Shown here piece by piece: positions 1-64,000 of a stretch of 64,000 nt of DNA. The stretch covers positions 62,001 through 126,000 of the forward strand of contig JAKOTR010000031.1 in assembly GCA_029776225.1 (NCBI GenBank). Reading direction: 5' to 3'. The notes beneath the pieces are model-generated. The model searched no databases and was not told the DNA's origin. It saw only the letters and a program-made list of their open reading frames with translations. Positions within the stretch are counted from its first letter, which is position 1; the number at the start of each line of letters is the position of its first letter. This DNA is from Acidobacteriota bacterium. GTDB lineage: Bacteria; Acidobacteriota; Terriglobia; Bryobacterales; Bryobacteraceae. Made by a program: the position numbers and the translations under genes.

Positions 1-2527
1 TAGTGGCGCACAGTACGCGCACCTGAAAGGCGCGCCCCGGCTTTACCCCTGACGGCTCGATCACCGCAGCCACGTTATCGGCGTCAGCCAGATTAATCCC
101 AAGCCCCTCGGAAACCTTCGCCGCCCAGTTCTTCGGCCTCTTGCTCTTGCCGGAAACCGCCATCGAAAGCACCAGGTGCTCCTCGGCGCGCGTCATCGCA
201 ACATAAAGCAGCCGGTTCTCCTCCTCCCGCGACCTGACCCGCTGTTCTTCGGAAAACAGTGTGTACGGCAGGTCCTTTAAAGCTTCGCCGGTAGCGGGAT
301 CGAGCCAGCGCGCCACCACGCCTGCCGCCGGGGAGAACGTCAGTGGCGGAGATTCGTTTGAGACCCCTTTGTGCAGCGCCGCCAGGAAGACAATCGGAAA
401 CTCCAGGCCCTTGGCGCTATGGATGGTCATCAGCCGGACGGCGGATGTCGAATCTTCCGGAGGCGCCGCCGGTTCGTCGGGATCGGCCTCGCGCAGCTCT
501 TCCAGCTCCCGCACGAGGCGGCTGAGCGGCCGGGGGCGCGCGTCGTACCACTCGCGCAAGCGCACCAATAATTTTCGAAGATTCGCACGGGCGTGAGGGG
601 TGAGCGAGCTCTCGTAACCGGTGCCGTCGATGGCTTCGAGCAGCAGGCGATCCGGCGAAACCTCGTCGGCAATGGACCGCAGCCTGCACAGCCGTTCGCG
701 GAAGGCGCGCACGCGATCGAGCTCACCAGGGGCGAGCGCGGCGGTGTTGACGTGATCCAGCCAGTTCAAGGCAGCGCCCAGGTTGCCGATCTGCTTGAGG
801 CGGAACAGAGTTTCGTTTTGCAAACCCGCCAGCGGCGAACGCAGCACGGCGGCCATGCTGATTTCATCCCGCGGGTTGTTGATCACGCGCAGCAGATGAA
901 CCAGGTCGGTGACCTCCCGGGCCTCATAGAAGTGTTTTCCACGGGTGATCAGGAAGGGAATGCCGAGCTCGCGCAGCCCCTCTTCAATCGCGGGCAGCGC
1001 GTTGATGTTGCGCACCAGGACGGCCATGTCGCCCAGCTCCGCGGGCCGCGGTTTGCCGCCTCGCGGTTCGATCAGCAGCGAGCCTTCGAGTTCCCGGATT
1101 CTGAGCGCCAGAAGCCGCCCTTCGAGCGCCGCCGCTTCTTCCGCCGTTTCCGCAACCGCCGCGATCACCTCCACCGACGGCTCGCCTTTCGGCGTGAACT
1201 TACGGGCGGGCTCGAGTTCCTGCGGCTCGATGCCGTCCCCGCCTTCCAGGATTTTTTCGGCCGCAAAAAGGATCTCGCCGCGGCTTCGGTGATTCTGGCG
1301 CAACCGGTCCACCGGCCGCCCCTGCGCCGCTATGCTGTCGCGGAACTTCCGGAACACTTCGGGGTCGGCGTGGCGGAAGCCGTAGATGGCTTGGTTGATG
1401 TCGCCCACGGCGAAGAACGCGTCCGGTTTGCGGATCAGCTCGACGAGCATTGCCTGGAGCGGGTTGGTGTCCTGCAACTCGTCCATGAGGATCTCGTCGA
1501 AGCGCTCGCGAACGCGGTTGCGCAGCGGCTCCCGGTCGCGCAGCAGGCGGATGACGAGTTCCTCGAGATCGGCGAAATCCAGCGCGTTGAGCTCCTGCTT
1601 GCGGCGGCGGTACGCTGCGTCGAGCCGGGCGATGGCCTCGAACAGCAGCGCCCGCTGCGGCGCGTAGTATTCGGCGATGAGCGCCTGGCGTGCGGCCGGC
1701 ACGAGCTTCTGCTTCATCCCCCGCACGGCTTCGTAGATGGGGTTGTTCCTGCGCAGTCTTTTGAGATTGCAGTCGAACTCGGCCAGCACGTGGAAATGCT
1801 GCGGCGAAACGGGGCGATTCTCCAGCTCCAGCGCCCGCACGCACCACTCCTGTACCTGCGCCAGCGCCAGTTTCTGGCTAGGGGACCAGTCGCGGGGCCG
1901 CTCCGATACGATTCCGCGGATGCACTCCAGCAGCCTGGGGAAGGCATCGGCGCCGGCCAGGTTACGGCCAACCGATTCTGCGGGCACGTCGAGGACGGTG
2001 ACGCGCATGGCCTCGTAAACGTTCACCAGGCCCTGCACGGGGTCCGAAAGATCGAGAGCGGCGAAAAGGCTGCGCAGTTCGTCCGGTTTGTCCCGGAGCA
2101 GGCTGTCGAGCGCCTCTTCGGCGGCCATGGAAAGCTCGGCGGAAGCCTCCACGGCGTCCAGCACCTGGAACTGGGGGTCGATGCCGGCCTCAATGGCGTG
2201 TTCCCGCAACAGGTGCGCGCAGAAGGCGTCGATCGTGTAGACCGGGGCACGCTCGATCTGCTCGCGCACCTTCTTTTGCCCAGCGAAATCGCGCGCGAGG
2301 CGCTGCTTCAATTCGCCGGCCGCTTTTTCGGTGAACGTGATGGCGAGCAGCCGCAATGGCGACGCGCCGCGCTCGACACGCCGGCGGAAGCGTTCCACCA
2401 GCACCCTGGTCTTTCCCGAGCCGGGACCTGCGACTACGCACACATCCTGGCCGCGCCGCTCGACGGCTTCGAGCTGCTCGCGCGTCAGCGTGAAAGCAGG
2501 CTTTTCGGTGGTGCGAACCGTTTCCAT
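1..2527 (-). CDS. addA: AddA-like UvrD-family helicase-nuclease subunit (3' end outside window)
   Basis: ATP-dependent DNA helicase of the UvrD/RecB superfamily, expected to work with the AddB product encoded just upstream in double-strand break resection and recombination. About 842 residues are visible from the ATG at 2527, and the frame stays open to base 1, so the C-terminal nuclease region is missing. Seen: Walker A AGPGSGKT near residue 30, TFTEKAAGEL (motif Ia), the Walker B form DELQDTNPLQ, and motif VI LLYVAMTRAEEHL near the window edge. The start lies 10 bases after the addB stop, so the pair is probably co-transcribed. The addA name rests on the addB neighbour; the visible part alone would also fit other UvrD-like helicases. 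Confidence 0.8.
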   Translation of the reverse strand, partial: METVRTTEKPAFTLTREQLEAVERRGQDVCVVAGPGSGKTRVLVERFRRRVERGASPLRLLAITFTEKAAGELKQRLARDFAGQKKVREQIERAPVYTIDAFCAHLLREHAIEAGIDPQFQVLDAVEASAELSMAAEEALDSLLRDKPDELRSLFAALDLSDPVQGLVNVYEAMRVTVLDVPAESVGRNLAGADAFPRLLECIRGIVSERPRDWSPSQKLALAQVQEWCVRALELENRPVSPQHFHVLAEFDCNLKRLRRNNPIYEAVRGMKQKLVPAARQALIAEYYAPQRALLFEAIARLDAAYRRRKQELNALDFADLEELVIRLLRDREPLRNRVRERFDEILMDELQDTNPLQAMLVELIRKPDAFFAVGDINQAIYGFRHADPEVFRKFRDSIAAQGRPVDRLRQNHRSRGEILFAAEKILEGGDGIEPQELEPARKFTPKGEPSVEVIAAVAETAEEAAALEGRLLALRIRELEGSLLIEPRGGKPRPAELGDMAVLVRNINALPAIEEGLRELGIPFLITRGKHFYEAREVTDLVHLLRVINNPRDEISMAAVLRSPLAGLQNETLFRLKQIGNLGAALNWLDHVNTAALAPGELDRVRAFRERLCRLRSIADEVSPDRLLLEAIDGTGYESSLTPHARANLRKLLVRLREWYDARPRPLSRLVRELEELREADPDEPAAPPEDSTSAVRLMTIHSAKGLEFPIVFLAALHKGVSNESPPLTFSPAAGVVARWLDPATGEALKDLPYTLFSEEQRVRSREEENRLLYVAMTRAEEHLVLSMAVSGKSKRPKNWAAKVSEGLGINLADADNVAAVIEPSGVKPGRAFQVRVLCAT

Positions 2528-2537
2528 AAATGAGCGG

Positions 2538-5261
2538 CTACAGGGATTCCGCGGCCGTTCCAACCAGAACCGCTTCGGTTTCCGCCGTCCGGCACACGTC
2601 CGCAAACGAGCAAAAGTCGCATCCGCCGGTAGTCCGTCCGTTTGGCTCCACGCGGCCCTGGCGAATCTCTGCCGCCGCGCGCGCCGCGGCCGCGCGAACC
2701 GCTTCCAGCCGTTCCCAAAGCTCCTGCGGGGTGCAGGACGTGCCGATGTGCTCGAAACCGGGGAGGCCGATGTGCCAGCCGTCCACTTTCACCTCGCCGC
2801 GCAGGCCGTAGTAGAACCAGCCCGCCGGAGTATACCCGTGCAGGCGATGCAGACCAAGCAGGTAGAGAGCGCCTTGAACGTGCAAGCCCTCCTCGTAGCC
2901 GCGGATCCGGTTTGCGATGCCCTGCGGCCCGCTGTACTTGAAATCGATCACCACGGCTTGCTTGTCCGGGCTCACCGCGTAACAATCGATCCGGCCGCTG
3001 ATTTCGGTGTCCTCGTCGATCGGAAAGCGTATGTTCTGTTCCGTGTAGATCCTCCAGCCGACCAGGCGCAGGGCTTCGCTGAGATACTGGCGAAGATCGC
3101 GCCACATGGCGATGCGTGCCATCTCCGTGCGGCAGCCAGCGGGGACGCGCTCTCGCGCCGTCACCTCGTTGAACACGCGTTCGAACACCGCATCGAGCGA
3201 ATCTCCGGTGTTCTGGAGCTCGGCCAGCGTCTGGTGGACGATTGAGCCTTGAAGCGCGGGTCCGAGCCGGTCGGCGGGCCTCTCCGGCGGCTCCTCGAGC
3301 CCGAGCGTGTGCGCCAGGAAAAAGTGGAACGGGCACGCCAAAAACGTCTCAATGGCCGTCGGGCGAAGCGTGCCGTGCTGCACGCGGACCAGATCGAGCA
3401 GATCCGCGTCGCGAAGGTAAGGGGCGCGGGGCGCTTCTCCGGCGTTCTGCGGGACTCGCGCGGGGCGCACCGGACGGGCCTTCACCGGGGTCAGCGGGGA
3501 CTTGTCAAGAAAGAACGAAGGCAGGTTCGGATCGCCCTTAGCGTTTGTCTCCGGATAACTCAACACGAGCTCGGAGGCGGCGCGGCTGACGGCGATGTCG
3601 AACAGAAATTCCTCCTCGCGCCGGCGCGCGGCCGTGGTTTTCACACCAAGACCGGCTCTGTTCAGCGCAACGCGCGTCTCTTCCGGGAATATCGGATCGC
3701 CGCCGTGATACATTGGGAACTGTTTTTCCAGCAGCCCGCAGACGAACACGACGGGCAGCTCCCACTGCCTCGCCTCATACACGTCCATCACGTGGACTAC
3801 GTTCCGGCGTCCGTCGGGAACACGTAGCTGGCTTTCCGCCAGCACAATCTTCGCGGCCCGCCAGAATTCCGAGAAAGGCAGCAGAACGCCCTCCGGCAGC
3901 GCCGCGGCAGCCTCGTCCATCGCGGAATCGAAGGCAGCGAGCGCGGCCGCCTGGCTCCGCCAGAGCGCCGCCGTTTCATGGGAAACGCCGTCGGTGATAG
4001 CGGGCGTCCGCACGAGAGAACGGAGAGTCTTGGCCGCGGCAGCCCACTCCGCTTGCGTCTGCCGCAGTCCCGCCCAGGGCGCGAGTGTCGCGAGGCGGTC
4101 CAGCAGCGCATGGAGCCGCGGATCGTCGCAAAGCTGCCGCAGCGGGTCGAGTCCCTTCCCCGGCAGCGCGCTGATCGCGGCGAATTCCAGCCGGTCGCAG
4201 GCGGGCGTCGCGCCGAAGCCGGAAGGCGTCATCTTGAGGAGTTCGAGCACGGCTTCGTGCTCCCAGCCGCCCAGCATCGCCTCCACCGCGCCCGTCAGGT
4301 ATCTCACGATCGGGTGGCTGTCCAGAGGTTCGGCGAAGTAGAAGCGCGCCGGAATGCCGAATCGCTGGAACACTGCCTGGAGCAGCGGAACGTACGGCGT
4401 CCGGCTGCGGAGCACGACTCCGATTTCCCGGAACTGCCGGCCCGCGGCAACCTGTTCCAGAATGCGGCGCGCGATCTCCTCCGCCTCCTGGTCGATGGTG
4501 TGGGCGGTGAACAGCGTGACCTTCGGCTGCCTGTAAGAAGCGCCGTCCAGCCGTGTTTCCGCGAACTTTTTCCGCAACAGCACCAGGCGGGCTACTTCCG
4601 AGCCCTCCCAAAGCGGCAGTGTCACCGTGACGTCGACATGCTTGCGGATGGCGTCGATGAGCTCCAGTTCCGGCTCGCTGAGCGTGAAGAAGCCATCGAG
4701 GAACACCTCGCGGACGCCGCCCAAGCCCCGGTTGCGGATTTCGTCGGCCGCTATCTTCAGCCGCTCCGGGCGCGAAATCCACCCGCGGCGGTGAAACTCT
4801 CGCTCCACCTGCCGGTAAACCGTGCAGAAGGCCTCCGTAGTGGGGGTCTGACAGTCCGCGGCATCCAGCGCTCTTGCGAGCCGCCGCGCATCGTAGCCGG
4901 CCGAAGAAAACTCGTCGATCAGCCGCGCCAGCACGGTGCGGAACCCGGGGAGTCCGGCCACGGCCGCAAAGGCTTCCGGCGGCCTGGTTGCGAGCACGTG
5001 ATCGACGATCAGATCGACCGCCGCCGCGGGGACCTCAGGGTGGCCCTGCACCCATTGCGCGGTGAATTTCCAGAGCGTGGTGATGAGTCCGGGGCGCAGC
5101 GCGAAGCCTTCTCTGGCGAGCTGATTGCGGATATGTTCGGCCATGGTCGCCGTCGGGACCAGCAGGCGGAAATCCAACGAACCCCGGCGCAGCCCTGCGC
5201 GGATGAGCTCCAGGACCCGGTGACTTTTCCCGGATCCCGGAGGACCGGTAAGTAAGAGCAT
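2538..5261 (-). CDS. addB: AddB-like helicase/exonuclease subunit
   Basis: Second subunit of an AddAB-type helicase-nuclease. With the ATG at 5261 the protein is 907 residues and begins directly with the P-loop GPPGSGKS. The C-terminal part carries a PD-(D/E)XK nuclease signature, RIDCYAVS followed by VVIDFKYSG, and four cysteines placed as in the AddB iron-sulfur cluster: one in FLACPFHFFL and three in CDFCSFADVC (C-x2-C-x5-C). The frame is open for another 85 codons upstream, but that stretch is low-complexity, antisense to the end of the ABC transporter gene, and precedes the P-loop, so the internal ATG was chosen. The gene sits 52 bases after the ABC transporter stop and 10 bases before addA. 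Confidence 0.78.
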   Translation of the reverse strand: MLLLTGPPGSGKSHRVLELIRAGLRRGSLDFRLLVPTATMAEHIRNQLAREGFALRPGLITTLWKFTAQWVQGHPEVPAAAVDLIVDHVLATRPPEAFAAVAGLPGFRTVLARLIDEFSSAGYDARRLARALDAADCQTPTTEAFCTVYRQVEREFHRRGWISRPERLKIAADEIRNRGLGGVREVFLDGFFTLSEPELELIDAIRKHVDVTVTLPLWEGSEVARLVLLRKKFAETRLDGASYRQPKVTLFTAHTIDQEAEEIARRILEQVAAGRQFREIGVVLRSRTPYVPLLQAVFQRFGIPARFYFAEPLDSHPIVRYLTGAVEAMLGGWEHEAVLELLKMTPSGFGATPACDRLEFAAISALPGKGLDPLRQLCDDPRLHALLDRLATLAPWAGLRQTQAEWAAAAKTLRSLVRTPAITDGVSHETAALWRSQAAALAAFDSAMDEAAAALPEGVLLPFSEFWRAAKIVLAESQLRVPDGRRNVVHVMDVYEARQWELPVVFVCGLLEKQFPMYHGGDPIFPEETRVALNRAGLGVKTTAARRREEEFLFDIAVSRAASELVLSYPETNAKGDPNLPSFFLDKSPLTPVKARPVRPARVPQNAGEAPRAPYLRDADLLDLVRVQHGTLRPTAIETFLACPFHFFLAHTLGLEEPPERPADRLGPALQGSIVHQTLAELQNTGDSLDAVFERVFNEVTARERVPAGCRTEMARIAMWRDLRQYLSEALRLVGWRIYTEQNIRFPIDEDTEISGRIDCYAVSPDKQAVVIDFKYSGPQGIANRIRGYEEGLHVQGALYLLGLHRLHGYTPAGWFYYGLRGEVKVDGWHIGLPGFEHIGTSCTPQELWERLEAVRAAAARAAAEIRQGRVEPNGRTTGGCDFCSFADVCRTAETEAVLVGTAAESL

Positions 5262-5313
5262 TGAAAGGAAAGTATAGCGTGGAGCCCGGCCATTGGGTCG
5301 GGTGAAATGCCGC

Positions 5314-7170
5314 TTACGGCTTGTGAACCCCGGCCGTATCGGGTTGAACGACTGGCGGAAGGTCCTCCGCGTCCACCTCGTCCTCCGGCTCGCGTGCGGC
5401 GCGGCCATCGCCGGAGGAGTTCGAGTAGTAGCTGTACAGTTCCCGGTAGGTCGGGCTGATTTCCAGGAGTTCGCTGTGGGTGCCGATGGCTTCGATGCCG
5501 CCGCGGCGAAAGACAACGATGTTGGGGCAATGCAGGATGGTCGAGAGGCGGTGCGCGATCAGGAACGACGTGCGGCCCCGGACGGCGCGGTCGGTGGCCT
5601 GCTGGATCAGATGTTCGCTCTGGCTGTCGAGATGGCTGGTGGCTTCGTCCAGAATCAGAATGCGCGGGTTGCGCAGAACGGCGCGCGCGATTCCGATACG
5701 CTGGCGCTCGCCGCCGGAGAGCTTCAGCCCCCGTTCGCCGACCAGGCTGTCGTAGGCTTTCTCCGTGCGGCAGATGAAGTCGTGAGCGAGGGCGAGCCGC
5801 GCGGCTTCCTCGATCTCTTCGCGCGATGCGCCGGGACGGCCGTACGCGATGTTTTCGGCGATGGTGCGCGAGAACAGGTCGACCTCCTGCGGCACGACGG
5901 CGATCTGGGCGCGGAGGCTTTCCTGGGTCACCTCGCGGATATCAACGCCGTCAATCAGGATCGAGCCGTGCTGCGGGTCGAACAGGCGCAGCAGAAGATT
6001 GATGAAAGTGGTCTTGCCGCTGCCGCTTCGGCCGACCAAAGCGACCGTGGCGCCGGCCGGAACGAAGAGATTCACGTCCCGCAGGACCCAGCGCTGGCCG
6101 TCGCCGTAGCGGAACCATACATTGCGGAACTCGATGCCGTGGCTCAACGGCGGGAGGGCGCGGGCGCCGGGGAGATCCACCACGCAAGCACGCTGATCGA
6201 GCACGCCGAAGAGGCGCTCGATGCGGGCCATGTTGCGGCGCAGGCGCGGCAGAATCGTCGAGAGCTGCGAGATCGGGTGATAGGCCATACCGGAAAGCGT
6301 CAAATAAAGCACGAACTCGCCTACCGTGGCGCGGCCCGAGCGTACAAACCATCCCGCCAGAAAGATCACGCTGACGCTGCCCGCCGTGGCGATCAGGCTC
6401 TGCGTGTTCTCCACAAGGCTCCATAGCCGTTCGCCGCGGAACTGCGTTTCGCGCGCTTTGCATTGCAGCGCGTACTGCCGCCGGATTTCCGCCCGCTCCT
6501 GGGAGAACTTTTTGACTGTGATCACGTTGCCGGCGACGTCGTAGCGTTCTTTCGACACTTCTTCAAACCGCTCGCACCCTTGCTGCTCCAGTTCGTAGAT
6601 GCGCACGGTGAGCCCGCGGACCGCCGCGAGGTAAACGGGAAGCGGCAGGCAGATGGCAAGCGCGATCCACGGGTTCTTGTAAAGCAGCGAGGCCAGGACC
6701 CCGCCAAAGATGATCAACGGCGGTACGAGGTTTTGGCCCAGGATGTCGAACAGGACGGCGAACACGGCGCCGCAGCCGGAATCGATGCGGCCGATGAGCT
6801 GGCCGCTGCTGGCGCTGTGATGAAACTGCGCATCCAGGCGGAGATAATTCTCAAACGCCTGATAACGAACCTGGTCTTCTATGCCCGTGACGGTCTTGAA
6901 GAGGAAGTAATTGTAGAGCGAACGAATGCCGCGGGCCGAAACCGTTGCCGCCAGGATCATCAGGGCCGGTATCAGCAACACGCGCACTTCGAGCGGCGAG
7001 GAAGATTGAAAAGACGCAACCAGCGAATCGATGAGCCGCTGAGTGACGAACGGCACGGCGATATCGAGTGCGGCCGCGGCCACCACGAGAGTAATCAGAA
7101 GCGAAACGGCGCGCTTCCGGGTGGAGAACAGCCCCAGGAGTCTCCATGCTGGATGTGATTTCTGGTTCAC
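5314..7170 (-). CDS. ABC exporter half-transporter (fused membrane and ATPase domains)
   Basis: A 618-residue protein of the MsbA/BmrA type, presumably acting as a homodimer in the inner membrane to export a lipid or drug. The N-terminal half has about six hydrophobic segments, the first at residues 21-42. The C-terminal ATPase has Walker A GRSGSGKT, the signature LSGGERQRIGIARAV, Walker B ILILDEATSHLD and the switch histidine in IAHRLST. A hydrophilic acidic tail of about 30 residues follows the ATPase domain. The substrate cannot be told from sequence. It lies upstream of addB on the same strand but is probably unrelated in function. Confidence 0.88.
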   Translation of the reverse strand: MNQKSHPAWRLLGLFSTRKRAVSLLITLVVAAAALDIAVPFVTQRLIDSLVASFQSSSPLEVRVLLIPALMILAATVSARGIRSLYNYFLFKTVTGIEDQVRYQAFENYLRLDAQFHHSASSGQLIGRIDSGCGAVFAVLFDILGQNLVPPLIIFGGVLASLLYKNPWIALAICLPLPVYLAAVRGLTVRIYELEQQGCERFEEVSKERYDVAGNVITVKKFSQERAEIRRQYALQCKARETQFRGERLWSLVENTQSLIATAGSVSVIFLAGWFVRSGRATVGEFVLYLTLSGMAYHPISQLSTILPRLRRNMARIERLFGVLDQRACVVDLPGARALPPLSHGIEFRNVWFRYGDGQRWVLRDVNLFVPAGATVALVGRSGSGKTTFINLLLRLFDPQHGSILIDGVDIREVTQESLRAQIAVVPQEVDLFSRTIAENIAYGRPGASREEIEEAARLALAHDFICRTEKAYDSLVGERGLKLSGGERQRIGIARAVLRNPRILILDEATSHLDSQSEHLIQQATDRAVRGRTSFLIAHRLSTILHCPNIVVFRRGGIEAIGTHSELLEISPTYRELYSYYSNSSGDGRAAREPEDEVDAEDLPPVVQPDTAGVHKP

Positions 7171-7369
7171 AGCGTTTTACCGCGGGCTGCGCGGTTCGAT
7201 TGAAGGAACTGCCGGGAAATGAAAAAGCGCTAAGAACAACGGGTAAGTCAGCCAGCCCTCAAAAGGCGATTGTAACAAGCCGGGCAGCCTCGGCCATCAA
7301 ACACAAAATGAAATATGCCTAATTTCGGCCGGTACTCACCGTCGCGCACGTGGTATTCTCTACGCTGAG

Positions 7370-8779
7370 ATGTTTAGCCGGCGCCGCAGGAAGGCGAGAT
7401 TTCTTTTCGGTCTGTCGGATATCCTTCTCACCGCAATTGCATTCACCGCGGCGTACATGAGCCGGACCGTGCTCCCGCTGGAACGGCATTTTTACCTTTC
7501 CGTCGAAGTGCGGGCGCTGCTGCTCGGTTTCTCGCTGCTGGCGTGGGTGGGGATGGGGCTGTGGCTGAACGTCTATGACAGGCTGGAAGCAGGCAACCCG
7601 AAGGTGATTGTGCGCGACAGCTTCCACCAGTCGCTGCTTGGTTTGACTTCGCTGGTGATTTTTCAGTACACGCTGCGCCTGGACCTGAGCCGGCCGTTTC
7701 TCGGCTTGTTCGGCATGTATGCCTTTCTGTTGGTGTGCGTGTTCCGGCTGGCCGCCAGCAGGGTGGTGATCGCCGTGCGGCAAGGCGCGCCGAATTACGT
7801 CATGGTGGTCGGGACGGGAGAGAGCGCGAGGCGGTTGGGCGCCGCGCTCGAAGGCGCCGCAAAGTTCGGGGTCCGGCTGGCTGGCTTTTTGGCCGACGAT
7901 CCGGAGAACGCACCGGAAACGATCCGCTTGGGAGAGGAATACAAGGTCCACGCGCTGGCGGACCTGCCGCTGCTGCTCAGGCGGCAAGTGATCGATGAGG
8001 TGCTGTTCGCGGTAGAAAGCAGGAAACTGGCCGACCTGGAAGACGTACTCGTATTGTGCGACGAGGAAGGCGTGCGGACGCGCCTGATGGTGGAGTTCTT
8101 CCCTCATGTGAATAGCGAGATTTACCTGGAGCGGTTCGGTGCGATGCCGCTGCTGACCTTTTCGGCGACGCCGCACGACGAGATCCGGCTGCTCATCAAG
8201 CGGATCACCGATGTGGTGGTGGCCGCGATTGCGCTCATCGTGCTCGCGCCGTTCATGGTCCTCGTGGCGGTGCTGATCCGGCTGACCTCGCCCGGTCCGG
8301 CCATTTTCAAACAGGTGCGCTGCGGGCTGAACGGCCGGCGTTTCACGCTGTATAAATTCCGCTCCATGTGCGAAAACGCCGAGGAGCTGAAGGAGAGGCT
8401 CCAGCACCTGAACTGCAAGTCCACTGCGTTCAAGATTCCCAATGATCCGCGGCTGACTCCGCTCGGGCGCTACCTGCGCAAGTTTTCCATTGACGAGTGG
8501 CCGCAACTCTGGAACGTGCTGAAAGGGGATATGTCGCTGGTGGGGCCGCGGCCGGCGGTTCCGGCTGAGGTGGAGCAATACAAGACCTGGCAGAGGCGCC
8601 GGCTGCGGATGCGTCCCGGGCTGACGTGCCTGTGGGCACTCGAGGGGCGCGATAACCTTGACTTTGAGACTTGGATGAAGATGGACATGGAATACATCGA
8701 CAACTGGTCTCTGGCTTTGGATTGGAAGATTCTACTGCTCACAATTCCCCACGTACTGTCGGGGAAGGGAGCACACTAA
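7370..8779 (+). CDS. Polyprenyl-phosphate sugar phosphotransferase (WbaP/WcaJ type)
   Basis: Initiates exopolysaccharide or O-antigen synthesis by moving a sugar-1-phosphate onto undecaprenyl phosphate at the inner membrane. The 469-residue protein has the two-part layout of the long family members: an N-terminal region with about four membrane helices (residues 10-140), a Rossmann-like middle (VMVVGTGESARRLG), then a fifth membrane helix after KRITDVV. The C-terminal catalytic domain has YKFRSM and the block DEWPQLWNVLKGDMSLVGPR, with the conserved DE and PR residues. No other polysaccharide genes are adjacent. The sugar specificity is unknown. Confidence 0.9.
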   Translation: MFSRRRRKARFLFGLSDILLTAIAFTAAYMSRTVLPLERHFYLSVEVRALLLGFSLLAWVGMGLWLNVYDRLEAGNPKVIVRDSFHQSLLGLTSLVIFQYTLRLDLSRPFLGLFGMYAFLLVCVFRLAASRVVIAVRQGAPNYVMVVGTGESARRLGAALEGAAKFGVRLAGFLADDPENAPETIRLGEEYKVHALADLPLLLRRQVIDEVLFAVESRKLADLEDVLVLCDEEGVRTRLMVEFFPHVNSEIYLERFGAMPLLTFSATPHDEIRLLIKRITDVVVAAIALIVLAPFMVLVAVLIRLTSPGPAIFKQVRCGLNGRRFTLYKFRSMCENAEELKERLQHLNCKSTAFKIPNDPRLTPLGRYLRKFSIDEWPQLWNVLKGDMSLVGPRPAVPAEVEQYKTWQRRRLRMRPGLTCLWALEGRDNLDFETWMKMDMEYIDNWSLALDWKILLLTIPHVLSGKGAH

Positions 8780-8802
8780 TAAAAGAGGGGACGGTGTGAT
8801 AA

Positions 8803-9417
8803 ATGGACCTTGTACCAACCCAACAAGACGTCGTGAACCTGTTGCGCACTACCGGTGCGCTTCGGACCGGACATTTTGAGTATCCGAACGGCCTGCACTG
8901 CAATGAATATTTGCAAGTGGCCTTGGCAATGCGCTACTACCAGCACGCCAAGGTGTTGAGCGTCGGGTTGAGCCGGCTTTTCCGTGCCAATCCGGAGATT
9001 CGGGCCATTATCCCCGAATTGTCCATCGTGACACCTGCGACAGGCGGGCTTCCGGTGGCCTACGGCGTGTGCGAAGCGCTTCGCGCACACCAGGTGTACT
9101 GGGCCGAGGAGGAAGAACCCGGCCAGCCGCTGCGCTTCCGCCAGTACCTCGAGCAGGTGAAGGGAGAAAAGGTGGTGCTGGTGGACGACATCCTGCGTAC
9201 AGGACGGAAGCTGGGCGAGTTGAAGGCGTTGGTCGAGTCCAACGGCGCGCAGGTGGTCGCGATCGGAGTGATCATCTACCAGCCGACGCCGGATACCAAA
9301 GATTTCGGCCCGCTGCCACTGTATTACCTGGCGAAGCTGGACGCCATGTATTACCGGGACGCCGCCTGCTGCGACTTGTGCCAGCAGGGCGTGCCGCTGG
9401 AGCGGATACGAGTGTAG
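8803..9417 (+). CDS. PyrE-like phosphoribosyltransferase
   Basis: A 204-residue type I phosphoribosyltransferase. The PRPP loop reads VVLVDDILRTGRKLGEL near residue 125, with the paired acidic residues and TG of the family. The overall layout resembles orotate phosphoribosyltransferase, which makes OMP for the OMP decarboxylase encoded by pyrF at 57.6 kb, but the substrate is not proven. The C-terminus has an unusual CCDLCQQG cysteine cluster that could bind a metal. It follows the sugar transferase gene by 23 bases, so the two could share a transcript. Confidence 0.7.
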   Translation: MDLVPTQQDVVNLLRTTGALRTGHFEYPNGLHCNEYLQVALAMRYYQHAKVLSVGLSRLFRANPEIRAIIPELSIVTPATGGLPVAYGVCEALRAHQVYWAEEEEPGQPLRFRQYLEQVKGEKVVLVDDILRTGRKLGELKALVESNGAQVVAIGVIIYQPTPDTKDFGPLPLYYLAKLDAMYYRDAACCDLCQQGVPLERIRV

Positions 9418-9720
9418 CTGCTCACCCGAATCCGACGTAAACGCGCTGGCGCGGCCGGGATTTCGAAGCCTCGCCGGCAGGCGGGCCAACTGAGCCCGGC
9501 CGCGGCGCCGCGAAGCCCAGCCCAAATTCTTCCACCCAGCCGATAACGCCCGGCCGGCAACGATTCCTGTAGCTGCTTGCAAGAATGGCCCGCCGGGGCC
9601 GCCCCTTCCGCCGTTCCCTTCCGTGGTTTAAGAACGGCCCAGTGCTCATGAAGATTGCATCCTCTGGGCTGAAACCTCATCAATATCTGTTAAGTGTTCG
9701 TGTAGCCATAGTGAACTCAG
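9418..9720. other. Intergenic region with no recognised gene
   Basis: About 300 bases between the phosphoribosyltransferase and the TonB-type receptor. No convincing reading frame, RNA gene or strong terminator was seen. It should contain the promoter of the receptor gene; the last 60 bases are distinctly more AT-rich than the rest, but no clear -35/-10 pair stands out. Confidence 0.4.
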
Positions 9721-12114
9721 ATGGGGCGTTCAGTTCCATTTCTATTCGCTTTTCTGGCCGCGGCGTGCTTCGGGCAGACCACCGCCACCCTCACCGGCAC
9801 GGTAATCGATCCGGTGGGCGCGGTTGTGGAGGGCGCAGTCGTTACGCTCAGCAACGCCCTCACTGGATACCGGCACCAGACGGTGACGGAGGAAGAAGGC
9901 CGCTTCTCAATCGCCAACATCCCGCTGCAGACCTATCAGCTCAGCGTGGAAGCGCCCGGCTTCGCTCCTGAACGGCGCACGGTGGCGCTGCGCTCGAATG
10001 TCCCCGTGCACCTTTCCTTCCAGCTCCGGCTGGCCGAGCACACCACCCACGTGCAGGTTTCGGCGGTCGATTCCACCTTGCTGGTCGAACCCGAGGTGAC
10101 CGGGACGCGAACGGAGTTGAGCGCGTCGAACTTCGCCAAGCTTCCCATTCAGGGCGGCAACCGCGGGCTGGAATCGGTGCTGCTCAGTTTTCCGGGATTC
10201 GCCGCCAGCGCCAACGGCGCGATTCACCCGCGGGGCGCGCACAACCAGATGACGTACGTCATCGACGGCATGCCGATCAGCGATCAGCTCACCGGCTCGT
10301 TCGCCAATGCCGTGGACCCCAGCATCATTCAAAGCATCGAGCTTTACACCGGCAACGTGCCGGCCGAATTCGGCAACAAGATTTCCGGCGTTGCGGTTGT
10401 CACGACCCGTTCCGGCACCGGCGTCGGCCGAGGGTTCTCCGGCAGCACGCAGCTCACCGCGTCTCAGTTCGATACCGTGGGCCAGCTCACGCAGCTCGCC
10501 GGCGGAACCGACCACTTCGCCTACTTCGCGTCCTTCAACACGCTGAAGAGCAATCGCTTTCTCGACCAGGTGTCGCTCGACAACCTGCACAACGGCGGCA
10601 ATTCCGAGCGGGCCTTCTCGCGCTTTGACGTCCAGCTTACGCCGCGCGACAGCCTGCGGGCCAACATCATGGCCGGACGCTCGTCGTTCGAGCTGGCCAA
10701 CCTCCGTTCCCAGCACGCCAACGGCCAGCGGCAGCGGCAGCTCTTGCGCGACTTCTCCGCCTCGGTCGGATGGCTGCGGGCGCTCAGCGCGCGCACCACC
10801 TTCGACAGCACCGTCTCCTACCGCACTTCCATCGCGCAATTGTTTCCGAGCCCCGGCGACACGCCCGTCACGGCCTCGCAGGCCCGCCACCTCTCGACGC
10901 TTACCGCGGGCGCGCGCCTGAATCGCCAGGAGGGTGCACACACGGTGCGCGGCGGCTTTGACATACAGCATTTTCCGCTCAGCGAGAACTTTTCTTTCGG
11001 CATCACAAGCCCGCACCTCAACGACCCCGGCTCCCCCGGCTTCATCCCCACCCTCGTCGCTCATGACCTGACGCGCGGCGGGCAGCTCTTCCATTTCTCC
11101 AAGCGCGCCGCCGGCAATCTCTACTCCGCGTTCATCCAGGACAACTTTCAGTGGAACCGCTTCACCTTCTCGCTCGGGGTTCGCTACGACGCTTACCGTT
11201 TTCTCGTGCACGGCTACCAGCTTCAGCCGCGGGTTGGCGTCGCCTTTCACCTCCGCGAGACGAACACCGTTTTCCGCGCCTCCTACAACCGCACCTACCA
11301 GACGCCGCCCAATGAGAACCTGCTGCTGTCTAGCTCCGAGGAAGCCGGCGTTCTGGCGCCGCCCGAAGTGCGCAGCAGGTTGGGCAGCGCCGTCGTGCTG
11401 ATCCGGCCCGAACGGCAGAACGTGTACGAGGCCGGCGTGCAGCAGGGGGTGGGCCGGTTCGTCAGCCTGAACGGATCCTTCTACCACAAGACGTCGCGCG
11501 ACCTTCAGGACAACGACAACTTCCTCAACACCGGCATCATCTTCCCGACATCGCTGACCCGTTCGCGCGTGAACGGCGCCGAGTTCCGCGCCGCCCTGGT
11601 CCCGGTGCGCGGCTTTTCCGGCTCACTCAGCATGACCCATTACCACGTGGTCGTCTACCCGCCGTTCACCGGTGGGCTCTTCCTGGGCAGCACCGCTATC
11701 GACTTGCTGACCGCCGGGCCGTTCGTCATCGATCACGATCAGAAGCTCGGAATGCATGGCGTGCTCCAGTACACCTCGCCTTGGAACCTCTGGGTGAGCG
11801 GTTCGGTGCGCTACGACAGCGGCCTGGTGTCGAACCCCTCGGATCCCGAGCAGGTGGCAGCGGATCCGGATTACTTCGACCTGCTGCCCTATGTGAACCT
11901 GGAGAGCGACCCGCCGCGCGTCCGCCCGCGCACCATCGTTGACATCGCCGTGGGCTACGACCGCATGCGCGAAAACCGCCGGCTCTGGGACGTCAGCTTC
12001 ACGCTGACCAACGTGGGAAATACGACGGCTCTCTACAACTTTCAATCGATCTTCGTGGGGACGCGGCTGGTTCAGCCTCGCACGGCGGGAGTGAAACTTC
12101 GTTTCTACTTCTGA
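9721..12114 (+). CDS. TonB-dependent receptor-like outer membrane protein with carboxypeptidase-regulatory domain
   Basis: A 797-residue protein with an N-terminal signal peptide (cleavage after about residue 18, AAACFG). A carboxypeptidase-regulatory beta-sandwich (TLTGTVIDPVGAVVEGAVV, then EGRFSIANIPLQTYQL) covers residues 23-105. A plug-like domain follows (GAHNQMTYVIDGMPISDQ; IQSIELYTGNVPAEFGNKIS), and the rest is a long beta-barrel region ending in KLRFYF, with the terminal phenylalanine typical of outer membrane barrels. Proteins of this Oar-like type are greatly expanded in Acidobacteriota and are thought to import glycans or other large substrates. No SusD partner is adjacent and the ligand is unknown. 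Confidence 0.88.
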   Translation: MGRSVPFLFAFLAAACFGQTTATLTGTVIDPVGAVVEGAVVTLSNALTGYRHQTVTEEEGRFSIANIPLQTYQLSVEAPGFAPERRTVALRSNVPVHLSFQLRLAEHTTHVQVSAVDSTLLVEPEVTGTRTELSASNFAKLPIQGGNRGLESVLLSFPGFAASANGAIHPRGAHNQMTYVIDGMPISDQLTGSFANAVDPSIIQSIELYTGNVPAEFGNKISGVAVVTTRSGTGVGRGFSGSTQLTASQFDTVGQLTQLAGGTDHFAYFASFNTLKSNRFLDQVSLDNLHNGGNSERAFSRFDVQLTPRDSLRANIMAGRSSFELANLRSQHANGQRQRQLLRDFSASVGWLRALSARTTFDSTVSYRTSIAQLFPSPGDTPVTASQARHLSTLTAGARLNRQEGAHTVRGGFDIQHFPLSENFSFGITSPHLNDPGSPGFIPTLVAHDLTRGGQLFHFSKRAAGNLYSAFIQDNFQWNRFTFSLGVRYDAYRFLVHGYQLQPRVGVAFHLRETNTVFRASYNRTYQTPPNENLLLSSSEEAGVLAPPEVRSRLGSAVVLIRPERQNVYEAGVQQGVGRFVSLNGSFYHKTSRDLQDNDNFLNTGIIFPTSLTRSRVNGAEFRAALVPVRGFSGSLSMTHYHVVVYPPFTGGLFLGSTAIDLLTAGPFVIDHDQKLGMHGVLQYTSPWNLWVSGSVRYDSGLVSNPSDPEQVAADPDYFDLLPYVNLESDPPRVRPRTIVDIAVGYDRMRENRRLWDVSFTLTNVGNTTALYNFQSIFVGTRLVQPRTAGVKLRFYF

Positions 12115-12126
12115 TTGGGGTGCGCG

Positions 12127-13125
12127 CTATCGCGGATCGAGCCGGGTCAAACCCGCCTCTTTCGCCCAGCGTATCGCCTGGTTGTATTCCGATGTCGTGA
12201 TCCTTCGGGAAAGCTCTGGGATTCTTGCCGCTTTGTACGCCGGCCGGTACTGCGCCATGATGTTGACGTAAGTGGAGCGGCTCAGCTTCTGGGCCACGAA
12301 CTGGACGAACTTATCCGTGCCGGCGATGTTGTCCGGCAGAACCAGATGCCGGACCATCAGGCCGCGCAGCGCGATTCCGTTTTCGTCCACCACCAGGTCG
12401 CCTACTTGCCGGTGCATCTCCTGAATGGCCTCCGCCGCGCGCTCCGGATAATCGCGGGCGCCACTCGAGTACTTCGCCGCCAGGGCGCCGTCCGTGTACT
12501 TGAAGTCCGGCAGATAGATGTCCACGATCCCGTCGAGCAACTTGAGAGCCTCGAGCGATTCGTACCCGCCGCAGTTGTAGACCAGCGGAATGCGCAGGCC
12601 GCGGCGAATGGCGAAACGCAAGCCGCCGATAATGTTGGGAAGCACGTGCGTGGGGGTGACCACGTTGATGTTGTGGCAGCCGGCGTCCTGAAGGTCCGTC
12701 ATGAGGCGGCCGATGGTTTCGTCGCTGGCGTAGGAGCCGTCCCCGCGATGGTTGATCTCCCAGTTCTGGCAGTACACGCAAAGCAGGTTGCAGTTGCTGA
12801 AGAAAATCGTGCCCGATCCGCGGCGCCCCACCAGCGGGCGTTCCTCGCCGAAGTGCGGATGCGCCGAATACACCTTTGCCCGCGATGTCCCGGTGCAGAC
12901 GCCCTTTTCTCCCTTGGTTCGGTCCACGCCGCACTGCCTGGGGCAAAGGCGGCAGTTCTTGTAGATAGAGTAGAGCTCCGCCACGCGTTTCGCCAGTTCC
13001 CCGGTGCGTTCCAGACGAAGATAAGCGGGCTCGAAATCCTTGCGCCGGAGGACAGGAAAACTTTGCGCCGCAGCGGAGGATGCCAGGCTCACCTCCAGGA
13101 ACTCCCTGCGGGTCGTGGGTTCCAT
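12127..13125 (-). CDS. PflA/PflX-like radical SAM protein with Tat-like N-terminus
   Basis: A 332-residue radical SAM protein. The cluster motif is CNLLCVYC (Cx3Cx2C), followed by QNWEINHRG. An extra cysteine set, CRLCPRQC, lies about 50 residues earlier, as in the pyruvate formate-lyase activase-related (PflX/AmmeMemoRadiSam) branch. The ATG at 13125 was chosen because GGAGG sits 4 bases upstream of it; the frame is open far upstream but only as antisense of the next gene. The N-terminus, TTRREFLEVSLASSAAA, looks like a twin-arginine signal, which is unexpected for a radical SAM enzyme. It reads convergently with the receptor gene. The substrate is unknown. Confidence 0.82.
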   Translation of the reverse strand: MEPTTRREFLEVSLASSAAAQSFPVLRRKDFEPAYLRLERTGELAKRVAELYSIYKNCRLCPRQCGVDRTKGEKGVCTGTSRAKVYSAHPHFGEERPLVGRRGSGTIFFSNCNLLCVYCQNWEINHRGDGSYASDETIGRLMTDLQDAGCHNINVVTPTHVLPNIIGGLRFAIRRGLRIPLVYNCGGYESLEALKLLDGIVDIYLPDFKYTDGALAAKYSSGARDYPERAAEAIQEMHRQVGDLVVDENGIALRGLMVRHLVLPDNIAGTDKFVQFVAQKLSRSTYVNIMAQYRPAYKAARIPELSRRITTSEYNQAIRWAKEAGLTRLDPR

Positions 13126-13239
13126 ACAACCTCCGTATAACCAGTCTACATGCCGGCTCAATAGGGCGGCCCCGCGCGCGGCGGGCAGGCTCCCGGCGGC
13201 ATGGGCCTTCCCGGCCAGGGATGTGATAAAAAACTGATC

Positions 13240-15189
13240 ATGCCTCAGCTCAGCCGACGCACCTTCGTTGCGGGCTCCGCGAGTTTGCCGGCCGCCATCG
13301 CCGCAGCGCCGCAGACAGCGGGCAAGCGCAACCTGATCACGTCCTCCTGGTCCCAGGAAAAACTCTCTGCGGTTCTGCCTCCGCCCGGCCGCTTTCGTCC
13401 GTTCCCAACGGCAAGCGAGCGCGGCCCGTGGGAGGCGCTCCCCCAGGACGCCCGCGCCGCGCTGCTGGAGGCCGGAGAGCGCCAGCTCAAGACGCCGTGG
13501 GAGGTCCTTCCCGCGACGGTATTTCTCGAATTCCAGCGCAACGGCAACCGCTCGCGTTACGAGGGCCTCCGCAACCGGCGCAGGAACAAGCTCCAGGCGC
13601 TGGTGATCGCCGAGTGCATCGAGGGCAAGGGGCGCTTCCTCGACGAGATCGCCAACGGCGTCTGGCTCACGTGTGAAGAATCGTTCTGGGGCGTGCCGGC
13701 GCACCTCGGAGTGCAGAAGGCGGGGGTCGGGCTGCCGGACGTCACCGAGCCAATCGTCGATCTGTTCGCCGCGGAAACCGCGAGCCTGCTGGCTTGGACA
13801 GACTATCTCGTGGGCCCGCAGCTTGCCGGCGTTTCCAAGCTCATCCCGGAGCGCATCCGGCTTGAGATCGACCGCCGCATGCTGGAGCCCTGCCTGGACC
13901 GCAGCTTCTGGTGGATGGGGCTCGGCGGCGAGAACGTCAACAACTGGACCCCCTGGATCTGTTCCAACTGGCTGGTGTGCGCGTTTCTGATGGAACGGGA
14001 CCCCTCCCGCCTCCAGGCCGCGGGGTACAAAATCCTGCGCTGTCTCGATAGCTTCCTGAACGTCTACCACGACGATGGAGGTTGCGACGAAGGCCCCAGC
14101 TACTGGGGGCGCGCGGGAGCATCCCTTTTCGATTGCCTGGAGCTGCTGCGCGAGGCCACCGGCGGCGCGTTCGATCTGTTCCAAGCCCCGCTGGTCAAAG
14201 AAATCGGGCGCTACATTTTGAGAGCGCACATCTACGACGACTGGTACACGAATTTCGCGGACGCGCCCGCGCGCGTGTCCGTAAACGGGGACCTGGTTTA
14301 CCGCTTCGGGAAACGGATCGGAGATGAGGCGATGATGGCCCACGGCGCTTTCTCTGCCTTCCGCCGTGATGAGAGGGCCATTCCCGGCGACAGCATCAGC
14401 CGCCAACTGCCCGCGCTTTTCAACCTCGAGGAATTGCGGAAAGCGCCCAGGACCCAGGCTCAGCTCCGGGACGTGTGGTTGCCCGGGGTCCAGGTGATAG
14501 CCGCGCGCCTCCAGGAAGGATCGTCCAAGGGGTTGTACCTAGCCGCGAAGGGCGGGCACAATGCCGAGAGCCACAATCACAACGATGTGGGCAACTTCAT
14601 CGTGTTCTCAGACGGCCGCCCGGCGATTATCGACGTTGGGGTGGAAACCTACACGGCTCAGACCTTCAGTTCCAGGCGCTACGAGATCTGGACCATGCAA
14701 TCGGCCTATCACAACTGCCCCACCATCGACGGCGTGATGCAGGCGCCGGGACGCCGGTTTGCCGCCCGCGACGTCTCTTACCGGAGCGATGACAGCGCGG
14801 CGGAATTCCGCCTCGACATCGCGGGCGCCTACCCGCCGGAAGCGCGCCTGGAAAGCTGGCTGCGCACTTTCCGGTTCGACCGCGCCAAGAACCAGATCGA
14901 ACTGACGGACGAATACGTCTTGAGGCAGGCGGCCAAGGAGATCACACTCACCTTCATGACGCCGTGCCGCGTGGAGACCGGAGCGGGCAAGCTCACTCTA
15001 ACGACTGCGTCGGGCAATACTGTGAGCATTTTCTATGACGGCGGCGTCTTCAAACCGGACATCGAGGAGATCCCCCTCAAGGATGCACGGCTGCGCAGCA
15101 CGTGGGGCGACCGCCTCTTCCGCATTCTCCTGCGCGCCGCAAATCCCGGCCTCCGCGGGCGCTGGAACACCCGGATCACAGGCTCGTAA
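13240..15189 (+). CDS. Heparinase II/III-family polysaccharide lyase, Tat-exported
   Basis: A 649-residue secreted protein. From the ATG at 13240 the N-terminus is a clear twin-arginine signal, LSRRTFVAGSASLPAA. An N-terminal alpha/alpha-toroid region with aromatic-rich helices (RSFWWMGLGGENVNNWTPW) is followed by the beta-sandwich heparinase II/III domain, whose signature GGHNAESHNHNDVGNFIVF includes the expected His and Asn residues. The family cleaves acidic polysaccharides such as heparin, alginate or related uronates by beta-elimination; the substrate here is not known. The gene diverges from the radical SAM gene across about 110 bases. Confidence 0.83.
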   Translation: MPQLSRRTFVAGSASLPAAIAAAPQTAGKRNLITSSWSQEKLSAVLPPPGRFRPFPTASERGPWEALPQDARAALLEAGERQLKTPWEVLPATVFLEFQRNGNRSRYEGLRNRRRNKLQALVIAECIEGKGRFLDEIANGVWLTCEESFWGVPAHLGVQKAGVGLPDVTEPIVDLFAAETASLLAWTDYLVGPQLAGVSKLIPERIRLEIDRRMLEPCLDRSFWWMGLGGENVNNWTPWICSNWLVCAFLMERDPSRLQAAGYKILRCLDSFLNVYHDDGGCDEGPSYWGRAGASLFDCLELLREATGGAFDLFQAPLVKEIGRYILRAHIYDDWYTNFADAPARVSVNGDLVYRFGKRIGDEAMMAHGAFSAFRRDERAIPGDSISRQLPALFNLEELRKAPRTQAQLRDVWLPGVQVIAARLQEGSSKGLYLAAKGGHNAESHNHNDVGNFIVFSDGRPAIIDVGVETYTAQTFSSRRYEIWTMQSAYHNCPTIDGVMQAPGRRFAARDVSYRSDDSAAEFRLDIAGAYPPEARLESWLRTFRFDRAKNQIELTDEYVLRQAAKEITLTFMTPCRVETGAGKLTLTTASGNTVSIFYDGGVFKPDIEEIPLKDARLRSTWGDRLFRILLRAANPGLRGRWNTRITGS

Positions 15190-15200
15190 CGCCGCAAAAC

Positions 15201-15740
15201 TCAGCTCAGGAACGTCCGCTGAAACCAGGGCCAAGGCGTGATGTCCAGGACGTGAAAGTAGTATTCCTGGACTAACTTCGGAATGCCGATCAGAACCAGC
15301 ACTACGGCAAGGCGTCTCGCGGTCTTCACCCGCCAGCCGGGCCAGAACCGCTGGGCGATGGCATACACGAGATAGAAGTTCTCGAAAAAGTTGGCGAAGA
15401 TGAGAAGCCACCAGTTCGGCCCGCCAAAGACAATCATCGCCAGTCCAGCGACCCGCCAGAAGTACAGCACCGCAGCGGCGCGGCGCGCAATCGCCTCGGG
15501 CCAGCGGCGGGACATCAGGAACGCCAGCGTCAGATAGTACGTGTCGAGGGATTTATCGATAAGGGCGTAGTTGTTGGCGAACACCTCTTCGGTTCGCGGC
15601 CACGGCGCCCCTCCCACTCCATGCACGAACACGACATCGAGCCCGTCGGCCGCCATCGAGGCCAGCAATCCCCCCAGCGGCCAGCGCAGGATCGACAACG
15701 GGACCACGAGCCGCACAAACAGCGCAATGACCAGGCCCAT
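15201..15740 (-). CDS. Hypothetical integral membrane protein
   Basis: A 179-residue protein with four or five predicted membrane helices, for example residues 2-28, 90-108 and 140-156, and many aromatic residues (GGPNWWLLIFANFFENFYLVYA). No family was recognised. It lies 45 bases after the ADOP permease on the same strand and ends just past the convergent heparinase gene. Size and topology suggest a small inner-membrane protein of unknown role. Confidence 0.6.
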   Translation of the reverse strand: MGLVIALFVRLVVPLSILRWPLGGLLASMAADGLDVVFVHGVGGAPWPRTEEVFANNYALIDKSLDTYYLTLAFLMSRRWPEAIARRAAAVLYFWRVAGLAMIVFGGPNWWLLIFANFFENFYLVYAIAQRFWPGWRVKTARRLAVVLVLIGIPKLVQEYYFHVLDITPWPWFQRTFLS

Positions 15741-15785
15741 CGCTTCATAGAATCACAAACGCGCGCAGCACCGGAACAGGCGCGC

Positions 15786-18206
15786 CTATTCAAACCGGAG
15801 CGCGGACATCGGTTCGATCCGCGAGGCGCGCCGCGCGGGCAGCACCACCGCGATCAGGGCGGCGGCAAGCAGCACCAGGGGCACGCCCAGGAAGGTCGCC
15901 GCATCGGTAGGGCTGATGCCATAAAGCAGGCTCGCAGCGAAGCGGCTCACCATCAACGCAAAGACAAGGCCCAGCGCAAGCCCGGCGGCAACGATCGCCA
16001 TCGCCTGGCGAATCACCAGCCGGATAATGCCGGCGACCCCCGCGCCCAGCGCCATCCGAATCCCGATCTCCCGCGTGCGGCTGCGCACCGAGTAACTCAC
16101 CACCCCGTACAAGCCGACACTGGCGAGCACCAGGCCCAGCAGCCCGAAAATGCCGAACAGCGCCGCGCACACCCGCGGAATCAGGAACGCTTTCGATACG
16201 TGATGATCGAGCGTGTCCACGTTGAAAATGGCCAGGTTGCGATCCAGCGCCTCCACCTGCTCCCGAACCGGGCGGAGCATCCGTACCGGGTCGCCGTTGG
16301 TCTTCACCAGGATCGTCAGCCCCAAAAGGCTGATAATTTCGCGCGGGCGGTTGGGAAGGTATGTGTATACGCACGCCTTGGTCTCCTCGCCAAGGCTCAC
16401 GGACTTGGAGTCGCCCGAGATGCCGATGACCTCGAAGACCTCTTTCCCGTCGCGCATCGCGATACGCTGCCCGATCGGGTCCTTATCCCCGAACAGCCTC
16501 CGTGCCATGAGCTCGCTGATGATCGCGGCAGGGTTCCGGGTGTCCCGCCCGGGGTCGAAGTCGCGCCCCCGCAGCAGCGGGATCCCCACCGTCTCGAAAT
16601 AGCGCGAAGTGACGGTGAACACGTTGGCATTCGCAAGCTCGCCGGATTCCTCGGAGGCGTCCCGGAACTGCTCGCTATTCTGAGCCAGGCTGAGCGGCAT
16701 GATGTTGACGGCCGCCATGGAGCGCACATCGGGCAGCGCGGTGAGACGCTGCTCGAGCTGGCGAAGGAACTCGCGGAGGCGTTCTTCGGAATAATTGTTC
16801 GTGGTCGGATCCACGGCCAGCATCAAAACGTTATCCGGCCGGATGCCCAGGTTGATGGAAGCGGCGCTCTGCAAGCTGCGGAGGAACAAGCCGGCAGTGA
16901 CAAGCAGGACCACGGAGAGCGTCACCTGCACTCCGACGAGAATGTTTCGCATGCCGAACCGGCGGAACCTGCCGAAACCGCCCCCCGTTCCCTTCAAAGC
17001 GGACATGAGGTCCGTGCGGCTGGCGGCGATGGCCGGAGCCAGACCGAAGAGAACGCCGGTAACTACCGCAAGCACCGCGGTGAACAGCAGAACGCGGAGA
17101 TCGGGGGTGAAATCAAACCTGATCGGAACGGCGATAGGCAATTGGAGACGGGATAGCGCGTCCGCGGCAAAGGAGGCAAGCGCGAAGCCGGCGGCTGCGC
17201 CAAGCGAAGCGAGCGTCACGCTCTCGGTGAGCAACTGCCGGATCAGCCGCCCGCGGGTCGCGCCCATCGCCAGCCGGAGGCTGATCTCCTGCTGGCGGGC
17301 CACCGCGCGGGCCAGAAGCAGATTGGCCACGTTCGCGCACGCGATCAGCAGCAGCAGGCCCACCACCACCATCATCAGAACCATCAACAGACCTCCCAGG
17401 CGCTTCGCCTCGCCGGGTAACTCGCCCGCCGGCGTGAGCGTCACGGGATCCGGGCGCCGCCCCTGTTTGTAAGTCTCCGACCTCGCGTTCACCACGTTGA
17501 GGGCGCTCACCGCCTGTTCGCGGCTAACCCCCGGCTTCAGCCTGCCCGTGATCGAAATCCAGTTCGCCGTCCGGCTTTCCATATCGGTGATATCGGGCAC
17601 GAAGCTTTTGTACATGGCCAGCGGCGCCCAGAATTCGGAAACAATGCCGCGGTCCGTGCCATGGAAGCCGGGGGCCATCACGCCGATGATGGTGAAGGAA
17701 AGCCCGTTGAGCACCACCTTCTTGCCGATCACATTCGGGTCGCCGCCGAACCGGCGCCGCCAGAGTGCGTTGCCGAGCACCACCACCGGGCTCTGCCCCG
17801 GCGCCGCATCCTCGTCGGGATGGATGCCGCGCCCCAGCGCGAGCGGCGGCGCAACCACTGAGAAGTAATTGCCGGAGACAAGCTGCCCCCAAACGCGCTC
17901 AGCGGGGCCGGAGCCGGCGAGGTTGGCGGGCGTCAGCGGGAAGTGGGCCGCCAAACCGCTGAAAGCGCCGGCGCACTCGTCCCGGAACTCACGGTAGTTG
18001 GGATAGGGGAAGGTGCGGCCCCCCGAGATTGAGTACAGCCCGCCCGGATCGCGCACCGGCAGCGCGCCGAGCACGATGGCGTTCACCATGCTGAAAACGG
18101 TCGTGTTGGCGGCGATGCCAAGCGCTACCGAGATGACCACCACGGCGGAGAACCCGGGGTCTCTCAAGATCATCCGAATGGCGTAACGAAGATCGCGGGG
18201 CAGCAT
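15786..18206 (-). CDS. ADOP-type (acidobacterial duplicated orphan) ABC permease
   Basis: An 806-residue permease with two FtsX/MacB modules. The N-terminal signature RYAIRMILRDPGFSAVVV is followed by a first membrane helix, a MacB-like periplasmic core, and a three-helix FtsX segment (LMVLMMVVVGLLLLIACANV). The second half repeats this: GMRNILVGVQVTLSVVLLV, another core, and GLLGLVLASVGLYGVVSYSV with RTREIGIRMALGA. The family is named for its abundance in Acidobacteriota and for the lack of an adjacent ATPase gene, which also holds here. Function is unknown; MacB-like mechanotransmission is the usual guess. Confidence 0.9.
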   Translation of the reverse strand: MLPRDLRYAIRMILRDPGFSAVVVISVALGIAANTTVFSMVNAIVLGALPVRDPGGLYSISGGRTFPYPNYREFRDECAGAFSGLAAHFPLTPANLAGSGPAERVWGQLVSGNYFSVVAPPLALGRGIHPDEDAAPGQSPVVVLGNALWRRRFGGDPNVIGKKVVLNGLSFTIIGVMAPGFHGTDRGIVSEFWAPLAMYKSFVPDITDMESRTANWISITGRLKPGVSREQAVSALNVVNARSETYKQGRRPDPVTLTPAGELPGEAKRLGGLLMVLMMVVVGLLLLIACANVANLLLARAVARQQEISLRLAMGATRGRLIRQLLTESVTLASLGAAAGFALASFAADALSRLQLPIAVPIRFDFTPDLRVLLFTAVLAVVTGVLFGLAPAIAASRTDLMSALKGTGGGFGRFRRFGMRNILVGVQVTLSVVLLVTAGLFLRSLQSAASINLGIRPDNVLMLAVDPTTNNYSEERLREFLRQLEQRLTALPDVRSMAAVNIMPLSLAQNSEQFRDASEESGELANANVFTVTSRYFETVGIPLLRGRDFDPGRDTRNPAAIISELMARRLFGDKDPIGQRIAMRDGKEVFEVIGISGDSKSVSLGEETKACVYTYLPNRPREIISLLGLTILVKTNGDPVRMLRPVREQVEALDRNLAIFNVDTLDHHVSKAFLIPRVCAALFGIFGLLGLVLASVGLYGVVSYSVRSRTREIGIRMALGAGVAGIIRLVIRQAMAIVAAGLALGLVFALMVSRFAASLLYGISPTDAATFLGVPLVLLAAALIAVVLPARRASRIEPMSALRFE

Positions 18207-18396
18207 TGTGTCGAGCCTATACGCACAAGAACGCGGCTCCGTTCGGGAAGTTCGCCTCGGGAAGCCGCTTCGCCTTCAGAGATGCAGGTGGCGATCCGCG
18301 GATGGCTTGCTTTAGTTTCAGCGGGTTAAGCCAACTGCGAGCGCCCCGGCCGTCCGCTATTGGGAAACGCGGTCGCATTTTCGGACACCGAGGAAC

Positions 18397-19872
18397 TCAA
18401 AATCCGAACCGGGCCGGGTTGCGGCCGATCAGCATGGCCGCCATCACCTTCGGCACGTACTCGCGGGTCTCCGCAGGCAGGGCGCGCGTGCGGTACAGAT
18501 ACCAGAAATTCCGCTGCTTGATAGGATCGCGCACGTTCCGCTCGATGGCCCCTTTCACCCGGGCGGGTCCGAGGTTGTACGCCGCCAGCGCGAGCATCAC
18601 CGAACTGCCGGTGCCGAACTCGAGAATAAGCCGGCGGATGTACTTGCAGGCCGCGTTCGTCGCTTTCACCGTATCAAGCCGTTCGTCCTGGTTCTCGTCC
18701 ACGATCAGGCCGAGCGACCGGGCGGTCGCCGGGGTGAATTGCCACAGGCCCGCCGCGCCCGCTCCGCTTTCCTGCGAATGATCGAAGGCACTTTCGACCA
18801 CCGCCATGTACGCGAGGTCCGGAGGCAGGTTGTTCTTTTCGAAGATGCTGCGCATTTTTTCCAGCTCGGGCCTCGCGCGCTTGAGCGCGCGTTCCATGTT
18901 GGGGCGGTCCGGTCCCTGGAACTGTTTGGTGTAGCGATTGACGCTTTCGACGAATTCGGGCGGCAGGCTGTAGATTTCGGCGCCGAACTCGGCCATCAGC
19001 AGCCGGAGTTCCTGCCGGACGAAATCCTCTTGCGAGCGGACGCCGAGGCGGTAGAGAAAGTTGGCCTGCAGCGCCAGCGCCTCATTCTGGTACTGATTCA
19101 GGAGCGCAATGAGTTTATCGGCGGCTTCGGGGTTCTGTCCCGGCTGCGCGAGCCTGGTTTCGAGGTCGTATATGCGGACGTCGATCTCGGCCTTGGCTCT
19201 TTTCAGCTCGCGGATGCGCCACACACTATAGGCGGTGCTAGCCGCCATTGCGACGACGAGAAGCCATATGGCAAAGGCCCACCTCCTCCGCGTCCGCCGG
19301 ACCACGTGCTGCAGGACCTCGCGCATGATGACGCCGGTCTGGTCGGCAATACCCGAGCTCCGGGCCAGCCGCGCGCGCGTCACCGCGTGCTGAAGGATCT
19401 GTTCGGTCTGGTCGCCCGCGCCGCCTTCGCGCGCACCGGGCGTGGCGATCAGAGTGCGGTCGAGATCCACTTGCGGGGGCGCGCTCATCACAAAAAGCAG
19501 CTGCGGGCCGCCCGCGCCGAGTTGAATCACGCAGGGAGCTTCAAGCCTGGTTTCGGTGACACGCTGGCCGTCTACAAACGTGCCGTTGGTGCTGTTGAGG
19601 TCCCGGAGAATGAAGGAATTGCCCTCGCGGCGAATCTCCAGGTGGTGGCCGGACACGATGGCGCAATCCGGACCCGTAACGACAACGTCGTTTTCAGGGT
19701 TGCGGCCGACCAGCGTGATGTCGTCTTCCAGCAGATAGCGAGTGCCGGACAGCGGCCCTGACCCAAGCACGAGGGCGGGCTTGTCGCGGCTCGCTTCTTT
19801 CTTCGGAGCTCGCAGTCGATCGACCTCCGCCGGCTCGGATTTGCAGTTCCGGACCGGCACTTCCATTGTCAC
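18397..19872 (-). CDS. FHA domain - membrane helix - lytic transglycosylase fusion
   Basis: A 491-residue membrane protein with an unusual domain order. Residues 34-128 form a forkhead-associated domain, with GR at 56-57, SGHH at 74-77 and NSTNGTFVDG at 93-102, which binds phosphothreonine. One membrane helix spans about 199-218, with arginines on its N-terminal side, so the FHA domain is cytoplasmic. A coiled-coil linker follows, then an SLT-type lytic transglycosylase domain (residues 340-470) with catalytic glutamate in AVVESAFDHS, then GLWQFTPATAR and ALAAYNLGPARV, which would be periplasmic. The GTG start at 19872 has AAGGG 9 bases upstream. Inference: phosphorylation inside the cell tunes or positions peptidoglycan cleavage outside. 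Confidence 0.85.
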   Translation of the reverse strand: MTMEVPVRNCKSEPAEVDRLRAPKKEASRDKPALVLGSGPLSGTRYLLEDDITLVGRNPENDVVVTGPDCAIVSGHHLEIRREGNSFILRDLNSTNGTFVDGQRVTETRLEAPCVIQLGAGGPQLLFVMSAPPQVDLDRTLIATPGAREGGAGDQTEQILQHAVTRARLARSSGIADQTGVIMREVLQHVVRRTRRRWAFAIWLLVVAMAASTAYSVWRIRELKRAKAEIDVRIYDLETRLAQPGQNPEAADKLIALLNQYQNEALALQANFLYRLGVRSQEDFVRQELRLLMAEFGAEIYSLPPEFVESVNRYTKQFQGPDRPNMERALKRARPELEKMRSIFEKNNLPPDLAYMAVVESAFDHSQESGAGAAGLWQFTPATARSLGLIVDENQDERLDTVKATNAACKYIRRLILEFGTGSSVMLALAAYNLGPARVKGAIERNVRDPIKQRNFWYLYRTRALPAETREYVPKVMAAMLIGRNPARFGF

Positions 19873-19908
19873 ACGCGCAACGGCCCTTCCGGAACGGGGC
19901 GGGGCAGG

Positions 19909-20538
19909 CTACAACAGTTCCCGCAGGTCGGAGATCCAATAATCGGGATCCCACCGCGCAAGCTCCTTGGGGTCGCCGTAGCCGTACCGCACGGCGCAGA
20001 TCTTGACGCCCGCGCGGCGCCCGGCCTCCATGTCCGCGGGCGAGTCGCCGACGAACAGGCAATCCTCCGGACGCGCCCCAAGCGCCTTGAGAGAGGTGAA
20101 CACGACATCGGGCGCCGGTTTGTACGGAAATCCGTCGGTGCCCTGGACGTGGTCGAAATAATCGATCAATCCGAACTGGGAGAGAACCGCGCGCGTGGTC
20201 TCGGAGGCTTTCGTGGTTGCGGTCGCCTTTCGCCCGGGCATCGCTGCGAGCGCCTCCCTTACGCCCGGGTAGACCCGCGTGGCCCTGTGCTTCCGGGCGG
20301 GATAGACGGTTCGATATCTCCGGATCAGCTCGTCATACTGCTCTTCCGTGTAGTCCGGCAGCAGGTCGCGGAACATATCCAGGAGGTGAACCCCCACGTA
20401 TCCCTTCAGATCCGCAGTGGTGAGGGAGCAGCAGGGCGTGTCCGCGAGCACCTCGAGGATGGCGCCGCAGATATCCTCCGCGGAATCGAGCAGAGTTCCG
20501 TCTACATCGAACAGGTAAACGGGGAAGGGAGGCAGCAT
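19909..20538 (-). CDS. gph: HAD-family phosphatase, phosphoglycolate phosphatase-like
   Basis: A 209-residue haloacid dehalogenase-type hydrolase. Motif I is FDVDGTLLDSA (nucleophile Asp 10), motif II is the T of TKASETTRAV, and motif III/IV is GDSPADMEAG, all in the usual order, with a helical cap between motifs I and II. Phosphoglycolate or a similar small phosphate ester is the usual substrate of this subgroup. The ATG overlaps the last base of ftsH, so it is probably translated from the same transcript. Confidence 0.72.
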   Translation of the reverse strand: MLPPFPVYLFDVDGTLLDSAEDICGAILEVLADTPCCSLTTADLKGYVGVHLLDMFRDLLPDYTEEQYDELIRRYRTVYPARKHRATRVYPGVREALAAMPGRKATATTKASETTRAVLSQFGLIDYFDHVQGTDGFPYKPAPDVVFTSLKALGARPEDCLFVGDSPADMEAGRRAGVKICAVRYGYGDPKELARWDPDYWISDLRELL

Positions 20539-22442
20539 CAGGCTGGCTGAGGCCGCTCTCCTTCGACGAGTCCGGGCAGCCGCCGGCCGCCTTCCGGCCG
20601 CACCACCTGCTGGGTCTGCCCTCGATCGGAGGACGGACGTATCGGTTCGAGTTCTTCACCTGCGAGCAGCGCACGAATTTCGTCGCCGTCGAGCACTTCC
20701 CGTTCCAGCAACGCTTCGGCAACCCGGACGACGCCGTCGCTGTGCTCCTCGATCAGCCTGCGGGCGCGGTCGTAGGCCCTGCCGATGATCTTGCGGACCT
20801 CTTCGTCGATGCGGACCGCCGTCGCTTCGCTGTAGTCGCGGTGTTGCGCGATTTCGCGGCCCAGGAAGATCTGCTCTTCCTTCTTGCCGAAGCTCAGCGG
20901 GCCAAGATCGCTCATGCCCCACTCGCAGACCATTTTCCGTGCGAGTTCGGTGGCGCGCTCGATGTCGTTGCCCGCCCCCGTGGTCATGTGGTCCATGTAG
21001 ATCTCTTCGGCGATGCGGCCGCCGAGCAGTCCGGCAAGCTGCGTCTCCAGGTACTCCTTGGTGTAGGAGTGCTTGTCGTCCTCGGGGAGCTGCATCGTGA
21101 CGCCCAGAGCCATTCCCCGAGGAATGATGGTGACCTTGTGGACCGGGTCGGCTTTCGGCAACAGCGCCAGCACCACCGCGTGGCCGGCCTCGTGATAGGC
21201 GGTGTTCCGCTTCTCCTCTTCACTGATGATCAAGGACTTCCGCTCGACGCCCATCAACACTTTGTCCTTGGCCACCTCGAAGTCGGCCATCGTGACCACC
21301 TTGCGGTTTTGCCGCGCGGCAACCAGCGCCGCTTCGTTCACGAGATTCGCCAGGTCGGCGCCTGCGAAGCCGGGAGTCCCGCGCGCGAGCACCATCAGGT
21401 CGACGTCATCTGCGATGGGCACCTTCTTCGTGTGTACCCGGAGGATGGCTTCGCGGCCCTTCACGTCGGGCCGCCCGACCACCACCCGGCGGTCGAAGCG
21501 CCCGGGCCGGAGCAGCGCCGGGTCAAGCACGTCCGGGCGGTTGGTCGCCGCCACCAGGATCACGCCTTCGTTGGATTCGAAGCCGTCCATCTCGACGAGT
21601 AACTGGTTGAGCGTCTGCTCGCGCTCGTCGTGGCCGCCGCCCAGACCGGCGCCGCGGTGCCGGCCGACGGCGTCGATTTCATCGATAAAGATGATGCAGG
21701 GGGCATTCTTCTTGCCCTGCTCGAACAGGTCGCGGACGCGGCTCGCGCCCACGCCAACGAACATTTCCACGAAATCCGAACCCGAAATCGAGAAAAACGG
21801 CACGTTGGCTTCGCCCGCGATGGCCCGCGCCAGCAGCGTCTTTCCGGTGCCCGGAGGGCCGATCAGCAGCACGCCCTTGGGAATGCGCCCGCCCAGCTTC
21901 TGAAACTTCTGCGGCTCGCGCAGGAACTCGATGATCTCCTGGAGCTCCTCTTTCGCTTCGTCAACGCCCGCTACATCCTTGAACGTCACCTTTTTCTGCT
22001 GCGAGGAGTGCAGGCGGGCTCTGCTTTTGCCGAAGCTTAAGGCCTTATTCCCCCCGCTTTGCATCTGGCGCATCATGAAGATCCAGAATGCAAGCAGCAA
22101 GATGAAGGGAACGGCGTTGATCAGTACGCCTACCCAACTGCTGGTGTTGGTTTCCTTGATGTTGATGTTGACGCCGCTTTCCTGCAAAAGCGTGATGATG
22201 TCGGGGTAGTTGGCAGGAATGAGAACGTGCAGGCCGCCGTTGTCATCTTTGTAGGTGCCGTTCACCTCCATACCGCTGATCGTCACCGACTGCACCTTCC
22301 CTGCTTTCACGTCGTTGACGAATTGGGTGAAGGTGAGCTGGCGGTCGGCCCGCTTCTGTCCCGTCTTGACGACGGTCCATAGCAGGACCACCACCATGAT
22401 CAAAACCACCCAAAAGATTGCCGTTTTCACGTTCGAATTCAT
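20538..22442 (-). CDS. ftsH: ATP-dependent zinc metalloprotease FtsH
   Basis: A 634-residue membrane-anchored AAA+ protease that degrades misfolded and regulatory proteins. Two N-terminal membrane helices (residues 7-24 and about 105-125) flank a small periplasmic domain. The AAA domain has Walker A GPPGTGKT, Walker [16 protein letters not shown], and the second region of homology [20 protein letters not shown]. The zinc protease motif HEAGH follows. All key residues are present and the length is normal. It lies 69 bases after tilS, an order common in bacteria. Confidence 0.97.
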
Positions 22443-22511
22443 AAAACTTCACCGCCTGCGGACGGAACTCGCCCTCTCCTCTTCATTGGACGCCGCTGCC
22501 CGGAGATAAGA

Positions 22512-23903
22512 TTACAGGATTCCGGAATTATCATGGATTTCCCGCACTTTCAGAATCGCGTGGCTATCGGGAGTGGCGGCGAGCTCCGCGGCCGCTCCGA
22601 ATCGCGCCACCCAAATGATTGCTCCTTCCCGCGTGAGGACAGGCCATGATCGCCGCTTCCAGAGCGGAATTCGGGCGTGTTGCAGTAACGTGTTGACTTT
22701 GACTGGATTGGCGCGTCCACGCGGCCGGTATTGATCACCCGGCCTCCAGTTCCGTAGACGTAGTGCACCGCCAACCCGACCCCAGTCTAATTGCTCGTAT
22801 TCCTTTTCATTATAGCCGCAATCGGAGCTACAAAGGAGCAATTCCAGTTCCAATTCGATGCCGCTTCCGGGCGGACGCGCCCGCCCGGGTACTTGGACCT
22901 CAATATCGTAATCCAGGCAGCCGTGCCCCGGCGGCGCCAGCCGGATCCAACCGCAGCTCCGCCACGCCTCCAGCCCAGGGATCTCGAAGCGCCTCGCAAT
23001 CGCGGCGCCGCGCGCTAGCGACAGAACGCGCTCGACATGGATCATATCGACACGGCGCAGATCGCCCCGCGCCTGCTCGATTGCCGCGCGTACAACCCGC
23101 CTCGCCAGGGCCGGGTGCAAACCCGCCAGCCACTTCGCCTCAAAGGTCACTTCGGGCGGCCGCGCGATCAAATGCCTGCGAGCAGCCGAGGAAACAACCT
23201 CCTGCCAGTAATCCTCCTCGTCCCGCGCGACCTCGGCCATGCCGGCCAGAACCTGCGTGAGAGCCGGGTTCCAATCGCGCTCGAGCGCGGGCAGCAGGTC
23301 GTGGCGAATGCGGTTGCGGGCGAACCGGCGGTCCTGGTTGCTCGAATCTTCCCGCCAGGGAATTTGTCTTGCCCGCAAATATTCCAAGACCTCGGCGCGG
23401 CTCACGTCGATCAGCGGCCGGACGATCCCTTCCGCGGTCACCGGCCGGATGCCCGCCAGCCCCGCCGTACCCGCGCCCCGAAGGATGCGGAACAGCACGG
23501 TCTCGGCCTGATCCGAGCGAGTATGCCCCACCGCGACACGGTCCAGTTCTCCGCTCCGGATCAGGCCCACGAAAAACTCCCGCCGGATGCGGCGCGCCGT
23601 CTGCTCCAGGTTTCCGCCCTCAGCATTAAGGATGCCCGGCACGTCCGCTTCATGACACCGGAATTCGAGTTCCAGGCTTCGGGCCAGTTCGCGCACGAAA
23701 CGCGCGTCGCCCTCGGACTCCTCGCCGCGAAGATGATGGTTTACGTGCAGGAGGGAAAGCCGCAGGTCCCAGCGCGCCCGCAAATCGAGCAGCAGATAGA
23801 GCAAGGCAACGGAATCGGCGCCGCCCGAAACCGCCACCCCAACCCGCTGTCCGGGCGAAAACATGGCGTGCCGTTCGATGGTTCCGGCAACGCGCTGAAG
23901 CAT
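22512..23903 (-). CDS. tilS: tRNA(Ile)-lysidine synthase
   Basis: A 463-residue enzyme that converts the wobble cytidine of the AUA-reading isoleucine tRNA to lysidine. The N-terminal PP-loop ATPase motif is VAVSGGADSVALLYLL (residues 24-39), followed by LLHVNHHLRG and a conserved RRIRREFF helix. The C-terminal domain ends with WRPGDQYRPRGR and LLQHARIPLWKRR, typical of the TilS C-terminal tRNA-binding part. It lies 47 bases after hpnD and upstream of ftsH. Confidence 0.93.
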   Translation of the reverse strand: MLQRVAGTIERHAMFSPGQRVGVAVSGGADSVALLYLLLDLRARWDLRLSLLHVNHHLRGEESEGDARFVRELARSLELEFRCHEADVPGILNAEGGNLEQTARRIRREFFVGLIRSGELDRVAVGHTRSDQAETVLFRILRGAGTAGLAGIRPVTAEGIVRPLIDVSRAEVLEYLRARQIPWREDSSNQDRRFARNRIRHDLLPALERDWNPALTQVLAGMAEVARDEEDYWQEVVSSAARRHLIARPPEVTFEAKWLAGLHPALARRVVRAAIEQARGDLRRVDMIHVERVLSLARGAAIARRFEIPGLEAWRSCGWIRLAPPGHGCLDYDIEVQVPGRARPPGSGIELELELLLCSSDCGYNEKEYEQLDWGRVGGALRLRNWRPGDQYRPRGRANPVKVNTLLQHARIPLWKRRSWPVLTREGAIIWVARFGAAAELAATPDSHAILKVREIHDNSGIL

Positions 23904-23950
23904 AAGACCATTTTAGGGGCGGGGCGTTCGCCCAGTCCGGTCAATTGCCG

Positions 23951-24811
23951 CTACCCCCGTGCGCCCAGCGCCGCCTTGGCGATAATCCAAAGCTTTTCTC
24001 GCGCCGGCAACTCCACCCGCTGGGACAGCACGTCGTAGTTGGTCTGTTCGATTCTGGCCAGCAGCCGGGAGTAGATCTCGATTAGCGCCCACAACGACGA
24101 CCGGCAGTGCTCATCCACCATGTCGATCAGCGGCCTCGATTCGTCGTAGTAGGCGCGGGCCCGCGCCGCCTCGAACTCCATCAGGGCCACGAACTCGTCG
24201 GTCCGCTTGCCTTCGCGCAGGTCCGCTACGTCGACGTGGAACCGCTCGAGGTCTTCGGCGGGCAAATATACGCGGCCGCGTGCGGCGTCCTCGCGCACAT
24301 CGCGCAGAATGTTGGTGAGCTGGAAGGCAACGCCGCACTTCTCGGCGAGCGGCAGTGCGTCCGGCGACTTGAAGCCGAAGATGTGGATCACGGTCAGCCC
24401 CACTACGGACGCCACCTGGTAGCAGTACCGGTACAGCTCGTCGAACGTCTGGATGCGCCGCGGCTGCAGATCCGACATCACGCCCTCGATCATGTCCCGG
24501 AAGTATTCGCGCGGGATGCGGAACCGCTGCACGGTATCGTGAAACGCCGGCCATCCGATGTGCCCGCTGAACCGCCCTTCGAGCGCGCAGTCCAGCTCCT
24601 CGCGCCACCGTTCGAGAGCCGCTTTCCGGGGGCAGCCGTCCCGCGGCGCATCGTCGCTCAGATCGTCGCACCGCCGCATGAAGGCGTAAATCGCGCAGAT
24701 CGCCTGGCGCTGCGGCTTGGGGAGCAACACGAAGGAGTAATAAAAATTTCGCGCCCGGCTCCGCGCCACCTGCCGGCAGTACTCGTATGATCGCTGGAGT
24801 GTTTCGTTCAT
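23951..24811 (-). CDS. hpnD: Squalene synthase-like HpnD (presqualene diphosphate synthase)
   Basis: A 286-residue prenyltransferase of the squalene/phytoene synthase family. Two aspartate-rich magnesium sites are seen: RRCDDLSDDAP near residue 47 and LRDVREDAARGRVYLP near residue 165. In the HpnCDE route HpnD condenses two farnesyl diphosphates to presqualene diphosphate, which HpnC and HpnE convert to squalene. Its ATG overlaps the hpnC stop by 4 bases. No hpnE follows; the next gene is tilS. Confidence 0.87.
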   Translation of the reverse strand: MNETLQRSYEYCRQVARSRARNFYYSFVLLPKPQRQAICAIYAFMRRCDDLSDDAPRDGCPRKAALERWREELDCALEGRFSGHIGWPAFHDTVQRFRIPREYFRDMIEGVMSDLQPRRIQTFDELYRYCYQVASVVGLTVIHIFGFKSPDALPLAEKCGVAFQLTNILRDVREDAARGRVYLPAEDLERFHVDVADLREGKRTDEFVALMEFEAARARAYYDESRPLIDMVDEHCRSSLWALIEIYSRLLARIEQTNYDVLSQRVELPAREKLWIIAKAALGARG

Positions 24812-25722
24812 GCCGCTCTCGCGAATGCCGCACGCCCGAGAGCGCCTAGTAACAGCCCGATCCGCTCGGCTTTAGAAATATACGGCCGCCGCGCAAGCAC
24901 ATTGTAGTTCTGACGCTCGATTTTCTCGAGGACGCGCATCCCGCCGCGGCTGAACAGCTCGATATCGATCGCCAGGCGGCGGTCCACCCTGCGGGCCAGC
25001 GGCAGTCCCTTCAAAAAGAGTTGCCGCGCGATGCCCACCGCCTCGCGCATCACGGCGCGGAAGGCGTCGTTTTCCAGCCGCGCTTCGAGCTGTTCCACCG
25101 AGTAGCCGTGGCGCTCCATGGCCTCCAGCGGAATATACACGCGTCCTTTCTCGAGGTCGCGCCCCACGTCCTGCCAGAAGTTCGCAAGCTGGAGCGCGGT
25201 GCAGGTCGCGTCGGAAAGCTCCTGCCGCTCCGCGTCGCGGTATCCGCAAAGATGGAGCACCAGCCGTCCCACGGGATTGGCCGACCAGCGGCAGTAGGCG
25301 AACAATTCTTCGTAGGTGCGGTAGCGCACCACTGTCTGGTCCTGCACGAACGCGCGGATCAGGTCGGCAAAGGGCTCTTTCGGCAAGCCGTGACGCTCCA
25401 CCGTTCCCTTCAGCGCCACGAACACCGGATGCGCCGCGCGGCCTTCGTACATGGCATCGAGCTCGCCGCGCCACCATTCCAGCAGGCGGAGGCTTTCGGC
25501 CGTGTCGCCGATTTCGTCGCCCAAATCGTCCGCCCAGCGGCAGAACGCGTAGACGTTGTAGAAATCCTGGTGCAGCCGCCGCGGCAGCAGCACGCTCACC
25601 ACATGAAAATTCTCGTAGTGGTGGGTCGCCAGCCAGCGCGTGTATTCGAGAGCTTCCCGCTCGGTGTACCGGCGCGCCAGGGCTTCCGGGGATTTCACGA
25701 AATCCTGGGGCTGTAAATACAC
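24808..25722 (-). CDS. hpnC: Squalene synthase-like HpnC (hydroxysqualene synthase)
   Basis: A 304-residue paralogue of HpnD. Aspartate-rich motifs are FCRWADDLGDEIGD near residue 60 and NFWQDVGRDLEKGRVYIP near residue 185. In the HpnCDE pathway it converts presqualene diphosphate to hydroxysqualene. The gene starts 4 bases after the second MDR dehydrogenase and overlaps hpnD by 4 bases, so it is translationally coupled on both sides. Assignment of HpnC versus HpnD rests on the family-typical gene order and on this copy having the usual longer N-terminus. Confidence 0.85.
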   Translation of the reverse strand: MYLQPQDFVKSPEALARRYTEREALEYTRWLATHHYENFHVVSVLLPRRLHQDFYNVYAFCRWADDLGDEIGDTAESLRLLEWWRGELDAMYEGRAAHPVFVALKGTVERHGLPKEPFADLIRAFVQDQTVVRYRTYEELFAYCRWSANPVGRLVLHLCGYRDAERQELSDATCTALQLANFWQDVGRDLEKGRVYIPLEAMERHGYSVEQLEARLENDAFRAVMREAVGIARQLFLKGLPLARRVDRRLAIDIELFSRGGMRVLEKIERQNYNVLARRPYISKAERIGLLLGALGRAAFARAA

Positions 25723-25726
25723 TGGC

Positions 25727-26767
25727 TCAGGGAATGATCGCAGTCTTCAAGTGGCCGTTGTGGCTCATCAGGTGCCGCATGACTTCGAGCAGATTCGACA
25801 GCGGCTCCTCGCGATTGACGAAATCCCGCGCCGCAATCACGCCGCGGCGGATCAGATCGAGCGCTCTCCGGATGTGCGCCGGCGTGTGATGGAAGCTCGC
25901 CTTGCAGGTGATCTCCGAGTAATGCAGCAGCGAGGTGTCGAGCGAAACGCGGCTATCGCTCGGGCAGCCTCCGAAGAAGTTTACCGTGCCGCCCCGGCGC
26001 ACCATGTGGACGCACATTTCCCACGTCTGCGGTTTCCCGACCGCCTCGATGGCGACGTCCGTTCCGCGGCCTTCGGTCAGGCTCCGCACCACGCTCACGG
26101 GATCCTGGTACTGGGTTGTCGAAATCAGCTCGTCGGCGCCCAGGGCCGCGGCCCTCTCCAACTGCGTCTTGCGCCGGCCGAGCGCAATCACCCGCGCGCC
26201 CAGCGATTTCGCCAGCCGCACGAACATCAGCCCGATCGGCCCCAGGCCGATGACCGATACGTTGTAGCCTTCGCGGATGCCCGTGTCCTCGATTCCTTTC
26301 AGCACGCACGCCAGCGGTTCCACCAGCGCCGCATCCTGGTAACTCACGTTCTCGGGAATCTCGTACGTGTTCTTTTCTACAATGCGCGCCGGAATCCGTA
26401 TGTACTCGGCATACGCTCCGTTGTTAAACAGCAGGTCGTCGCACAGGTTCTCGCAGCCTCGCCGGCAGTAGAAGCACTCCTGGCACGGCGCGGAATTCGC
26501 CGCCACGATTCTCTGGCCCACGCGGAACTTCGTAACGCCCTCTCCGACCGCGACGACGTCCCCGGCCAGTTCGTGGCCGAATACCGCGGGAGGGATGATC
26601 ATGCGGGCGTGATAGCCGCGACGGAAGACCTTCACGTCGGTGCCGCAGGTCAGGGCGGCTCTTACACGCACCAGTAGATCTCCCGCGCGAGGTTCCGGGA
26701 CCGCTACCGGCTCAATCTGTAGGTTTTCTTTACCGTATAGGACGGCAGCCAGCATTTGGGTATTCAC
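25727..26767 (-). CDS. Zinc-dependent medium-chain dehydrogenase 2 in hopanoid operon
   Basis: A 346-residue MDR-family (alcohol dehydrogenase-like) oxidoreductase. Catalytic zinc residues appear as LTCGTDVK and GHELAGDVV; the structural zinc loop is CQECFYCRRGCENLC; the NAD(P) fold is VIGLGPIGLMFVRLA. The GTG at 26767 is preferred because it overlaps the previous gene's TGA as GTGA; two other in-frame starts lie nearby. It sits between a paralogue and hpnC with no gap over 4 bases. The substrate is unknown; sugar alcohol or sorbitol dehydrogenases are the nearest-looking type. Its position suggests a step in hopanoid side-chain processing. Confidence 0.8.
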   Translation of the reverse strand: MNTQMLAAVLYGKENLQIEPVAVPEPRAGDLLVRVRAALTCGTDVKVFRRGYHARMIIPPAVFGHELAGDVVAVGEGVTKFRVGQRIVAANSAPCQECFYCRRGCENLCDDLLFNNGAYAEYIRIPARIVEKNTYEIPENVSYQDAALVEPLACVLKGIEDTGIREGYNVSVIGLGPIGLMFVRLAKSLGARVIALGRRKTQLERAAALGADELISTTQYQDPVSVVRSLTEGRGTDVAIEAVGKPQTWEMCVHMVRRGGTVNFFGGCPSDSRVSLDTSLLHYSEITCKASFHHTPAHIRRALDLIRRGVIAARDFVNREEPLSNLLEVMRHLMSHNGHLKTAIIP

Positions 26768-27822
26768 TGTGCCCACCTCTGTGGTCGAACAACAATCTTC
26801 AACGAACTCTCATCCGGATGTAACGCCAGCTTTATCGCGGAACTTATCGAGTCGAGTGGTAACCGGTGCGAAATGAGGTCTTCCACCGGCAATTCGCCGC
26901 TGAACACCAGCCGGGCGGACTCCTTTTGGAGATCCACCGAAGCGCTGTAACAGCCTAGCAGAGTCCTTTCTCCGACACAAATGTCCGCTCCTGATAATTC
27001 TACCGTTTCTTGATGCGAAGTTTGAGCAAATAAAAGGATTCTCCCTCCGGGCCGCGAACACCGGACCCCCTGTTGCACCAAACCGGGGGCCGAAGCGGCC
27101 AAAATTACGAGGTCCGCGCCGCGCCCTTCCGTAAGCCTGGCGACCAGGGGCTCGATCTCCGTTGTCCTCGGGTCCCAGGCCTCTTCGGCGCCGAACCGTA
27201 CCGCCAGCTCGCGCCGCCGCGCGATCGTGTCCGTGGCCAGCACCCGCGCGCCGGTGCGGCGTACCAGCATCGTGAACAGCAGCCCGATCGGCCCCTGTCC
27301 CAGGATGAGGCAGGTCTCGTCCGGCTTTGGGTCCAATTGCACGACGGCCTTCAGGCACGTGTTGACCGGCTCCACGAAGCAGGCGCGGTCAAAAGGCACG
27401 TCGTCGGAGAATTTCTCCACCCCGCGGCACACGATCCAGTCCATCACGCGGACGTACTGAGCGAAACCGCCTCCGGCAGGTTCGAACCCCGCCGTAACTC
27501 CCACTTTCTTGTAAACCGGGCATTGGGCGTACAGCTTGCGGCGGCAATAGAAGCACTCCCCGCAGGGGATATGGTGAAATACGATCACCCTGTCCCCCAC
27601 CGAATAACCCGTAACACCCGGCCCCACGCGCACGACGACCCCCGCGGTTTCGTGCCCGTATATGCGCGGCGGCGGGAGGAGGTCATACTCCACTTTCTTC
27701 AGATCGGTGTGGCAGATGCCACAGCTCTCCACGCGTACCAGTAATTCCCCGGGTCCGATTTTCGGCGTCGGAACCGTCTCCACGGCAATCGTGCTGTTGC
27801 CGCGGTAAACGGCCGCCCGCAT
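26764..27822 (-). CDS. Zinc-dependent medium-chain dehydrogenase 1 in hopanoid operon
   Basis: A 352-residue MDR-family oxidoreductase, paralogue of the next gene. Catalytic zinc residues are in SCGICHTDLKK and YGHETAGVV, the structural zinc loop is CGECFYCRRKLYAQC, and the Rossmann motif is LILGQGPIGLLFTMLV. The ATG at 27822 gives the family-typical start MRAAVYRG; a longer frame would need a TTG start at 27873 and would overlap hpnG. Two different MDR proteins in tandem could form a heteromer or act on successive steps. The substrate is unknown. Confidence 0.8.
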   Translation of the reverse strand: MRAAVYRGNSTIAVETVPTPKIGPGELLVRVESCGICHTDLKKVEYDLLPPPRIYGHETAGVVVRVGPGVTGYSVGDRVIVFHHIPCGECFYCRRKLYAQCPVYKKVGVTAGFEPAGGGFAQYVRVMDWIVCRGVEKFSDDVPFDRACFVEPVNTCLKAVVQLDPKPDETCLILGQGPIGLLFTMLVRRTGARVLATDTIARRRELAVRFGAEEAWDPRTTEIEPLVARLTEGRGADLVILAASAPGLVQQGVRCSRPGGRILLFAQTSHQETVELSGADICVGERTLLGCYSASVDLQKESARLVFSGELPVEDLISHRLPLDSISSAIKLALHPDESSLKIVVRPQRWAQ

Positions 27823-27841
27823 CGTCTCCGGCACTTCGAAT

Positions 27842-28537
27842 TCAGAATCGGCAGTCGGCAAAAAACTCTCCAAGCGCCCGTGCGGCGATACGTCCCTGCC
27901 GCTCCAGGCGAATCAACTCCGGCAGCGATGCCCACGGACGGGCCAGCGCCGCCCTCAGGATCCGAAGACGGCTGAAACGCCCGTCCCGATCCCGCAAACC
28001 ATCAAAATCCAAAGTAAAGCCTTCACACGCCCGGTCCATAACGGCCCGAACGCAATAAAACGGCACGCCGAACTCTTCGGCCTGCCGGGCCACCGCCGCG
28101 GCTTCCATTTCCACCGCGGAGGCGCCGCTCGCGGCGAGACGGCGTTTTTCCTCTACCGTCCCCACCACGCGCTCGGCGGAAACCAGCACGCCCGAGCGGA
28201 ACTTCCGGCCCGCCGGCGGCTGTGCCGCCTCGTACGAACGGCCTTTGGCGAGAATCCGCGAGGCCACGAACACGTCGCCGGTGTTCAAATCGTCCTCCAG
28301 CGCGCCGCAAGAGCCGGTGCTCACAACGGCCTGAACCTTTTCGCGGCTGAGCGCCACGGCGGCGGCCTCCGCCGCCAGAGGCCCCGGCCCGTGCGCCGCC
28401 ATCAGCATCCGCTGGCCGTTCAATTCGCCGCTCCGCGCGAATTGTATGGGCCAGTCCAGGCGTCTTACGTTCCGGCATTTCCGCAGCACGCCCTTCAACT
28501 CGCGCGGTTCGGCCGCAACAACCAGCACCGTCTTCAC
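27842..28537 (-). CDS. hpnG: Hopanoid-associated phosphorylase HpnG
   Basis: A 231-residue member of the nucleoside phosphorylase/nucleosidase family. It has VVSTGSCGALEDDLNTGDV near residue 75 and VEMEAAAVARQAEEFGV near residue 150, the purine-binding acid motif. In hopanoid biosynthesis HpnG releases adenine from adenosylhopane to give ribosyl- or phosphoribosyl-hopane. The GTG at 28537 overlaps the hpnA stop as GTGA and gives the start MKTVLVVAAEPREL. A longer frame exists but would overlap hpnA by about 50 bases. Confidence 0.85.
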   Translation of the reverse strand: MKTVLVVAAEPRELKGVLRKCRNVRRLDWPIQFARSGELNGQRMLMAAHGPGPLAAEAAAVALSREKVQAVVSTGSCGALEDDLNTGDVFVASRILAKGRSYEAAQPPAGRKFRSGVLVSAERVVGTVEEKRRLAASGASAVEMEAAAVARQAEEFGVPFYCVRAVMDRACEGFTLDFDGLRDRDGRFSRLRILRAALARPWASLPELIRLERQGRIAARALGEFFADCRF

Positions 28538-29514
28538 TGCACGCAGTATCCGTTGCCGCGGAACCATTCGACGGCGCGGCACAGCGCGTCTTCGACGGGG
28601 CCGGGCGAATATCCCAACTCGCGTGCAGCCTTTTCGTGCGAGGCGAACATTTTCTTGCTCGCCATCCGGACGCCGTTCAGCGGCGCCCGGGGCGCCCTTC
28701 CCGTGACCGCAGCCCAGCCCGTGCTCACCAGGGCCGCGGCATAGGCCACCGCGTAAGGAATCCGCCGCCGCGGTGCCGTTCGGCCGCTGATTTTTTCCAG
28801 CATCCCGAAAATTTCCGCGAGCGTCAGGTTGGCGGCTCCGAGAATGTAGCGCTCACCCGGCTTTCCGCGGTCCGCCGCCAGTAGATGACCCTCGGCCACA
28901 TCGCGCACATCGACCAGGTTCAAACCGGTCTCGATATAAGCCGGCATGGCCCCGTTCAAGAAATCCACGATGATCTTGCCGGTCGGCGTGGGCTTGAAAT
29001 CGTGATCCCCGATGGGCGCGGTCGGGTTCACGATGATCACCGGAAATCCCTCGGCGGCGAACTGGAGCGCAACCTGCTCGGCCATAAATTTCGAGCGCTT
29101 GTAATCGCCCACCATGTCCGCAAGAGAAACCGGCGTGTCCTCGTCGCCCGGCTTGTCCTTCGGGAAGCCGATGCATCCGACCGTGCTCGTATAAACCACC
29201 TTTTCCACGCCTGCCGCGCGCGCCGCTTCGAGCAAGTTGCGCGTGCCGTCCACATTGGACCGGTACATCTCGCTCGGGTCCTTGGCCCACAGCCGGTAAT
29301 CGGCGGCCACGTGGAACACCAGGCCGCAGCCGTCAACCGCACTTTTCAGCGAATCCGGGTCGCGCAGGTCGCCCGTAACCGTCTCGACATCGAGTTCCCT
29401 CACGCGGCTGGACGGACGCACCAGCGCCCGCACACAACATCCTCGCTCCAGCAGCACGCGCGCCACGTGCCATCCGACAAAGCCCGTGGCTCCTGTCACC
29501 AGTACAGGTTTCAT
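28534..29514 (-). CDS. hpnA: Hopanoid-associated sugar epimerase HpnA
   Basis: A 326-residue extended short-chain dehydrogenase/epimerase-type protein. The NAD-binding motif is VTGATGFVGWHVARVL at the N-terminus, and the catalytic YxxxK is seen in DYKRSKFMAE, with a serine/threonine region in VVYTSTVGCIG. HpnA proteins accompany hopanoid loci, but their reaction is not settled. The start follows the hpnH stop by one base. Confidence 0.88.
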   Translation of the reverse strand: MKPVLVTGATGFVGWHVARVLLERGCCVRALVRPSSRVRELDVETVTGDLRDPDSLKSAVDGCGLVFHVAADYRLWAKDPSEMYRSNVDGTRNLLEAARAAGVEKVVYTSTVGCIGFPKDKPGDEDTPVSLADMVGDYKRSKFMAEQVALQFAAEGFPVIIVNPTAPIGDHDFKPTPTGKIIVDFLNGAMPAYIETGLNLVDVRDVAEGHLLAADRGKPGERYILGAANLTLAEIFGMLEKISGRTAPRRRIPYAVAYAAALVSTGWAAVTGRAPRAPLNGVRMASKKMFASHEKAARELGYSPGPVEDALCRAVEWFRGNGYCVQ

Positions 29515-29515
29515 C

Positions 29516-30625
29516 TCACCGGATCGCCCACTTCAACAGCTTCCAGTTGTCTCCGGGCCGCGCGTTGATCCCAAGAGCGGCCGAAGGCTCATATCCGCAG
29601 TGCGTCATGCAGTGCTCGCAGCGCGGATCGTTCCCATGGCCATAGCTCTCCCAATCCGTTTTGGTCATGAATTCTTCGAAGGTTCGATAGTGGGCGTCGG
29701 TGATCAGATAACACGGCCCCTTCCACCCCTTGACGTTGTAGGTCGGGTTGCCCCATGCCGTGCATGGCAGATCGCGTTCGCCCTTCAAAAATTCCAGATA
29801 CGCCGGCGTGGTGTTCAGCTTAAAGCGCCGCGCCAGCCTGTCAATGTCTTTGAATTTTTCGTGCACGTCCTCCCGCGTCAAAAAGATTTCGCGGTCGTTG
29901 ACGGCCGAGTAGCCGTATGCGGGAGACAGCATGTGCCCGTCCATGTCGAACTGCTCCAGATACTCGAACAGTTGCTCGATCTCCCGCATGTCCGTTTCTT
30001 TGTAAATGGTGGTGTTCGTGCAGACCTTAAAACCGGCCGCTTTCGCCACCCGGATCGCTTCGATCGCCTGGCGGAACACGCCCTTGCGCTCGACCGCCGC
30101 GTCGTGGTGTTCCTCCATGCCGTCCAGGTGGATGTTGAAGAAGAACTTCGGGTGCGGCTTGAACTCGTCGAGTCGCTTCTTCACGAACATGCCGTTGGTG
30201 CACAGGTAAATGTGCTTGCCCCGGCGGAGGATCTCCGCCGTCAGGCGCCCGATTTCCGGATACAGCAGCGGCTCGCCCCCGCAGATCGATACGATGGGCG
30301 CGCCGCACTCGTCCACCGCCGCCAGGCATTGCTCCACGGAAAGCCTTTGGGTGATCGAATCCTCGTATTCGCGGATCCGGCCGCATCCCGTGCAGGTCAG
30401 GTTGCAGGCGTGCAGCGGCTCCAGCATCAGCACCAGCGGGAAACGCTTATCGATCATGGGATGGCGCTGCGTGCCGTTGCTGCTTCGGTGCTGGTGCAGG
30501 ATCCGGAATGGATTCGAAGAGCCGTTTTGCGGCGCGGCGTTCTTCTGCCACTCCGGCCGGGGCCGCAGCTTGTTTTTCATGATGTAGCCGGCCATGCCGG
30601 CGGTCATCGATAGCGGAAATCGCAT
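29516..30625 (-). CDS. hpnH: Adenosyl-hopene transferase HpnH (radical SAM)
   Basis: A 369-residue radical SAM enzyme that adds a 5'-deoxyadenosyl group to diploptene, the first step of C35 hopanoid side-chain synthesis. The cluster motif is CNLTCTGC, followed by SICGGEPLLYPEIG. The start at 30625 has a strong GGGAGG two bases upstream. The N-terminus has about 35 extra, low-similarity residues (roughly 20-58) between MAGYIMKNKL and the core RFPLVLMLEPLHAC, longer than I expect for the family. It lies 73 bases after shc, one of the few real gaps in this operon. Confidence 0.9.
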   Translation of the reverse strand: MRFPLSMTAGMAGYIMKNKLRPRPEWQKNAAPQNGSSNPFRILHQHRSSNGTQRHPMIDKRFPLVLMLEPLHACNLTCTGCGRIREYEDSITQRLSVEQCLAAVDECGAPIVSICGGEPLLYPEIGRLTAEILRRGKHIYLCTNGMFVKKRLDEFKPHPKFFFNIHLDGMEEHHDAAVERKGVFRQAIEAIRVAKAAGFKVCTNTTIYKETDMREIEQLFEYLEQFDMDGHMLSPAYGYSAVNDREIFLTREDVHEKFKDIDRLARRFKLNTTPAYLEFLKGERDLPCTAWGNPTYNVKGWKGPCYLITDAHYRTFEEFMTKTDWESYGHGNDPRCEHCMTHCGYEPSAALGINARPGDNWKLLKWAIR

Positions 30626-30698
30626 AGCCTCCCACCTAAGGAAACCGGAACGCGCCGTGGCGCCTTTTCGTTAGCGGCTGGATTCGCTGTGACGCCCC

Positions 30699-32618
30699 TC
30701 ATCGCGCGGTCTCCAGAAACTCCGAGAGCGCCAGAAGCGGAAACGCTTGCGGGTAAAGGTGATAGCGGAGGTAGAAGACGCCGGGAAAGCCAGCGCCTGT
30801 CTCCGCGTCTTCCTGCCAGCTTCCGTCCTCGCGCTGCGTATTCACCAGATACTCGATGCCCGCTCGGACGCTCAGGCTTGCGTTGTCTCCTCCCGCGATC
30901 AGCCCCAGCACGGCCCACGCCGTCTGCGATGCCGTGCTCGGAGCCGGGCAGAACGTTCCCTGATCATAACTGGCGCAGCTCTCCCCCCAGCCGCCGTCGG
31001 CATTCTGGATGGCTCGCAGCCACTCGCCCGCGCGCAATATGGCGGCTTCGCGGTCGCTCACTCCCGCCGCCCTCAGCCCGCGCAGCGCCAGGAAGGTCCC
31101 GTAAATGTAATTCACGCCCCAGCGGCCGTACCAGCTTCCATCCTGCTCCTGCGTCTTCATGAGGTAGGCCACGGCGCGCTGCACCGCGGGATGGTCGGGC
31201 CCGATGCCCGGCATCGAGCAGAGCGATTCGAGCACCCGCCCGGTGATGTCGGGGCAGGTGGGATCGAGCATCGCGTTATGATCCGCAAACGGCATGTAGC
31301 TGAGCGGCTGCCAGTTGTTGTCCACGTCGAAAGCCGCCCATCCGCCGTCCTTCGATTGCATCGCCAGCAGCCAGTCGAGCGCCCGTCTTTCGCAGGCCTG
31401 TTGGGCCGTTGCGTTGGAAGCCCGCGCGTGCCGCAGCGCCAGCAGCACCATGCCTGTGTCGTCGATATCCGGATAGAACTCGTTCGCGAATTCGAAATAC
31501 CAGCCCGAAGGCTCGGTGTGCGGCCGCCACACGGACCAGTCGCCCTTTCTGCGCACTTCTTTGGACAGCAGCCAGTCCGCGCACCGGCGTAATGCCTCGC
31601 TGGGGGCGTGCCCCGATTTCCCTAGTGCGAACGCCGCGATCGCCGTGTCCCACACCACCGAGAAGCACGGCTGGAAGAAGAAGCGCTCGCCGTCATCGGT
31701 CAGCAGCCGTTCGAACTGCGCTTCCGCCTCCACGCGGTCGGGGTGATCCGGGGGATAGCCGAGCAGGTCGAGCACCATCACGGTGTACATCATCGGTGGG
31801 TAAATCGCCGCCAGCCCATCGCTGTAGCGCGTCCGCTCGAGCATCCACTGTTCGCACTTCCGAATGGCTTTCCTGCGCAGCGCCCGCACCGGATGCCGCT
31901 CATAGAACTTCAAAAGCCTGTCCACCGCGAAGAAGAAGTTGCGCCAACTGAAAAGCCTTTCCTTCTCGCGGTATTCGAAGCTGCCCTCAGGCAGGAATAG
32001 TTCCTGAAGCGAAAAGCCTGCAGGCACGGGACGCACCGAGTCCGACGACTGGAGGATCGAAAGCGGCACAACGATCGCGCGCGTCCACGACGACATGCGA
32101 TAGAGGAACCTGCCCGGCAGCAGGATCATCTCCGGCGGCACGCTCGGACAGTGTTCTCTCGGATACAGCCCGAACAGGCTCAGGTTGATCTTGACGTAGC
32201 TGTTCGCCTGCTGAATGCCCCCGAGCGCCAGTATGCGCTCCCGCGCGCGCGCCATGCGCGGGTCATCCGGCGGCACTCCCGCCACTTTCAGCGCGAAATA
32301 TGCCTTGACGGTCGCGCTCACATCCGCCGGACCGCCGGTGTAGATGCTGAAGCCGCCGTCAGGCAACTGGCGGGACAGAATCGACCGCACCGCGCGGTCG
32401 ATCCGCTGCCGGGTGGGAGGATTCCACACGCTCCCTTCCGGCGGGTGAAGCCACAACTGCAACAGGATGTAGTCGGATTCCAGGGTGGTGTCGGCGGTCA
32501 CGTCGAACCACCAGTAGCCTTCGGGCGACTGGCGGCTCAGCAGGAATTCGGCCGAGCGGCGGCAAGCCCGCGCGGCGCCGCTGGCCAGCGCTTCATCGAC
32601 TTGGATGCCTGGAATCAT
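30699..32618 (-). CDS. shc: Squalene-hopene cyclase
   Basis: A 639-residue triterpene cyclase that folds squalene into hopene or hopanol at the membrane. The catalytic acid motif appears as DIDDT at residues 384-388, matching DXDDTA except for glycine in the last position. Several QW repeats are visible, including SPEGYWWFD, QSKDGGWAAFD, QEQDGSWYGRWG, QNADGGWGES and QREDGSWQED. The ATG overlaps the ispH stop as ATGA. Length and repeat pattern are normal for bacterial enzymes. Confidence 0.93.
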   Translation of the reverse strand: MIPGIQVDEALASGAARACRRSAEFLLSRQSPEGYWWFDVTADTTLESDYILLQLWLHPPEGSVWNPPTRQRIDRAVRSILSRQLPDGGFSIYTGGPADVSATVKAYFALKVAGVPPDDPRMARARERILALGGIQQANSYVKINLSLFGLYPREHCPSVPPEMILLPGRFLYRMSSWTRAIVVPLSILQSSDSVRPVPAGFSLQELFLPEGSFEYREKERLFSWRNFFFAVDRLLKFYERHPVRALRRKAIRKCEQWMLERTRYSDGLAAIYPPMMYTVMVLDLLGYPPDHPDRVEAEAQFERLLTDDGERFFFQPCFSVVWDTAIAAFALGKSGHAPSEALRRCADWLLSKEVRRKGDWSVWRPHTEPSGWYFEFANEFYPDIDDTGMVLLALRHARASNATAQQACERRALDWLLAMQSKDGGWAAFDVDNNWQPLSYMPFADHNAMLDPTCPDITGRVLESLCSMPGIGPDHPAVQRAVAYLMKTQEQDGSWYGRWGVNYIYGTFLALRGLRAAGVSDREAAILRAGEWLRAIQNADGGWGESCASYDQGTFCPAPSTASQTAWAVLGLIAGGDNASLSVRAGIEYLVNTQREDGSWQEDAETGAGFPGVFYLRYHLYPQAFPLLALSEFLETAR

Positions 32619-33583
32619 TGCGTGCTGATCGTGGTCAGCCGCCGCGCAGCTTCTGTCAATTCAGCGGGCAGCGTAAAGCGGACGTCCTCCTGCTTGAGGT
32701 CCCTCTCCTCGAACTGAGAGAAGCCGTGCTGCTTCAGCGCGGCAATGAGTTCGCGGACCAGGTGCTCAGGCGCCGACGCGCCTGCGGTCACCGCCACCGT
32801 TCTCACGCCGTCCAGCCACGAAGGATTCACCTCCCCGGCGTCGTCCACCAGGTACGCCGGGACACCGGAGTTCTTCGATACTTCGACCAGCCGCTTTGAA
32901 TTCGAGCTGTTCTTCGAGCCGACAACCAGAAGCAACTCGCATTCGCTCGCCACGGCTTTCACTGCAAGCTGCCGGTTTTCGGTTGCATAGCAGATGTCCT
33001 GTGCCGGGGGACCCTGGATCGCCGGGAAGCGCTGCTTCAGCCGCGCCACGATGTCGCGCGTTTCGTCCAGGCTGAGCGTCGTCTGGGTCAGGTATGCGAT
33101 CCTTTCCGGGTTCGGCGGCTCCAGCCGGTCCACGTCCTCGACCGAGGAAACCACAACCGTGCAGTCGGGGGCTTCGCCCAGCGTCCCGATCACTTCGTCG
33201 TGGTCGCGATGGCCGATCAGAACGATCGTGTACCCAGCCTTGGCAAAGCGGACCGCCTCCAGGTGCACCTTGGTCACCAGCGGGCAGGTGGCATCGATCA
33301 CGCGCAGTTTGCGCTCGACCGCTTGCCTTCTCACCGCCGGCGACACCCCGTGCGCGCTGAAGATCACGCGCGCGCCCTCGGGAACCTCGTCCAGCTCCTC
33401 GACGAAGATCGCCCCCGCGCGCCGGAGCTCCTCCACGACATGGCGGTTGTGGACGATCTCCTTGCGCACATAAATCGGCGAACCGTACAGGTCCAGAGCA
33501 ATCTCGACGACGTCGATCGCCCGCACCACACCGGCGCAGAAACCGCGCGGCTTGAGCAATATCACCTTTCTTTCGTTTTGCAT
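32615..33583 (-). CDS. ispH: 4-hydroxy-3-methylbut-2-enyl diphosphate reductase
   Basis: A 322-residue iron-sulfur enzyme, the last step of the MEP pathway, making IPP and DMAPP. The three cluster cysteines are in RGFCAGVVRAI (Cys 16), DATCPLVTKVH and DICYATENRQ, with the catalytic glutamate in the TEN motif and the substrate residues NSSNSKRLVEV. As first gene of the hopanoid operon it supplies the isoprenoid precursor for the downstream squalene-hopene enzymes. A strong extended -10 lies about 35 bases upstream. Confidence 0.96.
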   Translation of the reverse strand: MQNERKVILLKPRGFCAGVVRAIDVVEIALDLYGSPIYVRKEIVHNRHVVEELRRAGAIFVEELDEVPEGARVIFSAHGVSPAVRRQAVERKLRVIDATCPLVTKVHLEAVRFAKAGYTIVLIGHRDHDEVIGTLGEAPDCTVVVSSVEDVDRLEPPNPERIAYLTQTTLSLDETRDIVARLKQRFPAIQGPPAQDICYATENRQLAVKAVASECELLLVVGSKNSSNSKRLVEVSKNSGVPAYLVDDAGEVNPSWLDGVRTVAVTAGASAPEHLVRELIAALKQHGFSQFEERDLKQEDVRFTLPAELTEAARRLTTISTQ

Positions 33584-33617
33584 AGCGGCATCCGGGCGAC
33601 CGGCATCAGGAACTCAC

Positions 33618-33626
33618 ATTATAACA
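33618..33626 (-). promoter_or_regulatory. Extended -10 promoter of the ispH-hopanoid operon
   Basis: On the minus strand this reads TGTTATAAT, a perfect -10 hexamer with the extended TGn element, 34 bases before the ispH ATG. No good -35 lies 17 bases further up, which fits an extended -10 promoter. It is the only strong promoter-like site seen ahead of the twelve-gene train. Confidence 0.55.
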
Positions 33627-33698
33627 ACTACATGGAAATGCCATCGTGCGCCCCTCTGAGTCGATTGTGACACACCGGCTGCGAGTTCGTTGAAGATT

Positions 33699-36029
33699 TC
33701 ACAGGCCCGGAAAGATCGCTGCCGTCACCGCCCCCAAGAACTCCTCTTCGTTCTCCACCTCGACCCGGATCTCCAGCCAGGCCAGCCGCAGCTCTCCGAT
33801 CGCCTCCTTCCAGTCCCCCGGCAGGTTCATGTAATCCTTCGCCGTGGTGAGCAGAACCTCGGCGCCCGCCGCCCGGGCTTCCTCGACCAGACGGCTGAGC
33901 TCGCGCCCCGAGTAGCGATGGTGGTCAGGGAACACGCGCTTCAGCACCGGCTGGATTCCCAAGCCCCTCAACGTCTGCCAGAATGAATCCGGGTTCCCCA
34001 AACCGCAGAAGGCCGCCGCGGGTCCCGAAGGCGGCTCGGGACGCCACGTCTCCGCCGCCACTCGCGCCCGGAAAATCGGCACGTCCGGGTTGTAGCGCCG
34101 GATCACGGCTTCGATCCCGTCCGTTTTGCGGCCCTCTTCCCACCGGGTGATGACGACGATGCCGGCCCGCCGCAGCGCGCCCAATCCCTCGCGCAGCGAT
34201 CCGAGCGGCACGGCGGCGCCCCCGCCGAACGGGTTCAGCGCATCGATCAGCACGATGTCGAGCGCCCGTTCCAGCCGGTAGTGCTGGAACCCGTCGTCCA
34301 GGAGGAAAACCGCGGGGTGAAACCGCTCCTCGATCAACCGTCCGGCGCCCGCGCGGTCCGCTGCTATGCCCACGGGCCCGATTGCCGCTCTCAAATAGCT
34401 CTGCGCTTCATCGCCGGTTCGCGAGACATCGGCGTACTCCCCGGGCCCCACGATCGTGTACTTTTCGGCCGTTCGCCGCCGGTATCCGCGCGTCAGGATG
34501 GCCGGCTGCAAGCCGCGGGCCTTGAGCTTGCCGGCCAGCCAGAGCACGAACGGCGACTTGCCGGTCCCGCCGGTGGTCAGGTTGCCCACGCTGACGACCG
34601 GCGTGCGCAGCCGCTCGCGCCGGCCGAGAGTACGCTTGAGCCAGCCTCCCGCCAGCCACAGTTGCGATAGCGGCCAGAGCGCGGCGGCAACCGGCGCGGG
34701 CGGCCGGAACGCCGGCACGGCGCGCCAGTACAGGCGGGCGATCTCTTGGGCAGCCCGAGCCGTCGCCCCGCGTTCGGCTTCGGCCAGCTCTCCCGCCCTT
34801 TGCCCGATTCTGGCTCGCAATTCATTGTCTTCCAACAGTTTAGCCACGGTGCCGGCAAGCTGCTCCGCGCCCGCGATGGCGTAGAGCCCGCCGCCCGCCT
34901 GGAATTTCTCCGCGATCTCCGGGAAATTTTCCATGTGCGGGCCGGTGATCACCGCGCGTTGGAAAAAGGCCGGCTCCAGGATGTTATGGCCGCCCCTTTG
35001 CGCCAGCGTTCCACCCATGAACACCACGTCCGCCAGCCCAAACAGCGAGCTCAGCTCACCGATCGAATCCAGCAGCAGAACACCCGGGAGTGGCAGGTCC
35101 TCCTGCGACGGCAAAGCCGACCGCCTGAGGAACGGAATACCCCGCCTTTGCAGCATGGCCGCCGCCGTATCGAAGCGCTCCGGCTTGCGGGGAACCAGCA
35201 CCAACAGCAGATCCGGATGCCCCGGCGCAAGGGCTTGAAAAGCGTCCGCGACCGCTTCGTCTTCGTCCGGGTCTCCCTCGCGCGCCGGGGGCATGGTGCT
35301 GGCGGCAATCCAGATACGGCCGGGCGCCACGCGGTCCAGCAGGCTGCGGATCGCAGGCGGAACCCGCACGTCACGCGGTTCGAAATCGTACTTCAGATTC
35401 CCGGCGGTCTTCACCCGGCCGGCCGGAGCGCCCAGCTCCCGAAAGCGCTGCGCGCTGATTTCCGTCTGGGCCAGAATGGCATCCGGCCAGGCAAGCACCT
35501 GCCGGAACAGCCACCGGAACCTGCGGTAGCGCGGCATGGCGCGGTCCGAGATCCGGCCGTTGACGATTACCAGCCCGCACCCGGCCCGCTTGGCCTCGCG
35601 GTAGAGGTTCGGCCAGATTTCGGTTTCCATTACGACCAGCATTCGGGGACGCAGGCGCCGCAAGACACGCCGTACGATGTGGCAGTAATCAATCGGCGCG
35701 TAGAAGATGCCGTCGGCGACCCCGCGCAGCTTATCTTCCGCCGCGGCCCTTCCGGCGAGGGTTGTAACCGATACGAACAGCGGCGCGCCCGGAATTTCGG
35801 CCCGCAGGCGCTTGAGCAGTCCCACCGCCGAAAGCACTTCCCCGACCGAAACCGCATGCAACCAGATGCCGCCCGCTTCCGTCTGCCGCAATGAGCCCGG
35901 CAGCAGGCCGAGTCTCTCACCGAACCGCTGGAAATACCTGCGGTTTTTCAGCCCGCGCACGAGGAAGTACATTACGATAAGGGGAAGGCACAGGATCTGG
36001 ATGAGGCGATAAATGAAAATGGCGTTCAC
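33699..36029 (-). CDS. WaaA-LpxK fusion: Kdo transferase and lipid A 4'-kinase in one protein
   Basis: A two-enzyme protein of lipid A/LPS core synthesis at the inner membrane. Residues 1-430 match WaaA/KdtA: an N-terminal membrane helix (FIYRLIQILCLPLIVMYFL), WLHAVSVGEVLSA, METEIWPNL, and GGTLAQRGGHNILEPAFF. Residues 445-776 match LpxK: SVGNLTTGGTGKSPFVLWLA (P-loop at about 487-492), LTRGYRR, FLLDDGFQH and ITRWEEGRK, ending with a TTAKDYMNL block. The GTG at 36029 was chosen because WaaA proteins begin just before this membrane helix; a longer frame from 36104 would run deep into the divergent gene. Both halves look complete. Confidence 0.85.
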   Translation of the reverse strand: MNAIFIYRLIQILCLPLIVMYFLVRGLKNRRYFQRFGERLGLLPGSLRQTEAGGIWLHAVSVGEVLSAVGLLKRLRAEIPGAPLFVSVTTLAGRAAAEDKLRGVADGIFYAPIDYCHIVRRVLRRLRPRMLVVMETEIWPNLYREAKRAGCGLVIVNGRISDRAMPRYRRFRWLFRQVLAWPDAILAQTEISAQRFRELGAPAGRVKTAGNLKYDFEPRDVRVPPAIRSLLDRVAPGRIWIAASTMPPAREGDPDEDEAVADAFQALAPGHPDLLLVLVPRKPERFDTAAAMLQRRGIPFLRRSALPSQEDLPLPGVLLLDSIGELSSLFGLADVVFMGGTLAQRGGHNILEPAFFQRAVITGPHMENFPEIAEKFQAGGGLYAIAGAEQLAGTVAKLLEDNELRARIGQRAGELAEAERGATARAAQEIARLYWRAVPAFRPPAPVAAALWPLSQLWLAGGWLKRTLGRRERLRTPVVSVGNLTTGGTGKSPFVLWLAGKLKARGLQPAILTRGYRRRTAEKYTIVGPGEYADVSRTGDEAQSYLRAAIGPVGIAADRAGAGRLIEERFHPAVFLLDDGFQHYRLERALDIVLIDALNPFGGGAAVPLGSLREGLGALRRAGIVVITRWEEGRKTDGIEAVIRRYNPDVPIFRARVAAETWRPEPPSGPAAAFCGLGNPDSFWQTLRGLGIQPVLKRVFPDHHRYSGRELSRLVEEARAAGAEVLLTTAKDYMNLPGDWKEAIGELRLAWLEIRVEVENEEEFLGAVTAAIFPGL

Positions 36030-36666
36030 TGGCAAGTTGTTTTTCGCAGCATTCCTGAGTATAGCGGCAGCGAGCGGGGCGGAGAAGGATAGACCCAGGT
36101 TCACCCCCGGCCCGATCGAAAGCTACCCCTGCCGCCAGACCATCCAAGATCTGACCGTAGCCGCCCAACCCTTCCTCACCGACGCCGAAACCAAGACCGC
36201 CTTTGGGAAGCTGAACCCGAACCGCCACGGAGTTCTGCCCATCCTGGTTATCATTCAGAACAACACGGATAAAGCGCTGTCGCTGGAGAATCTCCGGGTG
36301 GAGTTCCAGACGCCGGACCGCGAACGGATCGAGGCCACCCCCGCCGCCGATGTCCCTTATCTGCAAGGACCGAACCAGCCCAGACTCTACGGAGGACCGA
36401 TCCCCGGCCGCCCGCCGCACATATCCAAGAAGAAAGGTCCGCTGGCCGTCTGGGAAATCGAAGGCCGCGCCTTCACCGCCCGCATGCTCCCGCCGAAAGA
36501 GACCGCGAGCGGGTTTTTCTATTTCCGCGCACCCTTCCGGGGCGGTTCGACGCTCTTCGTGCGGGGCATACGGGAAGCCGCTACCGGCAACGAATGGTTT
36601 TACTTTGAAATCCCGCTGGATAAAAAAGAGGTAAGCGCAGCGCCGGTGCGGAGCGGACAGCCGTAG
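36013..36666 (+). CDS. Hypothetical secreted protein
   Basis: A 217-residue protein with a typical signal peptide, KLFFAAFLSIAAASGAE. The mature part is mostly beta-strand-like: a domain with ILVIIQNNTDKALSLENLRVEFQTP resembles an Ig-like or transthyretin-like sandwich, followed by a glycine/proline-rich segment. No family was recognised. GAGG lies 7 bases before the ATG. Its first 17 bases overlap the chosen start of the divergent waaA-lpxK gene, so the two promoters must overlap or one start is further in. Confidence 0.65.
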   Translation: MKMAFTGKLFFAAFLSIAAASGAEKDRPRFTPGPIESYPCRQTIQDLTVAAQPFLTDAETKTAFGKLNPNRHGVLPILVIIQNNTDKALSLENLRVEFQTPDRERIEATPAADVPYLQGPNQPRLYGGPIPGRPPHISKKKGPLAVWEIEGRAFTARMLPPKETASGFFYFRAPFRGGSTLFVRGIREAATGNEWFYFEIPLDKKEVSAAPVRSGQP

Positions 36667-36686
36667 CGGCAGTCAGGTAGTCTTCA

Positions 36687-36710
36687 GGGTGCGGTAGAGG
36701 GTGCGGTAGA
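36687..36710. repeat. Two perfect tandem copies of a 12-bp unit
   Basis: GGGTGCGGTAGA occurs twice in direct succession, 21 bases after the secreted-protein stop. It is followed 43 bases later by a longer imperfect duplication, so this intergenic stretch appears prone to slippage. Confidence 0.8.
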
Positions 36711-36753
36711 AAGACTGGGCGAGAGAAGGGGCTGGAGGCGGGAGCGGCCAGCC

Positions 36754-36846
36754 GGGATCGCGCCGCGGACGAAGCAGGGGATGCAGACAGGGGCTAACTG
36801 GGACCGCGCCGCGGGCAAAGAGGGGGGATGCAGACGGGGGCGCCCA
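36754..36846. repeat. Imperfect 46-bp tandem duplication covering a start codon
   Basis: Copy 1 (36754-36799) and copy 2 (36800-36846) share most bases, including a GC-rich block, a run of G and ATGCAGAC. Each copy therefore holds a purine-rich ribosome site and an ATG. Only the second ATG (36828) is in frame with the acyl-CoA ligase; the first (36781) is 47 bases upstream and out of frame. Confidence 0.7.
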
Positions 36847-38564
36847 ACCTGATTTCCGTCGATGAAGGAGCCTTGCCTCTGAACCGGTTTTATTGGTGGG
36901 AGCGTGAGCGGGCCAACCGGCCGTTCCTCACCCAGCCGCTTCACGGAAGCGTGCGCGAGTGGACCTGGGCGCAGGCGGGCGATGAAGTACGCCGCATAGC
37001 CGCCTACTTGAAAGCGCGGAACTGGGAACCGGGAACCCACATCGCGATCCTGTCGAAGAACTGCGCCTGGTGGATCATGGCCGATCTCGCCATCTGGATG
37101 GCGGGACACGTTACCGTGCCGGTGTACGCCTCCTTTCGCGCCGCGACGGTGCGCGAAATTCTCGAGCACAGCGAGAGCAAAGCCTGCTTCGTCGGCCTCA
37201 CCGACGAGAGGTCTCTGCCCGGTATCCCCGCCGGCGTTGAGCGCATACGGTTTCCGACTTTCCCGGACGGACCCGGCCTGGGCTGGGAAGACATCCTCGC
37301 AACGACCAGCCCGCTTGAGGGCGAACCCGCGCGTCCAGCCGCCGATCTCGCTACCATCTTCTACACTTCCGGAACATCCGGCGCGCCGAAAGGCGTCATG
37401 CACAACTTCGCGGCGCTGGCGTTCCTTGCCCAAGCCCTTGCCCGCCGGCTCCCGAGCTCCGGAGAACACCGGGCAATTTCTTACTTGCCGCTCGGGCACG
37501 TTTTCGAGCGCGGCGCCCTGGAGATACCGGCCCTGGTGCTGGGCTGGCACATCTTCTTCAGCGAGGGCGTTGAAACCTTCCTCGGCGATCTGCGCCGCGC
37601 CCGCCCCACCGTTTTCCTCGCCGTGCCGCGGGTCCTGATGAAGCTGCGCGAAGGCGTTCTGGCGAGGATTTCGGAACGGAAGCTGGGGTGGCTGTTCCAT
37701 GTGCCGCTCGCCGGCCGCCTGGTGCGGAAACGGGTGCTGCGCGAGCTTGGCTTGGACGCGGTCGAGGTAGCCGCCTGCGGAGGCGCCGCGCTGGAGCCGG
37801 GCATCCTCCTCTGGTATCGCAAGCTTGGCCTGAATCTGCTGGAGGGGTTTGGCCTGACCGAAGGCATGATCACTCACCTTTCCAAGCCCGGTTCCCTGCG
37901 TCCCGGCTACATCGGGACTGCGCTGGACGGCGTCGAAGCGAAGCGCGCCCCAAACGGCGAGTTTCTCCTAAAGAGCCCCATGAACATGCTCGGCTACTAC
38001 AAGGATCCGCAAGGCACGCGGGATGCCTTCACGCCGGACGGATTCCTGCGCACAGGGGACCTCATAGAGATGGCGCCGGACGGCCAGGTCAGAATCATTG
38101 GCCGGATCAAGGAGCAGTTCAAGACCAGCAAAGGCGAGTACGTTACCCCCGCGCCGATCGAGGCGAAACTGCTGGCGCACAACGACGTGGAGTCCTGCTG
38201 CCTGATGGGCGCCGGACAGCCGCATCCGTTCGCCGTGGTTGTGCTTCAGGCCGAAGCGCGCCGCCGCAGCGCCGACCCGGCCGCCCGCAAGGCGCTTGAG
38301 GATTCGCTGCTAGCGACGCTCGACGAGGTGAACGCGCAGCTCGAACACCACGAACGCCTGGCATTCCTCGTCATTGCCGAAAGCCCGTGGACGGTCGCCA
38401 ACGGTCTGCTCACCCCAACGATGAAGCTCCGCCGCGCCGCCCTCGAAGCCCTCTACGCGCCGCACGTCGACGAATGGAGGGCCCGCAATCAGCGCATCAT
38501 TTGGCAGAAAGAGGAGCAGCCCGGCGCAGGGTCGCCGCGCTCCCCGTTTGGGCGGCAATCCTGA
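36828..38564 (+). CDS. Long-chain acyl-CoA ligase-like AMP-forming synthetase
   Basis: A 578-residue adenylate-forming enzyme that activates a carboxylic acid, most likely a fatty acid, to its CoA thioester. The P-loop is IFYTSGTSGAPKGVMH (about residue 180), the second ATP motif is GFGLTEG, and the C-terminal hinge is DGFLRTGDLIEMAPDGQVRI followed by GRIKEQFKTSKGEYV. The layout is that of FadD/long-chain ligases. Its last 68 bases overlap the convergent UbiB-type gene. Confidence 0.85.
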   Translation: MQTGAPNLISVDEGALPLNRFYWWERERANRPFLTQPLHGSVREWTWAQAGDEVRRIAAYLKARNWEPGTHIAILSKNCAWWIMADLAIWMAGHVTVPVYASFRAATVREILEHSESKACFVGLTDERSLPGIPAGVERIRFPTFPDGPGLGWEDILATTSPLEGEPARPAADLATIFYTSGTSGAPKGVMHNFAALAFLAQALARRLPSSGEHRAISYLPLGHVFERGALEIPALVLGWHIFFSEGVETFLGDLRRARPTVFLAVPRVLMKLREGVLARISERKLGWLFHVPLAGRLVRKRVLRELGLDAVEVAACGGAALEPGILLWYRKLGLNLLEGFGLTEGMITHLSKPGSLRPGYIGTALDGVEAKRAPNGEFLLKSPMNMLGYYKDPQGTRDAFTPDGFLRTGDLIEMAPDGQVRIIGRIKEQFKTSKGEYVTPAPIEAKLLAHNDVESCCLMGAGQPHPFAVVVLQAEARRRSADPAARKALEDSLLATLDEVNAQLEHHERLAFLVIAESPWTVANGLLTPTMKLRRAALEALYAPHVDEWRARNQRIIWQKEEQPGAGSPRSPFGRQS

Positions 38565-40149
38565 GGCCGAAGGTGAGGGCGCTCGCCTGCAATTCGGCCC
38601 AGTCCGCGGGCGAGAGCAGCCGCAAGAGCGTATGCCAAGCCTTGGGCCAGTGCGCCAGGACGTACCGCATGAGTACCGAGTCCAGTTGAACCGGAGCGCC
38701 TGCGACGTCCTCCATCACACCATCCAGCGTGAAGGCGGCTTTCCGGAAGATCGCCAGCGGGGCCGGGAAGCGGATTCCTGCCCGCGCGACAGCATCCAGA
38801 AGCCTGAGCGCGTCGATTGCGCCGGGCAAGCGGTGAAGCGGCAGTTCGCTCAGGAATTTGGAGATCACCGTCCGTGCGGCCAAAGCATCGCCGGAATCCG
38901 CCGGCCCGCGGAGGCAGAGCCTGTCGATCGCGCTCCAAATTCCGCCGGCGTCGCGCAGCGCCGTCATCAGCAGCAGGCGCGCGATCTGCCGGAGCTGCTC
39001 GCGGCTCAGCCGTTCGGTGAGCGCCCAGTCGAGAATGACGATTTCGTCTTTTGCGGCGTCATAAAGCAGGTTGCCAGCGTGCGGGTCGCCGTGAAACGGG
39101 ACCGGTACCACTTGGGCGAACGCGGGCGCCGCCAGCAGCGCTTCGGCGAGCCGCCCGGCGATCCGGGCGCGGGAAGCGGGGGCCCCGGCAACCTGGGTGA
39201 TCTTGACCCCGTTTTCGTGCCTGAGGGCGGTGATGCGGGCCGTCGACAGCGGCCCGATCAGCCGCGGGATCCGGATTCCGGGCAGGCGGCCGTAAAGCGG
39301 CGCCACGGCCGCCAGGCAGCGCTGTTCGCGCGGAAAATCGACCTCGTGCTCGAGCAGCGCGCGGATCGAGGTCAGTGTCTCGGCCAGAGCGGCGAGCCGG
39401 GCCCGGTCCCGGGCATGCCTCTGCGCAAGAAAACCGGCGAGCTCCTGGAGGATTCGCATGTCCTCGGCGTAGCAGGCCGGGATGTACGGTTTCAAAACCT
39501 TAAAAACGCCCCTTTCCCGGCGGCCGTGCGGCGGCTCGATCCAGGTGAAGCCCACCACGGCGCTGACGCTGGCCTCCGAATGAATTTTCGAATCGAGCCT
39601 GACGGAATACTGCTCGAACCGCGGCCACAGTTCGCGCAGGATGATGGCGCGAATCTCTTCGAGGGTCACGTCCGAAATGGCGTCTTCAAGCTGGGAGAGA
39701 GCGTGGCGGAAGCGGCGGTCGAAGTGCCTGTTGCGCGCCAGCACCTGGCCGATTTTTTGAAGCCCCGGAATTCTGGCGATCAGACGCAGCAGGCGAAGCT
39801 CCGCAGGCAGACCGGGCGGAGCTTCGATCTGCTCCACCACCTTGGGCGCCAGCCGCTCCGCGGACAGCCGGGAGACATAGAATTCGATCGCGTCGCGGAC
39901 CAGCGGCTGCCAGTCCCGGTACGCCGGCGGCACGAGTTGTTCGACGGGGACCAGCCGCGTGATCCAGCGGCCGAGTTCGGTTCGCCAGACCTTCCCGCCG
40001 CTCCCCTCGAGCGCGGTCCTCACGGCCGCGATCCGTTCGGCAGAGGTCCTGTAGCGCGATAGGAAGGCGGCCAGTGCGTGCTCCAATTGTCCGGGCGAAA
40101 ACATCCCCGGAGCGCCGTTCTCGCGCAGCGCTTTCCGGCGGTTAGCCAC
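38497..40149 (-). CDS. UbiB/ABC1-family atypical kinase
   Basis: A 550-residue protein of the AarF/UbiB/ABC1 family, whose members bind ATP and support ubiquinone or other isoprenoid-lipid metabolism. Family marks: KIGQVLARN (the KxGQ motif), an ATP lysine in GVFKVLKP, ENGVKITQVAG, catalytic loop FHGDPHAGNLLYD, and LDWALTERLS where DFG usually occurs. The alanine-rich loop is changed to SEASVSAVVG. The GTG at 40149 has GGGAGG 6 bases upstream; the longer frame needs a TTG. It sits between an acyl-CoA ligase and a phasin-like gene, which hints at a lipid or granule role. Confidence 0.82.
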   Translation of the reverse strand: MANRRKALRENGAPGMFSPGQLEHALAAFLSRYRTSAERIAAVRTALEGSGGKVWRTELGRWITRLVPVEQLVPPAYRDWQPLVRDAIEFYVSRLSAERLAPKVVEQIEAPPGLPAELRLLRLIARIPGLQKIGQVLARNRHFDRRFRHALSQLEDAISDVTLEEIRAIILRELWPRFEQYSVRLDSKIHSEASVSAVVGFTWIEPPHGRRERGVFKVLKPYIPACYAEDMRILQELAGFLAQRHARDRARLAALAETLTSIRALLEHEVDFPREQRCLAAVAPLYGRLPGIRIPRLIGPLSTARITALRHENGVKITQVAGAPASRARIAGRLAEALLAAPAFAQVVPVPFHGDPHAGNLLYDAAKDEIVILDWALTERLSREQLRQIARLLLMTALRDAGGIWSAIDRLCLRGPADSGDALAARTVISKFLSELPLHRLPGAIDALRLLDAVARAGIRFPAPLAIFRKAAFTLDGVMEDVAGAPVQLDSVLMRYVLAHWPKAWHTLLRLLSPADWAELQASALTFGLRIAAQTGSAATLRRAAPLSAK

Positions 40150-40242
40150 GGCGCGCCTCCCTGCCCATAAAGGCGCGGCAGCCAGCCGGAACCGGGCACG
40201 CACCTGGCCGCCTGCCAAACCGAAGGCCCAAGTCCGGGTTGC

Positions 40243-41220
40243 CTACCGGGCCGGTTCCGGACCGCCGCCGCCCGATGCCGCCATGGTCCGCGTTGGCCCT
40301 CGGCCCTTTTCGGACCTGCGCGCCGCGCCTGGACTTTCGGCCTTCGGACGGACGCGCTGCTGCTCGGTCTTCTTCTCCTCTTCTCCGGCTTCGACGTGTT
40401 CTTCGGCTTCGGCGGGCTGGGAAATGGGCCTGAACGCGAGATCGAGCAGCGATTTCTGGGCCGTGGTGAAATTCTGCACGCTTTCCCGGGCCAGGACGGC
40501 CAAAGATGTGCGCAGCGCGGGCCTGGCGCGTACCCGCTCGCTCGCCTCGACGGTTTCCATCGCCAGCTTCAGCAGCGCCCGCTGCGCGTCGATGAACTTC
40601 TCCACGCCTTCCCGCGCGAGCTGGTTCAGAATCGCGGAACGCTCCTGCGGTGAGGCTTTGGTTTCTTGCTCCTGGGTCGCAATGCTCACCTGCTCGGCAA
40701 CCTGATCCAGAAAAATCTTCTGCGTCTCAACGAAGGACTCGAATGTCTGGCGGGTCATCCTCGAGAGCCGGGCGCCAGTTATGAGCGGTTTGGATTCCTT
40801 GTACGCCTCAACGGCTTCCCGGGTTTGCCCCATCATCATGTCCAGCAGGTTCTTCTGCATTTCGGTGAGCGTTCCCACGCTGCGGGGAATCAGATCGACG
40901 AGAGCCGCCAGGCCCGGGCGCAAACTTAGCGCCTGCTTCAGTGCGTCCGTGAAAACCGCGCTCTCATCGGCCGCCAGATCCAGCAGTATCTTGCCGGCAT
41001 CAGCGAAGCCTTTCAGGACGTCGCTGGCGGTTTCCATTGTCGAGGCAGCCGGCCGGACGGTCATGCGCTCGCGCAACATACCCTCGATGAGGGCCACCTC
41101 TTGAGCGGTCAGGTCGGAGATGATTTGCATGGCTTCGGCCAGGGTTTCGCCGCCCTGCCGGGTCCAATAAGGAAGAACGCCCCTCGTAGTAGAGGCCCGC
41201 CCCGTAGCTGCCGCACTCAT
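40243..41220 (-). CDS. Phasin-like helical repeat protein, probable PHA granule protein
   Basis: A 325-residue, almost wholly helical protein. A motif of the form Q-[KR]-x-[LF]-L-D recurs about every 40-60 residues: AGKILLDLA, MQKNLLDMM, TQKIFLDQV, AQRALLKLA and AQKSLLDLA. The last 60 residues are charged and low-complexity. Phasins coat polyhydroxyalkanoate granules and often show such amphipathic helices. The call is supported by the divergent phaR gene and a PhaR-type operator on this gene's transcription start, and by GAGGAGG 6 bases before the ATG. No PHA synthase is in the window. Confidence 0.65.
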   Translation of the reverse strand: MSAAATGRASTTRGVLPYWTRQGGETLAEAMQIISDLTAQEVALIEGMLRERMTVRPAASTMETASDVLKGFADAGKILLDLAADESAVFTDALKQALSLRPGLAALVDLIPRSVGTLTEMQKNLLDMMMGQTREAVEAYKESKPLITGARLSRMTRQTFESFVETQKIFLDQVAEQVSIATQEQETKASPQERSAILNQLAREGVEKFIDAQRALLKLAMETVEASERVRARPALRTSLAVLARESVQNFTTAQKSLLDLAFRPISQPAEAEEHVEAGEEEKKTEQQRVRPKAESPGAARRSEKGRGPTRTMAASGGGGPEPAR

Positions 41221-41255
41221 ATATGCCTCCTCTTTACCTTGCGGAAGAACTGCGC

Positions 41256-41274
41256 TATACTGCGTTGCAGTATA
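41256..41274. promoter_or_regulatory. PhaR-type operator
   Basis: A perfect inverted repeat, TATACTGC-GTT-GCAGTATA. Its core, CTGC-N3-GCAG, is the sequence known to be bound by PhaR of Paracoccus and Rhodobacter. It lies just downstream of the -10 of the phasin-like gene, over the expected transcription start, so a bound repressor would block initiation. Confidence 0.75.
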
Positions 41275-41279
41275 ACCCG

Positions 41280-41308
41280 AGTATAGGGCCGGGGCGGCTA
41301 TCAGTCAA
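41280..41308 (-). promoter_or_regulatory. Sigma-70-type promoter of the phasin-like gene
   Basis: On the minus strand, TTGACT (41308-41303), a 17-base spacer and TATACT (41285-41280). Both hexamers match consensus at five of six positions. The start point should fall near 41274, at the edge of the PhaR-type operator, about 50 bases before the gene. Confidence 0.65.
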
Positions 41309-41348
41309 GGATTAGTTTAAGATTTTTTAAGCGTTTCTCGGTAAAAGC

Positions 41349-41843
41349 ATGAGCACGCACAAGATCGTCATCAAAAAGTACAGCGACCGGCGCCTGTACG
41401 ATACCGCGAACCGCCGCTACGTCAATCTCGACGACATCGCGCGCATGATTCGCGAGGGCATCGACGTGGAAGTGGTGGATGCCTCAACCGGCAAGGACCT
41501 CACCCGTCTGGTGCTGACGCAGATCATCGTCGACGACAGCCGCGACGGCGAGTGCGCATTGCCGTTGAAGCTCCTGCGCCAGCTCGTGATTGCCTCGGAC
41601 CGCGCCACACACGACTTCCTCTCCTGGTATCTCGAAACGGCGCTCGAGCTCTACAAGAATGCGGGGGCGGCTTTCCGCATGCTGGAGGCGAGGTCGGCGG
41701 TTTCCAACCCCATGGAGTATCTCCGCCGCCTGGTCGCGCCCGACCGCGACAGCGGGGAAATCGAAGAGCTCCGGCGCCAGGTTCGCGAACTGGAAGCGCG
41801 CCTGGAGGCCTTTGAACGGCGCAGTGCGGCACGCAAGCCGTAG
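41349..41843 (+). CDS. phaR: Polyhydroxyalkanoate synthesis regulator PhaR
   Basis: A 164-residue repressor with the N-terminal PHA-accumulation regulator DNA-binding domain: IKKYSDRRLYDTANRRYVNL, then DDIARMIREG. The middle corresponds to the PHB-binding region, and residues 130-160 form a coiled coil (EELRRQVRELEARLEAF). PhaR proteins bind both DNA and PHA granules, and release phasin genes when polymer accumulates. It diverges from the phasin-like gene across the operator described here. Confidence 0.92.
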   Translation: MSTHKIVIKKYSDRRLYDTANRRYVNLDDIARMIREGIDVEVVDASTGKDLTRLVLTQIIVDDSRDGECALPLKLLRQLVIASDRATHDFLSWYLETALELYKNAGAAFRMLEARSAVSNPMEYLRRLVAPDRDSGEIEELRRQVRELEARLEAFERRSAARKP

Positions 41844-41852
41844 GTGATTGCG

Positions 41853-42248
41853 TCAGCGGTCGGAAAGCCGGTCGTAAAGGTGTAGGTCGTTCGTCGTGCC
41901 GAGGGACGTATTGTACCGGCTCACCAGCCCCAGCGCCTCTCTCAGGTCTTCCTGGAACTCGTGAAGGGCCTTGAGCTGCTGGGCCAGCGCCGGAACGCTC
42001 CGATCACCCGCGCGCCAGAACTTCTGGAATCCGCGATCCACCAGCGCGGCGATCTCCCCGTTCACAACCCATCCCCAGCGCTCCACGCGGGGGCCGCCGG
42101 CGACAATCGCCGCGCACCCTCCGCGGCTCACCTTCACGCGGCCATCGGGCAGCGGCTCGATTTCAAAGCCCGCTTCGCGTACCGCTTCCGTCCAGTCGCG
42201 GGCGCCATTGGTTGCCGGCTGCTGTCTGCGGAAAAACATTGCTTCCAT
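41853..42248 (-). CDS. Small hypothetical protein
   Basis: A 131-residue protein of unknown family. From the ATG at 42248 it begins MEAMFFRRQQ; a longer frame would overlap the divergent glpK start. The middle (EIEPLPDGRVKVSRGGCAAIV, then WGWVVNGEIAALVDRGFQKF) looks like a compact alpha/beta domain, and the end is helical. It lies 9 bases from the convergent phaR end. Confidence 0.55.
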   Translation of the reverse strand: MEAMFFRRQQPATNGARDWTEAVREAGFEIEPLPDGRVKVSRGGCAAIVAGGPRVERWGWVVNGEIAALVDRGFQKFWRAGDRSVPALAQQLKALHEFQEDLREALGLVSRYNTSLGTTNDLHLYDRLSDR

Positions 42249-42261
42249 TATAAAGAGATGT

Positions 42262-43740
42262 ATGGCTTTCATCCTGTCGCTTGACGAAGGCACCACGAGT
42301 GCGCGCGCGGCGCTCTATGACGAGCAGGGCCGGAGGGTCGCCATGGAGTCCTGCCCGATTCCCTCGCAGTATCCGCAGCCGGGCTGGGTCGAGCAGGATG
42401 CGGTCGAGATCTGGAACGCGCAGAAGACTGCCGCGTGCCGCGTCCTGGAGCGCGGCGGCGCCGCCGCCTCGGACATCCGCGCGGTGGGCATTACGAATCA
42501 GCGCGAGACCACCATCGTGTGGGAGCGCTCCACCGGGCGGCCGGTCGCGCCCGCCATTGTCTGGCAATGCCGCCGCACCGCCGATTACTGCGCGGAGCTC
42601 GCCGCATCGCCCGCGGCCGCTGTGATCGAGCGCAAGACGGGCCTCGTCATCGACGCCTACTTTTCCGCCAGCAAGATCCGTTGGATTCTCGACCACGTGC
42701 CCGATGGCCAGGCGCGCGCCCGCGACGGCGAACTTCTCTTCGGCAACGTGGATAGCTGGCTCGTGTGGAACCTTACCGGCGGCGCGGTCCACTCCACCGA
42801 TCCATCCAACGCTTCGCGGACCATGCTCATGGATCTCGCCACGGGCGATTGGGACCCGGAACTGCTCGCCATCTTCGACGTACCGCGCGCCATGCTTCCC
42901 CGGATCTCGCCGTCCAGCGCCATCATCGGCGAGTGCGGCGCGGGTGTGTTTGGCGCGGCCGCGCCGATCGCAGGAATTGCCGGGGACCAGCAGGCGGCGA
43001 TGGTGGGACAGGCGTGCTTCCGTCCGGGGCTGTCGAAGAACACCTACGGCACGGGCTGCTTCGCGCTGCTTCATACCGGCGGCCGCGTGCCCGCATCGAA
43101 GAACCGCCTGGTGGCGACGCGCGCGGCGTCGGCTTCGGGACAGGCCGAATTCGCCATTGAGGGCAGCGTCTTCATTGCCGGCGCGGTGGTGCAATGGCTC
43201 CGCGACCAGTTGGGTCTGATTGCAACGGCTGCTGAATCGGAAGCGCTCGCGGCATCAGTGCCCGACACCGGGGGCGTGTACGTTGTGCCTGCCTTCGTCG
43301 GCCTCGGCGCGCCGCACTGGGATTCCGGCGCGCGCGGCATCATTACCGGCCTCACGCGAGCAAGCGGGCGCGCTCACATCGTCCGGGCCGCCCTGGAAAG
43401 CATCTGTTACCAGACGCGCGAGCTGATCGAAGCCATGGAGGCCGATTCCGGCGAGCGTGTCGCGGAGCTGCGCGTAGACGGCGGCGCCGCGAGCAACAAT
43501 TTCTTGATGCAATTCCAGGCCGATATTCTCGGCTGCCGCATCGTGCGCCCGGTGGATACGGAAACCACGGCTCTCGGCGCAGCCTATCTCGCGGGACTCG
43601 CGACCGGTTTCTGGAAGAGCGTCGAGGAGGTGGAGAGCTTCTGGCAAGTGGAGCGCGCCTTCGAGCCCGCGATGGACGCCGCCACCCGCGACCGCCTGTT
43701 CGAAGGCTGGAAATCCGCCGTCTCCCGCTGCCGGTCGTAG
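42262..43740 (+). CDS. glpK: Glycerol kinase
   Basis: A 492-residue FGGY-family kinase that makes glycerol-3-phosphate. Seen: the N-terminal ATPase motif LDEGTTSARAALYDEQG, GWVEQDAVEIW, NQRETTIVWER, the GDQQAAMVGQACF region and the FGGY signature area (GSVFIAGAVVQWLRD). The ATG at 42262 gives the family start; the frame is open for about 97 codons upstream, but that part is antisense to the small hypothetical gene. Its stop codon is the first base triplet of the degenerate CRISPR repeat, so the array begins with no gap. Confidence 0.94.
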   Translation: MAFILSLDEGTTSARAALYDEQGRRVAMESCPIPSQYPQPGWVEQDAVEIWNAQKTAACRVLERGGAAASDIRAVGITNQRETTIVWERSTGRPVAPAIVWQCRRTADYCAELAASPAAAVIERKTGLVIDAYFSASKIRWILDHVPDGQARARDGELLFGNVDSWLVWNLTGGAVHSTDPSNASRTMLMDLATGDWDPELLAIFDVPRAMLPRISPSSAIIGECGAGVFGAAAPIAGIAGDQQAAMVGQACFRPGLSKNTYGTGCFALLHTGGRVPASKNRLVATRAASASGQAEFAIEGSVFIAGAVVQWLRDQLGLIATAAESEALAASVPDTGGVYVVPAFVGLGAPHWDSGARGIITGLTRASGRAHIVRAALESICYQTRELIEAMEADSGERVAELRVDGGAASNNFLMQFQADILGCRIVRPVDTETTALGAAYLAGLATGFWKSVEEVESFWQVERAFEPAMDAATRDRLFEGWKSAVSRCRS

Positions 43741-43774
43741 GGGTGTGTCGGAAAACGGCCTCATTCATACACTC
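43738..43774 (+). repeat. Degenerate terminal CRISPR repeat
   Basis: The last 21 bases match the array repeat at 19 positions, including the terminal TACACTC, while the first 16 are largely diverged. It is followed by a normal 30-base spacer (43775-43804) and the first intact repeat. It overlaps the glpK stop codon. A decayed end repeat usually marks the oldest end of an array. Confidence 0.8.
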
Positions 43775-46700
43775 AGGCTATTGCAGAGCTATATGGGCTC
43801 GTGGGCTCTGGCTGGTCGGGAACGGCCTCTTTGATACACTCAACCACCGCTCGAGCACGGCCTGCCACAGAGCTCTGGCTGGTCGGGAACGGCCTCTTTG
43901 ATACACTCTTCAAGTCCCCGGACGTCGGCCGTTCACCGCTCTGGCTGGTCGGGAACGGCCTCTTTGATACACTCCGGAAGGCAACTACCGGAAGGATTCA
44001 GAAGGCTCTGGCTGGTCGGGAACGGCCTCTTTGATACACTCATGCCCCCTAAAAGCAAAACCTTCCATTGGGCTCTGGCTGGTCGGGAACGGCCTCTTTG
44101 ATACACTCTTCCATTTTCGGCGGGAAATTCGTGAGCGCGCTCTGGCTGGTCGGGAACGGCCTCTTTGATACACTCCGGAAGGCAACTACCGGAAGGATTC
44201 AGAAGGCTCTGGCTGGTCGGGAACGGCCTCTTTGATACACTCCGAGATTGCCCGAGCGGAGCTGGCCCGGAGGCTCTGGCTGGTCGGGAACGGCCTCTTT
44301 GATACACTCTTCAAGTCCCCGGACGTCGGCCGTTCACCGCTCTGGCTGGTCGGGAACGGCCTCTTTGATACACTCCGCGGCCGGAGAATCCCTGAAGTTG
44401 GACGGGCTCTGGCTGGTCGGGAACGGCCTCTTTGATACACTCGTGACAGCTGCAATCCCTTGGCGTCCGAGCGCTCTGGCTGGTCGGGAACGGCCTCTTT
44501 GATACACTCTTTCCTTGTTCCGTCCGATCCAGCCACCGGCTCTGGCTGGTCGGGAACGGCCTCTTTGATACACTCAGACAGCGAGCGGAAAGTACCGCCC
44601 CGGAGGCTCTGGCTGGTCGGGAACGGCCTCTTTGATACACTCCAGTTGAGTAGCTATATTCGCTGTTTTCCGCTCTGGCTGGTCGGGAACGGCCTCTTTG
44701 ATACACTCGCCCTATGCGCTGTTTCGTTGGGTCGGGCGTGCTCTGGCTGGTCGGGAACGGCCTCTTTGATACACTCGATTATGGTTCGTGGTGGGATGAA
44801 AAATGTGCTCTGGCTGGTCGGGAACGGCCTCTTTGATACACTCCATCGACCAGGTGGAAGCCGCGCTGCTGGCGCTCTGGCTGGTCGGGAACGGCCTCTT
44901 TGATACACTCCCACTGCACCATTGGTAGCTTCACCTGTCCGCTCTGGCTGGTCGGGAACGGCCTCTTTGATACACTCATTCCGGTTTTCACCAGCTCTGG
45001 CACGGCGGCTCTGGCTGGTCGGGAACGGCCTCTTTGATACACTCCGTAATAGCTGTTGACGGTCGGGCAACGGGGCTCTGGCTGGTCGGGAACGGCCTCT
45101 TTGATACACTCTTCTACGCGGGAGAGGGCAAGCGGAAAGACGCTCTGGCTGGTCGGGAACGGCCTCTTTGATACACTCACGGCCGCTACGCGCACCGGGA
45201 CCGCGATAGCTCTGGCTGGTCGGGAACGGCCTCTTTGATACACTCAAAGGGGCGCTTGATTCTGACGGCATCCTGGCTCTGGCTGGTCGGGAACGGCCTC
45301 TTTGATACACTCCCGGTGATGCCGTCCGAGGACGAGCAATCGGCTCTGGCTGGTCGGGAACGGCCTCTTTGATACACTCCTTCGAGCGCCCACAGGCGCC
45401 CGTCCTGTTGCTCTGGCTGGTCGGGAACGGCCTCTTTGATACACTCCGAATGCCTGCAGTGGCGAGTAGTGATCCTGGCTCTGGCTGGTCGGGAACGGCC
45501 TCTTTGATACACTCTGGCCTTCAGTTCCTCTACCGTCATCTGAGCTCTGGCTGGTCGGGAACGGCCTCTTTGATACACTCCGATTGTTGATAGGCAACTC
45601 GTGGTCTGCGCTCTGGCTGGTCGGGAACGGCCTCTTTGATACACTCCAGAAGGCTGGTGGGACCCCAATCCCAACGGCTCTGGCTGGTCGGGAACGGCCT
45701 CTTTGATACACTCGTACTCCGGCATAGGGATCGGAGCCGGCCCGCTCTGGCTGGTCGGGAACGGCCTCTTTGATACACTCGCCCGTTCGGAAACCTCTTT
45801 ACTCCTCCGAGGCTCTGGCTGGTCGGGAACGGCCTCTTTGATACACTCACAAATGGGTGGAGGTATTCCGACGAATGGGCTCTGGCTGGTCGGGAGCGGC
45901 CTCTTTGATACACTCACAGGATGATGGACGAATCCCGGCGTATGTGCTCTGGCTGGTCGGGAACGGCCTCTTTGATACACTCAATGGCAGGCGGCGGCGT
46001 GGATGCTGGAGAGCTCTGGCTGGTCGGGAACGGCCTCTTTGATACACTCCGATCTGGTCTTCGAGCTTCATGCTCGGATGCTCTGGCTGGTCGGGAACGG
46101 CCTCTTTGATACACTCTCCTGCGGAGTATGGGGCGCACTCCTTGCGGCTCTGGCTGGTCGGGAACGGCCTCTTTGATACACTCGGCGCGCGCGTGGTCTT
46201 AACCACCACGCGGGCTCTGGCTGGTCGGGAACGGCCTCTTTGATACACTCTCAGTCCGCTCTTTCCCTGAGCCCCGCTGGGCTCTGGCTGGTCGGGAACG
46301 GCCTCTTTGATACACTCACAACGAGTTAGTCAACCACATTCCTACAGGCTCTGGCTGGTCGGGAACGGCCTCTTTGATACACTCAAGGACTACGAAGTAA
46401 TCGCCGTGGAACTGGCTCTGGCTGGTCGGGAACGGCCTCTTTGATACACTCCGATCCTAATTCGGCCCACGTGGTTTCATCGCTCTGGCTGGTCGGGAAC
46501 GGCCTCTTTGATACACTCGAGGTCGCTGAGCGTGCCGCTGGCGAGGTTGCTCTGGCTGGTCGGGAACGGCCTCTTTGATACACTCTGTCAGGACTGACAA
46601 CGTCGGTCCTGCCCAGCTCTGGCTGGTCGGGAACGGCCTCTTTGATACACTCCCAGCGACGCTGGAGGATATCGTAGCGTCCGCTCTGGCTGGTCGGGAA

Positions 46701-49196
46701 CGGCCTCTTTGATACACTCCATCCAGCGCCCACAGGCGTCCGTTTCGTTGCTCTGGCTGGTCGGGAACGGCCTCTTTGATACACTCGTCGCGGGCGCCGG
46801 CATGAGACGTGTCCGGGCTCTGGCTGGTCGGGAACGGCCTCTTTGATACACTCGGTGGTGGCAATATAAAGAACCCCGCGTGAGCTCTGGCTGGTCGGGA
46901 ACGGCCTCTTTGATACACTCTCAACTCCAGCCCGATCCTGCGGGCGGTTTGCTCTGGCTGGTCGGGAACGGCCTCTTTGATACACTCCGCAACCCTGCGC
47001 TCTACGGTGACGATCTGGCTCTGGCTGGTCGGGAACGGCCTCTTTGATACACTCCATCGACCCATTGGGAGACATCACGCCCGTGCTCTGGCTGGTCGGG
47101 AACGGCCTCTTTGATACACTCAATGGCATCCGTGGTAATTACTACATCTTCGCTCTGGCTGGTCGGGAACGGCCTCTTTGATACACTCAGCCCGAGACTT
47201 CGCCGCTTGTAGGCTTGTGCTCTGGCTGGTCGGGAACGGCCTCTTTGATACACTCGAGAGTTAACGATGCCATCAGTCTTGTTCGCTCTGGCTGGTCGGG
47301 AACGGCCTCTTTGATACACTCTTTGGCCGGGAGAGATAATACATCCCCTTCGCTCTGGCTGGTCGGGAACGGCCTCTTTGATACACTCCCAGCGACACGA
47401 AGTATTTCCTGCTCGCTGGCTCTGGCTGGTCGGGAACGGCCTCTTTGATACACTCCTTGAGTTTCCGAGTTCCACAGATACAGAAGCTCTGGCTGGTCGG
47501 GAACGGCCTCTTTGATACACTCGACATCAATGTTGTGGTCGTAGGGGAAGATGCTCTGGCTGGTCGGGAACGGCCTCTTTGATACACTCTTGCGCTCCTG
47601 CACGTCTTTCCGCATCATGGCTCTGGCTGGTCGGGAACGGCCTCTTTGATACACTCATGACCACGAGCCAACCGTCGCCTATTCGGGCTCTGGCTGGTCG
47701 GGAACGGCCTCTTTGATACACTCAACTCGACTCAGAACTGAAATCGATCGCTGGCTCTGGCTGGTCGGGAACGGCCTCTTTGATACACTCCGATGAGGAC
47801 GGAGATGTCCACTGCGCGAAGCTCTGGCTGGTCGGGAACGGCCTCTTTGATACACTCGAAATCGAGACACACGTAGTTGGTCCGCTGCTCTGGCTGGTCG
47901 GGAACGGCCTCTTTGATACACTCCGGCGCCAGCATGACGCCGCACAGCCGGAGGCTCTGGCTGGTCGGGAACGGCCTCTTTGATACACTCGAGCCTCTGA
48001 CATCTCAGCCGCGGCCCCGCGCTCTGGCTGGTCGGGAACGGCCTCTTTGATACACTCCATCTTCTTGACCCGCGGGTTGCTCAGATGCTCTGGCTGGTCG
48101 GGAACGGCCTCTTTGATACACTCCCCACCGAAGGCCCCTATATTCGTGGGGCCGCTCTGGCTGGTCGGGAACGGCCTCTTTGATACACTCTGGAGCGAAT
48201 CAATGCCGAAGCGGAGGCGGGCTCTGGCTGGTCGGGAACGGCCTCTTTGATACACTCGCTCTCATGAGTGCCTCGCCAGACATCAGCGCTCTGGCTGGTC
48301 GGGAACGGCCTCTTTGATACACTCTCCCCGTCGCACATCGCTTGAAGCACCGACGCTCTGGCTGGTCGGGAACGGCCTCTTTGATACACTCGGAGGTAGC
48401 ATAGGATGACAGCAGCGCTTGGCTCTGGCTGGTCGGGAACGGCCTCTTTGATACACTCGCTTGCTCGCCTTCCAGCAGCGCTCGGCCTGCTCTGGCTGGT
48501 CGGGAACGGCCTCTTTGATACACTCGGACAGGCTGAACGATATTCTCTACGGTCGCGCTCTGGCTGGTCGGGAACGGCCTCTTTGATACACTCCCTCTCC
48601 GCTGCCGCAAAAGGCGACATGACGCTCTGGCTGGTCGGGAACGGCCTCTTTGATACACTCTCTCAGTCTCTTCTCTGGCATCGAGGCAGCGCTCTGGCTG
48701 GTCGGGAACGGCCTCTTTGATACACTCGCCCATCAACGAGGCCATCCAGAAAGCCCGGCTCTGGCTGGTCGGGAACGGCCTCTTTGATACACTCGACAGA
48801 CAATCTTGGTCCGCCCGTCCTTGTGCTCTGGCTGGTCGGGAACGGCCTCTTTGATACACTCACGTAGAGCGCTCGAAACTCATGCTTCAGAGCTCTGGCT
48901 GGTCGGGAACGGCCTCTTTGATACACTCTCACGGTCAAGGAGCTGATCGACAGGTATTGCTCTGGCTGGTCGGGAACGGCCTCTTTGATACACTCTTGGG
49001 AGCGCGGGGCAGTGGTGCCCGAGGGGCTCTGGCTGGTCGGGAACGGCCTCTTTGATACACTCGTTACGTCGTCGAAGAAGAACCTGACGTCTGCTCTGGC
49101 TGGTCGGGAACGGCCTCTTTGATACACTCAACAGGCAAGCGATTACTGGTGGACGTCTCGCTCTGGCTGGTCGGGAACGGCCTCTTTGATACACTC
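43738..49196 (+). CRISPR. Type II-C CRISPR array: 82 repeats, 81 spacers
   Basis: Eighty-one repeats of 37 bp start at 43805, 43872, 43938 and so on to 49160, plus the degenerate repeat at 43738. The repeat begins GCTCTGGCTGGTCGGGAACG and ends GGCCTCTTTGATACACTC. Spacing is nearly always 67 (a few 66 or 68), giving spacers of 29-31. Only one intact repeat, at 45879-45915, carries a substitution (A to G at position 18). Two spacers are present twice: 43909-43937 equals 44309-44337 (approximately 44310-44338 by repeat boundary), and 43975-44004 equals 44176-44205 within the same end. The transcribed strand is plus, judged by the anti-repeat at 53718, the terminator after the last repeat, and the TGATACACT extended -10 at the end of each repeat. 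Confidence 0.98.
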
Positions 49197-49199
49197 TAG

Positions 49200-49238
49200 T
49201 GGCTCGCATCTCCATGAGATGCGAGCCATTTATGTTTC
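49200..49238 (+). terminator. Rho-independent terminator after the last repeat
   Basis: A perfect 13-bp stem, TGGCTCGCATCTC and its complement, with a 3-base CAT loop (49200-49228), followed on the plus strand by TTTATGTTT. It starts three bases after the final repeat. On the minus strand no T-run follows the stem, so it should stop array transcripts running towards cas2 rather than the cas mRNA. Confidence 0.75.
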
Positions 49239-49332
49239 GTTCGTCAATCGAAAACCGACCATTCAGGCGTGCACTGGCCATAGCGCATCTTCAATTTTTC
49301 TTAGTTTTTGAACTTCGTGGCCTCCCGGCCCT
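49229..49332. other. Region between array and cas2, probable adaptation leader
   Basis: About 100 bases, AT-richer than the surroundings, with T-runs (CAATTTTTCTTAGTTTTTG). It flanks the end of the array where repeats are perfect, opposite the degenerate end. By the usual rule this is where new spacers are inserted, although it lies downstream of the array in the inferred direction of transcription. No promoter pointing into the array was recognised. Confidence 0.4.
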
Positions 49333-49665
49333 CTAGAAAAGCGAGATCTGCGTTGGCGCCGATTCCACCCTTCCGCGAATCCTGGCGTTGTACACCTCCA
49401 TCTTTCCGAATTGATGATCAGTGACGAGCAGCAAACGCACCTGCCCTCCCGGCGGCAGGGCACGTACAATGTGAGTTTTCAAACTGTCTGCTGCTTGTTC
49501 GCTTGGCAAATGCTTTGCATAGACGGAGAGCTGCAACTGCGTGAAGCCCCGTGAAAGGATTTCTTTCCTGAAGTGGGCGTACTGTTGCCGCTGTTCCCGG
49601 CTTTTGACCGGAAGATCGAACAGCACAAACAGCCACATGACTCGATAGCCGGAAATGCTGCTCAT
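49333..49665 (-). CDS. cas2: CRISPR-associated endonuclease Cas2
   Basis: A 110-residue Cas2 that joins Cas1 in the spacer integrase. The first strand reads MWLFVLFDLPVKS, with the conserved aspartate; later LQLSVYAKHLPSEQAAD and RLLLVTDHQFGKM follow the ferredoxin-like fold. The ATG at 49665 lies 4 bases after the cas1 stop. The frame is open for 42 more codons upstream, but those overlap cas1 and are not Cas2-like. Confidence 0.93.
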   Translation of the reverse strand: MSSISGYRVMWLFVLFDLPVKSREQRQQYAHFRKEILSRGFTQLQLSVYAKHLPSEQAADSLKTHIVRALPPGGQVRLLLVTDHQFGKMEVYNARIRGRVESAPTQISLF

Positions 49666-49669
49666 CGGC

Positions 49670-50632
49670 TCAGCCCGTTCGCCGGATGCCTTCCTTTGCA
49701 GTGAGCCCCGTTTCGCGGCCAACTGGTCTGCGTTCCACAGGAAGGCGATCCCCAGGCAACCATTCAGGTATCCATAATCGCTGAGCTTCACCCGTAACCG
49801 CCGCGGCTAAAGACTGAGCGACCCGCGCGAGAATATCAAAAAGGGTTCGGCTTTCACCTTCCACCAGAAATCGCGCAGCCAGGGCTTCAATGAGCCGCCT
49901 CTTTGCGTCCCGTTCAAGTGGCCCGATGTCGGAATTCGCAACGCATCGATCAACGATGGGCCGGAACGGCTCCATGATGTCGTCAGCCAAAGCGAAGGCA
50001 TTCGCTTTGTTCCGATGCGCGAGACCAAAGGTTGGGTGCAAACCGCTGCCACAAATAGCGCGAGCCGCCATGGCTCTCAACACCGCATACCCGTAGTCCA
50101 GCCAGTGGTTCCGCTCGTCTTCTTCTTTGCTCCGCACAAACCGGGGATCGCCGAACACGAGGCGCCAGTAACGGTGCGCAGCCCGGGCCTCGATATTGTC
50201 CGGATCGCCTGACCGGACACGCCGAGCCAACGCCCGAAGCCCAGCGTCCGTTCCCATCCTTTCTTCCAGCACGCGCGCCTGCGCTGAAATCTTCGCGCGC
50301 ACGACCTGCTGCCACAGGCGCTTCCGGCGCGGCAGGGTCAGGCGCGATTGGTGAGTGAAGCGTTCAGCCTGTACGTGGTGGCTTTCGAGCGGCAGCAACA
50401 TGGCAACTGGCCGTCGGCGCGCGTCGCAGGCCACCAGGCTTGCGCCCGCAGTCGCCAATTCTCCCAACACCGCCTGCGTGAACACCACTTCCCGATGAGA
50501 AACAATCACCGCAGCAATTTCCGAGCAGGGGATCGCATCCAACTCCTCTCCTTCGTGCCTTACCACGAGCAGGCCGTTGCGAATGGACAGTCTTACAGGC
50601 CGCTCGGAAAAATCCAAAATCCTGTTAGTCAT
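49670..50632 (-). CDS. cas1: CRISPR-associated integrase Cas1
   Basis: A 320-residue Cas1, the integrase that inserts new spacers. The metal ligands are Glu 148 in PDNIEARAAHRYW, His 206 in GLHPTFGLAHRNKANAF and Asp 218 in LADDIMEPFRP. The ATG at 50632 overlaps the last 8 bases of cas9 (ATGACTAA), so translation is coupled. The sequence type and the cas9-cas1-cas2 order without csn2 or cas4 place the locus in subtype II-C. Confidence 0.96.
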   Translation of the reverse strand: MTNRILDFSERPVRLSIRNGLLVVRHEGEELDAIPCSEIAAVIVSHREVVFTQAVLGELATAGASLVACDARRRPVAMLLPLESHHVQAERFTHQSRLTLPRRKRLWQQVVRAKISAQARVLEERMGTDAGLRALARRVRSGDPDNIEARAAHRYWRLVFGDPRFVRSKEEDERNHWLDYGYAVLRAMAARAICGSGLHPTFGLAHRNKANAFALADDIMEPFRPIVDRCVANSDIGPLERDAKRRLIEALAARFLVEGESRTLFDILARVAQSLAAAVTGEAQRLWIPEWLPGDRLPVERRPVGRETGLTAKEGIRRTG

Positions 50633-53600
50633 GAGCGTCCACAATATCGCCGAGCGGTGTCACTACAACCTTCCGGCAACCCAGTTTCATCAGTGTGTTC
50701 AATGCCACGTCCCAGATTTCAGCATCCTTCTTCAACCGGGCATCTGTGGCAGGCTGCAATTCGAAAGATCCACGCGTCCGTGCACTTCGAACACACCATA
50801 ATGTCTCCGGCTGATCGGGCGCGCGGCGCACGGCAACCATGTCCCCTTCGCTGAGAGAGAAACAGAACTGCGTATTAGGGCCATGATCCCGTTGCACGAT
50901 TCTTACGCCCTCATGACGGCGCCGATAACGTTCCATCGCCTCAAGCCTCGATACCGCTCGAAAATGCCACCGTTTCGGCAATCCCGACTTTGGGTCTGTT
51001 TCCGCCCATATCTCGATGTGGTGGTTCCCGCCAGGGATGACGTGCCGGCGGCGCTCAGGCCTGTCCTCGGCTATCGAACGAACCGTCTCAACCTGAAAAC
51101 ACCGAACTCGCTTGATCGGAATCTTCCGGCCATTGCTTTCAATAAATGGCCAGTTACCCTCGAACTTCTTTGCGTCGCTGCCGACCGCTTCCCAAGCCGC
51201 CCTGACGATCTCGCGGATTCTCTCGTCGACGATCGCCTCGATATCCGTTTTCGTCAAGCTGGTCACCGGCTTCCGGCAGCGGACGACCATCTTTCCTTCC
51301 CGCTGTTCGGGTGCGCTGTAGTACGTCTCGTTGTGCAGCGCTCCCTTCAGGCGCCGCTTGGGGCGATGTGACACGACGCAGCGCAACACTGCGTTTCTGG
51401 CCTGTTCGCGAAAACCCGGCCACGGATCGGGAAGCGATCCAAACCGGCGATGCCCTTCGGCCCGAGCCCGTCTCGCGGCGTCGGCGAGTTGTTGAATCTG
51501 AGCCTGCGTAGCCAGCGCGACCGCGATCGCATCTACGGCATGATGCCGGTAGTCGTCGCGGTTCTTTTCAGGTTTTTCATTCAGTATCCGGTTCAGGTCC
51601 CATTTCTGCCGCAGAAATGCAGTAACGGCGCCTGCACAGACGATAATTCGGTTGTTATCCGGCCGGTCAATTCCGAACAGCAAGCCCAGGTATTTGGCAG
51701 CCAGACGAGAAGCGTACCTTGTGTCACATAACTGCCGGCTGACGAATTCCCCAAGCAGCTTTTCAGCGTCCGTTTCGGTCATGATGAAGCGGCGCAGCTT
51801 TGCAACATTGCGGAAGGCACGCACGCGCTCCACCATCAATGGCCACTCCTCGGTATGCCCAAACGCTTCCCACGGAGTTCGGTTGCCCTTCAGCCTGTTG
51901 AATCCGGCTTCGCAAAGAGTCTTGTTCTGGAAGGAGTCGTCGAGGCACCGGTCGAAGGGGATGATGTGTTCGACGTCGAACCGGGGGTGATCGCCAAATA
52001 ACGCTTCAAGGCTGATCGGCTGTCCAGAGTAGGGGCAATGCCTGCCGCACTCCAACCACAGAAGGTACTTTTCTATCTGGCGGCTCGGAACGTTGTCTCC
52101 GAGATACGGGCGTAGCGCCTCCCTGGCCTCCTCCCGAAGTTTTCTGCGCTGCTGGTTACGCCTGGCCTCCTTTCTTCTTTCCTCTCTCGATCGCTTCATG
52201 TCCCGCGCCAGTTCGATATGGATCGAAGCCGGTTTGCCGAACCGGCGAATGACGGCGTTCACTGTTTTCCGCAGTTCACTCAAGGCCCGGATAACAGCGG
52301 GATTCCGTATGTCCTTAAGCCCTGGAGCTTCCAGCACGGGCGGGAGATAGTCCAGCGGTTCTTTTTCCTCGAATTGCTCCGGCCAGAGTTTCCGCCGCGC
52401 CTCTCCAAACGTCATTCCCTGCTCCATGAAAGGCAACGCCTTGCAGATAGCCTTTGACGAGAGCCTGGAATAGCCGGAAGGCAGAGCGACTTCACACAGT
52501 CGTTGCGCGACATCTGGCGAATATCCCCACTTTTCAGTCAAACACCGGAACAAATCTTCGTCCGTCTCATTCCGCCTCGCGTCCCCAAGGTCTGCAACCA
52601 ATTCCCGTTGCCTCTCTTCGGGCATTTCCAGCCAGGAGGACCCAAGAGCGGCAAACATACGAGAGGAAACAATGTCACCGGGAAGATTCGTGTCGCCATC
52701 CTCTTCGATCGAAAAACGGGAAGAAGCGGGGAGCGACAGCAGCTTCCTAACCTGCGGAAAAGAAATTTTTTCTTTCGTGCGTGTCGCCTCGATCAGAGTT
52801 TGGCGTTCGTGATCTTCCAGTTTGCGAGGCGCAACCCCCTTCTGCACTACCATCAAATTGTTAATGGCGTTCAGTACGCGAAATCGCTGTGCCTCAATCG
52901 TCCATAGTGGAGCCCGTTTTTCACCCGGCTCCAGTTCGCAATCGCCGACCAGATCATCACTTGGCTTCAGAGGGCGCTGATAGAAAATCGCCCGCTCCAG
53001 GACCTGCCGCCTGGCATCGGTTAACACGTCGGGGTAATGCTGCTGCTGAGCGGTCCAGATCGCCGCAAACTCCTCTTCGTACATCCTCCGGTGCGTCCTC
53101 TGGCCACGAATTCTTGTCTCGTGTGGATTCAGTTTGGAGAAGTATTCCCCCAATGTCCGGCTGCCGCTGGCGTGAATCTCCTTCCACAGCCCTTCGATAC
53201 TTTTCTTGAACTCACTCGAATTCTCACTCTGATCGAGTGCCGCCCGGCCGCGAAAGCCGCGCCTTTGGGCTAGGTGATAAAGCGCTCGGCCGATCTCATA
53301 GAGCGTGAGTTTATGATCCAGACTTCTTGCTCGCAGGTAGTAAGGCAGCACTTCGGTTTCCGGATACTTGAGGGCAAGCTCCGCGTCGATTGCCGGCAGG
53401 ATCTTTTCACGGTCTCCGCATGGCAGCAGGCCGTACTGCTGCAAGATGCGGAATACATTGAGCAACCTGCGGCGGCGCCTGTCCGTTTGCCGCCGTTGCT
53501 GCCGGGCCAGGCGCCGCTGCCGGGCGCGTGATTCTTCATTGCCGGATGCATAGTCGCCCTCGAAACCGGGAGTAAAAATCCTCACGCCAGTCCAGACGAT

Positions 53601-53687
53601 CTCACGGTTCGACTTATCGATGAGCGCGGCGCCGAGCGAATTAACCCCGAGGTCGATGCCGAGAATGTAAGAGTTGGCTCTTGACAT
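50625..53687 (-). CDS. cas9: Type II-C CRISPR effector nuclease Cas9 (compact, 1020 residues)
   Basis: RNA-guided DNA nuclease. RuvC-I is ILGIDLGVNSLGAAL with Asp 12; the arginine-rich bridge helix spans 52-82; RuvC-II is SIHIELARDMKRS with Glu 492; the HNH domain spans about 545-610 with DVEHIIPFDR (catalytic His 574), Asn 588 and Asn 597; RuvC-III is HHAVDAIAVA with His 716 and Asp 719. The C-terminal 290 residues form the wedge and PAM-interacting part. All catalytic residues are present. The short helical lobe and total length are typical of II-C and close to Staphylococcus and Campylobacter proteins in size. AGGTGA lies 7 bases before the ATG. The PAM cannot be read from sequence. Confidence 0.97.
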   Translation of the reverse strand: MSRANSYILGIDLGVNSLGAALIDKSNREIVWTGVRIFTPGFEGDYASGNEESRARQRRLARQQRRQTDRRRRRLLNVFRILQQYGLLPCGDREKILPAIDAELALKYPETEVLPYYLRARSLDHKLTLYEIGRALYHLAQRRGFRGRAALDQSENSSEFKKSIEGLWKEIHASGSRTLGEYFSKLNPHETRIRGQRTHRRMYEEEFAAIWTAQQQHYPDVLTDARRQVLERAIFYQRPLKPSDDLVGDCELEPGEKRAPLWTIEAQRFRVLNAINNLMVVQKGVAPRKLEDHERQTLIEATRTKEKISFPQVRKLLSLPASSRFSIEEDGDTNLPGDIVSSRMFAALGSSWLEMPEERQRELVADLGDARRNETDEDLFRCLTEKWGYSPDVAQRLCEVALPSGYSRLSSKAICKALPFMEQGMTFGEARRKLWPEQFEEKEPLDYLPPVLEAPGLKDIRNPAVIRALSELRKTVNAVIRRFGKPASIHIELARDMKRSREERRKEARRNQQRRKLREEAREALRPYLGDNVPSRQIEKYLLWLECGRHCPYSGQPISLEALFGDHPRFDVEHIIPFDRCLDDSFQNKTLCEAGFNRLKGNRTPWEAFGHTEEWPLMVERVRAFRNVAKLRRFIMTETDAEKLLGEFVSRQLCDTRYASRLAAKYLGLLFGIDRPDNNRIIVCAGAVTAFLRQKWDLNRILNEKPEKNRDDYRHHAVDAIAVALATQAQIQQLADAARRARAEGHRRFGSLPDPWPGFREQARNAVLRCVVSHRPKRRLKGALHNETYYSAPEQREGKMVVRCRKPVTSLTKTDIEAIVDERIREIVRAAWEAVGSDAKKFEGNWPFIESNGRKIPIKRVRCFQVETVRSIAEDRPERRRHVIPGGNHHIEIWAETDPKSGLPKRWHFRAVSRLEAMERYRRRHEGVRIVQRDHGPNTQFCFSLSEGDMVAVRRAPDQPETLWCVRSARTRGSFELQPATDARLKKDAEIWDVALNTLMKLGCRKVVVTPLGDIVDAHD

Positions 53688-53712
53688 GGGCTTTCACCTG
53701 TGCGATTTTAAA
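53681..53712 (+). promoter_or_regulatory. Possible tracrRNA promoter overlapping the cas9 start codon
   Basis: A perfect TTGACA at 53681-53686 overlaps the cas9 ATG (53687-53685, other strand). The -10 is weak: GATTTT at 53704 with 17-base spacing, or TTTAAA at 53707 with longer spacing. A start near 53715 would put the anti-repeat at the very 5' end of the RNA. Confidence 0.45.
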
Positions 53713-53718
53713 CTCCAG

Positions 53719-53727
53719 AGTGTATCA
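53719..53727 (-). promoter_or_regulatory. Possible cas9 promoter within the anti-repeat
   Basis: On the minus strand the anti-repeat reads TGATACACT, the same extended -10 as in every array repeat, here pointing at cas9 and 31 bases before its ATG. No other promoter-like site was seen in this short gap. Its retention could instead be due only to the need for crRNA pairing. Confidence 0.4.
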
Positions 53728-53805
53728 AAGAGGCCGTTTCCTTGCCGTGTCAGAGTAAGGTTACGTCCTACCGCGAGGTATCTGTTCTACAGTAGCCTCT
53801 ATGGA

Positions 53806-53830
53806 CGCCCCCTTAGGGGGCGATTTCAAT
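53806..53830 (+). terminator. tracrRNA terminator hairpin
   Basis: A 7-bp GC stem, CGCCCCC-TTA-GGGGGCG (53806-53822), followed by ATTTCAATTT. The T-tract is imperfect, but the position matches the 3' hairpin of tracrRNAs. Confidence 0.7.
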
Positions 53831-53957
53831 TTAATTCACTTTTCTGCAGGATGTAAGCTGCTGGGACACAAACAAGTGCGCTGTGATGTATGCCGCTTTG
53901 TAGGGCTGTTCGCATTGTCATTTTCGTACAGCGCCGCTTTGCCGATATCATGAAGCT

Positions 53958-54752
53958 GTGATTTGTTCTTTTGACCGCGCCGTTCTGGGGCGCACGGGGA
54001 TCGAAGTTTGCCGGATTGGCATATCGGCGTCTTATGGGGTGCCGGGCGCGGCTGTTGAGCGCGCGTTTGAGCAGGGCGTCAACTACATCTACTGGGGCAC
54101 GATGCGCCGCGCAGAGTTTGGCAAGGCTATCCGCAACCTTGCCCCGCACCGCGAGCGGTTCGTGCTCGTCATCCAGTCCTATTCCCGGATGGCGAGCCTT
54201 CTCGGCTTCAGCCTGGAGCGCGCTCTTCGCGAACTCCGCTTCGAGTACGCCGACGTTCTTCTTCTGGGTATGTGGAACCGGCCGCTGCCGCCGCGGTACC
54301 TCGAAGCGTTCCACCGGCTGAAGGCGCGCGGGCTGGTCCGCTATCTTGCCATCTCAACTCACAAGCGGAAGCTGGTTCCCGAATTCGCCTCGGGCAACGA
54401 CTTCGACATTGTCCACTTCCGCTACAACGCCGCGCATCCCGGTGCGGAGCAGGACATCTTTCCGCACCTTCCTCCGGCGGATGCGTGCCCGGGCCTGGTG
54501 GCCTTCACCGCGACAAGCTGGGGGCAACTGCTGAAGAGCCGGAAAATTCCGCGTGACTTGCCGCGCCCCACGGCGACCGACTGTTACCGCTTCGTCCTGA
54601 GCAGGCCGGAAGTCGACGTCTGCATGACCGGCCCGGCCACGGCAGAGCACGTGGAGAGCGCGCTCGAAGCCTTGCGCCGCGGGCCGATGTCCGAAGAAGA
54701 ACTGGCGTGGATGCGGCGCGCTGGCCGCGCGGTTTCCGGAAAAGCGGCTTAG
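53958..54752 (+). CDS. Aldo/keto reductase-like protein, catalytic residues apparently lost
   Basis: A 264-residue TIM-barrel protein of the aldo/keto reductase type: RAVLGRTGIEVCRIGI at the start, later LRFEYADVLLLGMW, RYLAISTHKRK and FVLSRPEVDVCMTGPATAEH (cofactor-end signature). The usual catalytic Asp-Tyr segment (FDTAxxYG) is replaced by YIYWGTMRRAEFG, the lysine strand reads VLVIQSYSR, and the histidine position reads GMW. It may be a non-catalytic homologue or use another mechanism. The GTG at 53958 is the first in-frame start; an ATG at 53950 is closed at once by TGA. It converges on the next gene with a 4-base overlap. Confidence 0.65.
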   Translation: MICSFDRAVLGRTGIEVCRIGISASYGVPGAAVERAFEQGVNYIYWGTMRRAEFGKAIRNLAPHRERFVLVIQSYSRMASLLGFSLERALRELRFEYADVLLLGMWNRPLPPRYLEAFHRLKARGLVRYLAISTHKRKLVPEFASGNDFDIVHFRYNAAHPGAEQDIFPHLPPADACPGLVAFTATSWGQLLKSRKIPRDLPRPTATDCYRFVLSRPEVDVCMTGPATAEHVESALEALRRGPMSEEELAWMRRAGRAVSGKAA

Positions 54753-55600
54753 ACGGCGACGGCCTGGCTCGACTCCCGCGCCACGAGTTCGAAGGGGATC
54801 AGCACGCGCTCGGGAGGCAGCGGCTCTTCCGCCTCCATCGCTCTCAGGAGGATCGACGCCGCGCACTCGCCCATCTTCGAGCTGTTCAGGTCGATGGTGG
54901 AAAGCGGGACCCGCAGGATATCGGAATAGTGCACGTTGCCGGCGCCGACCACTTCGATGTCGTACGGCACTTCGAGGCCGGCTTCCAGAATCGCCTTGAT
55001 GGCGCCGACGGCGACCGCGTCGTTGAAGCACACCACGCCGTCCAATCGCGGGTTGACCGAAAGCAGCCGTTGCATGGCGTTGTAGCCGGCGGAGTCGCTG
55101 GATCCGCCGCTTTCCACGTAGGCCGGCGGCGCTTTGAGCCCGTGCCGCGCCAGCGCGTCAGCGTAGCCTTTCAGGCGCCCGGCGGCGGTGGAGGTTTCCG
55201 GACCGCGTATGTGCGCGATATGCCGGCAGCCGCGCGAGATCAAGTGCTCGGTGGCCATTGCCCCGATCGCCTCATCGTCCGCGCCAACATAGCTGGCTTC
55301 GACCGCAGGGAACGCCCGGTCGATCAGCACGTACGGCAGCTTGTGTTTTTCGATGCGGCGGAACAGGGCGGTCTCTTCCGGCGGCTGCGCCGACGCCAGA
55401 ATCAGGCCGTCAACGTGCGAACACGACAGCAGCAGGTTGACTGCCTGGCGCTCGCATTCCGCGTCGCCCTCGGAATTCGAGATCAGGACCGTATAGCCTT
55501 TGGGCTGCAACACCCGCGAAACCCCGCGCGCAATCTCGGCGAAATGCGTGTCGGTAAGGTCCGGAACCACCAGCCCGATGATATGAATCCGAGTTTCCAC
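54749..55600 (-). CDS. LacI-type effector-binding domain without helix-turn-helix
   Basis: A 283-residue protein equivalent to the periplasmic-binding-like core of LacI/GalR regulators: IHIIGLVVPDLTDTHFAEIA at the N-terminus, DGLILASAQPPEE, ISRGCRHIAHIRGPETSTAAGR, DGVVCFNDAVAVGAI and ELVARESS at the end. The roughly 55-residue DNA-binding domain that should precede it is absent in all frames. The GTG at 55600 has AAGGAG 7 bases upstream, so the short form looks like a designed start and not a broken gene. It has no signal peptide and should be cytoplasmic. It could be a sugar sensor or a dominant-negative partner. Confidence 0.7.
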   Translation of the reverse strand: METRIHIIGLVVPDLTDTHFAEIARGVSRVLQPKGYTVLISNSEGDAECERQAVNLLLSCSHVDGLILASAQPPEETALFRRIEKHKLPYVLIDRAFPAVEASYVGADDEAIGAMATEHLISRGCRHIAHIRGPETSTAAGRLKGYADALARHGLKAPPAYVESGGSSDSAGYNAMQRLLSVNPRLDGVVCFNDAVAVGAIKAILEAGLEVPYDIEVVGAGNVHYSDILRVPLSTIDLNSSKMGECAASILLRAMEAEEPLPPERVLIPFELVARESSQAVAV

Positions 55601-55607
55601 CTCGATA

Positions 55608-55636
55608 CTCCTTTTAGGTCTCGAATGAGCATACCA
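55608..55636 (-). promoter_or_regulatory. Promoter and ribosome site of the HTH-less LacI-type gene
   Basis: On the minus strand TGGTATGCT (55636-55628) is an extended -10, and AAAAGGAG (55615-55608) follows just before the GTG. Their closeness to the start supports the short reading frame. Confidence 0.45.
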
Positions 55637-55887
55637 CGACGGCCCTTCCGCGGATCCGGTTGCCAACCTGAAGCCGGCCTGCTCGCTAGCTCTGCGATGG
55701 CGCCAGCGCCGGATGGGGCTGTCGAGATTGCCGGCGGCTCCACAGGACTCGACAGGAAATTTGCATTTACCTGACAAAAAGGTTGCTCCGGCGTCGCACC
55801 CGCCCAATGGCGCCGCACTACTCTGAAGCCATCACGGGAAGGGGAACAGAGGGATCTCCCCATCCCAGAAAGGAAAGGACGGCGCAG

Positions 55888-56445
55888 ATGAAACCCAGGG
55901 CGCGGGTGCTTACCAATTTGATCTGCCTGGTGGCGGTCATGTTCTCTCAGCAGATCTGTCTGGCGCAGGCTGACCCGTGGGAGCGGGTCAGGTTGATCGA
56001 ACAGAACGCAAACGTACACGTCAAGCTGCACTCCGGCAAGACGGTGAAAGGCAAGATGGAATCCTGGAACACCGACGGGCTGAGCGTGCGGCAGGGGAAA
56101 AGCAGAGTGCTGGCGGTGGCCAAGTCCGATGTCAGGCAAGTCGTGTTGCCCATCGGGATGTCGCGAGGACGCAGGGCGGCTTGGGGTCTGGCGATTGGCG
56201 GCGGCGTCGGTGGCGGCTTCGGCGGCGCGATCTGTGCGCCCATGGAGTGCAACGCAAAGGAAACGGCTGCGGCTATCGGCGCCTTCGCCGTTTTGGTCGG
56301 GGGTATTGCCGCGGGCATCGCCGCGCTGTTTCCCCAGCATAAGGAAATCATTTACTCGGCGAGAGCGGCAACGGAGCCGCTTGAGGCCGGTTCCGCCCTG
56401 CCTGTCCCTGTACAGGTAGCGGAAACCGGCACCCTTTGGGAGTAG
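55888..56445 (+). CDS. Hypothetical exported protein with glycine-zipper membrane segment
   Basis: A 185-residue protein. From the ATG at 55888 it has a signal peptide (VLTNLICLVAVMFSQQICLA). The first mature domain (ANVHVKLHSGKTVKGKMESW, then LAVAKSDVRQVVLP) looks like a small beta-barrel of the LSm or SH3 type. Residues 98-155 form glycine-rich hydrophobic segments (LAIGGGVGGGFGGAIC and VGGIAAGIAALF). AAGGAAAGG lies before the start. Function unknown. Confidence 0.6.
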   Translation: MKPRARVLTNLICLVAVMFSQQICLAQADPWERVRLIEQNANVHVKLHSGKTVKGKMESWNTDGLSVRQGKSRVLAVAKSDVRQVVLPIGMSRGRRAAWGLAIGGGVGGGFGGAICAPMECNAKETAAAIGAFAVLVGGIAAGIAALFPQHKEIIYSARAATEPLEAGSALPVPVQVAETGTLWE

Positions 56446-56548
56446 AACGCTGCCGCGGCCGGCGAGTGGAGTGCGCCCGCCAGAGCGGAATATCGAGTCA
56501 GGTAAACGCTGCCCACCGCCGTGCAAGGCTTCCGGGTGCAGAGCTTCT

Positions 56549-56569
56549 GGAGGGCGAATATTCGCCTCC
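56549..56569. promoter_or_regulatory. Palindrome upstream of selD
   Basis: GGCGAATATTCGCC (56553-56566) is a perfect 14-bp palindrome, with GGA/TCC extending it at 56549-56569. It lies 17 bases before the selD ATG. It could be an operator or a terminator of the preceding gene; no T-run follows, so an operator or mRNA hairpin is a little more likely. Confidence 0.35.
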
Positions 56570-56586
56570 TGTAAACTGGTATCCGG

Positions 56587-57615
56587 ATGGAAGAGACATC
56601 CAAGAAGCTGACTGCGCACGTGAAGGCCGCGGGTTGAGCGTCGAAGCTGAGTCCAAAGGTTTTGGACCAGGTGCTGGGGCGCATTCCTGCCGTGCCCAAT
56701 GAGAACGTGCTCGTAGGGTTTGAGACGTCGGACGATGCCGGCGTGTACAAGCTCACGCCGGAGTGTGCCCTGGTGCAGACGGTGGACTTTTTCACGCCGA
56801 TCGTCGACGACCCGTTCACTTTCGGCGCGATCGCAGCGGCGAACGCTTTGAGCGACGTATATGCCATGGGCGGGCGTCCGCTGTCGGCGCTGGCGCTGGT
56901 CGCCTATCCCCCCAAAGGGGATCTCGACGATCTGGCCGAGATTATGCGCGGCGGCGCGGCGAAGATGTCCGAGGCGGGCTGCGCGGTGATCGGCGGCCAC
57001 AGCGTGGCGGACGCGGAGATCAAGTTCGGCTACGCGGTGACCGGCGTGGTGCATCCGGACCGGGTGCTCACCAACACCGGCGCGCGCCCCGGGGACCTGC
57101 TGGTGTTTACCAAGCGCATCGGCACCGGCGTGATCTCGACGGCGCTGAAACGCGGGATCGCCGCGCCCGAGCACGTGGAGGCCTCCATCGCCTCGATGCT
57201 GGAGCTGAACCGGGCCGCCTGGGAAGTGATGACGAAGTTCGGCGTGCACGCCTGCACCGACGTGAGCGGCTTCGGTCTGATCGGGCACGCGCGCGAGATG
57301 GCCGCCGGCAGCGGCGTCACGCTCGCACTGGAAGCGGACCGCGTGCGGTTCTTACCGGGTGCGGTGGAGTACGCGCGGCAGGGCGCGATTCCGGGCGGGC
57401 TCAAGAACAACCGCGAATACCTTTGTTGCGCGGTGGAACTTAAGCGCGAGCTGCCTGAAGAGATCGAGATGCTGCTGTACGACCCGCAGACCTCCGGCGG
57501 GCTGCTGATCTCCGCTGCGGCACTCGAGGCGAACGCCATCGTCGAGAACATGGAAGGCGCCTACTTGATCGGCCGCGTTCTGGAGCGTCAGGAAAAGGCA
57601 ATTCAAATCGTATGA
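56587..57615 (+). CDS. selD: Selenide, water dikinase, itself a selenoprotein (UGA at codon 17)
   Basis: Makes selenophosphate from selenide and ATP for selenocysteine and selenouridine synthesis. The ATG at 56587 opens a frame with one in-frame TGA at 56635-56637, codon 17, the position of the active Cys/Sec in SelD. The flanks read KLTAHVKAAG-Sec-ASKLSPKVLDQVLG, matching the conserved N-terminus, and a SECIS-like hairpin follows at 56647-56670. The rest is intact: SDDAGVYKL, DALV-type region QTVDFFTPIVDDPFTFG, GGHSVADAEIKFG and DPQTSGGLL. Full length is 342 residues. Its TGA stop overlaps pyrF as ATGA. Confidence 0.9.
56647..56670 (+). promoter_or_regulatory. SECIS-like hairpin in selD mRNA
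   Basis: CTG, a bulged A, GTCCAAA, loop GGT, TTTGGAC, CAG: a 10-bp stem with one bulge. The GGU loop starts 21 bases after the UGA, and the same loop bases are recognised by SelB in Escherichia coli. Being coding sequence for SPKVLDQ, it also fits the conserved protein. Confidence 0.7.
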
Positions 57616-58298
57616 AAAATCCTCTGATTATCGCGCTCGACTTCGAGTCGGCCGGGCGAGCGCGCGAACTGGTGGACCGGCTCGGAGATTCGGTTTCGTT
57701 CTACAAGGTGGGGCTGGAGCTGTACGCGGCCGCGGGCATGGAATTCGTCAAGGAACTGATCGCGCGCGGCAAGGACGTGTTTCTCGATCTGAAGCTGTAC
57801 GACATCGGCGAAACCGTCAAGCGCACGGTGGCGCAACTGGCCGCGACCGGCGTCCGCTTCACCACCATACATGCCGTCCCGCAGGTGATGCGCGCGGCGG
57901 TGGAAGGACGGGGTTCATCAAACCTCCAACTGCTGGCCGTCACCGTGCTGACCAGTCTCGATGACCGCGACCTTGCGGATATGGGCTACCGTTATTCGGT
58001 GTCCGAGCTCGTCGCCCTGCGCGTCCGCCAGGCGATGGAAGCGGGCGTGGGCGGGATCGTCTGCTCTCCCTTGGAAGTGGGGGCGGTGCGCAGGATAGCC
58101 GGACCGGGCGCGGTGCTGGTCACGCCGGGCGTCCGCTCGGCCGGGGCGGGAAAAGGCGATCAGAAGAGGGTAGCCACTCCGGCCGAAGCGCTGGCCAACG
58201 GCGCCGATTACCTCGTGATCGGGCGGCAGGTGACGCGCGCCGAAGATCCTGCGGCCGAGGTGCGCCGGATTTTGGAAGAGGTTCAACTGCCCCGCTGA
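57612..58298 (+). CDS. pyrF: Orotidine 5'-phosphate decarboxylase
   Basis: A 228-residue TIM-barrel enzyme making UMP from OMP. Seen: IIALDFES at the N-terminus, the catalytic DLKLYDIGETVKR (K-D-K/D arrangement), and VTPGVRSAGAGKGDQKRVAT for phosphate binding, followed by YLVIGRQVTRAEDP. Complete and of normal length. Its ATG overlaps the selD stop by 4 bases, so the two are translationally coupled. Confidence 0.95.
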   Translation: MKNPLIIALDFESAGRARELVDRLGDSVSFYKVGLELYAAAGMEFVKELIARGKDVFLDLKLYDIGETVKRTVAQLAATGVRFTTIHAVPQVMRAAVEGRGSSNLQLLAVTVLTSLDDRDLADMGYRYSVSELVALRVRQAMEAGVGGIVCSPLEVGAVRRIAGPGAVLVTPGVRSAGAGKGDQKRVATPAEALANGADYLVIGRQVTRAEDPAAEVRRILEEVQLPR

Positions 58299-58371
58299 GT
58301 CCCGGTTTTGCGGGCTGGAATCCCGGGCTGTTCGCTTTAAGTCGCCCCGCGCGGCATGTGACAATAAGCTT

Positions 58372-61008
58372 GTGAACGGTCACCAGATACGTCAGAGTTT
58401 CCTCGACTTCTTTGCTGCTCGCGGGCACCGCATTGTGCGCAGTTCCTCTCTCGTTCCCGCCAAGGACCCCACGCTCCTGTTCACCAACGCGGGAATGAAC
58501 CAGTTTAAGGACGTCTTTCTCGGCCTGGAGAAGCGCGACTACTCGCGCGCGGCCACTTCCCAGAAGTGCGTCCGGGCGGGAGGCAAGCACAACGATCTGG
58601 AGAACGTCGGCTACACGCGCCGGCATCACACGTTCTTTGAGATGCTGGGCAACTTCTCCTTCGGGGATTACTTCAAGGCCGAAGCCATCGAGTACGCCTG
58701 GGACCTGATCACGCGCGAGTTCGCCATTCCGAAGGACCGGCTCTACATCACGGTTTTTCGAGAAGACGACGAGGCGGAAGAGCTCTGGCAAAAGGTCGCC
58801 GGAGTTCCCAAAGACCGCATCTTCCGCCAGGACGAAAAAGACAACTTCTGGCAGATGGGCGAGACCGGCCCGTGCGGCCCATGTGCGGAGATTCACTACG
58901 ATCTGGGCCCTGGCACGGCCGAGATTCCGGTCGAAAACGACGAGTTCCCGAGCGAATCGGGGCGCTACGTCGAGATCTGGAACCTGGTGTTCATGCAATA
59001 CGACCGGGACACCAACGGCACGCTCACGCCGTTGCCGCGGCCTTCGATCGACACCGGCATGGGACTGGAGCGCATCGCGGCGGTGTTGCAGGGCAAGCTC
59101 TCCAATTACGACACCGACCTGCTCTGCCCCATCATCCAGCAGGCCGCCAGCATCTTCGGCGTCAGCTATGGCGAAGACTTCAAGGTGGATACGACTCTGC
59201 GAATCGTGGCCGACCACAGCCGCGCGACCGCGTTCCTGATTCACGACGGAGTGGTGCCGAGCAACGACGGGCGCGGCTACGTGCTCCGAAAGATCATGCG
59301 GCGCGCCATGCGGCACGCGCGGCGGATCGGCGTGGTAGACCCGTTCCTCTACAAGCTGACCGGTTTCGTTGCCGAGCTGATGCGGCCCGCCTATCCCGAA
59401 CTGATGGAGAGCCTGGAGCGCGTGGCCCGCATCGTGAAGGACGAAGAGCGCCGCTACGCGACCACGTTCCAGGTGGCCGAAAAAATTTTTCACGACGAAG
59501 CGAAAAGCGCCGCGCACGGCGTGCTGCCCGGGCCGGTGGCATTCAAGCTGTACGACACCTACGGCCTGCCGCTCGAAGAGCAGGAGGAGATGGCGCGCGA
59601 GTACGGTCTTACTGTCGACCGCGACGGCTTCGCCGCCGAGATGGAGAAACAGCGCGAGCGCGCCCGCGCGAGCTGGAAAGGCGGCGAGAAGGGCGCCATC
59701 CCGCCGGTGTGGCAGCAACTGGCTTCCGAACTGCGCACGAATTTTTTGGGCTACGAGAAGCTCGAATCGGTGAGCCGCGTGGCCGCACTAGTCGTGAACC
59801 AGCAGCAGGTAGATTCCATCCAGCCGGGAGACACGGCCGAAGTCGTGCTCGATGAAACTCCTTTTTACGCCGAGGCTGGCGGGCAGGTGGGCGACAAAGG
59901 CGCGCTGTACGATCCGGAAACGGGCGAGAAAGCGGCAACGGTGGAGAACACTTACGCCCCCGTTCCGGGCGTTACAGCGCATCGCGTGACCGCGCTCGCG
60001 CCGATTCGCCGCGGCCAGCAAATTCGCGCCGCTGTGGACGAAGCGCTGCGCCGCGCCACCATGCGCAACCATACTGCCACCCACCTTCTGCACGCCGCTC
60101 TGCGCTCGGTGCTCGGCCCGCACGTCAAGCAGGCCGGCAGCGTGGTGGAGCCCACCCGGCTGCGCTTCGACTTCACGCATTACGCCGCGATGGACGACGC
60201 CGAGCTGATGGAAGTCGAGCGGCTGATGAACGCGCAGATCCTGAGAGACAGCCCAGTCCAGACCGACCAGATGGAGCTCGAGAAGGCCATCGAGACGGGG
60301 GCCATGGCGCTGTTCGGCGAAAAGTACGGCGACCGGGTGCGCGTGGTTTCGGTGCCGGGTTTCAGCCGCGAGCTGTGCGGCGGAACGCACGTGTCGCGCA
60401 CCGGCGAGATCGGGCTTTGCAAAATCGTCTACGAGGGCAGCATTTCGGCCGGGGTGCGCCGCATTGAAGCGGTGACCGGCGAAGGCGCGCTGGAGCGTTT
60501 CCGCGAGTCCGTGTCGGCGGTGCGGCAGGCGGCGGCGCTGCTGCGGACCTCCGAGCCGGAGCTCGTGGACCAGGTGGAAAAACTGATCGAGCAGCGGCGC
60601 GCCCTGGAGCGGCAACTCGAGCAGCTCAAGGCGAAGGTAGCCCACGCGAAGGCCGCCAGTCTGGAAGAGCAGGCGCGCGTGGTGAAGGGCGTGCGCGTGC
60701 TTGCGGGACGGGTGGACGGCCTGGACCGCCAGCAGATGCGCGAGCTCGCCGATTCTCTGCGGAACAAGTGGAAAACCGCGGTGATCGTGCTGGCGTCGGC
60801 CGAGGACTCCTCCATTGCGATCGTCTCGGCCGTGACGAAGGACCTTACCTCCAAGGTGCACGCCGGCAAGCTTGCGGGCGCGGTGGCGCAGGCCGTTGGC
60901 GGGAAGGGCGGCGGCCGCCCGGACATGGCCGAAGCGGGTGGTAAAGAGCCTGCGGCGCTGCCGGCAGCGCTTGAGAGCGTCTACAAAACCGTGGAGGGGA
61001 TGCTGTGA
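58372..61008 (+). CDS. alaS: Alanyl-tRNA synthetase
   Basis: An 878-residue class II tRNA synthetase with an editing domain. From a GTG start it reads QIRQSFLDFFAARGH, then RHHTFFEMLGNFSFGDYFK and TGPCGPCAEIHYDLG in the catalytic domain. The editing site zinc ligands are HTATHLLHAAL and CGGTHVSRTGEIG. The C-terminal oligomerisation domain ends near GGGRPDMAEAGG. The order and length are normal. It is 73 bases after pyrF. Confidence 0.97.
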   Translation: MNGHQIRQSFLDFFAARGHRIVRSSSLVPAKDPTLLFTNAGMNQFKDVFLGLEKRDYSRAATSQKCVRAGGKHNDLENVGYTRRHHTFFEMLGNFSFGDYFKAEAIEYAWDLITREFAIPKDRLYITVFREDDEAEELWQKVAGVPKDRIFRQDEKDNFWQMGETGPCGPCAEIHYDLGPGTAEIPVENDEFPSESGRYVEIWNLVFMQYDRDTNGTLTPLPRPSIDTGMGLERIAAVLQGKLSNYDTDLLCPIIQQAASIFGVSYGEDFKVDTTLRIVADHSRATAFLIHDGVVPSNDGRGYVLRKIMRRAMRHARRIGVVDPFLYKLTGFVAELMRPAYPELMESLERVARIVKDEERRYATTFQVAEKIFHDEAKSAAHGVLPGPVAFKLYDTYGLPLEEQEEMAREYGLTVDRDGFAAEMEKQRERARASWKGGEKGAIPPVWQQLASELRTNFLGYEKLESVSRVAALVVNQQQVDSIQPGDTAEVVLDETPFYAEAGGQVGDKGALYDPETGEKAATVENTYAPVPGVTAHRVTALAPIRRGQQIRAAVDEALRRATMRNHTATHLLHAALRSVLGPHVKQAGSVVEPTRLRFDFTHYAAMDDAELMEVERLMNAQILRDSPVQTDQMELEKAIETGAMALFGEKYGDRVRVVSVPGFSRELCGGTHVSRTGEIGLCKIVYEGSISAGVRRIEAVTGEGALERFRESVSAVRQAAALLRTSEPELVDQVEKLIEQRRALERQLEQLKAKVAHAKAASLEEQARVVKGVRVLAGRVDGLDRQQMRELADSLRNKWKTAVIVLASAEDSSIAIVSAVTKDLTSKVHAGKLAGAVAQAVGGKGGGRPDMAEAGGKEPAALPAALESVYKTVEGML

Positions 61009-62000
61009 TGGCCGATGTGCCGCGGTTCGGCGCCGTAGTGGTCGGAGCCGGGCCGACGGGCCTCGCCTGCGGCATTGAGCTCGGGCGGCGCGGCATCTCC
61101 AACATCATCTTCGATAAGGGCTGCCTACTGAACTCCATATACAACTACCCGACGCACATGGTGTTCTTCACCACGCCGGAGTTGCTGGAGATCGGCGACA
61201 TCCCGATGACGTCGATCCGCGAGAAGCCGAACCGGACCGAGGCGCTCAAGTATTACCGCCGCGTGGCCCAGCATTACCGCCTGAACATCCATCAGTACGA
61301 GCGCGTGGAGCGCATCGACGGGGAAGACGGAAACTTCATCGTGCACACCGTTGACCGCACCGGCTGCCCGCTGGCTTACCGGGCGCGCAAGGTCGTGCTC
61401 GCCACCGGGTATTACGATCTGCCGAACCGCCTCAACGTGCCCGGTGAGGATCTGGATAAGGTCATTTACTATTACAAGGAGCCGCATCCGTACTACGACA
61501 TGGATGTGGCTGTCATCGGCGGCAAGAACTCCGCGGCGATTGCGGCGCTTGAACTGTACCGCACCGGCGCGCGCGTCACGCTCATCCACCGCGAGGAGGC
61601 GATCTCCGATCAGGTGAAGTACTGGATCAAGCCCGATCTGGAAAACCGGATCAAGAACGGGGAAATTAAGGCGTATTTCCGCTCGCGCGTTCTGGAGATC
61701 CGGCAGCAATCGATTACCGTCGAAACGCCCGAGGGCGAAATCGAGCTGAAGAACGATTTCGTGTTCGCCATGATCGGCTATCGCCCGGATACCGAGTTCC
61801 TGGCGCGGCACGGCATCCTGATCGACCCGGAAAGCAAGCGTCCGTACACGGACCCGGAGACGCTGGAAAGCCACCGCAAGGGGATTTATTTAGCCGGCGT
61901 GATCGTGGCCGGTATGAACACGAACGAGATTTTTATCGAGAACGGCCGCTTTCACGGGAAGAAAATCGCCGAGGCGATCGCGGCCAGCCTCCAGGATTGA
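61008..62000 (+). CDS. ypdA: YpdA-type FAD/NADPH thioredoxin reductase-like protein (bacillithiol disulfide reductase)
   Basis: A 330-residue flavoprotein with two dinucleotide folds: VVVGAGPTGLACGIELGRRG at the N-terminus for FAD and VAVIGGKNSAAIAALELYR in the middle for NADPH. It lacks the CxxC of thioredoxin reductase, and IDKG-type segments with Cys in FDKGCLLNSIYNYP match YpdA, which reduces bacillithiol disulfide. The ATG at 61008 shares one base with the alaS stop and has GGAGGGG 8 bases upstream; a GTG three bases earlier is possible. Bacillithiol synthesis genes are not in the window. Confidence 0.82.
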   Translation: MADVPRFGAVVVGAGPTGLACGIELGRRGISNIIFDKGCLLNSIYNYPTHMVFFTTPELLEIGDIPMTSIREKPNRTEALKYYRRVAQHYRLNIHQYERVERIDGEDGNFIVHTVDRTGCPLAYRARKVVLATGYYDLPNRLNVPGEDLDKVIYYYKEPHPYYDMDVAVIGGKNSAAIAALELYRTGARVTLIHREEAISDQVKYWIKPDLENRIKNGEIKAYFRSRVLEIRQQSITVETPEGEIELKNDFVFAMIGYRPDTEFLARHGILIDPESKRPYTDPETLESHRKGIYLAGVIVAGMNTNEIFIENGRFHGKKIAEAIAASLQD

Positions 62001-62001
62001 T

Positions 62002-63801
<1,800 letters not shown>

Positions 63802-63810
63802 AGCGCCCCC

Positions 63811-64000
63811 TCAAGTCTGGAGATTCTCGAAAATGCCCGCGGCGCCCATGCCGCCGCCGACACACATGGTGACCATGCCGTACCGCACCTTGCGCCGCCG
63901 CATCTCCGCGAGCAGCGTGGCCGTCAGCTTCGCTCCCGTGCAGCCCAGCGGATGCCCCAGGGCAATCGCGCCGCCGTTCACGTTGACCCTGGAGGTATCG
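63811..64000 (-). CDS. Acetyl-CoA acyltransferase (thiolase), C-terminal end only
   Basis: The last 62 codons of a thiolase; the 5' part lies beyond the window. Both C-terminal active-site blocks are visible: [18 protein letters not shown] with the catalytic histidine and [13 protein letters not shown] with the catalytic cysteine. The TGA is at 63813-63811. With the adjacent acyl-CoA dehydrogenase it implies fatty-acid beta-oxidation. Confidence 0.92.

Follow-up and report, generated by a model that had tools for sequence, protein, structure and literature searches.

Two zinc dehydrogenases encoded in an acidobacterial hopanoid operon are candidate enzymes of the C35 side chain

Which enzyme turns ribosylhopane into bacteriohopanetetrol (BHT), and could it be one of two dehydrogenases encoded inside a hopanoid operon of an Acidobacteriota bacterium? 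According to steps established or proposed in the literature, HpnH would form adenosylhopane and HpnG would remove the adenine to give ribosylhopane, an aldose. For the reduction that follows, the passage on this step in the 2017 study of acidobacterial hopanoid clusters assigns no enzyme and suspects HpnA (PMC5462960), and in November 2025 the enzyme was still called unestablished (PMC12583986), just as the preliminary description of this locus had put it. The section of the 2025 paper on alphaproteobacterial hpn clusters reports no obvious new candidate near them (PMC12583986). In the passages of the open-access literature examined here we found no dehydrogenase assigned to this conversion.

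The window, by which we mean the whole analysed stretch of 64,000 nucleotides, carries on its minus strand the gene order ispH-shc-hpnH-hpnA-hpnG-MDR2-MDR1-hpnC-hpnD. IspH (32615-33583; NF002189, 472.3 bits), the squalene-hopene cyclase SHC (30699-32618; TIGR01507, 639.5 bits), the adenosyl-hopene transferase HpnH (29516-30625; TIGR03470, 435.7 bits), the hopanoid-associated sugar epimerase HpnA of the SDR type (28534-29514; TIGR03466, 484.9 bits) and HpnC (24808-25722; TIGR03464, 354.8 bits) all score above the cut-offs of their models, and HpnD (23951-24811; TIGR03465, 278.1 bits) lies just below its cut-off of 278.6. The adenosylhopane nucleosidase/phosphorylase HpnG (27842-28537) is divergent, as its top match TIGR03468 reaches 141.8 bits and is clearly under the cut-off of 187.1, and its position in the operon fits the assignment. 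With hpnH, hpnG and shc in one operon the locus has the content of a C35 hopanoid cluster, HpnG being under its own cut-off. Beyond hpnD in operon direction follow tilS and ftsH, named from their translations alone. Two further minus-strand frames of the window are an 801 aa frame just upstream of ispH (33699-36104), with a match to Kdo transferase at its start and to LpxK (tetraacyldisaccharide 4'-kinase) at its end and thus likely a fusion of two lipid A genes, and a 491 aa frame (18397-19872) in which a lytic transglycosylase (SLT) domain comes after an FHA domain.

The two dehydrogenase genes, MDR1 (25727-26776 as listed, 349 aa) and MDR2 (26764-27822, 352 aa), are tightly packed between hpnG and hpnC. 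By their coordinates hpnH and hpnA are 1 nt apart, and in the window sequence hpnA and hpnG share GTGA in a 4-nt overlap, 19 nt with a GGAG ahead of the MDR2 ATG separate hpnG from MDR2, 4 nt lie between MDR1 and hpnC, and hpnC and hpnD overlap by the 4 nt ATGA. A start of MDR1 at the GTG at 26776 gives a 13 nt overlap with MDR2 and one at the GTG at 26767 shares GTGA with the MDR2 end; the true start is likely the latter, alternatively the ATG at 26755. Between 23800 and 34000 four terminator-like sites were detected, all on the plus strand and none on the minus strand. The sequence and Pfam matches to ADH_N and ADH_zinc_N above the cut-offs in both proteins confirm two complete tandem zinc MDR genes with overlaps or gaps of a few bases, as described before, and the arrangement suggests that the pair is co-translated with the hpn genes.

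Part of this arrangement has already been published, and what we add is its association with the C35 branch. Sinninghe Damste 2017 describes acidobacterial clusters A, B and C with the genes ug1, ug2 and ug3 (PMC5462960), and in its cluster descriptions ug1 comes after hpnG while ug2, often annotated as Zn-alcohol dehydrogenase of ca. 350 aa, stands before hpnC (PMC5462960). The modules given there, hpnA-hpnG-ug1, ug2-hpnC-hpnD-hpnE and an isp gene-shc-hpnH, are also those of the window (PMC5462960). By position, MDR2 would be ug1 and MDR1 would be ug2. Bryobacterales we take to be SD3. The cluster descriptions report ug2 in SD1 and SD3 genomes and missing from cluster A in SD3 (PMC5462960), whereas MDR1 is found beside hpnC in the Bryobacterales loci studied here. 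The passages on ug2 give no reaction and group it loosely with the squalene genes (PMC5462960), in contrast to the link to the C35 branch described below.

In order to describe how far the gene order is conserved, we scanned named genomes with the MDR2 alignment and examined the best 80 of at least 557 relatives, nearly all of them Bryobacterales or other Acidobacteria by title. MDR matches below 250 bits and HpnC/HpnD matches below 100 bits were dropped, and only loci with the flank given in each case were counted. Among these best 80 of at least 557, the first labelled gene upstream of MDR2 is hpnG in 74 of 75 loci (flank >800 nt), and the first one downstream is MDR1 in 67 of 67 (>1100 nt). 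No more than 2.5 kb separate MDR2 from hpnC in 63 of 64 loci (>2200 nt), and no more than 3 kb separate it from hpnA in 68 of 70 (>2000 nt). As the hpnG-MDR2 and MDR2-MDR1 neighbourhoods are kept this regularly, the arrangement is not a matter of chance. In 33 of 69 loci compared MDR1 could start so as to overlap the MDR2 stop by 4 nt, in 13 an overlap of 1-2 nt is possible, and 23 allow neither. Protein identity across the best 80 of at least 557 loci is 56-84%, the closest among the matches listed (84%) being a Bryobacterales MAG, and retention of the order at such distances argues against the idea that both proteins are ordinary sugar or polyol dehydrogenases riding in the operon with no role in hopanoid formation. 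Two records with unexpected titles also turned up: the MAG record L139, which bears the title Bordetella parapertussis, has a typical Bryobacterales-like hopanoid operon and its title looks wrong, and a MAG titled Verrucomicrobia (G186, loci L179/L189) has MDR2-MDR1 on a 3.2 kb contig, plus HpnH. The pair in G186, the only genome with an MDR2 match among 194 genomes drawn around it, may stem from transfer or bin contamination. Judged by its title and by the lack of further matches around it, G186 would belong to another phylum.

Structure prediction gave confident models of both proteins (mean pLDDT 94.8 for MDR2 and 89.2 for MDR1), and Foldseek matches them to polyol, threonine and alcohol dehydrogenases, an ordinary MDR fold that would also suit passengers without a hopanoid role. 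In profile searches the ketose reductase 1e3j is the top PDB match for both, the best relatives being polyol/ketose dehydrogenases. MDR1 and MDR2 have fold, catalytic and structural zinc ligands and length in common with MDR polyol dehydrogenases (1e3j; sorbitol, xylitol and L-threonine 3-dehydrogenases), but among the Foldseek matches listed they are only 20-32% identical to known polyol dehydrogenases, and they differ from these in gene context and presumably in substrate. Secondary alcohols are the usual substrates of polyol dehydrogenases of this type, a point against MDR1 as the enzyme that reduces the ribosylhopane aldehyde. Both proteins stay below the cut-offs of all NCBIfam models that they match, including L-threonine 3-dehydrogenase TIGR00692 (169.7 bits for MDR1 and 160.9 for MDR2, cut-off 458.35) and IolM NF041097 (173.6 and 163.5 bits, cut-off 450). 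Judged from the alignments the zinc ligands are intact, as C44, H68, E69, E153 and C98, C101, C104, C112 are invariant in 21 aligned MDR1 sequences and C34, H57, E58, E151 and C87, C90, C93, C101 in 20 aligned MDR2 sequences; the assignment of C, H, E, E to the catalytic zinc and of the four cysteines to the structural zinc follows the usual pattern of the family.

The two proteins differ at the cofactor site. In MDR enzymes an acidic residue where the second strand of the cofactor-binding fold ends goes with NAD(H), and a non-acidic residue with K or R goes with NADP(H). MDR2 has D or E at this place in 56 of 56 rows. In 49 of 50 MDR1 rows the residue is non-acidic and K or R mostly comes next, the window protein being counted twice in both sets, and the loop reads GKR, which is NADP-type, in 5 of 5 MDR1 proteins of family f70. 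We thus predict MDR1 to be of the NADP(H) type and MDR2 of the NAD(H) type.

In a tree of 74 proteins a single branch (96/93) separates the MDR1-labelled from the MDR2-labelled rows, with a stray MDR2-labelled row of G066 on a long branch near the root. Neighbouring MDR1-like and MDR2-like genes away from hpn genes (G132, G051, G063 and G078) group with MDR1 and MDR2, respectively. As these non-hopanoid pairs split in the same way, the MDR couple seems to predate its place in the hopanoid operon, the root of the tree being uncertain. A side result concerns HpnH, of which two types exist in the family of the window, the in-operon type of the window and a longer one that is mostly encoded away from the operon. 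The HpnH of the window covers positions 22-316 of its model only and is 42-43% identical to three proteins of the longer type, and it keeps the CxxxCxxC cluster and the YLCTN cysteine; each of 47 family genomes has exactly one HpnH match, 23 being weaker and 24 stronger when read by E-value.

The link to the C35 branch appears in the distribution within the class, for which 220 genomes were drawn evenly from a larger group and searched at E <=1e-75 for the MDRs and E <=1e-50 for HpnH. There are 175 genomes with HpnH, 159 with MDR1 and 153 with MDR2; 151 have all three and 43 have none of them. As raw counts among related genomes, MDR1 is found in 157 of 175 HpnH-positive and 2 of 45 HpnH-negative genomes and MDR2 in 151 of 175 and 2 of 45; the two genomes with MDRs and no HpnH (G424 and G440) are MAGs of 85% and 81% completeness. 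MDR2 never occurs without MDR1, while six genomes have HpnH and MDR1 without MDR2, namely five of family f70 and G519, whose hpnA lies at a contig start and whose MDR2 may be absent through an assembly gap. These counts ignore phylogeny, and neighbouring genes can be lost jointly at contig ends, which confounds co-loss; since the genomes are related, a Fisher test of the MDRs against HpnH (p ~1e-25 and below) is not taken as evidence. Physical linkage is not the whole explanation, because 30 of 34 related loci without hpnH in the operon carry it elsewhere in the genome, with no HpnH match in the other four (G153, G157, G162 and G170). That the MDRs co-occur with HpnH even where hpnH has moved also speaks against mere passengers.

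Against MDR1 as the BHT enzyme, 18 of the 175 HpnH-positive genomes have neither MDR. We searched HpnG in 65 of the 220 genomes (E <=1e-15) and found it in all 20 genomes sampled among those with HpnH, MDR1 and MDR2, in all 6 with MDR1 only, in 1 of 19 lacking all three and in neither of the two with MDRs and no HpnH. Twelve of the 18 MDR-less genomes also gave a match, eight at >100 bits and four at 81-95 bits, the latter being the level of the match in a genome without HpnH. Given the eight strong matches, some genomes do have HpnH and HpnG without any MDR; one of them is G560, where the gene past hpnG is on the opposite strand. Judging by ten flanking proteins, no dehydrogenase consistently takes the place of the MDRs behind hpnG in relatives that lack them. 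An apparent loss of HpnG along with the MDRs (26/0 against 8/10, Fisher p 1.8e-5), with low or fragmentary matches in the MDR-bearing G386, G391 and G428 scored as present and weak ones in the MDR-less G393, G454, G476 and G532 as background, was set aside in view of contig-end co-loss and of controls comprising 20 of 151 genomes. G007 was likewise dropped as a clean co-loss of HpnG, MDR1 and MDR2: its contig, which ends 2.2 kb past HpnH, lacks HpnA, and HpnE was not found in this genome either, so that one missing stretch could explain the absences.

Across the phylum (149 genomes, again drawn evenly from a larger group) HpnH is present in 35 genomes, MDR2 above 360 bits in 20, of which 19 have HpnH (not G113), and MDR1 above 390 bits in 21, of which 19 have HpnH (not G113 and G132). 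Several of these genomes show shc-hpnH-hpnA-hpnG with no MDR adjoining. As other HpnH/HpnG Acidobacteriota lack close copies, the MDRs are not a universal solution to the ribosylhopane step, and other enzymes may serve it there. The co-occurrence of the pair with hpnG and hpnH, for which the preliminary description had proposed a survey, therefore holds within the class as a tie to the C35 branch and is limited in two respects, the pair being separable and close copies of both genes being absent from other HpnH/HpnG Acidobacteriota. Homologues usually standing apart from hopanoid genes, which would have told against the idea, were not found for most close orthologues. The exceptions are distant relatives as well as G066, where the pair lies beside a proline dehydrogenase and a different contig carries the hpn genes, and G132, where a close MDR1 lies beside a class II aldolase with no HpnH match. 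That some homologues, even close ones, have such unrelated neighbours favours passengers, but rearranged genomes keep each MDR with an hpn module, and taken together we consider this explanation improbable.

The rearranged genomes are instructive. In G049, G036 and G061 hpnA-hpnG is immediately followed by MDR2, and at a site far away MDR1 immediately precedes hpnC-hpnD; in G130 hpnG-MDR2 is about 11 kb from MDR1-hpnC. As the pieces correspond to the modules published as hpnA-hpnG-ug1 and ug2-hpnC-hpnD-hpnE, the window operon can be read as a join of modules. In family f70 five of seven sampled HpnH-positive genomes have MDR1 without MDR2. MDR1 alone fills the hpnG-hpnC slot in G388, G422, G416 and G403, and in G428 MDR1 is followed by hpnC on a contig that begins 0.4 kb before them; G396 and G410 contain HpnH but no MDR, the contig of G410 being cut inside hpnA. 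The splits and the lone MDR1 of f70 rule out a tight, inseparable pair. A different arrangement is found in all four genomes of family f28, where the locus reads ispH-hpnA-MDR2-MDR1-hpnD without hpnG and HpnH is encoded elsewhere in three of four genomes, with no match in G113, which has a close MDR1. The only HpnC/D-type gene there scores best as HpnD in all three cases tested among the four genomes, and no HpnE was found in any of the four, with MDR1 nonetheless kept. Their best HpnG-like proteins, encoded elsewhere in the genome, score better as futalosine hydrolase (three) or MTA nucleosidase (one), and proteins of these types might stand in for HpnG in f28 (L085-L088).

The same genomes bear on the proposal that MDR1 acts in squalene formation with hpnC, hpnD and hpnE, leaving only MDR2 for the side chain. 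MDR1 adjoins an hpnC/hpnD-type gene in hopanoid loci, which suits a squalene link and is against a side-chain reading. A squalene link is also favoured by the place of MDR1 beside hpnC-hpnD in the split operons, by the nearness of hpnC to MDR2 given above and by the grouping of ug2 with hpnC-hpnD-hpnE in the cluster descriptions of 2017 (PMC5462960). However, the HpnD-HpnC-HpnE route is complete without MDR1 (Pan 2015 as told in PMC5462960), and the presence of MDR1 follows that of HpnH in a comparison that sorted the genomes by HpnH and not by their squalene genes. HpnE is encoded at another site of the window genome, which excludes MDR1 as its substitute there. In f28 MDR1 is retained beside one HpnD-like gene although no HpnE was found, and the two cases together show that MDR1 has no fixed link to the HpnE step. 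A function in squalene formation is therefore hardly probable.

We tentatively favour, from comparative sequence evidence, that the hopanoid operon took in two MDR enzymes acting on the C35 side chain, with MDR1 as ribosylhopane reductase and MDR2 as accessory enzyme. MDR1, of the NADP(H) type, would most likely reduce the aldehyde of open-chain ribosylhopane to the primary alcohol of BHT. It is the candidate because it belongs to the right class of chemistry and to the NADP type, because its presence follows HpnH and because it is the one left where the pair is reduced; this emphasis reverses the positional hint, as MDR2 is the gene beside hpnG. The NADPH-dependent reduction of ribosylhopane to BHT reportedly seen in a cell-free system of Methylobacterium organophilum (Bodlenner 2015) is the reaction proposed for MDR1, the enzyme there having no gene assignment. 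MDR2, of the NAD(H) type, would be dispensable and dependent on MDR1, since it never occurs without it, and would probably be an accessory that works on this polyol chain too, either as another reductase or by oxidising a secondary hydroxyl.

The main weakness of MDR1 as ribosylhopane reductase lies in the HpnH/HpnG clusters of the phylum without MDRs and in f28, which has both MDRs without hpnG. These make it nearly as good an explanation that the pair tailors the finished side chain, although on balance we regard this as somewhat less likely than the reductase role: MDR2 would oxidise a hydroxyl with NAD+ and MDR1 would use NADPH to reduce the resulting ketone from the opposite face, which would yield a stereoisomer, for example 34R BHT, or else a keto or further modified polyol would be left, and BHT itself would come from an unlinked general reductase, as must hold in bacteria without the MDRs. 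The conserved opposition of cofactor types, the kinship of both proteins to polyol dehydrogenases, the HpnH/HpnG-positive relatives without MDRs and the occurrence of similar pairs outside hopanoid loci are all consistent with tailoring, and the part of the 2025 paper on BHT isomers records both 34R and 34S forms in bacteria (PMC12583986). But the five f70 genomes with MDR1 and no MDR2 show that a cycle of oxidation and reduction is not obligatory, and we found no BHT isomer data for these organisms in the literature examined. A combination, in which MDR1 is the ribosylhopane reductase of Terriglobia and also forms with MDR2 an NADPH/NAD+ couple inverting the C-34 hydroxyl (C-2' of the ribose), would be a long shot; if it were true, one pair would both finish BHT and set its stereochemistry.

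Hopanoids are major, sterol-like lipids of bacterial membranes, and molecular fossils derived from them are widespread. With a gene that accompanies HpnH in most of the class and can be expressed alone, the ribosylhopane step becomes directly testable, and if MDR1 has the role proposed here it would help to predict BHT production from genomes in this group.
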